A stretch of 64,000 nt of DNA, from assembly GCA_905221605.1 (NCBI GenBank), contig CAJNDS010002832.1, positions 116,001 through 180,000 on the forward strand, given 5' to 3'. The notes beneath the pieces were generated by a model, which was given only the letters and a program-made list of their open reading frames with translations, made no database searches and was not told the origin of the DNA. Made by a program: the position numbers and the translations under genes. The DNA comes from Symbiodinium natans. Lineage: Eukaryota; Sar; Dinophyceae; Suessiales; Symbiodiniaceae. This document shows positions 1 through 64,000 of the stretch, one piece after another; position 1 is the first letter of the stretch; each line of letters opens with the position of its first letter.

Positions 1-1113
1 AGCTCGCGACGTACCAGGGCGGCTACCAGGTGCCGGGGCAAGGTTCCGAAGCGTCGTAGAATCTCACCAAAAACACCGGGGCAGATCCTTTATAAACTTC
101 CTTCAAGCTTCTGGAAGACCTTGTTTTGAAATCAGGTCCCACGGGCTTGAGCTGCAACACCTGGAGAACACTCAAGGGCCTGAGCATGAACTGTATCTTC
201 CTCTCTGAGGCGATCCCGAACCCAAGGTTGAGTCCATCAGCCTTCCCGGCGCCACAGACATGGTACACGCTCAAAGGCCAAAAAAGGTGCCCGAAGGGTC
301 CGATCGAGGAAGCTAGGGGCATGATAAGTTCAACGATAAGCCTGTTGAGAAGTATTTGGTATCGTTAGCAGGAAACGGAAGAATGCTGTCAAGTGCTCAT
401 CGTCATCCGGGGCGCAGCCGAACCCAACTGAAGAATGGCGTAACCAACGTGAGCGATGCACCTCAATTCTTCAGCATGGCTCCACACCCTGAAGATGTGT
501 CAGATGGCCTTTTACTACTGTAACCCGTCCTGCCAGCATTTCTCGCGGAAGGAGGACTCTTTCCCCGAAGGTCTGCAACCTTTGCTGTGCCACTCGAACC
601 CCTATAAACCAGATATTCAGATTGGATTTGCGTGTGTTCGTGCAGGCTGTGTTGCCAAGAAAATTTCGTGGACAGAGGATACCTGCCGAACCCCGAACCC
701 GAACCTCTTTGTCGTGGACAGAGGGCCAGAGGGCACCTGCCGAACTGTGCAGCTTTTCGGGGGAGCGAGTTTGTGCAAACTTTGAGTATCACTCAAGTCG
801 GGGTTAGGGTGTCTGAGCACCAGCCCCAACAGCTGATGCAGCTTGTTCTCTTACAAAATTGCCCCCCGGAGAGCAGAATAGGCACATGCCTAACCAGAAC
901 CGCCCCAAAACCCGAAACAACCGCTAGCTGCTAAGCCCTTACACTTTAAGTCTGCTGAGAAGAAGCCAGATACGACCCTCTAAGCTCTAAACCCTAAACC
1001 CAGATAAGACCCCCCTAAACTCTCAACCAGCAGGAGCTTTGCAGACCATCCGAGCAGATGTTGCCGGCCGTGCCCACCGCCGTCTCGAAGCTGCGGGCCG
1101 GCTTTGGGAATGA
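1..1113. other. Non-coding stretch with a small diverged duplication
   Basis: No reading frame here resembles a known protein. A segment starting with cgtggacagag occurs near 668 and again near 714, both followed by a version of acctgccgaac, so this is a short diverged tandem duplication. The many short overlapping open frames look like chance in GC-balanced DNA. Confidence 0.5.
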
Positions 1114-1266
1114 ATAAAGGGGGTTTAGGGTTTGGGGTTTTGGTTTAGGGTTTAGGGTTTATGGCTTAGGCTTTAGGGTTTAGGGTTCAGGGTTCAGGGT
1201 TTAGGGCTTCAGGGTTTAGGGTTTCGGGTTTGGGGTTTAGGGGTTTAGGGGTTTAGGGTTTAGGGT
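1114..1266 (+). repeat. Interstitial telomere-like TTTAGGG array, degenerate
   Basis: About twenty imperfect copies of gggttta with variants such as gggtttc, gggcttca and ggggttt. TTTAGGG is the plant-type telomere repeat also used by dinoflagellates. Here it is internal and degenerate, so it is not a chromosome end. Confidence 0.85.
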
Positions 1267-2870
1267 GGGGAGGGGCGTGGTAGGGATTCGGGTTTGGGGT
1301 TCTCATGTTCCCTCATGATATTGCCACAGAAAGGCGCAAATTCCTTTGAAGGGTCCTTACGGAACCTGCTTGCTCCGGAGGGGAAGGGTCCATGGACGGG
1401 CAAGGGTGGCACGTATGCATCCCCACGCTTCCGAGCCTCCCGAGCGTTTCCCGCCGGCCCTTCCCTTTGTGTCACGCAAACCTCAATGAAGTTTTTGGCC
1501 CTCAGCCCACAATCCGCGCCGCAAATTGGGATTTAGTTCTTGGCTCCCACTTACACCAGCCACTGTTGATGAACCAAATTGTCTCATGATCTCACATTTG
1601 GTGGCAGCCTATGGAACAGAGCGCTTCAATTGGCACACCGCACCGGTCAAACATAAGTGCAGCAAGGGGAACAGTAGGGTCATGAAGCGGCTGCCTGGCC
1701 CACCAGGCCTACCTTTGGGATTCAGGGAAGGAGTCGTTGCGGCTGGGTCTTCGTCATGTCCGGATGCAGCATCCATGCTCGGTCTTCGCGATGAGCACCT
1801 CTCGTGAGTTCTATGTCATGCGTTGTGCAGCCTTCCGCCATTTAGCTTTCGAAGTCTTTGAGGCCTTTTCGCATATGCACTCGCTGATATCGCTACGGCT
1901 GACTGAAGAACTTTGCTTGAGTTTGCCATGTGTTGCTCAATAGTCAACAGTTCCAGGAACACTTGTGTGTGAACTCAGTGTGTTGGCATGCCTGTCTGGT
2001 GGCTGTGCCCGGCAGGTCCCTCCAAGCCTGGATGCAAGAAGGGGCTTCTTTTGGGTCTAAGCTTTTGGGCTGATGAGCCTCATGGGGTGATCCAGCCGGC
2101 CAACGTCCAATACTCCAACAGTACGGCCCGTCAGAAGGTACGTTGGGTTTGACTTAAACTGGGTTTATTTGGGCAAGAGAAGATGAAACAAAACTCCCCG
2201 CCGGCTCCAAAAAAACAAGTCAACATAAACAGGACAAAAAAGCCCTAAAAACCCTACACCCCACACCCTACACCCTAACCCCTCAACCCTAAAAGAAAAA
2301 CCTTACACCCCAAACTCTACTAAGAAACTCCTTCCGCAAGGCGCCCCCGGAGGCGACGGTGGCAGGTGTCGTGGCAGCGCTCCCAGCTCCCTTCCAGACT
2401 TCCCAGCTGCCTTCTGGGGGGCAGGGGGGGAGCATAGGAGCATAGGGCAGTTTAGGGTTTGGGGTTTGGGGTTTAGGGACAGAGCATAGGGGTTCTGGGA
2501 GGTTCTGGGGCTTAAGGAAGGTTATGGGGTATGGCTTCCCGGGCCGATTCGGGAGTATGACTTTCCCCGGCCGACTTCTCAAGCCGGGATGCAAAAAAAA
2601 GGGGAGGAGGGTTGGGGCTTCGGGGGGTTGCGATTTTTTTAAAGGTTTTTTGTCTTTTTGGGGTATCTGTTGTCTTTCAAGTTAAGGCTTTGTGACTTCT
2701 TTTGTTGCAAAGATCTTAGCCTAAACTTAAACTCAAAACCACCTTTCAGTGTTGAGCCACAGTCTGTGCCAGTCGAGGCGTGCTGAGGCCTAGACCCAAT
2801 CATTCCCTGTTGGTCTTGGTTAGAATACGCTGCTCTCGTAGGGCTGCAGTGTGGAGCCGTCTGTTCTTCG
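1267..2870. other. Non-coding stretch, no gene supported
   Basis: Short open frames in several phases and no recognisable protein. The interval 2250-2300 carries CCCTAAA-type units in the opposite orientation, and 2455-2480 carries a few TTTAGGG-like units. Nothing else stands out. Confidence 0.4.
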
Positions 2871-2875
2871 TGCGG

Positions 2876-2960
2876 TGGGTTTAGGGTTTAGGGTTTAGGG
2901 TTGACAATTTATAATTTATAGGGTTTAGGGTTTAAAGTTTGGGGTTTAGAGTTTAGGGTT
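2876..2960 (+). repeat. Short TTTAGGG tract
   Basis: Four to five gggttta units, an AT-rich break (acaatttataatttata), then more degenerate units. It lies just upstream of the first exons of the Cys-rich/protease region. Confidence 0.7.
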
Positions 2961-3193
2961 GGTTTCTTGTTTTTGGGAGCTGCAAACCCTTGCCGGTTTT
3001 TCGGCTCGAGGCGCCATTAGCTGAGATTCCTTCACAGCCCTCCCTGTTTGTGCCCGGAAAGCAAACAGGATGAAGTTCTTCAAGGCTGGCGCAAGAAAAA
3101 TAGTTAAGGCAAGCCCCCCAAAAAGTTCAGATTTCCGGTCGGGCCAAATTGTCAAGTTGTCAACCAAACTTCGCTCGGTGCCAGGCCGTGGCA

Positions 3194-3721
3194 ATGGCGG
3201 GCCTCGGGTTTGCCGCAGCTCAAGACGACGCGTGCCACTCGGCGCACACCGCCAAGGCGGACTGCGCAGCGGATGCCAAGTGCCCCTTGGCTTCCGCAAG
3301 TTCTTTAGCTTACGGTCTACCACGGGCCACAGGCTCGCTACACCCATTGCTTCTCTGCCTCTGAATTGGTCTGGAGGCACCTGGTGCGAGGCGTCTGCCG
3401 TGCCCAGCGCCTGTTACACCAAGGACAAGTCTTTTTTCTGTGGTCGTTCCGGGGTTGGGGTTGTGGACAGCGAGAAGGTTGAGGGATGGACTACCGGGAC
3501 TAGCGATGGACTCGATAGGGCCCAAGGGTTTTTCTGGCAGACTCGTGTCCTGCACAGACCGAAGCTTCATCCTCGACAGTGCTCAGGAGGACGCCAAGAA
3601 GCTCCCACCGGCCGTGTTCACCTGCGCGACAAAGACAAAGGCGCGCCGATCCGAGCTGCTCCCCCGCGCGGAGGCGACTTCGGGCTTTGACTCACTCGAT
3701 CTTGTCATCTTGTCCGAATAA
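3194..3721 (+). CDS. Small secreted-type Cys-rich module, split by two introns
   Basis: Not a family I can name. Three short coding pieces join in phase. Exon 1 starts at ATG 3194 (in-frame ATG 3149 also possible) and reads a short hydrophobic leader, MAGLGFAAAQ, then DDACHSAHTAKADCAADAK and a Cys. It ends at 3281 before a GC donor. Exon 2 is about 3377-3423 and gives TWCEASAVPSACYTK. Exon 3 starts at 3587 after ctcag and gives EDAKKLPPAVFTCATK, with a stop at 3719-3721. Joined, this is one compact module with six cysteines (C-x10-C-x5-C-x2-C-x8-C-x15-C). Intron 1 is GC-AG; intron 2 would start with GA. The protease below starts 20 bases after the stop, so these exons may instead be its 5' part if exon 3 has a donor before the stop. 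Basis: splice phases seen; secretion and the joined model inferred. Confidence 0.5.
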
Positions 3722-3740
3722 ACATCGAAATATATGAGGC

Positions 3741-4863
3741 ATGTGGGTAGCTCAGAGCGGTCGGTGGGGCGTGTGCCAGGTGGAGAAGCTGGGCGTGGTC
3801 TGGCGCGGGAACGCTTCCAGCCAGAGCTCGCACGAGCTGCTGGAGGCTGCAGAGTTGCCCTCGGACTTCAGCTGGTGCAACAAGGATGGCAAGAGCTACT
3901 GCACCATGTCCCGCAACCAGCACATCCCGCAGTACTGCGGCTCCTGCTGGGCCCACGGCGCCATCTCGGCGCTGGGCGACCGCATCAAGATCGCGCGCAA
4001 CGCCCAGGGCGTGGACATCAACCTCGCGGTGCAGCACCTGCTGAACTGCGGCGGCGTGGGCACCTGCAAGGGCGGCAGCGTCGACGGGCCCTACCAGTGG
4101 CTCATGGACATCTCCAAGAAGGGCACCGGCATCAGCTACGAGACGGCGAACCCCTACGTGGCCTGCACTTCCGACTCCGATGAGGGCTTCTGCAAGTACG
4201 TGGACACGTCCTGCAAGGCCTTGAACGTGGCCCGCACCTGCGGCAGCTTCTCCCAAGAGGGCGGGCCCTGCACGGGCCTCGGCGAGTTCCCCAACGCCAC
4301 GATCTCGGACTACGGATCCATCTCGGGGGCCGACGCCATGATGAAGGAGATCTTCCACCGTGGTCCCATCTCGTGCGGCGTGGACGCCAACCCCCTGCTG
4401 AACTACGAGTCTGGCATCATCAAGACCAAGGGCGAGGGCGTGGACCACGTGGTCTCCGTGGTGGGTTGGGGCACGGACCCCAAAGACGGAATGTTCTGGA
4501 TCGTCCGCAACTCGTGGGGCGAGTACTGGGGCGAGACGCTCGGGCATATACGCTCAGTCCTGTGTTTTTGTCGTTGTCATGTTCCACCAGTTCCACCCTC
4601 AACACCTCTCGTAATGTCTTCAAAGGATGGGCTACTTCCGCGTCGCGAAGGGCGCCCTGCTCCTGGAGGACCAGTGCTCCTGGGCGGTGCCTTCCAGCTT
4701 CACGGCCGCGGAGAAGAAGAACCAGGCTCGTTCCTCCCCGCAGATCCAGAGATGTGGCCCGATAGAGTGGGCGTGCAAGAATCCTTGAAGTGGTGCTGTT
4801 CAGGTGCATTGCCATGAGGGCGGCGACAACTGCAAGGCCAAGGCCGCGCAGATCGTCGTCTGA
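3741..4863 (+). CDS. Cathepsin X/Z-like cysteine protease (peptidase C1A), three exons
   Basis: Papain-fold protease; family members act as lysosomal or secreted carboxypeptidases. Exon 1 (3741-4537) holds HIPQYCGSCWAH: the HIPQY insertion is the cathepsin X mini-loop, and the nucleophile is Cys69. The catalytic His is in VDHVVSVVGWG (about residue 236) and the Asn in RNSWGEYWGE (about 257). The intron at 4538-4625 starts with GC; joining gives WGETMGYFRVAKG. Exon 2 is 4626-4725. The intron at 4726-4803 also starts with GC. Exon 3 (4804-4863) gives VHCHEGGDNCKAK and the stop TGA. All phases fit, giving 318 residues. The unspliced frame from 3741 runs on to 4817 with a false C-terminus. No clear signal peptide or propeptide is seen in this exon; they probably lie upstream. 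The ATG at 3741 may not be the true start, since gtgccag at 3774-3780 could be an acceptor. Confidence 0.85.
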
Positions 4864-5860
4864 GCCGGCGCAATACGACAAGCGCAAGATGCAGTAGATT
4901 ATCTAGTTATCTAGTATCCAGTACCATGCGTGTCTTTTCCAGCGGGCTGGATCCCCTGTCATAGTTTTGCACGGCTTCTTTTGGGAAGTGGTGCCAGACC
5001 AGAAAAGGACTTGGGCCCTGGCCCGGCTGTCTCCGGAGTTTCAATCCAGGTAGCCCGCGGCCAGGGGGCGGGGTGGGTGGCGCATGATTGGGCCCACCGG
5101 CACCCAGTCTGCAAGCGATGCAGTGCACGGAACTGACGCTTGCAGGCTTCCCGCAAAAGCAGAGAAAGCCTGGACCGAGTGCCATTATGGTCGGGTTTTG
5201 ATACCATTGATGCCCAGTTATACATATAGTACACAGATATATATATATATGATATGATATACGCATTTATTGTAGTATTTATTTACACATATTGTCTCCA
5301 TGTTATCTCCATGTTAGCTCCTACAAGCAAGTTGCCCCAATGCTGGCCTTTCCTGGCCTCCTCAGCTTGTCCCAGGCACCCTTAGCAGATTGAGCTCCTC
5401 AGCCCCGACCCGGAAGCTCGACCCGACCCGGAACCACCGATGAACCTCCATCTGTTGTATAAGGGGTATATAACCGTTTAAGGGCCCATACTAAGGGACC
5501 ATGTAGCTACACTAAGAGTTTTTAGGGTTTAGGGCCTGTAGGGTTTCAATAGAGTTTGAGTACCCTTGTTGAGTGATGTTTGTGCGAGCTCAGCCCTTCT
5601 AAGCTTATGCCTGATGCCTGCTCAGGAAGATGTTGAGATTGCGAACTTACGGTTGGCTCCCCGCAACTTTTGGCCCACGTACCTTCCTCTGGTTCGCTTG
5701 CGTTGTCAGATCTGGGAGTGTGTGGGGGGGGGCGGGGGGCGGGGGGTGAGGTGGGAGTGCTCCTCTGTGAAACACTTTGGCCAAGGCCCATGGCAGGGGG
5801 CCCAGTCCTAAAAGGGAATAATTTTCAGAACCGGGACGAGGCCATCGATGCGAACTCACA
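4864..5860. other. Non-coding stretch after the protease
   Basis: The 3' flank contains a short AT-dinucleotide run at about 5234-5262 (atatatatat, then gatatgatat) and a few TTTAGGG-like units near 5520-5540. A G-rich tract lies at about 5724-5748. No coding exon is supported. Confidence 0.5.
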
Positions 5861-7067
5861 AAAGGCCTACCCCTGTACCTTAGCCCTCGAGACCCTCAAG
5901 CCCCACTAAGCAACACTAACCCCTGTACCCTAAACTGGGATAGGGGTCAAAAAGATAAACAGAAACAAAGAGTATCAACAAAAACAGCAAGGGATCAATC
6001 AAAAGATGAACCCTAAACCCTAGATGAACTGCCTACGTTTAGACCCCAATATCGCAGTCATGAGGCCATGCGTCGGATCCCAGCAGCCAAGCACTCTTCC
6101 AGCGCAAGTTGGTTGAAAATGAACAGCTGCGTCGGGGTTTTCAGGAGGTTTTCTGGGGTTAGGCTTGAGTCTAAGTTTGGGGCCTTGATGAAACTTCTCT
6201 ATGAATCATAGAGGAACTTCAGGCTTCCGTGAAGATAAGAGAGGGCCTTGAGGGTTTCTGGGCTTAAGGCCTCTTGGGCTCCATGTTCGAGGCAAGGGCT
6301 CCAGGACGTACCATTACTCAGTGGATCAACCCTGAAGTTACGTACCCAACACGAAGCTGAACATGACTGACATGCATCAAGGGATTGCATGAACTAGGGG
6401 ATCCCCCGTGGACCAGCAAGATGTATGTCTCGCGAGCTTAGCACCTCATGCATGGGATTTGGAGCTAAGGGTGCCATGAGTTTCGGGTGCTTTCGCGTGT
6501 AGAGGCAGTGCAGCTTTGTCACCAAGTTTTGAACAGTGTGGCGTAGCACCCCACTATGGTTGAGGCCTTGGGCCCTTTATAGGTGGCTGCAGAAGTCAAG
6601 AGCAACAGTAAACAGCACCTTCAAACGACGCTTGGCTGGGCGAAGTGGCAGTCATCCAGGCCACTGTGCGTTTTATGCGATGTCCTTGAAGCCTGCCCTT
6701 CTCGAGAGAACCCCTAAAAAGATGGGAGTTGCAGTATGGTACAGCATGGACATGTCCTCCACGAGTCCCCAACTTGCAGGTTTTGAATCGCTGTTTTGTC
6801 GAGGTGGGGGGCTTCTCAAGGAGGATCCACCAGTGACGAAAGGGCTGCGCAAGGATTTTGTGAGATCCCCTTTGTAGAACGAATGGGAAAGATCGGAAGG
6901 CATGGGGTCGTATGCGCACGCCAGACATATCCTGTCTCAGCATTGATATTGCGGATCATCGCCAGGTTTTGTGGCTCTATTCCAGTTTTTGTCCACACGC
7001 CATGGGAAATGAGCTGTGCGCACATCCGACCACTGAAGTGTCATGGGTGCACCAGATCTTCTTCCCA

Positions 7068-10000
7068 ATGTACCTGGTGAAGGTGTCGGATTTGCTGCAG
7101 ATGAGCGGCAGACCCAGATCCCACGGCTTCCTGTTGCAGGAGAACCTCTTGCACGTGTGGGAGCCAGGCATGTCCGTGATCTTCATAACCCTAAACCCCA
7201 AAACCCTAAACCCTAAACCCTAAACCCTAAACCCTGATGTTCGTTTGAAAAAACAATATCTCGGAGGGCCTCTGGTGCATTTGTTATTTCCTGGGGGTGG
7301 GGAGGGGGGGTGGGGAGAAGGTAGTACTTGTGGGGTTTGCTTCTGCGCGCTGCTGCTTTAGAATTCCTGAGGCAGCACGAGCTCCAAAAGTCCAAGTCCA
7401 AATACATATATCGAACCCTAAACACCATGCCGAGCCGAAACCGTAAACCCGCACACAAACCCAATACCTCAACCTCCGACCAAGCCTAAGACCCTAAAAC
7501 GCTAAGTTCCAAACCCATAATCTCAATGCCTGAACCCTGACCCGCTAAAACCCCAAATGCAAACCTGTAGATCCTCCATCGAGCCTCCTCACACCTATAT
7601 GCGTGAATTGATGATGCTGTTAGCGGTCTTCGCGGTGTGGCCAGGAGACCCCAGCGCTAGTAGCAGGATGTAATTAGCGGGTCGGGCGCGAGTGGGGGTA
7701 GGGGTGGCATGTGGGCGGGGAGGGGGGGGGGGGGGTTGCGGCTAAGGGTGAAGGCTTAGAGCGAACTTGGTATACCAAAACATGTACTATTCTACGAGTA
7801 TACAAGAGTACACTTTTGCATGCCATACTATCTAATACTCTTGCGGAGTTTGTTATTGCTTCAAGCTTGAAGCAGGTTAAAGTTTCAGTATGTTTCCAGA
7901 CTTTGTGACTTTCCATGGCATCAAGGAAAATGCAAACAAGAGCTGCCGCAGGGGGAGCCTAGAAGGTAGGAGTTTCAGGGATAAGGTTTTGAGATTTCGG
8001 AGCTCGCAATGAGTTCACAAAGATTCTAGCCTGTTGGAAAGGCTTAATTTTAGGTCCAAGGTCCCGGGGGTCCAGGGTTTGCCAACAAGAATCTTTGGTT
8101 GGGGCTTTCGATGCTTTGGGTTGTTTAGGGAACAACCAACCCCAAAACATGCACAAGCTCGACGTCTAAAGCCGAAATCAGCCTTGGCCTCAAAGAAGCT
8201 TCAAAAAGTGTTTACCAATTCGTAGTCCCCTTCCCCCCCTCCCCCCCTTCCGGCCCCCTAAACCCCAATTCACTCTCTTCCCAGACAGCATCAAGAGTCA
8301 CGTCTGGGAAATGGGGGCCCGGCGTATGTCTTCAACACTCTCTGTCGAGATGAGTTAGGGTTTTTCAAGCCTTGGCAAGAGTGATTTCTGGGTTTAGGTT
8401 GATTTTTGAAGGAGTAGGGTTTGGTCAGTGGAACGAGGGCTTTGATTGGGGTGCGTCTTGGGTGCGTTTTGGAATTTCTTGGAGGATTTAGAGTTGTTGT
8501 TGCAATTTAACAGGCACTTCTTACTCGTGCGCCTCAGATCATAAGCGCCAAATCTTGAACGCCAAACCAGAAGAATTTCGGGGCTCACGTCCACCTTGGC
8601 CCTTAACTGGTAGAAGCCTATAAGGCGAAACTTCGCGGGCTAAATGACCACGCGAATTGTCACATGGACTGCGTTCCAATCTGAAGCGCTGAGCGCAACG
8701 TGGCAATGTGACTGCCATCCTACGAAGGGGTCTAAGCGGTCCCCAATGACATATGAAGTTGTTCAAGCTGAGCACTTCTGCTGCAGCCTATTCCACGAAA
8801 TCAAACCGAAGAGGACCAGGCATGAAGACATGAAAAGTGAAATCAACTGCTCTCGACAAGCATGAGAATCACCAAGAGTTATGCATAACTCTTGGTGAAA
8901 TGGTCACGGTTAGCTCCAAGAGTTTTCACTTGCTAACTGTAATCATATGGGAAGTGAAAACAAGATGTCAAAACAAACATTTCACCCAGAGTTATGCATA
9001 ACTCTTGGTGATTCTGCCTGTCTGTGTTTTTTCGGGGCGCCTCCCTACGGGAACGCAGCCCATCTAGACCCTTTGCAATCATGTCTGGGGATGGACATGT
9101 GACACTTCGCGCGGTCATTTAGCCTGCGAAGCTTCGCCTTATATACGCTTCTAACTACCAGTTAAGGGCCAAGGTGGACGTGACCCCCGAAATTCTCCTG
9201 GTTTGGCGTTCAAGATTGGGCGCTTATGATCTGAGGCGCGCGAGTAAGAAGTGCCTGTTAAATTAAATGCTCCAAGAAGTTCCAAAACGCACCCAAGACG
9301 CACCCCAATCAAAAACCTTGTTCCTCGGCCCAAACCCTTATTCCTTCAAGAATCAACCTAAACCCAGAAATCGCTCTTGCCAAGGGTTGAAAACTCTGAC
9401 TCATCTCGACGGAGAGTGTTGAAGACAAACGCCGGGCACCATTTTGCAGACGTGAGTCTTGGTACTGTCTGGGAAGAGTGAATTGGGGTTTAGGGCTGGG
9501 GGTGCGGAAGGGGGGAGGGGGGAGGGGACTACGAATTGGTAAACACTCTTTGAATCTTCTTTGAGGCTAAGGCTGATTTCGGTTTTAGACGTCGAACTTG
9601 TGGATGTTTTGAGGTTGGTTGTTCCCTAAACAACCCAAAGCATCGAAAGCCCCAACCAAAGATCCTTGTTGGCAAACCCTGGACCCCCGGGACCTTGGAC
9701 CTAAAATTAAGCCTTTCCAACAGGCTAGAATCTTTGTGAACTCATTGCGAGCCCCGAAATCTCAAAACCTTATCCCTGAAACTCCTACCTTCTAGGCTCC
9801 CCCTGCGGCAGCTCTTGCTTGCATTCTCCTTGATGCCATGGAAAGTCACAAAGTCTGGAAACATACTGAAACTTTAACCTGCTTCAAGCTTGAAGCAATA
9901 AGAAACTCCGCAAGAGTATTAGATAGTATGGCATGCAAACTTACTCTTGTATTCTCGTAGAATAGTATATGTTTTGGTATACTAAGTTCGCTCTAAGCCT

Positions 10001-12750
10001 TCACTCTTGGCTTAGCTACAACCCCTCCCCCCCCCCCCCCCCCCCCTCCCCGCCCACATGCCACCCCTACCGACCCGCTAATTGAAACCCTACTTCTAGA
10101 GCCCGAAACCAAGGTCCGTCTGGGGCAGGTCAAGGGCGATCAACACCCGACTCATTACATCCTGCTACTCCCACCATCCTTCCCCCAGCTGGGTCTCCTG
10201 GCCACACCACGAAGACCGCCAAAAGCATCAGGATGGGGGGTCTATATTTTGGTCTCATAAGGCTTTAGAATCGAAGTTCATGCTGTGTGAGTTTGCGCTT
10301 TGGGTTTGGGATTGTGAGGTCTGTGGATACAAGGCTTCAGAGGTCAGGGTTTGAGGTTTGGGTTTAGGTTTAGGATGACGCGTTCCAGGGTTTAGGCATG
10401 TTCGGGGGTCGAGGTTTTGGGTTTGGGGTTTTAGGTTTTAGCGGGGGTTTAGGCTCTGTAGGGTATATTATACAGTTTGAGGTTTGGATTTGCTGTCTTG
10501 TGTGGGGTTGGGGTTCGAATTTAAATAGCAACTCACACACACACACCAGCAAAACTCCATTCTATTCTGTGCAATGTTGGTTGTTCACATATCTTCTTGG
10601 TGTCTACGAATATGTTTCGTAGGGGCTGGGGGGCCTTCCGAGATATAGAAGCCCCCCAGGCATGTTCGTGATCTTCATCTCGCACCAGTGGCTGTCGAAG
10701 CTGCATCCCGATCCGCGAGGTCGCTTGGTAGCCCAGTGGTACCCCTTGGGTTTTTGCCCCTTTAGGGTGGGTTTAGGGTTTAGGGTTTAGGGTTTAGGGT
10801 TTAGGGTTTAGGGTTTAGGGTTTAGGGTTGAGGGTTGAGGGTTCAGGGGCTTCCCTTCTCAAGTAGCCAACCCAAAAACAGGGGTGCCCCTGTTTGCAAT
10901 ATGGCTACTGAGCGGCCAAGGTGAGCAGCTAGGGGTTCTGCAGTCAGCATTGAGACACCTTGTGGACGAATCGCTGCACTTGAGTTTGGATGGCCATTGC
11001 GCTTTCCATTTCGACGGCGTAAAGGCAACGGCGGAGCTTCGGTCCCAGATCCCTGAAGCCTACGTTTGGATGGACTGGTTTGGCGTCCCGCAGGTTACCT
11101 CACAGGATCAGAAAGCCGGCATCAACGAAGATACGACGCAATCTGATGCGGCGAAAGCGATTCAGAGCATCCCAGGATATGTCGAGAGGTCGAATCTCCT
11201 CGTCGCACTCGTGCCAGACTTGTTTCACACGGACACCGATGAACTTTGCAACAGGAGTTCTTGGCTTTCGCGTGGTTGGTGTGAGGCGGAGTTGCTGTGC
11301 CATATACTCGCGAACAAGAAGGACACCACGGTGGTCACCATAAGTGCGTCCATGTCTGCAGAACTCACTGTTTGCCGTGTTGAGTGGGATGCTGTCAAAA
11401 ACAGTGCCTTCACGGTTGAAAGTGATCGTTCTGTGGTCACTGATCTGGTCAACAAAGCACTTTCTACCAAAATTCGGCATGCGACAGACTCCGGCAATTT
11501 GGCCGTTGCGCGCCACCTTCTCGCTGGGCAGGCGGTCTTTAATGACTTTGCAGTGAACGACTGGGATGTGGATTTCTTTTGCAATCATTTTCGTTTCTGT
11601 GGCCTCCCAGAAGCTGCTCAACAAGCTAGCCCCTGTCTCAGTCACTTTAAGTTACTTTGTTGTCTGTTTACCCTCGCAGAATCTGGCAATTTTCTGTTGA
11701 AGAGCCGAGGCCCGATGACCGGCTTGCTGTGCGCAGTTCTTTCAGGCAACACGTGCATGATCCGAATCCTTGTTGAAGCCGCGGCAGACGTCACTTGGCA
11801 GCTTTCTAGCAGGGATTTTGTTGTGATCATTCTTTGGGGGAGGAGGTTTGCACCAGTGTTGCACCTATGCATCTGAGGTCCATCAGAGATGTTTTAATCT
11901 GCTTGATGTCTTCCGTCAGCCCGACGGGCACACACCTTTGATGGTGGCGGCGCATACGAACCAAGATCCTTCCGTCCTGTCTACCCTCATCGAGCTTCGC
12001 TCTGATGTGAACGCAACCGAGGAATTTGGATTGGTGCTGTCTCATTTCATCAAGTCGCCCGGGCAAGCGCGAGTACTGGCCCAAGCTAAAGCCGACCTGA
12101 CTAGCGGAGGGCCTCTGGGATCTGGTCCGTTGGTCACAGTTTCGGCGTGGTCAAGCTGTGAGACCGTGGCAGCAATGATCGCATGCAGGTGCGAAGTCAA
12201 TGCCCAGGAAGAATTCTTTTCTCCCCTACACACAGTTTCCACGACCTCGAAGCAACATGCAGCCGAGAAAGCCCAGCTACTGATTGGGCTTCGAGCCGAC
12301 CTCGACAAGAGGGCTTCGTTGTCAGGCTCGGTTTTCAAGGCAGCCAATAAGTAGAAGTTGAACCAAGGAGAAGAACACGCAGGGCCCTTCAGCATAGCAA
12401 GGGTAGACGCGTTTGTGCGTTGTCAGCCAGCTCAACCCCCCCCCCCCCCAGGTGCCTTTGGACTCATATGCTGCTGCTCACGGATGGTCTCCTACATCTC
12501 AGGTTTCGCATCGTGCTCTGCGCGGACAAAGCTGTTTGGAAGCTACGAAGGTATCACACCATTGGGTATGGCAGCTCTTTTCGGGGACCATGCCGTAGTT
12601 CGAGTTCTCCTGCAAGCTGGGGCGAACCGATCGATTGCAAATGCTCGGGGGGACCTTCCAGCTTCTTGCCGAGAATCTGGGTTTTTAGGGCACACCTTGT
12701 TGGCACATGTAGAAAGGGCCCCGACATCTAGCCGCTCTTGCACGTTCTAG
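7068..12750 (+). CDS. FISHQW-domain / ankyrin-repeat protein, copy A (five exons)
   Basis: Exons 7068-7167, 10660-10719, 10921-11789, 11920-12325 and 12503-12750 join in phase to 560 residues. The N-terminal domain has FISHQW (residues 39-44), a DPRG motif, VWMDWFGVPQ (about 101-110) and SSWLSRGWCEAELL (about 165-178). The order, a beta-strand with ISH, then WMD, then a WC-x2-EL helix, resembles TIR-type folds; that link is my inference. Ankyrin-like repeats follow: RILVEAAAD, PDGHTPLMVAAHT, AEKAQLLIGLRADL and EGITPLGMAALFGDHAVVR. This domain pairing is a known expanded family in symbiotic dinoflagellates. Donors are GC (7168, 12326) and GT (10720, 11790). Intron 1 is 3,492 bases because it holds the fold-back element; in copy B it is 106. 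Bases 11640-11700 differ between copies and could hide another intron. Copy A continues 28 residues beyond the stop used by copy B. Confidence 0.7.
7187..7234 (-). repeat. CCCTAAA tract inside intron 1 of copy A
   Basis: About five aaaccct units directly downstream of the intron donor and its flanking direct repeat. The equivalent tract is at 17789-17824 in copy B, so it predates the duplication. Confidence 0.85.
7612..8666 (+). repeat. Left arm of the large inverted repeat
   Basis: From tgatgctgttagcggtcttc to ctaaatgacc..gtcacatg, this arm matches the reverse complement of about 9104-10230 with scattered mismatches and short indels. It includes a long G run near 7721-7737, matched by a C run near 10024-10047 in the other arm. 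Confidence 0.85.
8869..8898. repeat. Perfect 30-base palindrome, copy 1
   Basis: A self-complementary sequence centred on agttatgcataact, extending to tcaccaag on the left and cttggtga on the right. It lies in the spacer between the two large arms. A near-identical palindrome is at 8982-9011. Confidence 0.9.
8982..9011. repeat. 30-base palindrome, copy 2 (one mismatch)
   Basis: Same core agttatgcataact as the copy at 8869-8898. The left flank is tcacccag instead of tcaccaag, giving one mismatch in the palindrome. Centre-to-centre spacing is 113 bases. Confidence 0.9.
9104..10230 (-). repeat. Right arm of the large inverted repeat
   Basis: Reverse complement of about 7612-8666. It carries a patch at about 10082-10145 that has no clear partner in the left arm and may be a later insertion or a deletion from the left arm. 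It ends at gaccgccaaaagcatca. Confidence 0.85.
10764..10851 (+). repeat. TTTAGGG array inside intron 2 of copy A
   Basis: About eleven gggttta/gggttga units within the intron 10720-10920. Copy B has unrelated sequence here (ggtccttctttggttcaagg) and a shorter intron of 125 bases. The array therefore replaced part of the intron in one copy after duplication. Confidence 0.85.
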
Positions 12751-12859
12751 CTAGGATCAGCAAACTCAGGTTTCCTTGGCAATTTACCAGGGGCACCAGA
12801 TGGTGGCGGATGAGCTCATGGCGGATGAGCTCATGAGCTGCTACTTTTGAAGGGTATAT

Positions 12860-13897
12860 GAGCAGCGGTTTTTTTCCTACGGCTCTTGAGAGATACTTAT
12901 ATGCGGAAATAACTCCGGGAACCGGGGCGCGAAAGTGCACGGGACTGTGGCCGCGGAAGGGTTGCGGAAGCACATCTTCGCGGAAGCGACGATAGAAACA
13001 ATTATGGTTAAGGTGTTTGTTACATTCCTGGAGGCCAGCGGGCGCGTTGTTTTGTGTGGATTTCGGATGTCTGGTTCAGAGTGGGTTATACAGAATTTCC
13101 GTTTTCTGGGAAGTCAAAGGTTACAGCCTTTCGTACGAAAGCGATAGACCCAGTTCAGAATAAGGCTTCTATAGAGACCCCAAGCTTCCTACACAAAGAT
13201 TTCAAAAACCCTAAACCCATGTAAACTGTCAACCCAAAAGAAAACAAGTCGGATTTTCAGGCTTGAGCGTCCCAAAGCCAGGCTTCGAGGCCATTTATGC
13301 GTGAAGTTTGACGCAAACTCGGCGCAAGCGCGGCGGAAGATCCGCGGAAGCCCGCATGCCCATCTGAAGGCCCAGGCCCCTCCTACTGAGTCCGTGCTCC
13401 TGCAAGTAGATGGTGCAGCTGCGCAGCTGCTGCCAGCTCAAGCTGCCGCATTCTCATGGAACATGTGTCTCATCGTGTAGTCGCATAGTTCCAGGGTAGC
13501 GCGCTACATCCCAAAACTGCCCGATCCATCACTGTAGACTCTGGCCACCGACCATGAATGCCTCCAAAGGCGGGCGCTACAAAACAGGTCGCGAAATCAT
13601 GTGCGGCCTTCCCTATCCACAACTTTCCAAGTAGTCCGCACGTAGCAATCGAACCCCTTCCAAGTTTCAAAACAGTGTTTGGTCGAGCTCGCGCTTTGGA
13701 CCACCCGACGCGTGTTCGAGTTTATATCCTACGGACCTACTCGCGGAAGCAAGTTTCCCAAAAATGCGCGAAATCAGTCCGCGGAAGCGTACGCGGAAGC
13801 AAAGGAAGCGGACGAGCAGAAGCAATGCTCGCGGAAGGGCTCCGCGGAAGGGTTCGTTATTTCGTAGAAAATCTTCTGGGAATAAAAACCACGGCTC
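12860..13897. mobile_element. 1.04-kb insertion downstream of copy A gene
   Basis: Copy B reads agggtatatgagcttcgg without a break. Copy A reads agggtatat, then an extra 1,038 bases starting gagcagcggttttttt and ending aaaaaccacggctc, then atatgagcttcgg. This fits an ATAT target duplication with imperfect ends, GAGC-x3-GGTTTTT against its reverse complement. An alternative reading is an 8-base duplication atatgagc with the insert at 12864-13897. The interior is rich in gcggaag motifs (about 13 copies) and has no recognised protein. Confidence 0.75.
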
Positions 13898-16070
13898 ATA
13901 TGAGCTTCGGACGAAGGCTTTGGAAGACTTATGTGGCCGGTGGTCGGACGAAGTTCCTACATGATGTTCTTGAATTTCTGTTTGTACCCTTCAGAGCGAT
14001 GTGAAGTGACTCGGTGTCGCGACAGGTTTTGCGGGCACTTCACCGTGTATACAACATACAGGTCACACTTGATCCACACATGTAGTGGCCGTCGTATGGT
14101 CCCTGACACTTGTGCATGTCAGCTTGCGCAGAGGCCAGGCCTACACTGACAAAAAGTTGCACTGGGATGCTCGGGCCTAGCTGCCTTCGGCTCAGCCTGT
14201 GCCTATGGGCGAAAAAGCCAGAGTTGGGAACTGAACGAGATCAAAAAAATCGCTAGAATCAGTATGCAGGTGGCTGCACAAGAGGAGGTCCATGTTTACT
14301 GCCGAGGGGTGTGCTGGAGGAGCCGAGAACGAAATCACGTCAAAACAATGTTGCTTCTTTTCAGCGGGTGCTTGGGACCAGAATCGGCAACGAAAACACT
14401 TGCCAGAAACAAAACAAAACCATCAGACTCGACAATCTTTAACACGGCGACAGTCCCTGCTTATGTTGCGCTCAAGCATGTCGCCGATTAACTGGTCAGC
14501 CCGTCAATCACCCTACTGCCGAGCATAACCACTCGCCACTCCGCGAGCGCTGCTGCAGCTGCGAAGCTTGCGTTAGAGAAACACAGCGCGATGAAATGCG
14601 ATGAACTTGTTGCGTTGTATAGACTAAAGCACGGGCCAATGTACGCGTACGCGTCTCCAAATCTCCTTTCGCACGCGCTTCGCTACTAGGCCTGGCCGAT
14701 TACAATTGGCCTTGTACGCGTGGCAAGTCGCAGCGGTGCCCTGGTGTTGTGCAACGGCTCCAAGACAGCGTCGAAAACTGTACCTGCGTAAGCTGCCTCA
14801 GCAAAATGCAGCTGCCGTCGGCTGATGCAATTTGTGTAGCTGTATACTGTGCCAGCTGCTCCAGTGCTCTATGCTGCGTGCCAGTGGTTGGACTCACCGT
14901 TGGTTTGAGGCCTGCGGAGTAGAGGGTGAGGACACCTGCATCCGAACACCTGTCACCTTCGACCTTTGCACGGCACAACGGCCACCCCACACCGACATGC
15001 TTTGACTCAAACTTCTCCCGTCGTTGCCGTGTCTTCTTGCGCAGGGGTCATGTCTGCCACAGGCTCCATGGATTCTAGGGACTCTAGGGGCGAGCAAAAC
15101 TTTCATCCGTTGCTCAATGATTCTTTCCATATCCACTGGTAGGAGACTCTGAGAGTCCCATCAGTAGTGGCTTTAAGTCCGGGACAAATGTCCTTTTAGA
15201 CACATTAAGCCCGAGTTCCGTGGCATGTCTTTCCCACACGACCAAATCCTGGTTTCTTTCAAAAGTGCCAAAGGTACGAGGCCACTAGGCAGCGCTTGAC
15301 AGACCTTGCGCTTGCCCATCGTTTTGGCCGACTTGGGCTGGTGGATGAGAGTGTGCATCAAAAGGGCTCTCCATGACGCGCAGTGGTATTTCTTTCTTAT
15401 GCTGCATCCTGACCATGTGTGACGAAATGGTGGCTCAATGCGGAAGATGGAGCTATTCTTGCACGGTTCAGACGCAGGCCCGGCATGAAGCAACCCTAGC
15501 AGGGCCCCGGCCATTAGCAACCTTAGCACACAAGCATGTCGATACACCGTGCATCAGGGCTTTGCTCTGTCGCTCCATGTCACGATCTTTGCCCGTATGA
15601 TCCTGTGTGGCTGGTTGGCCGTTTTTTGGCAGCTCGGACCCTTGCTTGGCAGCATTTCTAAGGTTCAGCTTCTCACAAGTCCCCAGCCATCTTGGACCCC
15701 ACAGCATCGCTGTCCCCTGGGGCTCCTGGCACAACACTTCCACCAAGGTACGACTGCCGATGGCAAAAGCTGTGCCAGGCGCTGCTCCGCATCTACAGAT
15801 CTGGGGAAAAGTTTGAGCCAAGTTTGAGGATCTCTTAGGAAGCTCGGGTACGAAAAAAAAACCTCGAGTCTTTGACAGCACTGCCAGGCCGAACCTGGAA
15901 GTTTGTTTGCGGAGGAGTGGGAGGTGTTTCTCAAGCCGCGCGCTTGGCTTCTGGCTTCTGGGTAGTTGATGCCACGTTGACGTGTCCGCGTGGCTCGAGA
16001 GGACTCTGTCTTTCCAACATCTTCCAGTCGCAGACCAAGGAAGCCTTCTGCAGGAGGAGCTGCACTGGCA
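13898..16070. other. Distal part of unit A, no confirmed gene
   Basis: Aligns with about 19965-22175 of unit B. Relative to B it carries an extra segment near 14500-14590. One block (about 14988-15677) is identical to B by eye. Apart from the opposite-strand frame 15173-15547, nothing looks coding. Confidence 0.5.
15173..15547 (-). CDS. Unrecognised 124-residue opposite-strand frame, copy A
   Basis: Begins MYRHACVLRLLMAGALLGLL, which looks like a signal peptide, and ends MCLKGHLSRT. I do not recognise the family. The same 375 bases recur without change at 21300-21674, inside a longer identical block. Since non-coding bases around it are equally identical, the identity does not prove coding function; recent gene conversion would look the same. 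No splice sites or neighbouring exons support it. Confidence 0.2.
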   Translation of the reverse strand: MYRHACVLRLLMAGALLGLLHAGPASEPCKNSSIFRIEPPFRHTWSGCSIRKKYHCASWRALLMHTLIHQPKSAKTMGKRKVCQALPSGLVPLALLKETRIWSCGKDMPRNSGLMCLKGHLSRT

Positions 16071-16563
16071 GGGGCTTCAGGCTTCAGGGTTTAGGGTTCA
16101 GGGCTGAGGGTTTCGGGTCAAGGGTCAGGGCCTGGGGGTGGTTGGGGACACCAGGAAAGCTGGTTGTAGGGGTTTGAGTGCGGGGCTGGGGGGCACATGT
16201 TGGAGCAGGGTACGGGTTTGAGCACGGCAAGGGGGGGGACGGAGGGCTGGGTGTTGGAGCCAGGAAGGCTGGTCGGGTTCGTGTGAGTGAAGGGGTACAG
16301 GGAAAGCGCCAAAAATGCCGTGACCAAGTGGGGCTCACAAGTTGCAAACTAAGAAGGACTTCAGCATTTTTTGGGGGGTGACGAGGGGATTAGAGGTGGG
16401 GTGCCTGCTACCCATACACCTGCGATCCTGCGGCCCGAGGCCGAGGCGGATTTTCGTAAGTTCCCCCTAAACCTACGCAGAGGACAACGTTGATCTGTTT
16501 CGGGAAAGAAGCCGGTCTGAACAAGCACCACATCTCGGGTAGGCAAGAACTTTCAAACCTTAA
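16071..16563. other. Unique spacer between the two duplicated units
   Basis: Contains TTTAGGG-like degenerate units at 16080-16115, then G-rich sequence. No coding exon is supported. It marks the junction between unit A and unit B. Confidence 0.5.
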
Positions 16564-17670
16564 CTTACAAAAGGCCTACCCCTGTACCTTAGTCCTCGAG
16601 ACCCTCAAGCCCCAATAAGCAACACTAACCCCTGTACCCAAAACTGGGATAGGGGTCAAAAAGATAAACAGAAACAAAGAGGATCAGCAAGAACAGCAAG
16701 GGATCAATCAAAAGATGAACCCTAAACCCTAGATGAACTGCCTACTTGTAGGCCCCAATATCGCAGTCATGAGGCCATGCGTCGGATCCCAGCAGCCAAG
16801 CACGCATCCAGAGCAAGTTGGTTGAAAATGAACAGCTGCGTCGGGGGGGTTCAGGAGGCTTTATGGGGTTAGGCTTGAGGATAAGTTTGGGGCCTTGATG
16901 AAACGGCTCCAGGACGTACCATAACTCAGTGGATCAACCCTGAAGTTACGTACCCAACACGAAGCTGAACATGACTGACATGCATCAAGGGATTGCTAGG
17001 GGATCCCCCGTGGACCAGCAAGATGTATGTGTATGTCTCGCGAGCTTAGCATGTCATGCATGGGATTTGGAGCTTAGGGTGCCATGAGTTTCGGGTGCTT
17101 TCGCGTGTAGAGACAGTGCAGCTTTGTCACCAAGTTTTGAACAGTGTGGCGTAGCACCCCACTATGGTTGAGGCCTTGGGCCCTTTATAGGTGGCTGCAG
17201 AAGTCAAGAGCAACAGTAAACAGCACCTTCAAACGACGCTTGGCTGGGCGAAATGGCAGTCATCCCGGCCACAGTGCGTTTTATGCGCCGTCCTTGAAGC
17301 CTGCCCTTCTCGAGAGAACCCCTAAAGAGATGGGAGTTGCAGCATGTTCATGGACATGTCCTCCACGAGTCCCCAACTTGCAGGTTTCGAATCGCTGTTT
17401 TGTCGAGGTGGGGGTCTTCTCAAGGAGGATCCACCGGTGACGAAAGGGCTGCGCAAGGATTTGTGAGATCCCCTTTGTAGAACGACTGGGAAAGATCGGA
17501 AGACATTGGGTCGTATGTGCACGCCAGACACATCCTGTCTCAGCATTGATATTGCGGATCATCGCCAGGTTCTGTGGCTCTATTCCAGTTTTTGTCCACA
17601 CGCCATGGGAAATGAGCTGTGCGCACATCCGACCACTGAAGTGTCATGGGTGCACCAGACCTTCTTCCCA

Positions 17671-19797
17671 ATGTACCTGGTGAAGGTGTCGGATTTGCTG
17701 CAGATGAGCGGCAGACCCAGATCCCACGGCTTCCTGTTGCAGGAGAACCTGTTGCACGTGTGGAAGCCAGGCATGTCCGTTGATCTTCATAACCCTAAAC
17801 CCTAAACCCTAAACCCTAAACCCTGATGTTTGAAAAAACAATATAGAAGCCCCCCAAACAATTCAGTGCCCCCCAGGCATGTTCGTGATCTTCATCTCGC
17901 ACCAGTGGCTGTCGAAGCTGCATCCCGATCCGCGAGGTCGCTTGGTAGCCCAGTGGTACCCCTTGGGTTTTTGGTCCTTCTTTGGTTCAAGGTTGCCTTA
18001 TCAAGTAGCCAACCCAAAAACAGGGGTGCCCCTGTTGCAATATGGCTACTGGGCTGCCGAGGTCAGCAGATAGGGGTTCTGCAGTCAGCATTGAGACACC
18101 TTGTGGACGAATCGCTGCACTTGAGTTTGGATGGCCATTGCGCTTTCCATTTCGACGGCGTCAAGGCAACGGCGGAGCTTCGGTCCCAGATCCCTGAAGC
18201 CTACGTTTGGATGGACTGGTTTGGCGTCCCGCAGGCTACCTCACAGGATCAGAAAGCCGGCATCAACGAAGATACGACGCAATCTGATGCAGCGAAAGCG
18301 ATTCAGAGCATCCCAGGATATGTCGAGAGGTCGAATCTCCTCGTCGCACTCGTGCCAGACCTGTTTCACACGGACACCGATGAACTTTGCAACAGGAGTT
18401 CTTGGCTTTCGCGTGGTTGGTGTGAGGCGGAGTTGCTGTGCCATATACTCGCGAACAAGAAGGACACCACGGTGGTCACCATAAGTGCGTCCATGTCTGC
18501 AGAACTCACTGTTTGCCGTGTTGAGTGGGATGCTGTCAAAAACAGTGCCTTCACGGTTGAAAGTGATCGTTCTGTGGTCACTGATCTGGTCAACAAAGCA
18601 CTTTCTACCAAAATTCGGCATGCGACAGACTCCGGCAATTTGGCCGTTGCGCGCTACCTTCTCGCTGGGCAGGCTGTCTTTAATGACTTTGCAGTGAACG
18701 ACTGGGATGTGGATTTCTTTTGCAATCATTTTCGTTTCTGTGGCCTCCCAGAAGCTGCTCAACAAGCTAGCCCCTGTCTCAGTCACTTTGTTGTCTGTTT
18801 ACCTTCGCTATCTCGCAATTTACTGTTGAAGAAGAGCCGAGGCCCCATGACCGGCTTGCTGTGCGCAGTTCTGTCAGGCAACACGCGCATGATCCGAATC
18901 CTTGTTGAAGCCGCGGCAGATGTCACTTGGCAGCTTTCTAGCAGGGATTTTGTGATCATTCTTTGGGGGAGGAGCTTTGCACCAGTGTTGCACCTACGCA
19001 TCTGAGGTCCATCAGAGATGTTTTAATCTGCTTGATGTCTTCCGTCAGCCCGACGGGCACACACCTTTGATGGTGGCGGCACATACGAACCAAGATCCTT
19101 CCGTCCTGTCTACCCTCATCGAGCTTCGCTCTGATGTGAACGCAACCGAGGATTTTGGATTGGTGCTGTCTCATTTCATCAAATCGCCCGGACAAGTGCA
19201 AGTGCTGGCCCAAGCTAAAGCCGACATCACTAGCGGAGGGCCTGTGGGATCCGGTCCGTTGGTCACAGTTTCGGCGTGGTCAAGCTGTGAGACCGTGGCA
19301 GCCATGATCGCATGCAGGTGCGAAGTCAATGTCCAGGAAGAATTCTTTTCTCCCCTACACACAGTTTCCACGACCTCGAAGCAACATGCAGCCGAGAAAG
19401 CCCAGCTACTGATTGGGCTTCGGGCTGACCTCGACAAGAGGGCTTCGTTGTCAGGCTCGGTTTTCAAGGCAGCTAATACGTAGAGCTTGAACCAAGGAGA
19501 AGAACACGCAGGGCCCTTCAACATAGCAAGGGTAGACGCGTTTGTGCGTTGTCACCAAACCCCCCCCCCCCACCAGGTGCCTTTGGACTCCTATGCTGCT
19601 GCTCACGGATGGTCTCCTACATCTCAGGTTTCGCATCGTGCTCTGCGCGGACAAAGCTGTTTGGAAGCTACGAAGGTATTACGCCATTGGGCATGGCAGC
19701 TCTTTTCGGGGACCATGCCGTAGTTCGACTTCTTCTGCAAGCTGGGGCGAACCGATCGATTGCAAATGCCCGGGGGGACCTTCCAGCTTCTTGCTGA
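17671..19797 (+). CDS. FISHQW-domain / ankyrin-repeat protein, copy B (five exons)
   Basis: Exons 17671-17770, 17877-17936, 18062-18921, 19049-19454 and 19628-19797 join in phase to 531 residues. The protein is nearly the same as copy A through the FISHQW, VWMDWFGVPQ and SRGWCEAELL motifs and the ankyrin-like repeats. Intron 1 (17771-17876, GC donor) is 106 bases and intron 2 (17937-18061, GT) is 125, showing the ancestral compact structure. Differences from A include Val/Thr and His/Tyr changes, a different patch at 18785-18835, and an earlier stop (tgcTGAgaat at 19795-19797, where A has tgcCGAgaat). Both copies keep the frame across every exon, so both could be working genes. Alternative starts upstream of 17671 exist in the same frame, but the N-terminus before MYLVKVSD is not like the family. 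Confidence 0.7.
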
Positions 19798-21115
19798 GAA
19801 TCTGGGTTTTAGGTTACACCTTGTTGGCACATGTAGAAAAGGCCCTGACATCTAGCCACTCTTGCACGTTCTAGCTAGGATCAGCAAACTCAGGTTTCCT
19901 TGGCAATTTATCAGGGGCACCAGATGGTGGCGGATGAGCTCATGAGCTTCTGATACGTTTGAAGGGTATATGAGCTTCGGACGAAGGCTTTGGAAGACTT
20001 ATGTGGCCGGTGGTCGGACGAAGTTCCTACAGGATGTTCATGAATTTCTGTTTGTACCCTTCAGAACGATGTAAAGCGACTCAATTTCACGACAGGTGTT
20101 GCGGCACTTCATCATACATACAAAATACAGGTCACACTTGATCCACACATGCAGTGGCCTCCATATCGTTCCTGACACTTGTGCATGTCAGCTGGCGCTG
20201 GGGCCTGCCACCCTGATGGCCTGGATCCTTACTGTTGGTTAGCATGGGGGGAATTAGGTACATATGCCCTAATTCCATGATTCCCTGCTAACCAACAGTA
20301 AGGATCTTGCAGCTAAGAGAGGGGCACAACACTGACAACAAAGTTGCACTGGGGTGCCCAGGCCTAGCTGGGCTATTCCTCTGGCTCAGCCTGTTCCTAG
20401 GGGCGAAAACCAGAGTTGTGTACTGAACCAGATCAAAAAAAATCGCTAGTGTGTAGGTGGCTGCACATGTCATTGTTCACGGGGCCTTGCCAAGAGGAAG
20501 TCCATGTTTACTGCCGAGGGGTGTGCTGGAGGAGCCGAGCACGAAAACACGTCAAAACAATGTTGCTTCTTGTCAGCGGGTGCTTGGGACCAGAATCGGC
20601 AACGAAAACACTTGCCAGAAACAAAACAAAACCATCAGACTCAACAGTCTTTAACAAGGCGACAGTCCCTTCTCATGTTGCGCTCAAGCATGTCGACGAT
20701 TAACTGGTCCGGGATGAAATGCGATGAACTTGTTGCGTTGTATAGACTAAAGCATGGTCCAATGTACGCGTATGCGTCTCCAAATCTCCCATCGCACGCG
20801 CTTCGCTACTAGGCCTGGCCGATTACAACTGGCCTTGTACACGTGTCAAGTCGCAGCGGTGCCCTGGTGTTGTGCAACGGCTCCAAGACAGCATCGGTAT
20901 CTGTACCTGCGTAAGCTGCCTCAGCAAAATGCAGCTGCCGTCGGCTGATGCAATTGGTGTAGCTGTATACTGTGCTAGCTGCTCCAGTGCTCTATGCTGC
21001 GTGCCAGTGGTTGGACTCACCTGAAGTTGGTTTGAGGGCTGCGGAGTAGAGGGTGAGGACACCTGCATCCGAACACCTGTCACCTTCGACCTTTGCACGG
21101 CACAACGGCCACCCT
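19798..21115. other. Intergenic part of unit B
   Basis: Aligns with the sequence downstream of copy A minus the 1.04-kb insertion. Apart from the hairpin at 20224-20306, I see no gene. The open frames differ in length between the two units, which argues against coding. Confidence 0.5.
20224..20306. mobile_element. 83-base hairpin (MITE-like) present only in unit B
   Basis: Perfect 21-base arms: 20224-20244 starts gatccttactgttggtta, and 20286-20306 is its reverse complement. The loop contains a second inverted pair, ggaattagg and cctaattcc. Unit A has no such hairpin at the matching place (about 14140). No clean target duplication can be read because the flanks also differ. Confidence 0.7.
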
Positions 21116-21299
21116 ACACCGACATGCTTTGACTCAAACTTCTCCCGTCGTTGCCGTGTCTTCTTGCGCAGGGGTCATGTCTGCCACAGGCTCCATGGAT
21201 TCTAGGGACTCTAGGGGCGAGCAAAACTTTCATCCGTTGCTCAATGATTCTTTCCATATCCACTGGTAGGAGACTCTGAGAGTCCCATCAGTAGTGGCT

Positions 21300-21674
21300 T
21301 TAAGTCCGGGACAAATGTCCTTTTAGACACATTAAGCCCGAGTTCCGTGGCATGTCTTTCCCACACGACCAAATCCTGGTTTCTTTCAAAAGTGCCAAAG
21401 GTACGAGGCCACTAGGCAGCGCTTGACAGACCTTGCGCTTGCCCATCGTTTTGGCCGACTTGGGCTGGTGGATGAGAGTGTGCATCAAAAGGGCTCTCCA
21501 TGACGCGCAGTGGTATTTCTTTCTTATGCTGCATCCTGACCATGTGTGACGAAATGGTGGCTCAATGCGGAAGATGGAGCTATTCTTGCACGGTTCAGAC
21601 GCAGGCCCGGCATGAAGCAACCCTAGCAGGGCCCCGGCCATTAGCAACCTTAGCACACAAGCATGTCGATACAC
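21300..21674 (-). CDS. Unrecognised 124-residue opposite-strand frame, copy B
   Basis: Identical in sequence to the frame at 15173-15547, with the same signal-peptide-like start. See that entry for the reasons for doubt. The identity extends well outside the frame on both sides. Confidence 0.2.
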   Translation of the reverse strand: MYRHACVLRLLMAGALLGLLHAGPASEPCKNSSIFRIEPPFRHTWSGCSIRKKYHCASWRALLMHTLIHQPKSAKTMGKRKVCQALPSGLVPLALLKETRIWSCGKDMPRNSGLMCLKGHLSRT

Positions 21675-22175
21675 CGTGCATCAGGGCTTTGCTCTGTCGC
21701 TCCATGTCACGATCTTTGCCCGTATGATCCTGTGTGGCTGGTTGGCCGTTTTTTGGCAGCTCGGACCCTTGCTTGGCAGCATTTCTAAGGTTCAGCTTCT
21801 CACAATTCCCCAGCCATCTTGGACCCCACAGCATCGCTGTCCCCTGGGGCTCCTGGCACAACACTTCCACCAAGGTACGCCAAGGTACGACTGCCGATGG
21901 CAAAAGCTGTGCCAGGCGCTGCTCCGCACCCACAAATCTGGGGAGAAGGTTTGAGCCAAGTTTGAGGATCTCTTAGGAAGCTCGGGTACGAAAAAAACAA
22001 CTCGAATCTTTGACAGCACTGCCAAGCCGAACCTGGCAGTTTTTTTGCGGAGGAGTGGGAGGTGTTTCTCAAGCCGCGCGCTTGGCTTCTGGCTTCTGGG
22101 AAGTTTACGCCACGTTGCCGTGTGCGCGTGGCTCGAGAGGGTCTCGCAAACCAAGGAAGCCTTCTGCAGGAGGAG

Positions 22176-25100
22176 CTGCGCTCACAGCTCTCAGGGCACG
22201 ATGCTGAGACAGGGGCAGGGTTTCGGGTTTCGTGTGTAGAGGTTCTGATTGAAAGCTTTTTTGGAGGGTTCTGGGGCTTTCTATATGTAGGCTTCAGGGT
22301 TTGGGGGGTGTAGGATTCAGGGTTCAGGGTGAGCAGCCTCGGGATTGCAGAGTTCAGTCGCGTTCACTGACCCCCAGGGTCGGTAGGTTGGAGCTGCGTT
22401 CTGAAGACCTGGACTAGAAGCTCTGAAACCTTTAGTCAGTACACCCTGCGCACTACCGTCAGGGACTCTTGTATGTGTCTTCGCTAGAGCACAGATTTAA
22501 GGTACGTAGCCAGCAAGCCTAACCCCCCCGAAGATGCAGAGCCATTCGCCGGCCGTCAAAGCGCTTGAGAAGTTTGTAGGATTTAGGGCTTAGGGTTTTT
22601 ACAGGGCTGCCTAATTATCCGGAAATTCTCAAGGCTGGGTCACTAAGTCACCCAAAACTCCTTCGACTGACATTCTGAGGCCCAAGCAGGTACATGGATC
22701 TCGTGAAGGCGCTTCCTCATTGGAGCTTTGGGAGCAGAGAATTCATGTATGCGCGCCATGACTTCCAACACCCCGAAACACTGAGCTCTACATTGGCGTT
22801 GCTTGCAGTAGCTGTGGCACTGTACCCGGGCATCTTGCTGTGCATACGGCAGCAGCTAGCAAATAGACGTTTTTCGAGTGGGTTGACAAGCTATGTGGTT
22901 TGAGTCGGATCTCCATGGAGTGGGAGTCGGACTTTCCGTCTGCCAGGCGTCAGTCTTCGAGCAAAGCACAGTCCAGCACTTAAGCCCACAGACTGTTCTC
23001 AAGACATCAGGAGAACGGAGCGCCAAGTAAGTCCAGTAATCTACTTTGACACCCAAGTTCAGGTGACGCAACCAAGTCATCTGGCTAAGACTGGCTTAGC
23101 CGCTTAACACGTTTCGCATATGTAGGGCCCAAGGGGCTCATTGAGGCTTCATGCTCCAGCGCACCTTTTTGAGGCTGATGAAGAAAGTATCCTGTGTATG
23201 GAGTTCAGGATTAAGAAAAGACCTCACTTTCATCTGCCCGCTTGCATCTCGGAAGACACAGAAGGAGTGGGTGCTCCTACACCACTGAGCTACGACAGAT
23301 ACCGGGCTTGTAAGATAGGAGGGCTCAGCAGATTGTAGGTCTTTTGCGGTTATAAAAAAAAAGGAATTTGCACCGTGAACCTACACAAACTACAGCTTGA
23401 GCCCTGAGTCGTCACTTACTTCCTGTACACTTCTTGCCTACCCCTATGCTTTTCCCTGCGAATCTCCGCCAGACATCGGTGCAGACTCCAAGCGTTAGAG
23501 TTTCCTCCCAAAGCCCTATAGACTCTAGACCGTACTCCACAGTGGGCGTATAAACTTACAAACCCTTGCGGCACTGCCGCACCTGAACCCTGAACCCTAA
23601 GATGTGCTGCTGCTGTTCCTGAGGCGGCACCGCCTCTTTGAGTACCTGGCAGCGCTAGGAACGAGCCGCTTCAGCAAGACCTGTCATGCTCCACACGTCT
23701 TCAGGGAGTTCAGTATTGTAGGGGGGAAGGATTTAGGGTTAAAAGTTGTTGTGCATGTTTCTGCTTGCGTCCAGGGGCCTCTCCTGTTTGATGTTTGGGT
23801 TTCGGGCGCAGCGAGTTGGGAGAAGACGTTCGGAGCTTGTCGGGTGTTTTGAACGTTTTGGATGTATACATCAGCCCATGTCCAAGAATGCAGAACAGGA
23901 GTGAAAGGTTCCAAAGCCAAATGCCTTAAACTACCGAGGGGTACTGAACATGGTTCAAGGCATGCTGCTGAGTTAAGGTGTATATTCAGGGCCCATGAAA
24001 CTACCCTTAGAAGAGAAGTTAAGGGGTATTGGACTCTCTGGGTAACTCCACTTCGGTGATTTTGGGCTTCATAAACCATGGCAAACCGATCATGGAAACG
24101 ATGAAAACTACAAGTTCAAAGTGAGCCACGTTTTTGTTTTGGACTTGAGGGTGTTAAGTGTCGAGCTTCAGGTTTAGGATTTAGCCCCCTACACCCGAAG
24201 CACGTTCCTGCTCCTAAGACCCTGCCTTCACGCCGGGGCCCACACTCATTTGCCGATTGCATGAACACTTGTCGCAGGTGAGCTGTTGCACACAAAGCAC
24301 GGAGTAGGAGCTTTGTAAAAGACATACGTACTCAAACAATTGTGTCCATCGCGACGCCTCTGGTCTTTTGAGGGGAGCCCTTCCCTCTGTAATTTTCCGG
24401 TCCGGGCATTTTTTGGAAGACATGCTGCTTGGGGGTCGGAGCGGTGGGCGATTTCGATGCTAATTTGGCAGACTTTCGAAGCAAAGAAACGTACGCCTCA
24501 TCTCACGCCCTCCGGGTTTGTTGTTCACGGTCTATAGCCCGAAACCCAAGCCAAAGTAACCTACGACTTCAAGGCTTCCCATGTTCATGTTCGGGATGCC
24601 AAATAAAAGCATTGTCCCATTGTTGCCTGCATTGCTTTGATGGCATGTGGTGTTCGACGTCTTTGATCCTGATGGGCTTCCTTGCTGCACGAAGCTCATC
24701 CGGAGCCTAGTCAAGGTTCTGCCGAGCGCGCCCTTAAACGCCAAAGCAGTCTGTGATGAGTGGAACCCAGACCGTTTTGAGGGTTCTCCGGGCTGTTGGG
24801 GGTTTCAAGGGACCGCGGAGGGAGGGAACTCAAAGTCCCAACCTAAGGTGCCTCCATTGGGTTACTAGGGCTCTGGGTACAGGTGTTAAGGGGGAAAAGT
24901 GGAAGAGGGCAAGCTGAGGCTTTCGAGTTCAGGGTTTGGGGCTAGTGGGTGGAGGGTTTGCGCTTTAGGGCTTAGGTTTCAGGGCTGAAGAGCCTAGAGC
25001 CTGATCCCTACAACTTAAAGGCTAGCAGGCCCAGAAGCCCCTAAAACGTCTCTCCTGCCCTTGCAGGACTGCTGCCCACGGTGTCGGCGCACCTAGCTCA

Positions 25101-26874
25101 GCTGATGAAAAGCCGTTAGTTTCCGCCAAACTTAAGGACCCCAGTCCCCCAAGCCCTGGCCCAAACTTTCCAAACCCCTAAAACCGAAACCCCTTGGCCG
25201 CACTCGGTCAGTCCTATGGCACTAAACCCAAATCCCGAAACTTTCGCATAAAGTCAGCTAACCCGAAGCCCCAAAGCCAACAATCTGAACCCCTCGCAGA
25301 ACCCCAAACCCTCTAAACCCTTTGGGTTGAGCCGGCGGGCGTTCGGTGCTTTGTGTTTATGGGACTTGGGGTTCTCTAGGATGACCAGGCGTCATGAAGG
25401 GGGTGGAGGGCGGTACGAAATGGAACCTCAGCAAAGCTTCGGTGGCCTCAGGTAGAACAAGCAGAAAGCATTTTGCTTGGTTTTGGTGTTTCAAGGCTTT
25501 AGAGTTGCTCCGGGATCGAAGGAAGCGCAGAAATGGCGCTCTGATGAGCCACTTTTGGGGCCAACATCTTGAGAAAGATCACCGTGAGCCAAGACATTTC
25601 CCGGACCTCGACTCGACTGCCCGAACTTAGACGGACAGCCCCTAAATCCCGAATGCTGAACCCCAAACCCTGCGCCCCAAACTAGCAAACGGCCCTGCAC
25701 CGTTTGAACCCGTATCAACCTCGCACGCGGTGCTTGACACCGCATTTCCCCACCCCCACGTAAGGATGAAGAAAGACCGTGCGACCCCTTGTAACAATTA
25801 ACAGCCCCAACCCTTGCCCAAGCTTCGACCTTCACACCCTAAGCGAAAGCTTTAGAATTTAGCCTGAAGCCGCAACCTGAAGACCACATCCGAAACACTT
25901 AGCGTTTTTGTTGGGCTCTAGCCCCTACTTAAACCCTAAACTACACAAAACAGACAAAAGAGCCTTTGCCCTAAACCCAAGAAACCCAAAAAACTACAAG
26001 AAACATACAAGGAGCCTCGAAAGCCCCAGCAGGCGCCAGTGAGGACCCGCGCCTCGCCAAGCCGGCCACGTCCCTGGGGAGGGGCTGCCCCGAAAGCGTG
26101 CTGGCAAGAATAAGGCAATTTAGGGTTTTATAGGGTTAGGGGTTTAGGGTTTCGGGGTTGAGGGGTTAGGGTTGAGAGTTGAGGAACGATCATCTTGAGC
26201 CTTGGTAGCATCTGAAGCGCTGAACCCAAGCCTCTTGCCCTAAAAATTGAAACGAAAAACCCTAAACCCTCAATCTGAGCCGTGCCCACCCAGACCCTCA
26301 CAACCGCGAAGTGTTCCCCTACGACTCGGGGACTCCATGGTAAGGCTGCAGCCGCGCATCGGCGATGGGCGGTCACTGCATTTTGCAACTTCGAGGCCGT
26401 TCGCAAAGCCAGGAGTCAGAATCAGAGCTCATCGGGGCCATGGTGAAAAGCTTGCGTTGGGTTTTTGGTGGTACTGTCGGCTCTGGTAGACCTGGGGTGC
26501 AGGGGTGGAAGTTTGAGTTTTGCGTTTTGAGATCGCACGGCCCTTGCATGTTCCGCTTCTTCGGCCCGTCGAGGCAGGTTCATTTGAGGGTGTAGATGTT
26601 CGGGGCAGGGTCGGCTCGGGTTCCCCAGAGGCTTGTGCCAACTAGTCACAGTATGCCACTATATGCCGTACAAGACCTGAAGCCCAAGAACTGCCACAGG
26701 TCACAACCATGGAGCACAGATCTCAGCTTCGTGCCATGCGCATTGCATGTGGTCAGCTGCGAATTCAGTCCTCAACGCAGAAGCCGAAGCAAACCTAAAT
26801 CGTTTGAGCTTCAAAACGTGCCCTGAACCTAAGCCCCTTTCCAAAACTACCTCAACCATTAAACCCTAAACCCT
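22176..26874. other. Mostly non-coding 4.7 kb
   Basis: Scattered TTTAGGG/CCCTAAA-like units (about 22290-22330, 25280-25330, 26115-26180). Apart from one possible exon at 22694-22903, no frame shows convincing coding character or recognisable domains. Confidence 0.45.
22694..22903 (+). CDS. Possible exon with one membrane segment
   Basis: A 69-residue frame beginning MDLVKALPHWSFGSREFMY four bases after an AG acceptor-like ccaagcag. It has a hydrophobic stretch, TLALLAVAVALYPGILLCI, that would make a single membrane helix. I do not recognise it. It could be a small membrane protein, one exon of a larger gene, or chance. No partner exon was found nearby. Confidence 0.25.
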   Translation: MDLVKALPHWSFGSREFMYARHDFQHPETLSSTLALLAVAVALYPGILLCIRQQLANRRFSSGLTSYVV

Positions 26875-26875
26875 A

Positions 26876-27320
26876 AAGTTCTACTAAATTCTTCGAAAAT
26901 TCTACTAACATCTCGTAAATTGTATGAAATTGTACTAAAATGTATTCAAATTGTGAATTCTACTCTGTGCACTTGACTCTGTGCACTTGACTCTATGCAC
27001 TTGACTCTAAGCACTTGACTCTATGCACTTGACTCTATGCACTTGACTCTATGCACTTCACTCTATGCACTTCACTCTACGCACTTCACGCTACGCACTT
27101 CACGCTACGCACTTCACTCTATGCACTTCACTCTATGCACTTCGCTCTATGCACTTCGCTCTATGCACTTCGCTCTATGCAGCCTATGCACTTCACTCTA
27201 TGTACTTGACTCTATGCGCTTCACTCTGTGCACTTGACTCCATGCACTTCACTCTATGCACTTCACTCTATGTTGTTGGGTCAGAGGGCTCCGCACGGAA
27301 GAACCCTTCGCGATGCTAGT
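26876..27320. repeat. 14-bp minisatellite block, copy 1
   Basis: About 22 tandem units of actctatgcactt(g/c) at 26962-27272. They are preceded by an AT-rich leader of ctactaaattct-like units and followed by tgttgttgggtcagagggct. Because 14 is not a multiple of three, each strand frame reads the same 14-residue peptide in rotation, producing false open frames of Met-His-Phe-Thr-Leu type. Confidence 0.95.
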
Positions 27321-27697
27321 ATGACTCTATGACGCACCCACGGCCAGGCTGGTGAGAACTTGAGGTTATGGGTTCTGGATGTCGGCCGAGAGGGTCCACA
27401 AGCTGAAACGTTAGCAGTCAAGCTTTCCAGGATCGGGACATATCGTGACTCAAGCGCTTTTCGAACTACACGTACGCCACGCACATGTCGGCTCGAATCT
27501 TCATGACTTCATGAATGTTCACGTGTCAGAATGGGAAGGGCAGCTGAAAGATCTACTTCTTCCGCCACTTCCAAGCTAGCAGCCCTACAGTAATCCTAAA
27601 TACTGTAGAGGAAACGTGTCGAGATGGATTGTTCACGGGCATGGACGCAAGCTGAGCGTTTAACTGGTAGTAGGGTGCAGACCTCCGAAGTGCAGCC

Positions 27698-28393
27698 ATG
27701 GGCAAACTGGGCAAACTGGGCCTGGGCTTCCAAAGTACTCCTTTGGTGGGAAAGCACGGCGGAGAAACTATTTGGACCCTGCAGCGTCAGAATCTGGCCA
27801 GGACTCAGGTTGAGGATTTTAGGCGCCAACTTATTGCCAAGCGCTTTAAGCGGCTCGAGGGTGGTCATATTCTCAAGATCATGGTGCCCGGAGAAGAGGG
27901 GCAGGAGGGAGAAGAGCTCAAAACTTCGATGTTTACGGAGTCGTCAGTCGTGGTTGTCGACGTGGTCAGCATCCCGCCAGTGGCAATGCGAACGTCGCAG
28001 CCGAATAGGGCGTTCTCGAACGTTCAGGAGCAATTGTTTTTGGGCTGCCAGGGAGACGTCGACTTAGTGACGAGAACGTTGGAGGCGGGTGCCGATGTCA
28101 ACTGCCATGACAAGGATGGGAAGTCGGCCCTTTGCAAGGCAGCTGGCAGCGCCCGAGCTGAGACGTTTGATACGCTCCTCAAGCACGGGGCCGACCTAAA
28201 CCTTCCGGGCAGCGAGCGCAACACGCCGCTGCACTTCGCCTGCAAGTCCGGCAACACTTGGGCGGTCCGAACCTTGCTCCAGGCCGGGGCCAACAAGAGA
28301 CTCCTCAACAAGGATAAGAAGACGCCGCGCGACGTCGCCGAGAAGACGCTCGGCAAGGTGTTTTTTTTTGAAATTCCAAGCTCTTGCGTTTAA
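27698..28393 (+). CDS. Ankyrin-repeat protein, N-terminal exon(s)
   Basis: The frame reads a basic, non-repeat N-terminal part (VEDFRRQLIAKRFKRLEGG, about residues 38-56), then three ankyrin repeats at about residues 105-215: GDVDLVTRTLEAGADVNCHD, KDGKSALCKAAGSARAETFD...GADLNLPG and SERNTPLHFACKSGNTWAVR...GANKRLLN, with a final KDKKTPRDVAEK. TPLHFA and GAD/GAN turn motifs are standard ankyrin signatures. A GT donor follows AAG at 28357 (ggcaag, then gtgtttttt), so residues after LGK are probably intron and the gene continues, but no next exon was found. The start at 27698 is tentative: a ggttgag acceptor-like site at 27807-27813 could mean the first part is intron or UTR. Function beyond protein binding is unknown. 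Confidence 0.65.
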   Translation: MGKLGKLGLGFQSTPLVGKHGGETIWTLQRQNLARTQVEDFRRQLIAKRFKRLEGGHILKIMVPGEEGQEGEELKTSMFTESSVVVVDVVSIPPVAMRTSQPNRAFSNVQEQLFLGCQGDVDLVTRTLEAGADVNCHDKDGKSALCKAAGSARAETFDTLLKHGADLNLPGSERNTPLHFACKSGNTWAVRTLLQAGANKRLLNKDKKTPRDVAEKTLGKVFFFEIPSSCV

Positions 28394-29297
28394 GGGTTAC
28401 ATACTCGCGCAAAGCTCCGAAGCGTTACGGCTGTTGAGTGTTTCTTTCTGCGCACTTTGCCGAAGCGGTGATGTTCCTTAGTGCTTGTTCTTGCGCACTT
28501 TGCCGAAGTCAGTTTCTTAAAGCTTTAGGTTCGTGTATTTTGTTTTGGCTGTTTCTCCTTGGAGGTCTTTCGGTCTTCTTTGGGCTTCGCTTAGGGGGAT
28601 TCCTTCAGGTAGGGAGGGTTTGGGGTTTCAGGGTTTCAGGTTTCGGGATTTAGACTTTTGGATTTAAGGTTTTGTGTTTGGGCCTAGTTTAGGGCTATTA
28701 CGGCAAAAAAAAAAGGGGAGAGGTTTCCTGAGTTTCCTGGCGCCTCGGCACCCCACGCCTCAGCGCCTCCCAGCCGCAGCCGAGACCGAACCTGCGAGAG
28801 GCTTCGCTGGGCCTCCCCCCCCTTGCTCCCGCATTGGGTTGAGGGTCAAAAGGCTTGAGGGTTTAGGGCCCAGGGCTTGCTGGATCAGCGGTAGAGTTGG
28901 GGTTCATGGTTTTGGGCGACGGTGTGGGCCTTGCGGCTCTGACTTCGGCAGCGTGGATTGACCTTGAAACTACAAAGGAGGATTCTCACAGCCCAAAAGA
29001 GCACGCCGGCCCTGCACAGTACGACTTTTGTACTACAAAGGACGTTTTCGGTCACAAAGAAAATTCAAAAACACGACGGTTTTGGCAGAGGGTTGTCCGC
29101 GCACAGAAAGAAACGTCAAAAAACGACGGTTTTAGCACCGCGACCATGCCGAAACCCGCAGAGGGTTGTCCGCGCGAATCAAGAAACGTCAAAAACGACG
29201 GTTTTCGCACCGCGACCACGCCGAAGCCCGCAGAGGGTTGCAATCCCGATTGGCGATGTCAACCCAGCGCCGCCGGAAATCTAGGACTGGGTACGAA
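28394..29297. other. Downstream of the ankyrin exon, with a 54-60-base minisatellite
   Basis: Between about 29070 and 29240 there are two and a half diverged copies of a unit containing aaacgacggtttt, gcaccgcgaccat(c)gccga and cccgcagagggttg. In frame this gives KNDGF-(S/R)-TAT-x-PKPAEGC repeats (part of a 136-residue frame, 28897-29307). I treat it as a repeat, not a gene. The rest is unremarkable. Confidence 0.6.
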
Positions 29298-29298
29298 G

Positions 29299-29790
29299 CT
29301 CTACTAAATTCTACGAAAATTCTACTAAAATCTCGTAAATTGAAATTGTACTAAAATGTACTCAAATTGTGAATTCTACTCTATGCACTTGACTCTATGC
29401 ACTTGACTGTACGCACTTGACTCTAAGCACTTCACTCTATGCACTTGACTCTAAGCACTTGACTCTATGCACTTGACTCTATGCACTTGACTCTATGCAC
29501 TTCACTCTATGCACTTCACTCTACGCACTTCACGCTACGCACTTCACGCTACGCACTTCACTCTATGCACTTCACTCTATGCACTTCGCTCTATGCGCTT
29601 GACTCTATGCAGCCTATGCACTTCACTCTATGTACTTGACTCTATGCACTTCGCTCAGTGCACTTGACTCTATGCACTTCACTCTATGCACTTCACTCGA
29701 TGCACTTCACTCTATGCACTTCCCTCTATGCACTTCACTCTATGTTGTTGGGGTCAGAGGGCTCCGCACGGAAGAACCCTTCGCGATGCT
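29299..29790. repeat. 14-bp minisatellite block, copy 2
   Basis: About 26 units of actctatgcactt(g/c) at 29378-29742, with the same AT-rich leader and the same trailing gtcagagggctccgcacgga as copy 1. Orientation is the same, about 2.4 kb downstream. Confidence 0.95.
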
Positions 29791-30284
29791 TTCGGGAAAA
29801 AAATCAAAACGTTTCAGGTTCTAAACCCAAAGCACGACCCCGAACCTGGAAGCCTCAAACCCTTAAACCCTCAGACCCTGAGGAAAAGCCTGAACCATCA
29901 AGCCCCCTTCGAAAATCCCTAAACCGTCAAACCCTGAACCCGAAATCCGGAGCCTTAACCTCTAAGCCCTAGCCTGAAAGCCCAGCGCCCTACACATGCA
30001 ACCCCAAACCTTGAACCGATGTTATAAGCAAGCCCTACACCCTTCTTCGACCCCCTAAGAGTCGAACACCTAACCCTACAAACCTAAATCCTAAACGGCC
30101 CAGAACCCTGAGCCCTGACCTCCTGGAAGAGACGTCGTCAGAGAGCGAAGCGTCGAAAAAGGGCAGAGAGAAAGAAAAACGGCAAGGAGAGAAGAAATCT
30201 CCACCCTCCGGCACAGCTCTTCCCTTCACCCTGAAGATGCATGCCCTCTTCCCGCGTTTCAAAGAAGAGCCGGGGCCCCTCAGC

Positions 30285-30326
<42 letters not shown>

Positions 30327-32480
30327 ACGAAACTGTTCCCAAGGCCCAGCAGAGGCCTTGGAGAGCAGCTGCTTGGGGTGCTTTTAGGATAAATTTTAGG
30401 GCTGAGAGCTGCGAAAGAGCACAAGAGAAGGCCACAAGGTGCAGGACATGCCTGAGACTAAGGATGCGGGGTTCGGGTTGCAGAGCTTTGTCGAGGGGGC
30501 CCATCAGGATTGTGAGCTGGGGCCGCGCCGCCCGTGTTCTTGCTCTAGAGATTGAGCTGCCTTGCAAAGAGGAGCGCCATGCTTGTTGAGTGCTTCCGTG
30601 CTCATGTTGCTGCAAGCTGTTTGCTACAAGCTTCTCTTGGATAAAAGCTTTGAGTGAACTCCCTTCGGGCTGGTGTATTCAACAAGCGTGTTTCGTTCCC
30701 TGCCAAAGTCCATCGGCAACAAAACAACTGAGCAACTCCGAGGTCATTCGTAAAACTGGGAACCACAGAGCTCATAGCATGGGGAAATGGTGAAGAGAAA
30801 GATCATCGCCCAGCTTCGGCTTCAGGCTCGTGGGGCAAGAGGCCGGCGGCTTCGCCTCCGGAAGCCAATGGCAAACACTGGTCTAGGCCCTAGCCCATCT
30901 CACCACAGGCTGTGAAGACTTGTGTGACACACTAATTCTCATGCTGTGACAGTCTCTAGGCAGGGACTTACAACAAAACACAGGTAATGATAAACGTCTC
31001 TACATCTCTTGCAGTGTGCACTGTGCCGGCAGTTGAGGCTCCGGGCGCTTCTCCGCTCGAGGCTGCTGGGGGCTGCGGGAGACACTCCGAGATTGAGTTT
31101 GAGGTTCTCTTCAAGTGCTGGGAAACAAACACAGCGCTTTTCCTTTTTCTGTGGTCAGATGTTATGTAGGACAAGCAGTGGGTTGCTTCATTCGCTGTTT
31201 TGTGTTGCCTGTCTAGTGTCTTTTGGCGTGGCACACTTTTAGGCAGAGCTGTCACTAGGTTCCTGCACATCATTGCACGAGACTGGCTCATAGCTGTGCA
31301 TGCGGCCGTTGAAACATGGGCAAGTTGCAGCTTTCAGATCACAAAATGCATATATGGCCAGTAAACCCTAAACCCGCAAAAAAACAGTATAGTATGGTGT
31401 AGTATAACATCGTATCGTAGAGCTTTTGTATGTGCATCGTACATCTATGTACAAAAAATATATAGAGAAAGTGGTCCATATAAATGGAGGCGCAATCGGC
31501 ATGCTTGCTGTGTTAAAAGGTGTTAGTGCAGATTACGTCGCAGTTCCAATGGCACTGACTTCCTTTTCGTGCCTTCTTTGAGTACGATGCCGCAGCGCTA
31601 CGGCGACCGCGGCCGCTTTCTGCCTTGGCGCATGGTTGGCGCAACTCCGCTTACACAGGGGGTTTAGGGTTCAGAGGGTTTAGGGTTTAGAAGGCTCAGG
31701 GCTTCTAGGGTGTTTGGGCTTAACTTAGGGATGTTGGGGAGGCATTTGTCCGGATTGAGGTCAGGCAGTGTGGCAACCGTGCGCGGAGCCGCTCAAATAT
31801 GTGGAGGGGCAGACCCGTGTGACATTTATTTAGTAGTATGTCTAGGCAGTTTCCAGCATCTTGGATAGTCCGACAAACCCGCGGGCTTCGGATGGTTTAT
31901 GGCTTGCGGGTTACATTTAGGACCAGGATTCTTTCAGCTTCCTGTGGGTTTGCCGGCCCATGTGTTTGTACAGCTGAGCAGTTGCCATGATCACACAACA
32001 AAAGTTTTCAACAATGACCTCCTGGACAGGCCAGCGCCTTCAGGGTTCGCTTTATGAATACTTTGAGAGATGCGTGTGCTTTTGCCTTTTGCTTGTCGCT
32101 ATGCACTTTTTGCGGCAAAGGCATCCGAACATGCAACTGTTGAAATCTTTCGACTACTTCGGCTCTGAACGCAGCTGTCTCGCAGTGCCAAATCACCTTC
32201 GGACTTAGTAAGATTGAGGCGCGAAGAGCAGCAGTTCTGGAAAAAATCATTTGAAGCCCCAAGCCTTCAGCGTGCTCGCCTGAAGCCGGCTCCCATGGCG
32301 CCAATCGTCCTTAGCAACCCCAAATGCTGCTGAAACCCGAAGCTTCACCCGACTGTATCAAGGGGTTGGAGTTTTTCGCTTCAGGGTTTTGAGCCCATGT
32401 TCAATTGCAAAAACGCTTGCTGTTGCCGGCACCAGCCACGGGACGTTTTTCGTTGGCGGCACGCGGTACACCTTAGACAA
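29791..32480. other. Non-coding 2.7 kb
   Basis: CCCTAAA-like degenerate units at 29820-30080, a CT microsatellite at about 30288-30324, and no recognisable exon. The opposite-strand frame through the CT run is an Arg-Glu repeat artefact. Frames at 30987-31169 and 31987-32208 are not recognisable. Confidence 0.45.
30288..30324. repeat. (CT)n microsatellite
   Basis: About 18 uninterrupted CT dinucleotides. Confidence 0.95.
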
Positions 32481-32482
32481 TC

Positions 32483-32484
<2 letters not shown>

Positions 32485-32513
<29 letters not shown>
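32485..32513 (+). repeat. 29-base G homopolymer
   Basis: An uninterrupted run of G preceded by aatctt and followed by cgcgtga. Its length may be unreliable, because such runs are hard to sequence. Confidence 0.9.
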
Positions 32514-32514
<1 letters not shown>

Positions 32515-32948
32515 GCGTGACCGACAAAAATCTACATGTGCCGAAAATCCCACTTCGAGCTTGGAGGCAACACGCCCAATGCTTGGCTTAAACATCAACG
32601 ACCACAGCCTTGCCGCCTTACATTCCTACACTCCTGAGGAAAGCTGCATCCCCTGGCTGAACACGAAACCCCAAAAAGCCCAAACTGCTACTCCCCTTAG
32701 GCGCTGAGTCCGAAGCCTTTAGGGGTTGGGCTTTAGGGTCTGGGTGTCGGATTTAGGCTAAAGGGGGCTCGGGTTTGTGAAGTTTTTTTGTCCCTCAAAT
32801 GTCTGAGGAGCTTCTGGCAGTTCGCTTGGGTGGGCGACCGGCTCCGACATCTGCAAGAACCTAGCAAGATGCAGCCAGAAAGAGGCCCTGGCGCTGCTTC
32901 CACGGGGTTCTCTAGACAGGTTTAGGGAGTTAAAAGAGCACCCTTCCG

Positions 32949-33755
32949 ATGTTGTCCACATATCTGCCCCACTTCACCCTCACAGTATTGCCCGGATCTC
33001 TCATGGCGAGACCTCGATCTCGTCCAATGGTAGCAAGCGCTGCATGTGACACATCAGAGCCCAACCTGGGCCTTCCAGGGGACCGAAACATTCGTCGTGG
33101 TTTGGAAAAGCATGAATATCAGTCGCTGCTCAGGAAAATCATTCTTTCGACCAGCAAAATAGTGCTCTCGCCATGTTTGGGCAAAAGCATGGCAAAGCAG
33201 CGGTTTGCAAAAGGCGCGTTTTGGCCGGGAAAGGGCGCGTTTCGGTCGGCAAACAGCGCCGTCACCATGGAACATCATGGAGCTCAAATTTTGACGACCT
33301 CGGAAGGTCCAGGAAATGCCGGGGCCCAAGTAAGTAAGAGCACGGCTCGCTGCGTTTTTGCCGCCTGCGTCCTCCCACAGATTCTGCTGCACATCTGGCC
33401 GTCACGAGACGTTTCAAGCACCGTAACGTGCAGAGTTGCGAAGAGCCAATTGACCTCCTCTTGGCACAAGCCGTTACCCTGCGACTTAAACAGCTTTGCG
33501 CAGGGCCAACAGGATCTTTGCTCACTCACCGAGCTTGCTGACCGGGAAATTGCCGCTACACTGCATGTCTGCACCCTGAATGCACGCACGAGCCCTCGAC
33601 CTTCGGCCCTGGACCATGCCCTGCCAATCCGGCAATGCCCCAAGGCCCAAGGAGCTCAAAACCTTGAACCCTTAAGCCCTATAACACAGCTTGCGACGCG
33701 TGTTACACCATGTCTCATGGCATCAGCCCGTGGGTTTGGGAGCTTCCTTCTCTGA
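32949..33755 (+). CDS. Unassigned 268-residue open frame
   Basis: The longest frame between 29 and 44 kb that is not in a repeat. It begins MLSTYLPHFTLTVLPGSLMA and ends SARGFGSFLL. The composition shows no domain, no periodicity and no clear membrane segment I recognise. Overlapping opposite-strand frames are nearly as long, and there are no supporting splice sites. It could be an intronless gene or chance. Confidence 0.2.
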   Translation: MLSTYLPHFTLTVLPGSLMARPRSRPMVASAACDTSEPNLGLPGDRNIRRGLEKHEYQSLLRKIILSTSKIVLSPCLGKSMAKQRFAKGAFWPGKGAFRSANSAVTMEHHGAQILTTSEGPGNAGAQVSKSTARCVFAACVLPQILLHIWPSRDVSSTVTCRVAKSQLTSSWHKPLPCDLNSFAQGQQDLCSLTELADREIAATLHVCTLNARTSPRPSALDHALPIRQCPKAQGAQNLEPLSPITQLATRVTPCLMASARGFGSFLL

Positions 33756-33759
33756 ATCG

Positions 33760-36700
33760 TCCCGTTCGGAGACAGAAGCAATCTACCTTGGAGTGCCTCG
33801 GGGGTGGATTTTCAGGGGGGCCCAGGGTCCAGGATTTTAGGGTTCTGTGGTTTCGGGGGTCTGGGGTTTAGGGTGCTTAAGCGTTTTTAGGCTGCATGGG
33901 TGCCTGCAGCTGTCGCCTTGGGCTTGCCACAGGCAGATGCAGGCATTCTTGATCTGGTTGTTTGTCGCTTTGTGCCTTCACAGCGACGTCGCCTCGAAAA
34001 GTTGTTTCCGGGCCTCAGCGTTAACGCCTTTCCATGCAGAGGATTTTCAGGCAAAGTGCGCGTAGCCCAATTGCGAAGCCGCAGCAGAATGATTATTTAG
34101 GCCTGCTTACTAAACGAAATGAAAGATGCAGCTATGACATCAAGGGATGTTCGGCAGCTTTCGGCCATGGCCTCTGAGCAGCTTATAAAGCTTTGGGGCC
34201 CATGTGACCTCGACTGATTTGCTGCTCGGCATCCTTCTTAAAAAGCCTTCAGCACGTCGCGTTCTGATGTCGCAGCCTTGCAGAGCCACAACGACACACT
34301 ACAGCACTCCCGAAACAATCCTAAGCTGACCATCCCGTGAACACAGCCGGAAGATCCGACCACAGATCTAAAAGTCTGCTTCAGCGGAGAGCCCCGCAGA
34401 ATGCACAGGCTTATAAGTGCATAAAGTGGGTTTCAGGCCTTTGGGAAGCCTCCGGGGCTCCATCACGGCTTGGCTCGTTAGGCGACACTTTGCTGGGCTT
34501 GGCCAGTCCCATGCGCAACGCCCAGCATCTGAGCAAAGCTTGTTGGAACCTTGCATTGCCATGATCTCACTGACAAGTGGAGGGAGGGCGGCTGCCCAGA
34601 CCAGAAGAGGCCCTGCCTTCGAGGCAAGGGAGGCGATTAGATGCACCGAAGTTAACGCCTCAGCGACCTGACATGCGTTGCCAGGGCACCAACAGGTGCC
34701 TTGCAACGAGGACATGCGCTGACACAGCAAGTCCCGAGCAGCTATTGTTGGCGAGCCCGTTCAGCATCCTCCTTGCACAGATGTTCCAAGATCACTTTGT
34801 AGCTCCCAGACGCCGAAGGTTGCGACTGCATTTCTAAAGAGGACGTGCAAAGAAAAGAGCCTACCCCGTGCCTTTTCCATTGTTGCGACGGCATGCAAGG
34901 AAGGGGCTGTGGATTTGGTCCAAGTCCATGGCCACTTGTGGCTTTGCATCAGAGGCTGGGGACGTCCCTGAGATTCTCAGGGAAAACCAGCCCTGAGCCC
35001 ATGATCCAAGTCTAGCCACGTCTTCGGCGCGCTTGAAACCCTCTTCTGGACCTCCTGAACATCCCCCCCCACCCCTCCAACCATCCCAACTTCGACTCTT
35101 CCAATACTTAAGCATTGCACCCTGAGCTGGAGCTGCGGATTCTGCTCCCATTTAGGGTTTTGATGTTAGCGGCGCTCTTGCTTTGCTGTCAGACTGCCCT
35201 GGCGCTGTGGGCGTCTTATGGTGGGGCGTTGGAACTTGGCCCTCTCGCCTGATCCCTGGAAGTTCGGGCTCTCAGTGACTCAGGGCTTTCAGAGGCCCCT
35301 CTTCTTGCCTCACCCGCCTCAGTGCCGCATGTGGAGCCCTGCGCGGGTCAGCGCAGGCTCGATGCTCCAGGTGTTGCTTTGCCAACATTCTCTCGGGCGT
35401 GCGGAGGTCAAGGCTTGATTGAGCTGTTTGCAAAGCTTCGTGGATTTATGGACAGTAGTTGGGCTTTCGGTCCTTGTGTGTGAAAGGTGTAATTCATGGT
35501 TGTCCTGCAACACGCGGGCCTACTGCATCGCTGCAAGCCTGAATCCTCCCTTCTCCTACACCCGAAGCCACCTTCACCCCATTGCCACAGCCCTCAAAAG
35601 CAAAAAGCCTTGCACTTTTGCGTGACAGATGGCGATTAGGTTCTCAGTCGCTGGGTTCGGACTGCAGATGATAAAGTTGCACTGCGTGCTTGGGACTTGG
35701 TGTTCTCGGCCTACACGTGTGCCAACAACAGTCTTGTCTGGGAACCTGCACCCCAAGCCCTACCCCAAGACTCGATCCTGCACATGCTGGATCTTACATC
35801 GACCCAGCAGGTCTTATCCAATTGCCCCATCCTGCTCACACCTCCTGTCTCGGCACCTTTCTGAAGACAGCTGGGGACGCTTGGCAGCTGGGGACGTCCC
35901 CTGAGCCGTGGCTGTAGCGCTTCGGGTACATTCTAGGGAGTCGAATCCTGCTCGCACCAATCTTCCAAGCCCACCTGCGAATTCTCTGAACCTTCAAAAA
36001 GGCTCCGTTTCCTTAAGGGTTTCAAAGCCCATCCTCAGCCATCCATCACCGCAACTCGGCTAAGCCTCTCGCAGGAACTCTCCTTGGACGACAGCTTCCT
36101 GAAGTCTGAGTCGCGTGTGGAGCCATTTTGTTCTTTGGCTTCTGGTGTCATTCTCTGCACTCTCCCCCCAAAGATCCTGCCAAAGCTCGGCTTCACCAAA
36201 CTCCTGCCAAGTCTCAGAAATTCACACAAGGTATCTTTCAAGTCTCTACGGGCCTGAGGCGGCCTGTAATCAGGGCTCCCTCCTACTTCAAAGGTGTTTA
36301 GGTGCCAAGTCTTGGGTGCCCGACGCGGTGTTGATCTGATCGTGGCCGTACACCTCCACCATGCCAGACGTGTGCTCAGCCTGTGCTTCTTCTGAGCTCG
36401 AAGACTCGAAGCTACGTTGAGGTTGCGTTCTTGATTCCGCAGTTTGCCCGGGCGGCGTGGAGGGCTGGCGCGCCCTGTGCGCGTGTCTCTGCTTGCGACA
36501 ACGCTGCGGAGGAAGTGGACACTTCGTAGTGCGGCGTGGCTGTTACCTCGATCGGCTGCTTCCGCCTAAACCCCAAAGATCCCCTAAGCTCCTGAGATGA
36601 CGTGACCGAGATGACGGACTGCCTACCCCCTTTGCATTGCACCTCCAAAGATCTGGAGAAAGAAGACATGGGAGTGCTCACTTCATGACGCCGCTTTGGT

Positions 36701-37190
36701 CATCCTAAACCCTTGTGGTCCTTTTCTGCCTGATTCTGCCGTTAATTTTCAGCCTCGCTGATGACATTTTGCGACCTTAACGTGACCCCGTTCCACCTGC
36801 AATTGCAAAAGTCACACACCCCAAAACCCTCAACCTTCCAAACAAGCCACCCAAAGCATAAAGTGTAAGGGCCGCTATCACCCAGACATGGTGTGACTCA
36901 GTCAGCGGTCTCTGTGCGCAGACGCACAGGAATCCTTCAGGGAGGCTTCCGAGGTTGAGGTCTTCGAGAGTTCGTTTGGTTTTTAGGCCTTCGGGGGACA
37001 ATTAAAGCTCTCAAGCTGCGCTCCGGATTCGTTTCGGTGGCTTCGGGTCTTCTGAAGTGTGGGAGACGTATGACTCCACCTTGGGATGTCCCAAACTTCC
37101 CATCTCCATCTTAAGGCTTAAAACCGACGTACATGACCCCGATAACACGGAAGCTGGCAAAGCAGCAAAGCATGAAGCTGTAATGTAAAC
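33760..37190. other. Mostly non-coding 3.4 kb
   Basis: Only short frames with no recognisable protein, apart from the short signal-peptide-like frame at 35163. Confidence 0.4.
35163..35252 (+). CDS. Possible signal-peptide exon
   Basis: ATG at 35163 opens MLAALLLCCQTALALWASYG, a typical short hydrophobic leader, then a GT at 35222 (tatg, then gtggggcg) could be a donor. Without splicing it stops at 35252 after 29 residues. No downstream partner exon was identified, so this is weak. Confidence 0.2.
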   Translation: MLAALLLCCQTALALWASYGGALELGPLA

Positions 37191-37215
37191 CCTTTCGTGA
37201 CTTCGTGGCCGATAG

Positions 37216-37620
37216 GTCGCCCTTCGCCACGGGGGCCTCGGCCTGCGAAGCGCTGCGCGGCATGCGCTCGCCACGTTTTGGGCGTCGTGGGCGGATAGCA
37301 GTCCTGTCTTGCAACAGCGTGACGGTTCTTCTGTTCATGGCCTTGTGCACAACCTGCAAAACGATGGCGAGTTGGCGCCCGCACTTGCGCTTCTCGAGGA
37401 GGCCCGTGCCTCCTTGTCCGCTGTTGGCTTTGAGCCGCCGTCATGGCACGACCTGATAGCTGGGCCCCTGGGCAGGCCGGGCAGGCCGCGCCGCCAGTCC
37501 CCGAAGGCGACTTGCAACTCGACACCAGCCGTGGATGCCAGCGTGCTGCTTCCCAGGCCCTAGACAGCTTCTGCCAACGGGCTTTGCTACGCGGCAAGTT
37601 TGCTGTCGTTCAAGATCTTT
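37216..37620 (+). pseudogene. Fragment of a LINE-like retrotransposon polyprotein
   Basis: The frame 37216-37563 opens VALRHGGLGLRSAARHALAT, then FWASWADSSPVLQQRDG, then a run ending GFEPPSWHDLIAGPLGRPG. The pattern GGLGLRSA...(Y/F)W(A/G)SWAD...P.W is, as I know it, the segment just after the reverse-transcriptase core in LINE-type elements common in dinoflagellate genomes. A GCQRAASQALDSFCQ stretch that normally follows appears at 37530-37590 in a different frame, so there is a frameshift. Catalytic reverse-transcriptase motifs and the endonuclease are absent. A stop lies directly upstream (37213-37215). It is a dead fragment, unless it is a captured exon. Confidence 0.5.
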
Positions 37621-37639
37621 GAAGGAGTTCTCTCATGGA

Positions 37640-40600
37640 CTTGTGCGGACGAGCCGACTCTGTGTGTGGACGAGGCGAACCTGGAGTCTCATGCTTTGAA
37701 AACCCCCGGGCTTCTCTGTTCGGTGCCGAGGACCATCCGGCAGCACAGCATCAATCTAGGCTGCAAGCCTTAAGTCGACTGCTGGGAAGACCACCCGGCG
37801 GGCATTGCGGGCGCCGAGGGCTCTGTGATGCACCCTAGTGGCTCTTAGGGTTAGAGCTTGTCGGCTCTCGAGGAAAGAGTCCAGTGCGCAGTTTGGCACA
37901 GCAACTTCCTTTGGAGCACGAGTTTGCCACAAAACCTCACGGTCGCCTAGTGTTTTGCACCCTGAGGGATGAATTACTGAAGCCATCTCTGCTCCTCTTG
38001 TGAGCTTTGCTGAAACCGCCTTGACAGCTTGGGCGGTTGAGGGTTTCAGGAGCACCCCAGCGGTGATGCTGGCCATGCCCCCAAGCAGCCAGTCTAACAA
38101 GCACAAGCCCTGGACGCCAGCCACCGCCAAAGAATGTCTCTCGTGGCAAGTAGGCGGGGCTGGCGCGCTGCTGGGCAGAATGCAACTGATCCTGTGATCG
38201 CAGCTTCTTTGAAGTTGAAGGGGTTGATGAATTGTAGGGCTCAGGGTCGCCAGACATGCCCAATCTTGGCGCTCGTGTTTCAAATGCCCCAAACTCCCTT
38301 ATGCTCTTTGACTCAACTTCTTTAACTGTGAAACCCTCAACGGCTAAACCTCGCTGCTCATCGAGCTTTAAGCTCAAGCCCGATGCCTTCTGCTTCTGGC
38401 CGTCGGTCACCCCGATTGTGCAGTAGCCTTCCATTGCTAAGGGCTCTTTCCAAGTCGCTCAAGCTGTGTCTCTATTAGAGCTTGGGGCCCTCAGGGCTTC
38501 CTTCTGTTGAGGTTCTTCCGGAAATCTTGGGGGGGGCTTCGTCAGTCAAGGCTTGAAATGGGGCCCTTGGGGCCCTGAACCCTACGTCACGCGGCCTGAA
38601 CACCAAGACAGGCTCCAAAGTCGCTCTACCCCACGGCACGCTTCAGGATGCGCCCTTGAGCCCATTGCGAGTGCTTCTTTGAGGTTTCCAGAACCTAGGA
38701 TCTCTCCTTGCCTATGAAAATGTCAAGAGGGTCCTCCCGAAGCTGCACCGAAGTCCTAAGCTCAATGCTTCTGGAAGGAAATAGGTCGGATAGGTCCTTT
38801 GGGCTGAGAGTGGGGCTTGGATGCCCCGACATTCTTCGGATTCGGCTCGATGAATCTCGATGATCTCAGGGCTTCTGGAGGCTTGTGGGTTCTCTCACGA
38901 CGAATCTCTGGCTCTGAGCTTTGCACGATGGCAGTGCGACCTAGACCCTGAGTGCACTCCATGCCCTCCGCCTAGAAACATGTCGGATGCAAACTGTGAC
39001 GTGGCACATGCTTGGATCCGTCCGGGGGTGCGGGTAGGGGCAGCAGCGTTGTAGGGTCCCAACCTGATCTGGTGTCTGACGTGTGCCTGCTCAGGAGCCA
39101 ACAGTGCGCATGAGGGCTCACATAGCCAAGTCGTGCGTTCACATGTCCATCCGGATTTCCCCAGCCGCTGCCGCCACGTCTTCATGGCACTGAAACCGCG
39201 AAGCTTGAATGCATGCTTGCGCAATAAGAGCCCCCCAGTGGCCCTCGAGATTTAGACGCCGAGAACCTGGCATCACAGAATCACTGAAATCCGGGATTAT
39301 GCTTCCATTGGATATTCTTCCACTTTCTCGGCTGACAGGGACGTCTCAGAGGGAGTTCGCCATGCTGAAGAGGCTTCTTGCAGGAGTGCCCGTTCTCTGT
39401 ACCACGCCAACAGGCGTCCCCGGGCTTTCTGCTGGCGGTGGCCGACCTTCTGCTGACGGTGCCAGCATGGTGAGGCACGTGAAAGAACGCCGGCTTGCTA
39501 GCACTTCGGGTGAAATTATGTGAAATTGAGCAAAGTCACAGCTGGCAGCTGACTGGAATGGGAACAGGGGTGATGAGGGCAGCACTTGCCTTGTCATATC
39601 TTCTCGATCTTGCAGTACCTCCTGGGGCGTCCAAGTCGTAAAGGGGCTGCTGCTTGTCCGTGTCCCCACGTATCACGTACAAGGAGGTTTGTCCTCATGG
39701 CGCGCTTCAATGCTGACCCCTTCAACTTCAGCCTCGAGACTTAGGAGGGCACTGCCGGAACAGCGCCTCCCTGCAGTCAGCCTACGGTTTCAGCGGCTTC
39801 CGAAAATCCATGCAGTGCAACCCTCACCTTCACCGCTTCTGTTTCTCCTCCGCCGCAGCGCGATGGACATGTCTCGTTCTTTGCTTGGGCACAGGCCTCT
39901 GCGGAACTGAGAGATGTTGCAGGGAAAGGCGAGCAGGGCAAGTCCCAGCTTTGCTCAGCATGTGTGACAAAGAGCATTCAGCCTGGGTGCATAACCTGCC
40001 ACGGCCCGTAAAGAAGTCAGCAGCACGCTGATGGTGACGAAGGCATGCCTCGGCCCAAGCGCTGCGATGAATGCAAGAGAGCCTGCTGCAGACGTCACTT
40101 GAAGGAGGCGGTGAGGCTTCTGCTGGCTTTGGCTTCCCTCACCATCGCCCAAACGAGTAGCATTGCAAGGGTCTTGGAAGCAGATGCCTCGAAATCCAGC
40201 CGTGAGCTTTGTGTCGGACTTTGGGGGCGCTCTGCAGGCAAACCTCAAAGCCTCCACTCACCTCCGTGAGCCTGATTGTTCACACAAGTTCACAAGTCAG
40301 CATGCAGGGTTAGGCCGGTTTCGGGATTGAAGCAGGAACGAGAAGTTCCGTTGAATTTGGGCCCTCTGGGAAGATTCTTAGCCACATCGACCCAAGCTCC
40401 AGACAGTGCTCCTGGATCAGCGGCCTTGGCGTGCAGCCCCCACGAACAAGACGACTCAGCTATTGCAGGACTCTCAGGTCTCAGGTCAGAGCTCCTTGCT
40501 TTGAGCCGTGGGGGCAAGCACTCAAGACTCCGAAGGGTTCAGGGCCTTTCGTATTTGGCATGTCAAGGGTGGGAACTCCCATTTTGCTACACGAATCGAC

Positions 40601-43600
40601 AAGTTTTGGGCCAGCTTTGGAAACGGAATCCATGGGAACTCCACCTGCCGCAGTTGCAAAGCACGGTTTTGCACAACAAATAGTTAATGGACATGACTTA
40701 ACTAATGAAGAAAAATATGCTCTGCTCTCCCACTGTTGGCAGTGCAGCCGCATTGCAGCTAGGGTAGGCCGCCCTCCGCCCATCTTGGGATAAAGCCTAA
40801 GGCCTAAAACCCTAAATGTCATCAAGTCCAGACCATAACCTGCAGATTCTTGCGTGGTCGGAGTTAGACGTGTGCTCAGGCATGATTTCCAAGGGCGTTC
40901 GCATTCTGCGCAACCCTACAAACCTAAAACCCTACCTAGGGTGCAAGACTCACGGATGCGGATTCCTCTTGCCAGCCACCGAACTTCGCTTGAAACCGCG
41001 GCACTGCTCCACAAAGCCCGCAAGGCTATTCAAGAGGCTGAGGTCCGTTCTGCTTCACAGGGCCGCGTCGGGATTTCGGCTTGGATGTTGAGCTTGAAAC
41101 TTCAGTCTCACCAGCCGAATTTTCATGTGCCCGCCCTTCGAAAACCGTACAATGGCTGCGGGCTTGGTTCTTAGGCGTCGTAGGTGTCAGGCTTCGGTTT
41201 AAGGCTGCCTGCAAAAGCCCCAGCGCAGGACATCTGCAAATGGGCGGTCCATGCGTCCTCAAACCGCGGCCAAAGTGTTTTCGAGTTTTGGGCTTGCGGT
41301 GTTGAAGCCGTTGAAGCCTTGAGAGCCCAAAAATGTTCTTGAGATCCGACACGGCCCAACACCACCACCTTTGACGCAAGGCTCAGCTGGCCCAAGGCCA
41401 AACTTAGCCCTTCAGAATCTAAACGCCTTTAGAGTCCAGGCGGGTGGCAAGAGAAGAGAGTTCAGCCGATGAAGGGCCTCAAGTGAGAAGCACAGAGCAG
41501 TGCTCTTGAGGAGTTTGTCAGTTCCGTAAGTTCTAGGGCTTCGGACTTACGGGACCCGAGGGTATCGAAGTACCGGTTGAAGATTCCTCGAATCTTTCCC
41601 GGCCGCATGCTCTTTCTTGCGGGTTGAATGACCCAAGGATTACAAGCTCTTCATTCTAAGCCCGGCTGTTGACGTGCCCACGCCCAGCTGTGGCCTAGGC
41701 GCTTTAAGCTTTCAGCCATCAGACAGCAGCTTGTTGCTCCGGCTGCCGTTCACAGGGTATCGAAACGATCTTCGAGGCACGTTTTAACAGGGACTTGGGC
41801 TCCAGGTGCCAGTCCCTGATGTCCCAAAGGTCCTTCTCTCGGAGCAGGTGTACGCGGTGTGGTGGGTGTACCACCCAGGCGTCGCCATCCGAGGTGCGCA
41901 GCTGCCAAGGTTGAGTCCGGGCGCACCCGCGCATTTCAAGCCTTTCAGGTCCATGAAGCTATGGTCCTTCGATTCAGACCACCCTGTTGAGATCACGAGC
42001 TTATTGGCCCAACTGAGCACTTCAGCCCCGTGCGCAACCTGGGGGCCATCTCGCAAGTGAGTGTTGAATGTTGCTTTTGCGCGCAGCTCAACCCAGCACC
42101 CGTGAAGCTGGCACGGTATTCCAGATTGAGCTGGGAGGTGTCCAGAGTTTGATGCTGGAGTTCAGACATTCACATACGTACACATGCCGCGGGATGCAAG
42201 CAGCATCCAAGGGCAGACCCACTGTTGCACGGCAGCATCGTCTCAAGGTGACTCGATGGTCAGGGGAACCTGGACATCGTGGCATGCAGTCTGTGAAGGG
42301 CATGGGCCATGGAGACAAGGCCTTTGCTCCTTGGCCCACTCTGAGACATGGGCCCTCCGTTGACAGTCCCATCACGGGGCACAAGCCCCTGGCATTAGCG
42401 CTTGGCCGAAAAGCGCCACGGCCCACCTCAGATCTCACCTTGTCTCGACAGTCTTCCAGGGCCCAGGCCCTCGCCTGGAAGACTCCCGGCGCGAAGATCA
42501 GCACGGCACCGAGTACCAATGCTAGATGTGGAAGCCAGCGTTTAGTGCCGCCAGCATGCAGCACTTCCTGGGACGTCCGTTGCTTCTGAGCGCCTGACAG
42601 AAAAGACGGGCACCGCTGAGGGTTTTTACGACATGTGGATCACAACATGATACTGCCTTGCAGCTCACAACATGGCTGTTCGACCGTACGATCTTTCTGA
42701 CCATCAAAACTGCAGTACACGTAGAGCAACACTCCTCAAAGATACGAAGCTTTGGGACGTGCTCTCGTTTGTGTACGCCCCATATCGCTTTATCCCTTCA
42801 GTCTAGGAAGCACAAAACACACGTTTGGCAATAATGATACCAATTCCCAACATGGTGTTCACACACGCCCGTGTGCACTGCAGTCGTGATGGACGCTGTG
42901 GTGTTAAGTGGCAGGTGTACAAAACCTTCCTGACATCCAATGTTAACTGTTTAGAAATTGAGGCTTTCGAACCAAAATTAGAAGAACGACAAAGACAAAA
43001 TCGTACTGGCGGCTAGGTTTCCGAACTATAGGGTTTAGGGTGTGGAGGCTCCATGAAGCGCTCTGGAGCCACTCCGTAGTGGCTCAGCCGCCATCGGGCC
43101 CCCATATTCTTCCTCACGAAGAAACCATAGAAGAGACAAGAGCCAGGGATCGTCGGTTGAACCCATGAACCCAGACCGAATGCCCAGAAGTTTGCACAAA
43201 CCTTAAACCCCAAACCCTAACCCTATTTTGTTCAGGCCATATGGCTGCGTTGTGAGCGCAACACCCGTCCCGAAGCTGCGCCGCGACGGCAGCTGGGCTG
43301 TATGAGAGCGTCAGGCTGTTGTGAAGTCTGATCACCACAAACCCTAAAGTACTGAAGGCCAGAGTGTATTCCTTAAATTCTTAGCTTCTTTTGAGTTTCA
43401 AAGTATTCCGGTTCCCATAAGGATCCTACTACATAGGGCCTTAGGGCTCCTCCTATTCATAAGGATCCTACTTTTCTTAGGGTCCGCGACTCAGTTCTCC
43501 TTTTTTCTGAAGCTCCCCTTTGCACTGCTTCATATCATTCGGCCCATATGGTTGTGCTTCAGGCTTCTTTGTACAATGTGGTAATGTGGTAACAACTACA

Positions 43601-44252
43601 GGTCAGACAAACTTCTATCTGGCTGTCAGCTTTGTTCGCAAGGCCGCCCCTCAGCCTGAAGTCTCTCCAGTATCTGACCAGCAGCAGCAAGAACAGAATC
43701 AGCCAAAGCCTTGCCTTGCACACCCAAGAAGTATTTACAGTATTTTGAATCCGAAAGCCTAAGCCGCCCAACGAACCGGAAAGCTGGGAGGTGGGCGGCC
43801 TTGCAGGCTGTGCACTCACCCGGGTTCGAATCCTCACTGACAAAAAAACTTGCGGACCTCGACCCCTCGAGACTCTGTGTCATTTCTTAACCCCATCCTC
43901 AGCCCTAACCCCCCTGGCTCCTCAAGTCGTTCCAATTGTTAAACCTGTTACAAGGAAGGCATCCTTGAAGAATCCAACTGGTTCTGAATCCACAGGATCA
44001 AAACGACGCAAGATCTGAAAAGAAATCCCGATGCCTTCGAAGGTCCGGCTTGCCGATGTCTGAGCGCCAGATCGGCATGTACGGTGAAAAGCCAAGAGAA
44101 GCCTGGGGCATGGAAGCAGAAAGCCCAGGAAGCAATGCAGCAATGCACATCTTTTTTCTGTGCATGAGAGCTTCAGGACTTCATGGCGCAGCCCATTTGC
44201 ACCGGTTTGCAGCGGTTCAAAGCCTCGTCATATGTCGTCATAGGTTCTCACA
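37640..44252. other. Long stretch without a supported gene
   Basis: Many overlapping frames of 60-178 residues on both strands, none with recognisable domains and none with clear partner exons by splice phase. The longest are 37756-38292 (minus), 42068-42589 (plus) and 40276-40683 (plus). Genes with small exons could be hidden here. Confidence 0.35.
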
Positions 44253-46305
44253 ATGCGACGCGTGGTGCTGTGCATGGAAGGCTCGCGCGGAGATGTGCAG
44301 CCGTACATGGCCGCCGCCACGGCCTTGCAGGCAGATGGCTTCTCGGTGCTGGCCATGGCCCCGAAGGATGCCAAGAGCATGGCCGAGCAGCTTGGCATGA
44401 GATTGGCTTAGGGGCCTAGAGATTACTGTTTTGTTGTTCTGTGCGGCTTCTTGCGTCCTGTTTGTTGTTTCTTTTCGCACGTCTTCGCGCCTTTCTGCGT
44501 AGTCCAAAACCGCTCATCGCCGAGCTCTGGCATATTTCCTCGGTTTCTTCACCTGCAGGCAGCAAGGCCTCCGCTTCGTGAGCTACCCACTCTCCTCGCG
44601 CGAGGTGACCACCAGCGCGGAGGTGGTCCAGGCGGTGACGGCCAATGATTTCCTGAAGATGTCAGCTGCGGTGAACGCGAAGAAGCTCCTCGGCTTTCTA
44701 ACCTTCAGGCGGCCGAGTGTGTGGCGGGTTCAGAGAACAGAAGGCAGCACTCCGTAAGCACATGTAAGCACCCTTCGTGTTTTGCATAAACGCGCTGCTT
44801 CTGCACGCACAAGTTGAGGAACGCTTGCAGAAGGGAGATGGTGCAGATCCTCTTCGAACAATTGGTGGACTTCAAGCCCGAGCTGATTATCTCTTCGGCG
44901 CTGAGCATGACGAGCTGCCTGTGCATTGGCAGGGTCCTGCGCATTCCCGTACTATTTGTGGGTCTGCAAGTCATCGTGCCCAGCAACCATATCGCAGTCC
45001 TTGGCGTTTTGCCCAAGTTGCCAGGATGCCTCGACATGAACAAGCGTGCCTGGAGGTTGATCCTGAGCATGCTCATGGCGCGGGGACAGCGGACCTTCCT
45101 CGATGCCCTCGAAAAACTGCCTCCTGGATCCATTGAGGGATCTCGCGAAGATTGGGAAGTGTCCTACCAGGAGTTTTGTGACCATTGTAGCTGCAGCCCT
45201 CGCTATCCGACTCTATTTGCAGTCAGCTCAAGTCTCAATGGACCTCTTCCCCCCGACTTCAACGACAAGTGCCGCTTGTTGGGCCCCATCCGCTTCGAGC
45301 CTGGGCGTTGAAAGTTTGGCAGAGTCTGCGATGAAATATCCGATGAAAAAAATGTGCCAAAACATACCAAAACACAACACCAAAGGAACACCAAAGCAGG
45401 AACCCCAAAAGGGTTTTTGATGTCGGCCGGGCTGAGGATGCCGCAAAGGAACTGGGGCTCGACTTCGGGGGGCCAGAGCAGGCTGCTTTGGAGAACTTCT
45501 TAAGCGCGGGCGAAGCTCCGGTTTACATGGGCTACGGGTCTCTCGTGTGCCACAGCGCCAAGTTCATGACCCTGCTCAGCTTGCGTGCCCTCAAGGCCAC
45601 TGGGCGTCGAGGTGTCTAGGTGGCCCTTGGGAGATGTTCAAGCATTCTCTGATTGAGGGCAAGACACCGGGTAAGAGGGTCTTGTGCACCATTCCTGTTC
45701 GGGTGGTTTCTAGGGCCAAGCTAGGTATCCTCGTGCGTGGTTGGGCGGGCCTCGGATTGCAAGACATCGACTCCGAGCCAGATGCGGAAGAGTTGCGGTC
45801 CTTTTGCGAGTCGAAGGTCCTCTTCATGGACAGCGCGCCACATGCCAATCTCTTCCCGCGTTGCAGTGTTATCGTGCACCACGGGGGTGCAGGCACCACC
45901 TATGCTGCAGCCACCAGTGGCATCCCCAGCGTGATTGTCCCAATCCTTCTCGACCAGTATGTTCATGCCAAGCTTGTGAATGAGAAGGGCATAGGGGTGG
46001 GACTGCCTGCCATGAGGTCAATCTCACCTCATGACCTGTCCGAGGCTATCTTGACTTGCCTGCAATCGACCTCGATTCGTGAAAAGGCCGCACAGTTAGG
46101 TCAGGGGCTCGAGAAGGAGAACGGAGCTGCTGGGCTACTCCATGAGGTTAAACAGTTCTTTGAAGAGTTCATCGATTCAGGGCGCTATGTCAAGGAGAAG
46201 AATGCTTTGTTGGCACGAGAGAAGCGACACAGAGGCATACGTGGCAGTTGCCTGAATTGGCTCTACTGGTTTTCTTCGTTTTGCCAAAGGAATGAGAGAG
46301 CATGA
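44253..46305 (+). CDS. GT1-family glycosyltransferase, sterol-glucosyltransferase-like, multi-exon
   Basis: Exon 1 starts at ATG 44253 with MRRVVLCMEGSRGDVQPYMA; GSRGDVQP is the N-terminal signature of UGT80/Atg26-type sterol glucosyltransferases (GT-B fold, UDP-sugar donor). Exon 2 begins at 44559 (QGLRFVSYPLSSREV). Exon 3, about 44819-45310, has FKPELIISSALSMTSCLCIG and KCRLLGPI. Exon 4 is 45437-45603 (PVYMGYGSL). A GC-AG intron at 45604-45713 restores ALKATG then AKLGILVRGWAGLG. Exon 5 (45714-46305) holds the donor-sugar box SVIVHHGGAGTTYAAATSGIPS...VPILLDQ and ends at TGA. The exon 1/2 and 2/3 joins are uncertain. Expected role: adding a sugar to sterols or similar lipids. The C-terminal tail has an aromatic patch (LNWLYWFSSF) that may touch membranes. 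Confidence 0.85.
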
Positions 46306-47070
46306 CACCCGAGCAACGTGGCGCTCTAAAAAGAAAGCCGCGTGCGAGGGCAAGAGTTGTTTGTTTAGTTTTCCCGTTTTCTCCAGATTCTGAGACGCGA
46401 GAACTTTCGAGCGCAGTAGCTGTTTAAGACCGCCAAGAGTGCCGAAGTTGCAGCGTCAGCAAGTCCAGCTTCAAAAAGAAGGTTTAGGGAACAACTTTCC
46501 CTTGAAGCTTTGCGGCATATCCCCGAAGCCCTAAGACCCTATGCCTATTACCCCAAAACCCAAGCGACCTTTAAGTAAGCTAGTTCCTTCAGCGCGGTGG
46601 CTTTGTTGGTGCTTGCAGGGCTTAGAGGGATCAGGGGTGTTTAGAGTTACGGCCCTGAAAACCCTCCCAGGACCCATGAGGCACTCCCCAAGGCCATCCT
46701 AATTAGGGTTTAGGGTTTAGGGTGTAGGGTTTAGGGTTTAGGGTTTAGGGTTTGGGTTCAGGGTTTCCCTTAAACTCCCCACATATGGGCAACGGACTTT
46801 GCCATCCTTAGGGTCCTTTGTCGAATTGCTTTGTGTGTTTTTTCGCACGGTTCGCGTGTTTCGCATTTTTGGTGTTTTTCGGGTTTTCGCAGTTGTTGTG
46901 ATACCATGGCAAACACGCTTCAAGTCAGAAAGCTTCTCGAATCTTCCAAATGATGAAACAAAGAGTCCTTGTGGCACCGCACTTTGCATCCAGAGTCCAG
47001 CATGCTGGCGCAGTTGCACCAAGGCTCGAAGCACAACGTGTCAAGCCTTTGCCGCGGCAAAATTCTCTGG
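46306..47070. other. Intergenic, with a TTTAGGG array at 46703-46760
   Basis: About seven fairly clean gggttta units at 46703-46760, followed by sequence with a bias to ttttcg on the plus strand. No gene is supported. Confidence 0.6.
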
Positions 47071-47072
47071 TG

Positions 47073-47420
47073 CTTTTGACCAAATAGCTCGCGCCAGATT
47101 TGTTTGGTGCTTATGACCAAATAGCCAAATAGCTAGCACCACACTTGCTTGGTGCTTTTGGCCGAATGGCTCGCGCCAGACTTGTCTGGCGCTTTTGACC
47201 AAATAGCTCGCGCGAGACTTGTCTGGCGCTTTTGACCACTTTGACCAAATAGCTCGTGCCAGACTTGTCTGGTGCTTTTGACCAAATAGCTCGTGCGAGA
47301 CTTGATTGGTGCTTTTGACCAAGTAGCTCTCGCCAGACTTGTTTGCTGGTTTCGACTTAACTTTTTGCGCCAGCTGCTGTTTTTGCGAAGTGACAGACTT
47401 GTCTGGCCCCTTTTTGACCA
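47073..47420. repeat. 36-39-base minisatellite of hairpin-forming units
   Basis: About eight to nine diverged copies of a unit made of ttttgaccaaatagctcg and a stem-loop gccagac-tt-gtctggc. In the clearest unit (about 47170-47190) the stem is nine pairs, gcgccagac with gtctggcgc. The opposite strand reads as Lys-Ala-Pro-Asp-Lys-Ser repeats, an artefact. Confidence 0.85.
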
Positions 47421-47649
47421 AACATCTTGCTCGAGGTTTGTCTGCTCGCCGACGCAAGTTGTTCCAAGCGCGCCTGCAACAATGAGACGCAAGTAACTCA
47501 CAACCCCATCAATCAAGAATCCCCTCATCGTGGAACTTTTCTTTTGGCAGCTCTGGATTGTTTGATTGTCCGTGCCAACAGTCACGACCACGTGAATTGC
47601 CTGCATGTTCACTGCCGGCTCAAGCCATTGGCTTCCCTCCATTAACGAT

Positions 47650-47665
47650 TTTGCAATCTTTTCAG
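47650..47665 (+). promoter_or_regulatory. Candidate spliced-leader (trans-splice) acceptor
   Basis: The run ttgcaatcttttcag ends 19 bases upstream of the ATG at 47684. Dinoflagellate mRNAs receive a 22-base leader at such pyrimidine-rich AG sites just before the coding start. It could equally be a normal intron acceptor. Confidence 0.4.
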
Positions 47666-47683
47666 GGCTTAGTTTTGGCTACC

Positions 47684-48330
47684 ATGCGGGTCTTCCCAGC
47701 CTTGCTGCTCAGCGGAGTGTCTGTGCTGGCGCTGGTCAACGAGAGCTGCGACACTGCGCTTTTGCTGCAGTTGGCCAACAAAGCCGCCGGCAACAACACC
47801 ATCATGCCGGGTTCTTCACGCTATCGCCGGTCCTTCTGGCCCTTCCGCCGTCATTGGCCGGGCGTTCACCGATACGCCTTTGGCCCCAACAATGGATACT
47901 ACGGGCGCAGTCTTCTGCTTTTTCTGCAGACGAACAGCACAAACTGTGCGGACAGACTTCCTTACACGCAGGAGCCTTTGGTCCTAAACGACCCCGAGGC
48001 GTACGTGAGTCTGGCCTTGCGTGATGTTGAGCACCAGCTCTGGAGACAAGAGCTCCTCCTGGATGGGCAGCAAAGCCCGGTTGCAACGATCTTGTGGAGC
48101 TTTCCCAGCCAGAAAACGCTGCTCCAGCGCTTCAGCAACGCATCTCGCATCGGGGAGAACGTCACCTGGGTCATCGATCCCCCGTGTACCGGAACGGACA
48201 GGACTGAGGGCACCTGGTGGTTCTCCAACAACGCCGGGTTCCAGCGCTACGGCTTCGACTGGGAAGGATCCGGCTCCGCCTTCTCCGCGGACGACGGCGC
48301 TTGGGGGGCCGGATCCGGGCCAGTGAAGCT
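47684..48330 (+). CDS. N-terminal exon of a large secreted protein
   Basis: ATG 47684 opens MRVFPALLLSGVSVLALVN, a clear signal peptide. The first mature Cys is in ESCDTALLLQLANKAAGNNT. The exon then reads about 190 residues with several N-x-S/T sites (NNT, NST, NAS, NVT), WRQELLLDGQQSPVATILWS, and a Trp/Gly-rich end, GTWWFSNNAGFQRYGFDWEG. The frame goes on to 48427, but the last part (after about GAWGAGSGP) looks like intron. The ATG also lies in a longer frame from 47558; I prefer 47684 because of the signal peptide and the acceptor-like tttcag just upstream. I do not recognise the domain. It is probably the first coding exon of the series that ends at 61173. Confidence 0.65.
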
Positions 48331-48639
48331 GGGACTTTTTATGCTTGGGAGCCTACACTTTCTCCGTTCTTCCTCCGTTTTTTTTATTGAAGGAAATGGC
48401 AAAAATCCCCAAAGATTTGAACCATGACAAAACAGAAGGAACGGCAATGTCCGGGTCCCCGAGGACTTCACTGGCCAGGCCAGCCGCTGTGCAGCTCAGG
48501 AGCTCTCCTCCTCAAGACGATTCGAGCCCTCTCCCCTCTCCCCCCCTTGGCCCCCCCGAAAACACAAAGAAAACCGAAGACAAGAGAAGATGAGTCTTTG
48601 GAATCCTTAAGGGGGAGGCTTTGGGGTTGCCCCCTCGAC

Positions 48640-51600
48640 TCTGAAGGACGAGACCTGCAAGTTCATATTCCATTGCGGCAACCTCGTGGGCCTGGGAAGG
48701 ACTCGGATTTATCTGGACGTTCCCAGCTCCGAGGGCGATGGGCACGGCGCAGCTCACTATAGCAGAAAGGCACATGGCCATCGGTACCTCGGGCTGCAAT
48801 CTGACAAGCCCTGCTCGAACCCAGCCACATAGACATCGGCCTTGGGCTTGCTCCTGAAGCCAATGCGAAGATTGATTGGACATAGTAGGAAAGCCCTGGT
48901 TGTTTGCATGCCAGTGCATCTGCGCCATTTCTGGTTGCTAGCAACACCTGACAGGTATGGTCAGATTTCGATGGCTGCCAGTGCAGCAGAAGGTCGTGTG
49001 AAGGTGGGGTTGGTTTGCTCTGAACCCCAAGACCCTAGCCCCAAGCTCTGAGCTCCACGCCCTAAATCCTGAAGCCCTCAGCCCGGACTCCGAGATCATT
49101 ACATCCATCTCGAAACATCCAACCTGCTTCCAACACCATGCGATTGATTCTCCACATAAACGCCCGTAGCAATCACTCAAGATTTGGGCGTTTGGCCTTT
49201 GGACCCCCAGAGAGTACGGCAAAAAATGCAAAAAACATCCCTTAACCCGAAGCTCTGGGAATGGTGCTTTCGCAGGACGAGGGCCGAAGACTGCTCAGTC
49301 ACCGGGACGAGATCCACCAGCAGGAGCTAGGGTCGATCCGCAAGAGTCGGAAATTTGGAGCTTAAGGACCTCAAAGGACTGCATAGTAGTGCTTGAGGCT
49401 GAAGTACCTGAGGTGGTGTAGCAGGTGTGTTCAATGAGGAGCCCCCTTCCATGAAGGGAAGCCCAACTGCTCTTTAAGATGCCCTTGCCAGGAGGGCTTA
49501 TCCTCCGAGATGCTCCTTTTTGGCGGCAAGCGCCGGCGAGGCCTCGGAGGGCGGCGACGACGAGGCCGGGGGAAGTAGGGACCTCAGGTGAACATGGAGA
49601 ATGCCCCCCGCCCCCCCGCCCCCAAGCCCAAAGTTCTGCTACGCATGGTCTTTGGGTGATTGTGCCTCGGGAAAGAGCGCGGGCACTTCGGGTTTCTCTG
49701 TGATACTTGTGGTTCTGGGAACATGTGAGAGTGCCGCTGCGAAGCAACGTAAGGAAATCATGGAAGTCATCGAGGTTATTTGTGAGAGGGAATGTCTGCT
49801 GGGAGCTCGAGCAGGAATTTCACCCGGCCGGAAGGTGTGTGACCTAGTGTACCCAACAAGAAGAGCCTGACCAGAGGGTGATGTGTTACACTTATGGCTG
49901 GGTCACTTTTGCGGAGATGGGTTGGGAGGAAGAGGGGACCAACCAGAAGAACCCGAAGGTAGGATTTGTTCTGGAATTATGGGGTTTGGGGAAGGGGAGG
50001 GCCCACCCGTGTGATGCGACGACTCCACACCAAAGCCCCGTAGCCCTGCACGACATGGGCATGAGATGTGCAGAACATCCCGACTCTTTACTTGCAAGCT
50101 CTGGGAGTCCAATCTGCGAACGCTGCAAAAAAAAACAGATCCCAAAGTCATAGCCGGGGCCCAGAACCGAGGTCAGGTCCTTACCTCCTACTCTGTTCCC
50201 GGAGCTTCACTGGCCCACAGGGATGGGATTCCATGACACCATCTGGCTTCTTGGCTTCTAGTCCCCTACCCTCGTTGCACTCCCCACGTCGAGGACTCAA
50301 GAGCAAGCGCCGGCGCCGTGGTCTGGGCAAGGTGTCCAAGGGCCTGAAGAAGGCCGCAGAAACTCCTGGCCGCGCCGCGAAGGGCGTTGCTTGGACTGGA
50401 GAGATTGTTGGGCTTAAAGGGATGTCCTAAACCCTAAGGCCCTAAACCCTAAACCCTGACCCTTTCCATTAAGGGGGTGTGGGGAGTGGCTTTCAGGAGT
50501 TTTGTTCCTGCGGCATGGAAGAAGAGCAGTAAAGGAGGCTGCCACACGGACAGTGGTTTTGTTGCCGCCACGTGCTCTCGCAAGAGTGTGCGAAGTGCTC
50601 GTGCGAGGATTGCTTTCATTCGTAGTCGGTCTTTGAAGAACAGTCGCAGCGCAGATTCAGGCTGCAGATGTCACGCTGGATGCGGCGAAGACCGGCGTCA
50701 GTGCCGTGTCCGAGACAATCCCGAACTCCTTGGATGCTGGGTGGAGATTTGGGATCCACTTTCACTTTGAAATTATGCCCCAAACAGCAAGATTGTCGAC
50801 AATTTGGGTTTAGAGAGTTTAGGGATTCAGAAAGTTGGGCTTGGAAACATTCAGCTTTTGACAAAAGGAAAACAGTGTGAAGCAACAATGCAACGAAGAG
50901 CAGAGCCAGAGTGTGACCGCGCATCAGGAGAAACTTTGGCCTGTGACAGTCAAAAGCAACGGACAGTCAAAAGCAACGGTGTGCTCAAGCTTGAGACCAC
51001 AGAGGACTCGCTTCTGCTACGCTTGTCCAAACTTAGGGTGTCCATCTTCTCCTTCTTCTATAGCAAAACATCCTTGAAACGGACACCACAACGGGGACCG
51101 CTAATTTTGGGAAACCTCCACATGCCAGACATAAGCAAAGCTGTGCTGGAACTTGAGAACAAAAAGGAATCGCTTTTGTCAATCCGTTTTTGTTTCTTCC
51201 ATCATAAAATGTCACGGTCTCGTCCGCTTCTACTGGTTTTGGCTGTCACGGTCTCGTCCGCTTCTACTGTTTTGAGCTGTCACGGTCTCGTCCGCTTCTA
51301 CGGTTTTGGGTGTCACGGTCGCGTCCGCTTCTATTGTTTTTGGCTGTAGCTTGTCCGCTTCTACATCGCTTCTACTGTTTTGGGCTGTCACGGTCATGGC
51401 CTCGTCCGCTTCCACTGTTTTGGGCTGTCACGGTCTCGTCCGCCTCTACTGTTTTGGGCTGTCACGGTCTCGTCCACTTCTATAATTACAGTTTTTTTGC
51501 TGTCACGGCCTCATCCGCTTCTACTGTTTTTGGCTGTCGCGGTCTCGTCCGTTTCTACTGTGTTTGGCTGTCACGGTCTCGTCCGCTTCTACTATTTTGG

Positions 51601-54600
51601 GTTGTCACGGTCTCGTCCGCTTCTACTGCTTTTGGCTGTCACGGTCTCGTCCGCTTCTATTCTTGTCCGCCTCTACTGTTTCCAAGTTCGCAATTCATTC
51701 TTCGCAGGTCCTTGTTCCTGATGGGAAGAGATATGGGCTTGAGATTTACGGGTGTCCCTTATGATGTTTTCTAAGAGCCGTCTTGAAACGCACGGGGTGT
51801 CGCTTTCCAGTGTTGCAAACAGTGAGAGAGAGGACACCTAAACCTTAACCCTTTAAGCCTACACCACGGAGAAAGTCACCAAAGCCTCGGCCTCGGTCGT
51901 CAAGCAAGCCAGAGGCAACCAGCCGCCAAAAATGTTTCTTCTTTTCAGGTGTCCTGTTTGATTTTTTGGAAGAAAACTTACAAAGTGACACTCGTGCGCA
52001 AAGACGGCTCTTCGGTAAAGTCCTTCCCAGGTGTCCTTTCCACTGTGTCTTCATCAAATCTTCGATGTTTCGCAGCAATCTTGAAAGGGGTCCAGAATCA
52101 TGGAGAACATGTAAACGCACTCGGAGCCTGGCCCCCTCCAAAACCAAAGTAAATATGGCCTTGCACGGGCAATTGAAGGCCCGGGCGCAGGAAATGTGAA
52201 AACGATTAAATCTCTTTGCGATGAATTTCTTTGCCGGTGCCTAAGTGCATTTGGCTGTCTGTCCTCGAGCTCTGCTTCATGTATACTTTCATGGATAACA
52301 GTAGTATTTGCTTGGCCGTCCATATTCCAAGTCCCTCCCAAGCATCCTTTAGTCGAGGCTTTGTACCGCTTGGTCCAGTCTACCTTGCACAGCTGGGGCG
52401 TCCCAGCAAACACCCTAAACCCGGGACGACTCAACTCCTGAAACCCTACACTCCTTTACAAAACCGATCCTTGCTTTTCAGGGGATGGGGAAAGAGCCCA
52501 GGAGAGCGTGGTGGACGCCGTGGGCACCACCGTGCCGGTACTGGGTGCCGAGGCCTTCGACGCAACCCTGGAGCTGGCAGAGCCTTTGAGAACATGAAGC
52601 CTACAATAGGGCTCCGCATCCCCAAGCGAATCCCAAGCAGTCTCCTTACTGGCTCTTACTAGGGAATGTGGGAATTAGGTTCCGATGGTTTCCTTAAAGG
52701 GTTGGAGTTTGGAGTTGGATTGTTGCCAAAATGAGGCCCTGTAGAACTAGGCAGAGAAGCCCCTCAACGGGGATCCTAATTTCTTGCAGCCTTTCACGTA
52801 CTAGATCCCTTAGGCTCAAGCAAGATCAGCCAAAGACTCTAGCGGCAACTGCCTCAGACAAACCGCAGCCCGTGCTTATGGCCCCTAGACAGCGTAGGAA
52901 TTGTAGAAAGTCATGGCCCCAACCCCGAAAAGCCTAGACCCAACTCTGAACCCCACGGACCCGAAGCCCTAACCCCATGTACCCAAATCCCAAAGGCCCC
53001 TAAACCCCAATGCACTCTTTGACGCTCAGGAGGGAGCGGCCACCGCCCTCGTGGACCTGGCAGAAGACGGGCTCCGCCAGGGAGCCAAGCTGGCCGACGA
53101 GGTCCGGTCCAAGGCGGGCTTCGTCATTGATGACCCAACTTGCTAAGGGCTTTCGGGGTGTAATGATATGAATACCAATAATGAGAATAACATAAATAAT
53201 TAATATTGAAAAGATTAACAATATTGATAATCTTAATTACATGAATAATATTAAAAATGTTAATGGTATTTATAATATAGGTTTTGGGCTGTTTGGAAAA
53301 CACCCACACTGCAACATGAGACCAGTAGTAGTTTACATGTCGCGCGTGTCTCGCACTACGCGAACGTGCTATCAGATGCGGGGGCCTACACCCTCCACAA
53401 TCAAACTGCCACGGTTTAGGGTGTAGGCTTTAGGGGTTAGGGTTTAGGGTTTAGGGTTTATAGGGTTTAGGGTTTATAGGGTTTATAGGGTTTATAGGGT
53501 TTATAGGGTTTAGGGTTTAGGGCCCCCCTTGGAAGTCCTTCAGCAAGGTGCAGGAGGCCATCGACCGCCTGGGGGATGCTGCGGAGGCTTTCGGGATGCT
53601 GGCCGTGCCTGGGGCTCAATATATTGCAAGCCCTCTATATCCTGATTCAGCGAAGTTACCATTGTACAGAAACCGTTGAATCTACTGTATCCAGTTCCCA
53701 TCAAAAGGAAATGTAAGGAAACCGTTTAATCTGCACGATCTCTCCATCTCATGGGCAATAGTTTTAGACGCCGCGCCTCGTCAGCTTCGTTCCGGTCGGA
53801 ATGCCCTGGAGACGCTTCGTTTGGAGTACTGAAATGCAGGCGATGTTCAGAGATTGTGGTTTGAACGCCGCCAAATTCCAGAAGCCAAACCAGAGAAGGA
53901 GAGGAGGAGGGGAGGAGAGGAGGAGGGGGAAGGAAAGGAGGAGGCGTTGTCATTTCCTTGGCGAGTAGTGACGGCTTTCACTAGCACATCCGTTCTGTAG
54001 AGAGGAGAGGAGAAGGAGATACAGGACAGAGACGACAGAAGAACGCGAAAGATGTACGAGATGAGTCCGAGATGAGGAAGAAGCGAGACAGGAAGGAAGA
54101 GAGAAGAAAGGCTCGCGTAGGGACGTCTCGTGGTTGAAGCTGCAAAACCTGACAACGTGCAGATTGAGACAAAAGAAAGCCGATTGTTCACGAGGCCGTC
54201 ATTGAGTCATTCGTCTCACGCATTGTGTCTGTTATTTTCCCGACGTATGTGACACGTGTCTGCATTCGGGTTTCTTGGTCTCCTCTCAGGTCTTTCTTGC
54301 CCCCCCAGAGTTACAACCCTGAGCACTTTGCAACTGGTTTTGAGTCACAGGTGGGCTTTGCGTTGGATGCCTGGAACGCGATCCTGGACTTCATCAACTG
54401 CCTCACGCAGGTTCAGGACTTGTTCTGCAAGCTACTGCTGTCGAACAACTGCGAGTGCGACAGCAATCCACGAAGTGACATCTCACTCTCCGGATCCGAG
54501 CTCACGGTCATCTGCGCATCTTATCGTAACCCAAACCGTTCTTGTTTTTGTAGGTTCCTCTCATGAAGCCATTTACAATTTACAAGGTCCTACCTCGGCA

Positions 54601-57530
54601 ACTTGCAAGATTCAGGGGTCTGGCGTTGCCTCAGGTAGTGAAGAGCGGCCTCACCCGGAGCTGGGGCTGGGAAGCTTCGAACTCCACCACCTTCGGAAAC
54701 AGGTCCAGGTCCACCTCCGGAAGGGTGAAGCTCCCCGGCAAGGATCGGAGCGGACGCTCGGGCTCCATACCAACAGCCCGACCTAAGGCGCCCCCTCTTC
54801 TGCTGTTTGGCTCCAAACACTCAACCCCAAAACCCCCTAAACCCTCAACCCCCTAAACACCAAACCCTCTCCTAAAGCCCTCAACCCCAAAAACCCTCCG
54901 AAACCTCCCCCCGAAGTCCGAGCGCCTCAGGAAAGCGGTCCTCCCCGAGGCCGAGCCTCAAGAGCCAGGCCGTGAAGCGGGCCAAAAACAACGCGGCGAA
55001 GATTTTGTCCCCGGCTTCGCCCGCGTCCTTTTACGAGGACTCCTCTTGGGGCCAAGCCTTTGGTGTGGTTTTTGATAGGATGTATAGGGAAAAGTTCGCA
55101 GGGTGATTGGCTAGGGAAGAATGGAGGGAGTCAAGGCTTGAAGGGCTTGAAGGACTTACTTAGGGCTAGGAGTAGGATCTCTGCGTCAAGGGCTATAGCG
55201 AATCCTGTGTGCATCTTCCCTGGGTTTTGATGAGGTCAAGGGGGGTCGTTTGCTTGTTACCCCAAACCCTAAACCCGAAAGCCCAAACCCTAAACCCGGC
55301 CCTAAACCCTAAACCCTAACGAGCTCCAGGACTCCTGCTCCCTGGGTGCCAGCGTCGCCTTTGATGCGGAGCTGGATGTTGCGGACATCATCGTCGAAGG
55401 GACCGTCGATGTTACCTCCGGTGAGACGGATGTGCAGGTGAGGGCTCACCAAACCCTCCATGTCCCGGAACCCGGTATTCGTGTAGAACCTCGACCGTTT
55501 ATACCAGCCAACCCTTAGTCAGACCTCGGCCCTCAACTCCTGATACGATACAAGTCCTGTAGAATTCATACACACCCCGAACCACAACCTTAAATCACTT
55601 AAATCCCCAACACCTCACGTAGAGGTCACGGTGACCACCGGCGTTCTGCTGGAAGCGCTCTTCGAAGCGGAGGGAGCCTGTACCTTTTCGGCCGGCAGGC
55701 GCTTTCCACGGAAGCCCTACGTGAAGGTGGTGTGCACGCGGCTCGAAACCGATAAATCCCTGTAGCTCTTAATCTCGAGTTTGCTCGCACCACTATCCTG
55801 CAAACAACAGGACCTGAGTTCGAAACACCTGGTGTTTCGAAGCATGGCAGGTATAGGCCTTCAGCTACGAGCGGCAGGGTGATCGGATCTGAGGTACGTT
55901 GGCTGCTTGCTCATCATGATCCAGGGCATCGCAGAAGCGGATGCCCCTGGGCGGGTTGGAAGCTCCCTAAACACAAAAACTCCCTAAAGGCCCTACAGGC
56001 CCTTGAGCTTCATGACCTAACTGTTGAAGTGTCTCGAACTCAGCCCCAGGCCTGGGGAACCTTTGCCGGGGCCGTCAGCGCCAGCGCGGAGGTCAGCCTC
56101 ACCGCGCGAGCCAACTTCAAGGCCAACCCCGCCAACGGCCAGGTCAGCGGCAACGCCCAGATCCTCGGAAACAACATGAGACCCCCCCCCCAAAAAAAAA
56201 GGGGCGGTGTTCAGAGGTCCTTGAATTACAGTCGTAGATTGCAGTATATTAGGCTTCAGCTTTTCATGGCTTCATTTTTTCAGCTTATTTTTTTAAAGTG
56301 TTTGGATTCAAGGATCCGGGACTTGAGTCGCAAGGCAGGCTTCGACTTCTCGGCCTCCTCGGACAGCGTGGTCCGCTTCGGCGTGAGCCCGGAGGTGGTG
56401 GTGTACCCCATGCCCGGGGTGCCCGTCACGCTGCGCCCGGGGGTGCACCTGGAGCTCCGCAGCGTGGGCACCGTCTCCTTCGGACAGTCCACCAGCTTCC
56501 TCCAAGCCGAGTCCCGTGAGTCCCGTGAGTCCCGTGAGTCCCGCGACACTGCGGCGGCCTGCGCCGCCGTGGGGCTCAACCTCCGCGTCACCACGTCACT
56601 GTCCGCCTTTGGTATCCCTGACGAGATGATTGCCGAGCTGGACGCAAGCTTCCTGCAGGCAAGGTGTCCAACCGTTTCTGCCCTTTCTCAGGGAAGAAGG
56701 GGGAGGATGGTGACCCCAATCAGTCAGTAAAGTCGCACCCTGCACAGGACGCCTGGGAAGAGGCCATCACCGCAGTGGCAGAAGCTGGGATTGCTCTCCT
56801 GGCACAGCCGATTTCGTGCTTCAGCTCCGTTGCAGGAGACGCCGTTGAAGATGCCCTGAACACAGCCGCCAACGCGGCCATAGGGGCCTTCTCTGGCCTT
56901 GCAGACAGCACAAGCTTCGAGTGGACGATCCCCAACACCCAGTTTCTGACGAAGGATCGGTGCTTTGAGCTCGCGAGGAGCTCCCTGGCAGGTTCTGCCG
57001 AGTGCAGCGACCGGATCACCTGCGACGCGCAGGATGACTCGGAAAAGTTTGAGCCCGCAACCACAGTCGATCCGACGGCTCCCGGACCCCTCCATTACGG
57101 CGATCGCGCCGCAATCTCCACAGATCCAGACCCATGACTGCAATCACCCAGCCTTTGTGAAGGTTTGGAGAGTTAAGGCGCGTAGAGGTTTTAAGGCAGG
57201 GAGCCGGACCTTCTCATAGAAGCCCCCAACAAGCGGCAGTTTGCTGGAATATCAGGAGATCCAGAACGACTGCGGCTACTACGGCTGTGAGGTGGCCTAC
57301 GTGGATACCGAGGACTACAGGACCCTTGGGTTACACGGAACCGCTCTAGGGTCCCATAGAGTCCTTATAAATTCCACCCCAAAAAATCCCGGAGTCCCTT
57401 GCCCTAAACGCTTGTTTCAAGGATGAGGCTGGGCAGGGGCTCCGAGACGCCCGACGCCTTCTATGTCCGGGGGACCGCCTCAAGCAACGCCAGCGATTGT
57501 GCCTGGGACCCACACGCCCAGCCTTCATGC
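48640..57530 (+). CDS. Middle exon series of the large secreted protein
   Basis: Many short coding pieces in one orientation, each after an AG. Examples: about 48644 (ETCKFIFHCGNLVGLGRTR), 49276 (EGRRLLSHRDEIHQQELG), 49494 and 50293 (Arg/Lys-rich, GKRRRGLGGRRRRGRG and LKSKRRRRGLGKVSKGLK), 50661 (ADVTLDAAKTGVSAVSET), 52482 (ERAQESVVDAVGTTVPVLG), 53030 (EGAATALVDLAEDGLRQGAK), 53523 (VQEAIDRLGDAAEAFGM), 54352 (VGFALDAWNAILDFINCLTQ), 54635, 54931, 55330-55437 (GASVAFDAELDVADIIVEG), 55625-55726, 56050 (FAGAVSASAEVSLTAR), about 56314-56658, 56748 and 57256. Sequence alternates amphipathic Ala-rich helices with beta-type segments. Several joins are in phase 0 (55437/55625, 56658/56748). One donor is GC (56659). 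I recognise no family; one continuous gene is an inference from orientation, spacing and style. Confidence 0.5.
51210..51685 (+). repeat. About 34-base minisatellite inside an intron
   Basis: About thirteen units of ctgtcacggtctcgtccgct followed by tctactgttttggg, with length variants. It lies between coding pieces of the large gene. All three plus frames stay open, giving false proteins rich in SRPLLLF and VTVSSAST. Confidence 0.9.
53414..53522 (+). repeat. TTTAGGG array abutting an exon
   Basis: About fourteen units, alternating gggttta with gggtttata. The last agggcccccct runs straight into coding sequence WKSFSKVQEAIDRLGDAAEA, so the array forms the acceptor side of the intron. Confidence 0.85.
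56509..56548 (+). repeat. Coding 9-base repeat (Glu-Ser-Arg)n
   Basis: Four copies of gagtcccgt/c in frame, giving ESRESRESRESRD after TSFLQA. It stays in phase, so length change would not break the protein. Confidence 0.85.
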
Positions 57531-57765
57531 ATCTCTGCATGGTGCACCACATGTATGCATGCAAAATGATACGAGCGCCTCTTGAGTAACATGCAAAAAA
57601 TCAGAAGAAGGGAAGCCCTCAGGGCGAAGCCTTCACAGAATAGCGTGCAGTCTCGCCAGGTGTGAAGTACGGTGATGAAGTTGCGATCTCTTGGAGCCCG
57701 GATGCTGTCGAAGGCTGTGTCAGCGGAGAGCTCTCCATTTGCAACCTCGGAGTCGACTGCTTCGA

Positions 57766-57783
57766 GGGGGGGGGGGGGGGGGG
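57766..57783 (+). repeat. G homopolymer
   Basis: About 18 G residues preceded by tcga; non-coding context in an intron of the large gene. Confidence 0.85.
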
Positions 57784-58088
57784 GCTCGGAGCATTGAAGG
57801 AAGTCCTCGCCTGGCAGAACAAGTAGAACAATGCTGACCTGACTTCCTGCCACATAGCTTCAGTCAAGTGGGCCCTACGCAGGTCTCCAACGAGTTCACC
57901 CAGGATAACAGGACGAGCCTCGAAAGGCACGAACATTGGGGCTCAGCATCCCTCAAGCACTTGGGCTTTTGAGAGTACATGGTCGGTGGGTCCTTGGATC
58001 CTGAGGCGTGAGTCATGAGTAAAGAGAGCTTTGGCCGGTCACTCTCACATCAGTCCCTGAGAAACCCTATGGACCCCGGTGACCTCAA

Positions 58089-61000
58089 GCCCCTACTCCT
58101 GTGCCAAGAGGCGCCTTGGTCTCTGCACCAGCGCCTGCTTCGGGGATCGGCGCTCCCGTGCCTTGGACTTCGGCCCAGACGGCGTCTGCCGCTGTGCCCA
58201 GCGCGCCCAGGTGCTGAAGGAGACGCGGGGCCGGTGACTGCGGGAATGAGGTACGGATGCAGGGTACCCTGTTCCCCCATTCCCTTCTACGTTAACACGA
58301 AGGTGAGAGGGTGTACTTCGTGCAGGGCTTAGGGTTTGTAATAAGTTTTAATCGGCTTCTTGTGAGTATATGGAAATGGGCACTCAGCGACTCGCTTGCC
58401 CAAGAGCTTTGTCGTCAAGGTCTCGGATGGACCGGATTCCGGCTCTCGGGATCTCTAATGTAGGAGCCTAAGCCACTGGATACCATGTTCTTGAATCTTG
58501 TCATTTGCCCCCTGTCCCATGGGTCAGGAGAACACCGAAACGAACCGGACCTTCTGCGTGCGCACGGCCATCCCGACAGAGTGCATCGATGCACAGCTCG
58601 AGGCGTCCTCCTTCGCGTTCCAACTTCCTTACAATTCCGAAGTCGGCTGTGCTGGTGCCTGCTTCAGTGTGGGTGCCCTGGCACTGCTGCGTTCGTCACA
58701 GCTTGCTGCGGACCCAAGCCCCAACCCCAAAAATGAAAAACTTCCCCGCAGTCAGATAGTGATATTAATGGCTTGAGGGCGACGGGTCCCCAAAGAAACG
58801 TTCCTGCATGCAGCTTCTTGTGTAACAGGCCGCCCTCGGCCTACGGCTTAGGCTTTTGCTTAGGCGTTCAGGCTTCTTTGAGGAACCCCTTTTGAGCTAG
58901 TCCCAGATGACTGGACGTTGAGCTGCTCTCAACTTGTACTGGGAGCCAAGGCGGCGATGCCTTTGACTTCAGCGTCCGGAAGCAGTTTGACAGCTGCCGG
59001 TGTGTTGGGAGGGGGGACTTGCGGCCCCAGGCAGACTCGGAAGTTGAAGGTCGTCGCTACTGCACGCGGGCGATAGAAGTCTTCCAAGCTTTCAACGGAG
59101 TGGACTGCCGAATCCAAGGATGGAACCTCATCGGCAGCGCAGTGCAGTGTGCCCGTGCTGCCAGGTTCCTGAGCTGGAACTGCACAAGTGACTGCGACGG
59201 AAACACGTCCGATCTGACCCGACCAGCGGGCTGCTACGGAACGCAGCAGCTCGGCTTGGAGGTCAACCGGGTCGACCCCAACCTCGTGAGCGGGGTCAAC
59301 GAGAGCCTGAGCCAGATATGCTTCCGCAACGCGAGGGAGAAGTTCAAGTTCTTTGACTCGGGGTCCTGTGTGGTTGATGGATGGAGCCTCATCCAGTCCC
59401 CGGAGCAGTGCGCCAGGGCCGCCAACGTCTTAGGCTCCTTCTGCGCGCAGCAGGAGCCGAACTCAGCACGATGTGTTGACATTGGCTCCGCAAACAGCTC
59501 GCTTTCGTCAGGCTGTTTCGGAACAATTGAGGACGGCTTCAGCTTCAATCGTCTCACAGATGTGGACCATGGGCCACAGGGGGGCTTTGGATACGCGTGC
59601 GTCAAAGCCACGGAGAGCGAAGACTATCTTTTCAAGGAAGCTTGTGCCATTGGCCAAGCGCCAAGTAACAGCAGCTTCATCTTCGAGCGGAACCTCAGGC
59701 CCGAGGATTGTGGCATCGCATGCACAGCAGCTGGCGGCGTGGCATACGACCTTGAGCCAGGCAGCAGCGGGAGCTCTGACAGCTGTCGCTGCATTGACGT
59801 GGAGGATGCTCGAAGTCCAAGCGACGATGACGCTGGTCGACTCTACTGTGCTCCAACGCCTCCAGTCTCAACTAGCTGCGTGGCAGGGACACGCCAAGGA
59901 GCTCCGACCATTTTTGAAACGACTTGGAGCGATGAGGAGGCCTGTGCGGCCACCTGCTGGGCCGCAGGCGGCGCGGATGCCCGCGCGGGACTCGTGGGCT
60001 TTGACGTGGACTCAAACCCGGCTGCGGGCACTTGCGCTTGCATTTACACGAGTCAGGCTGTCTCTTCCAGCTCCTCGGCCACCCGCCGCTCCTGCACCTA
60101 CGATGTCCCTGGCCTTTTGGCCTTGATTGAAGGGGGCTCAACCCGACGCCCACTGTCCCAGCCAACCAAGGCAAAGCCCAAGCCAAAGCCCTCTCCGTCC
60201 TCTGGGCGCCCCGTGTCCCTCCTCGAGTACGGGAACGCCTCGAACGCCTCCCAAGTCCATCGAGTTTGCGCTGCAGGTGAGGCGCAGCCTGGAGCGGTCT
60301 TTCTCTTCCAGCGAGACCTTCCCGAGGAGGTGGGCTGTGCCATGGCGTGCTTTGCCATCGGTGGTGTGGCTTTCGACTACACGCTCACTTCGCAGGCGAA
60401 CAGCTGCCGATGCATGGCTGCAGAGGGCGCAAGTGGCCCGCAATCACAGGGAAATGATGGTCGAGTCTATTGCGCCCGTCCCGTGTCGTTCAGCTGTCAA
60501 GAAGCTGGGCAAGTGCCACAGGAGATCTACTCCAACATCCTCACCGATGCCTTCACCGACCTAAACGCCTGCGCGGCTTTTTGCTTTGTCGCAGGAGGTG
60601 TGGATGCGCATGCAGGCCGCGTGATTTTTGATCATACGCCTCAGGGCGCAGAGAACTGTCGGTGCGTGATACCTGGTGCTGCAGCACCACGACCCGACGG
60701 TGGACCACAAGGTCGGCGCTTGTGCAGACTCAACGACGTGGACTCTCCGCTTTGTAGCCCACATGGATGTAGCGTCGGCTACTCCTCCGAAAGCGGTGAG
60801 ATGATCTTCGGCCGGGGCTCGGATGTCTCCTTCCAGCCGAGGTTCTTCCTCCGATCGCCAGCAGGGGTCGTCAAAGACGGCACCTGCATCTACAAGGGAG
60901 ACCGATTCGTCCTGGCAGCATCCGGGGATCCCGCGCTGACCACGGACTGCGGCCTGTACGGGTCAGGGCCCCAGCATCCCTATAGCGCCCCTGAGCATCC

Positions 61001-61173
61001 CTATAGTGTTAAGTGGCTTCTTCCCCATTGCGCTTAGGTGCCGGGTGGCGACTGTCAACGACACTGACATGGCGTTTGTGTCTGGAGGGGCGAGGCCAAC
61101 AACGTTCTACTGGAGGCCGCTTCTCTCAGAGTCGGGCGCTTACGACGACGAGTTGAGAGACACGCTGCTGTAA
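58089..61173 (+). CDS. Cys-rich C-terminal part with six WSC-like modules
   Basis: Exons join in phase: about 58089-58233, 58263-58302, 58528-58672, 58951-60961 and 61038-61173, all with GT-AG introns. Six copies of a C-x3-C-x3-GG...C-x-C module occur: LGLCTSACFGD, VGCAGACFSVGGDAFDF...CRC, PEDCGIACTAAGGVAYD, EEACAATCWAAGG, VGCAMACFAIGGVAFDY and NACAAFCFVAGGVDA. This Cys and Gly spacing resembles WSC domains, known for carbohydrate binding; the assignment is inferred. Between modules 2 and 3 lies a twin repeat with (I/V)-x-GW-x-LI-x-S-x-x-QCARAA. A Lys/Pro linker (KAKPKPKPSP) separates modules 4 and 5. The 672-residue frame starting at 59019 is misleading at both ends: coding begins at 58951, and the end SGPQHPYSAPEHPYS is intron 60962-61037. 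The true end is CRVATVNDTDMAFVSGG...DELRDTLL, stop at 61171-61173. Probably extracellular or cell-surface. Confidence 0.8.
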
Positions 61174-61397
61174 TTTTGAACCCGCACAAGGATGACTTCC
61201 ATTTGCTGGCAAGTGGCCACAAAATTGCATTGGACAGTTTTAACTCTCGCTGCACTTGGTTGAGGGGCTTTTAAACTCCATGGTCCCCAAGGGACATGGT
61301 TTTCTCCCTCAACGGGTGCGTCGCTTATTGCTTTCGAGACATGAAACTAGCAAATCTTGTCTCCAAAGCAGACTCTCGTCCCGACCTGAAAATACTC
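61174..61397. other. 3' flank of the large gene
   Basis: No further exon is evident. The sequence before the tandem duplication includes the start of a 159-residue frame (61296-61775) that runs into the repeat; I do not treat it as a gene. Confidence 0.4.
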
Positions 61398-63700
61398 CGA
61401 GGCAAGCCTTGCAAGGCCTTGCAGGCTCCTCACTTTGCAAAGCTCGGAGGCCTAGGGCCTCAGGCTTGGGAGGAGTGGCAGAAATGCCTGATGCGGCTTC
61501 AGGATCTTCTCGGAATCACAAAACAGTGCAAGGAAAGGCTGTTTCCAAGCTGCGCGTTTTGTGCACGTAGGGCCCAAGACCAGCGTGACTTTGACTTCTT
61601 CGGATCGTCGCATATAGCACGTCACATGGCGGCCTTGCATGCTGTGTCGCAACATGCTTGGCTTTTTGTGAGGCTTTGGGCCCCGAACGAAATTAACCCC
61701 CCCCGCCCCCCCTTGACAGATGCACTTGTACTTTTTTTTTTGTGGGTATTTCCGCAGCAGATTCTTCAGTTTTAGTGAGCGTGCGGGCGCCTTTTCGTTT
61801 CCCTCTTCCTTTGCATTCCTGCAGGAACCAGTGAGCCGACCAGGATTCAGCAAGTTGCAGGGAAGTCTGCCCCGAATCTAGCTTGGTTCCCCTGCAGAAC
61901 CCCAGACTGTGGTTGCCTTGGCAGCTGGCCAAGTCAGGGGAAGTTGGGTTTCCGAGGCTATGGTTCTGTGAAGGAAAGTGAATACCAGGAGGGCAAAGTA
62001 GAACCCATGGTCCATGATAGAAATGGCAGGAGGAGCCACAGTTGGGAACCCATGAGGCTTGTGTCGCGTGTTGCCCTTGAGGTTTACGGCTGTGGCTTAG
62101 CTTAAAAGGTAACCAGGTCCTTACTCAGGCGCCCGGAGGTTCTGCAGATGCCATCTTAGAGCTGAACCCAATATTGATTTACATGTTTGCCAAGTAGGCT
62201 GCATCTGCATCCGTGTAAGTTCCCTTGGATTGCAGGACCCCGTGCAGCACCATGGCCTCACATCTGGGTGGTTTGGCCTCCAGTTTACGGTGAAAAAGAC
62301 GGCCTTCTAGATGATCCATTTTGCAAAACCTGGAAGAGAGGGAGAAGAGCGAGTCTTGTTGGTTTTTGCGGAGTTCTAACAATGGTTCATGTTCTCGTGT
62401 GCTGTTCAGGCTCACAACGACGCCACTCCCCCGGCGTGATGCTGTTGTGGATGTCCATTTTGGGCATTGCTGGTTCGAGCGACCTCCCTCACTCCACATG
62501 CAACTGGGCTGGATATTTGCATTGAAATGGATATTTGCATTGAAATCCCCCCAAAGACTTGAGGCAAGCCTTGCAAAGCCTAGGGCTTTGGAAGAAGTGG
62601 CAGACATGCCCGGGTAAGGCTTCAGAATCTTCTCAGAATCACCAAACAGTGCAAAGAAAGGCTGTCGGAAAAAGTGCGCTTGGGCGAACAAGTATAGACA
62701 AGTGCCAGTGTGCTTGTTCGAATCGTCACATACAGCACCTCACCTGGCGGCTCTGCATGTGTCCACCCCCCCCCCCTCCCCCCCCCCCCTGGGCCCCCTT
62801 GTGACAGTTGCACTTGTCTTACGGCTATTTCCGCAGCTGTTCCTTCCCAAATGAGCGGCGGGAGGGCACCTTTTCCCTTGAGTTTTCTTTTCCATTCCTG
62901 CAGGACCCCGTTTCTGAGTCGACCAACTTTAGGGTTTAGGGATAATGAGGAGGGAAGTCTGCCGAATCTGCTTCCCTGGCGGAACCCCAAGACTCAAGTT
63001 GCCTTGGCAGCCGCTGGCCAAGTCAGGGAAAGGTTTCCAAGGCGATGATTCAGATGTGAAGGAAAGAATGGTCCATGATAGAAACGGCAGAAGGAGCCAT
63101 AGTTGGGAACCCATGAGGCTTGTGTCGCGTGTTGCCCTTAAGGTTTACGGCTGTGGCTTAACTCAAATGGCAACCAGGTCCTTACTCAGGTGCCCGGAGG
63201 TTCTGCAGATGCCATCTTAGAACTGAACCCAATATTGATTTACATGTTTGCCAAGTAGGCTGCATCTGCATCCGTGTAAGTTCCCTTGGATTGCAGGACC
63301 CTGTGCAGCACCATGGCCTCACATCTGGGTGGTTTGGCCTCCAGTTTATGGTGAAAAAGCCGGCCTTATATAGAATGATCCATTTTTCCAAAGCCTGGAA
63401 GAGAGGGAGAAGAGCGAGTCTTGTTGGTTTATGCGGAGTTCTAACAGTGGTTCATGTTCTCCCGCGTGCTGTTCAGGCTCGCAAATGGCCCAATCCCCCC
63501 AACCAAACATGTGTCAGATCCCCTTGCACAGCTAAAGCAGCCGCAGCTTTGGCATGTTACGAGCATGTTTTTCCCAAGGCGGAGTGATGCTGTTGTGGGA
63601 TGTCCCTTGGGCATTGCTGCTTCGAGCAGCGACCTCCCTCATCGATCGCTTGCAACTGGGCTGTGGCATTTGCATTGAAATCCCCCCAAAGACTTCCAAA
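61398..63700. repeat. Tandem duplication of an about 1.15-kb non-coding unit
   Basis: Unit 1 (about 61398-62558) and unit 2 (about 62560-63700) both start gaggcaagccttgcaa and both end ttgcattgaaatcccccc. Long stretches match closely, for example 62105-62300 with 63165-63360. Each unit contains a C-rich run (61700, 62766) and a ccattcctgcagga segment. Frames inside differ between units, so it is unlikely to be coding. Confidence 0.85.
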
Positions 63701-63705
63701 CAGCA

Positions 63706-64000
63706 TTGCCATGCGATGCCCTTAAGGTGTTAGCGGACAGGCAAAAACGTGAACGGCATGCCTTGGAGACAACCATGCCCTCCTCCAGCGGCATGCGACC
63801 AAGACCTCCCTCACCACTGCAGTCACTGGAGGTGCCGAGCCGCAGCAAAGTTTCATCCCTGCACAACAATGTAAGAATGCCCCCCCTCTCGTATAAAAAC
63901 CCGTAAATCCTAAAGGTCCTAAAAAGAGCCGTTCTCCACTTCTCCAGCACAGGTTTCGAAAGAGCCTGAGGAGCTGAGGAGCTGCTTGCAGCGGAAGGAG
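63706..64000 (+). CDS. First exons of a gene cut by the window edge
   Basis: Exon 1 reads from ATG 63706 (or from GTG after the AG at 63722-63723): VLADRQKRERHALETTMPSS...PPSPLQSLEVPSRSKVSSLHNN, ending at 63870. A canonical donor gtaagaa follows. The intron is 63871-63952 and contains CCTAAA-like units and a good pyrimidine-rich acceptor, tctccagcacag. Exon 2 begins at 63953, VSKEPEELRSCLQRKE, in phase 0, and runs off the window. The protein is hydrophilic, basic and Ser/Pro-rich. I do not recognise it. Confidence 0.55.

Follow-up and report, generated by a model that had tools for sequence, protein, structure and literature searches.

An intron interrupted in one of two tandem gene copies

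One of two tandemly duplicated gene copies in Symbiodinium natans carries, inside an intron, more than three kilobases of DNA that the other copy lacks, which raises the question of what this DNA is and whether it belongs to a wider family of mobile elements. The window analysed here is a 64,000-nucleotide stretch of contig CAJNDS010002832.1. A preliminary description of it had placed a fold-back element with flanking ATAT motifs between positions 7256 and 10646 of gene copy A, and its empty site in copy B. These outer coordinates are exact. The tandem duplication is real, with blocks of copies A and B aligning at 85–98% (93.5–98% beside the insertion site and 85–95% farther away). Both ATAT copies are present (7256–7259 on the left, matched by the empty site, and 10643–10646 on the right), as is the empty site in copy B (AACAATATAGAAGCC, forward strand, 17837–17851, with ATAT at 17841–17844), which is the sole match to this sequence in the window when up to two mismatches are allowed. 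The element between the two ATAT copies, referred to here as e1, spans 7260–10642. The 3,383 bases first reported as extra DNA are the length of e1 itself, whereas the filled site is longer than the empty one by 3,387 bp, e1 and one ATAT taken together. The 11-bp terminal inverted repeats, CTCGGAGGGCC (7260–7270, forward strand) and GGCCTTCCGAG (10632–10642, reverse strand), are present, but they are complementary at 10 of 11 positions rather than in full.

The sequence around e1 suggests a GC...AG host intron at 7168–10659 on the forward strand, whose exact borders are ambiguous because of a repeat of exon sequence. This direct repeat of 23–24 bp (CCAGGCATGTYCGT...) encloses a CCCTAAA tract and flanks the intron in both gene copies (7164–7186 and 10656–10678 in copy A; 17767–17790 and 17873–17895 in copy B), and the intron itself looks like one born by a small tandem duplication. 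e1 is evidently a passenger within an older intron, one common to copy B, and was either inserted in copy A after the gene duplication or lost cleanly from copy B.

Two other differences between the copies lie close to e1. Directly right of the site, copy B has a surplus of 19 bp over copy A (17850–17874 versus 10652–10657), which lies between two runs of six C and probably reflects either a short loss from copy A or a gain in copy B. A long TTTAGGG array at 10769–10848 in copy A is missing from copy B near 17977. Telomere-like CCCTAAA/TTTAGGG tracts are dispersed in the window, at 1121–1266, 2874–2961, 7187–7235, 10769–10852, 46702–46765 and 53413–53522.

e1 and the one full relative found contain long internal palindromes

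The interior of e1 is dominated by a large inverted repeat. A left outer single-copy region with partly degenerate CCCTAAA-like sequence (7294–7611, forward strand) is followed by the left arm (7612–8666, forward strand), a 429-bp loop (8667–9095), the right arm (9096–10230, reverse strand) and a right outer single-copy region with partly degenerate TTTAGGG-like sequence (10231–10605, forward strand); the outer borders of both arms are approximate. The arms, each about 1 kb, aligned in BLAST as inverted copies over 999 columns with 89.5% identity, far beyond chance, and MAFFT put their identity at 91.0% over 1,057 columns; a 430-nt block is 97% identical. The fold-back structure originally proposed is therefore upheld as far as long inverted arms are concerned, but the arms are internal and stop short of the element ends, beginning about 350–410 bp inside (single copy for about 352 and 412 bp). 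In the loop, two 30-bp palindromes, one perfect (8869–8898) and one with a single mismatch (8982–9011), make up a nested inverted repeat of 38 nt. Positions 8660–9100 folded far better as single-stranded DNA than 100 shuffled sequences (z −8.4), and an Rfam scan of 7100–10800 gave no match.

A search of the host genome (759,417,921 bases in 2,543 contigs) with positions 7260–10645, which comprise e1 and three bases of the duplication, revealed one other full relative, e2. This list of relatives is a lower bound, since 40 of 357 candidates were scored. e2 is a 2,499-bp element on the minus strand of contig C1876, and it matches e1 at either end, in each arm and in the loop at 71–95% identity (73–88% for the longer pieces). 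Its target duplication, GAGC/GAAC, agrees at three of four positions and its terminal repeats at seven of 11. The arms of e2 start 371–448 bp inside the ends, are 739 bp long with one mismatch (99.87% identity) and enclose a loop of 202 bp. The whole-element search returned 71 match rows, and nearly all those outside e1 and e2 fell on the TTTAGGG-like stretch at about 3032–3258 of the element; these were dismissed as repeat matches.

Searches with interior pieces recovered the same two elements only: e1 and e2 were the sole matches to a 399-bp piece of the e1 arm (4 of 4 candidates scored) and to a 210-bp piece of the e2 arm (3 of 3 scored). Likewise, the 30-bp palindrome, searched genome-wide with up to three mismatches, occurs twice in e1, once in e2 and nowhere else, with no match for the control. 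At the search sensitivity used, the giant form is present in two copies in the host genome. As the arms of these two copies have diverged by 24–26%, there has been no recent burst of the giant form. Two other loci, L117 (contig C1896) and L118 (contig C1929), carry a related left end and have about 90 bp in common from that end before they diverge. Their right ends were not found, and they have only short or 66–74% inverted matches in place of a long palindrome; they may represent additional long relatives that differ in their interior.

Long palindromes assemble badly, so e1 might be suspected of being an assembly artefact, or else a palindrome that arose by chance. We find this barely credible, as two unlinked loci carry related ends and each has its own 4-bp duplication. 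The arms of e1 are also just about 90% alike, and therefore do not represent a single arm that was read twice. In addition, the published assembly of S. natans CCMP2548 (761,619,964 bases in 2,855 scaffolds, the largest of 3.40 Mb) is described as a hybrid that combines short and long reads (PMC8045281).

An abundant short family with ends like those of e1 and e2

A pattern built from the left ends of e1 and e2 matched the genome at 68 places with up to three mismatches, e1 and e2 included, compared with 12 for a reversed control. When the other 66 matches were inspected, half of them (33) had a right end with no more than two mismatches at a distance of 81–163 bp, and in 22 of these 33 the right end lay at 87–105 bp. 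The remaining 33, without a right end at this cut-off, include chance matches, truncated-looking copies and duplicates. Exact 4-bp duplications flank 10 of the 33 short copies, compared with a mean of 0.49 when the right flanks were re-dealt and with no more than one at each of seven control offsets. Two of these 10 (L112 and L113) have flanks in common and represent one insertion that was duplicated later, which makes 9 of 32 a fairer figure.

With 24 positions of the short family's own left end as the query and up to two mismatches allowed, the genome gave 1,987 matches and the control none. A second sample consisted of 20 of the first 23 exact left-end matches listed, a non-random choice. 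A right end was found in 16 of the 20, and in 15 with no more than two mismatches; among these 15, the 4-bp duplication was exact in 10 (0.96 when re-dealt) and agreed at three or four positions in 13. The right-end pattern of e1 and e2 matched exactly in these two elements only. With up to three mismatches it gave 17 matches against 22 in the control, so these looser matches are mostly noise.

Against the consensus of the roughly 95-bp family, the left end of e1 (7260–7293, forward strand) agrees at 22 of 34 positions and the right end (10606–10642, forward strand) at 26 of 37, and the corresponding values for e2 are 24 of 34 and 26 of 37. The rest of the window, on both strands and with about 121,000 positions for each end, served as background; the best scores there were 21 for the left end (121,098 positions) and 24 for the right (121,086 positions). 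The margins for e1 are thus small (22 versus 21 and 26 versus 24), but chance is unlikely because both ends of both elements beat the background and their borders are fixed independently by the duplications. At both ends, e1 and e2 resemble this MITE family (ends CTMGGTAGGCC...) in a manner that suggests homology.

These ends are accordingly not private to e1, as e2 and the short family have related ones. The proposal that e1 defines a new non-autonomous family holds for its being a non-autonomous mobile element, but not for its being a founder, given ends like those of a family with 1,987 left-end matches. The genome search that had been suggested for copies with the same ends did recover related ends with 4-bp duplications, but an autonomous partner with a transposase was not found among the relatives recovered by the element, arm and end searches. 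No copy of the short family was found in the window at up to three mismatches. In several short copies (L038, L039, L130, L139 and L140) a telomere-like tract lies mid-element. In L127 and L135 the middle is swapped for a different stretch that bears G runs; L135 keeps both ends, and the right end of L127 was not found.

Coding capacity and origin of the palindromic interior

The longest stop-to-stop frame lying wholly within e1 encodes 94 amino acids, and the longest within e2 encodes 126. Pfam analysis of five e1 frames (82–94 amino acids) gave no match. Five e2 frames (107–126 amino acids) gave one weak match (E 0.063; 13.2 bits versus a cut-off of 25), to a family whose function is unknown, and none of the ten frames therefore had a match at 0.01 or better, or one that reached the cut-off. 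A transposase gene is absent among the frames inside e1 (up to 94 amino acids) and e2 (up to 126 amino acids). The statement that e1 has no transposase-like frame is hence borne out by both frame lengths and Pfam.

These results bear on the possibility that e1 and e2 are the decayed autonomous parent of the family, whose coding DNA was lost and replaced by a palindrome. In length both greatly exceed the 95-bp copies, their ends are related, and they are as few as a rare parent would be. However, their inner frames are short, nine of the ten have no Pfam match and the tenth has only the match of unknown function below the cut-off, and the palindromic interior probably predates the split of e1 and e2, as it is present in both copies. 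We therefore consider descent from such a parent to be very improbable.

The palindrome could instead be a separate fold-back element that was inserted in a member of the short family and then carried along. The single-copy outer parts, with arms that start about 350–410 bp inside, would fit such an origin, as would the replaceable middle of the short copies, exemplified by the telomere-like tracts of L038, L130 and L139. This origin nevertheless appears improbable, as neither the arm pieces used in the searches nor the 30-bp palindrome has an independent copy elsewhere in the genome, and the outer single-copy parts far exceed the whole length of the short family.

By eye, the palindrome begins at homologous places in e1 and e2, and it is therefore probably older than their split. 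The arms have a different pattern of relationship: in a four-way alignment with 626 gap-free columns, 123 sites group the arms by copy, one by arm and one crosswise. The asymmetric stretch of the e1 loop (element positions 1667–1773) matches e2 at 88% in inverse orientation, while the ends of the two elements have the same orientation. It appears that the arms have since been homogenised, or rebuilt, within each copy, and the comparison of these two copies points to arm–arm recombination or gene conversion behind both the likeness of the arms and the inversion of the loop.

e2 and single short copies as candidate introns

e2 lies between ...ATAACTCTCGC-GAGC and GAAC-TGGCCG, in a gene at 65.5–68.3 kb of contig C1876, and once e2 and one duplication are removed the frame is open through the junction. 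The joined peptide had 21 genomic matches, two of which are the halves at e2 itself. Of the 19 others, 16 start at least four residues ahead of the junction, and one of the 19 contains a stop. All three of the paralogues that were fetched from these 19 align to the joined peptide gap-free at the site, the longest of them being an ion channel (Ion_trans, PF00520, E 6.4e-24). Given this gap-free match to three paralogues, e2 is probably a 2.5-kb intron in an ion-channel exon. It appears to have been inserted into a coding exon, which GA...AG splicing would restore exactly. Pfam analysis of the joined pieces of the e1 host gene and of the short e2 host piece gave no match, and the sole PDB match to the e2 host piece was meaningless (E 0.43).

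Alternatively, e2 may be no intron at all, and the gene copy that it broke may now be dead. Such an outcome would be in keeping with a donor that is GA rather than GT and with the one changed base in the left duplication. We consider it unlikely, as the frame is open up to and past the site and gap-free against the three fetched paralogues, and as a review gives the share of GC or GA donors in Symbiodiniaceae as 25–74% (PMC11453091). The pipeline described for S. natans also accepts GA donors (PMC8045281). An intronic e2 thus remains the preferred reading.

A comparable case was found in the short family. The 134-bp copy L039, on contig C49, has the duplication GAGT/GAAT and interrupts a PARP-like exon. 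When L039 and one duplication are taken out, the resulting peptide has a PF00644 match that crosses the junction (E 6.3e-5; 23 bits, compared with a Pfam cut-off of 26.7). This joined peptide had 10 genomic matches, of which two are the halves at L039 and all eight others cross the junction in their match rows. The L039 intron would be GA...AG. Such single copies of the short family appear to act as introners, with their own 3′ AG and a 5′ splice site from the duplication, and the introner claim for the family is one of single cases. In a frame test of 38 right-ended short copies, 15, 12 and 13 had a frame that stayed open over 90 nt or more to each side, and precise joins were not separated from shifted ones. 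The short family seems to insert both within and outside coding DNA. Pfam analysis of the joined exon pieces of six further short copies (L036, L061, L111, L124, L135 and L138) gave no match, and no paralogue was found for L135. The duplication of e1, ATAT, provides no GT, GC or GA donor, so e1 itself is no introner of this kind.

A model for e1 and its family

These observations are best explained if e1 belongs to a high-copy MITE/introner family as one of its rare, giant fold-back members, a non-autonomous DNA transposon of the cut-and-paste type, and we consider this model very probable. A transposase encoded elsewhere would act in trans on the common ends (about 11–37 bp) and insert the element, generating the 4-bp duplication. 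Introner elements have been reported in 3–5% of genes in groups of Symbiodiniaceae, and transposase sequences in most of the genomes (PMC11114475), so a mobilising enzyme is plausible. e1 would have entered the intron of gene copy A following the tandem duplication, or have left copy B without trace. As the family ends are CT...AG, an insertion in coding DNA would bring its own 3′ splice site AG, and the 5′ splice site (GT, GC or GA) would be drawn from the duplication; e2 appears to have taken this route in the ion-channel exon and to have become a 2.5-kb intron. Within the palindrome, arm–arm recombination would keep the arms alike in each copy and flip the loop. The ends, duplications, empty sites, likeness of the ends, arm homogenisation and loop orientation in this model are read directly from the sequences; a transposase that acts in trans, the splicing and the way in which the arms recombine are inferred from them.

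A more far-reaching and decidedly tentative idea, which we think doubtful, is that palindromic giant introners exist as a class. These would be kilobase fold-back transposons that make introns, with arms renewed by recombination in each copy and with an RNA hairpin that joins the distant splice sites, so that long inserts splice as easily as those of 95 bp.

e1 and e2 bear on how introners originate and what mobilises them. Together they suggest that kilobases of other DNA can be carried between the ends of a family that makes introns, and they link intron-making transposons to a large hairpin-shaped form. The search for the missing transposase gains long query sequences from them, and their palindromes are two natural settings for tracking how arms become homogenised and loops inverted. 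e2 also poses a clear question, namely whether a 2.5-kb insert that bears a hairpin is spliced.

Comparison with known systems

MITEs, introners and fold-back elements are each already known, and no kilobase fold-back form with introner ends was found in the open-access literature searched, which is a weak negative. At 3,383 and 2,499 bp, e1 and e2 exceed the few hundred bp of a MITE. The closest parallel is provided by the introners of Symbiodinium microadriaticum, for which a 4-bp duplication, terminal inverted repeats, a 3′ splice site of their own and a 5′ site derived from the duplication have been described (Gozashti et al. 2022, PMC9860276). As described, family 1 of these introners has the same four features as the family reported here, and its example spans 86725–86839 of scaffold LSRX01000224.1, about 115 bp. 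A 4-bp duplication accompanies e1 (ATAT/ATAT), e2 (three of four positions) and the short copies (exact in 10 of 33 and in 10 of 15), and terminal inverted repeats are present in e1 (10 of 11) and, with just 7 of 11 positions, in e2. A terminal AG, a donor from the duplication and a removal that restores the frame are predicted by sequence for e2 and L039, but not for e1. The published introner families have median lengths of 30–654 nt (PMC9860276), in contrast to the 2,499 bp of e2 and 3,383 bp of e1 with their long fold-back arms.

Such arms recall the fold-back and long-TIR elements of the Galileo type (PMC3573991), which are alike in having long inverted arms, non-coding copies composed of arms and spacer, and signs of recombination that involves the arms. 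In e1 and e2, unlike Galileo, the arms are internal, so that the large inverted repeats do not reach the element ends in either copy, just 11 bp are inverted at the ends, and the target duplication is 4 bp. The introner elements of Amoebophrya (PMC7789003) are likewise introns of a dinoflagellate whose borders carry inverted repeats together with short direct repeats. As described there, their inverted repeats are 8–20 nt long and a family-specific repeat motif was not detected, whereas the elements reported here have family-specific sequence at both ends and arms of up to about 1 kb.
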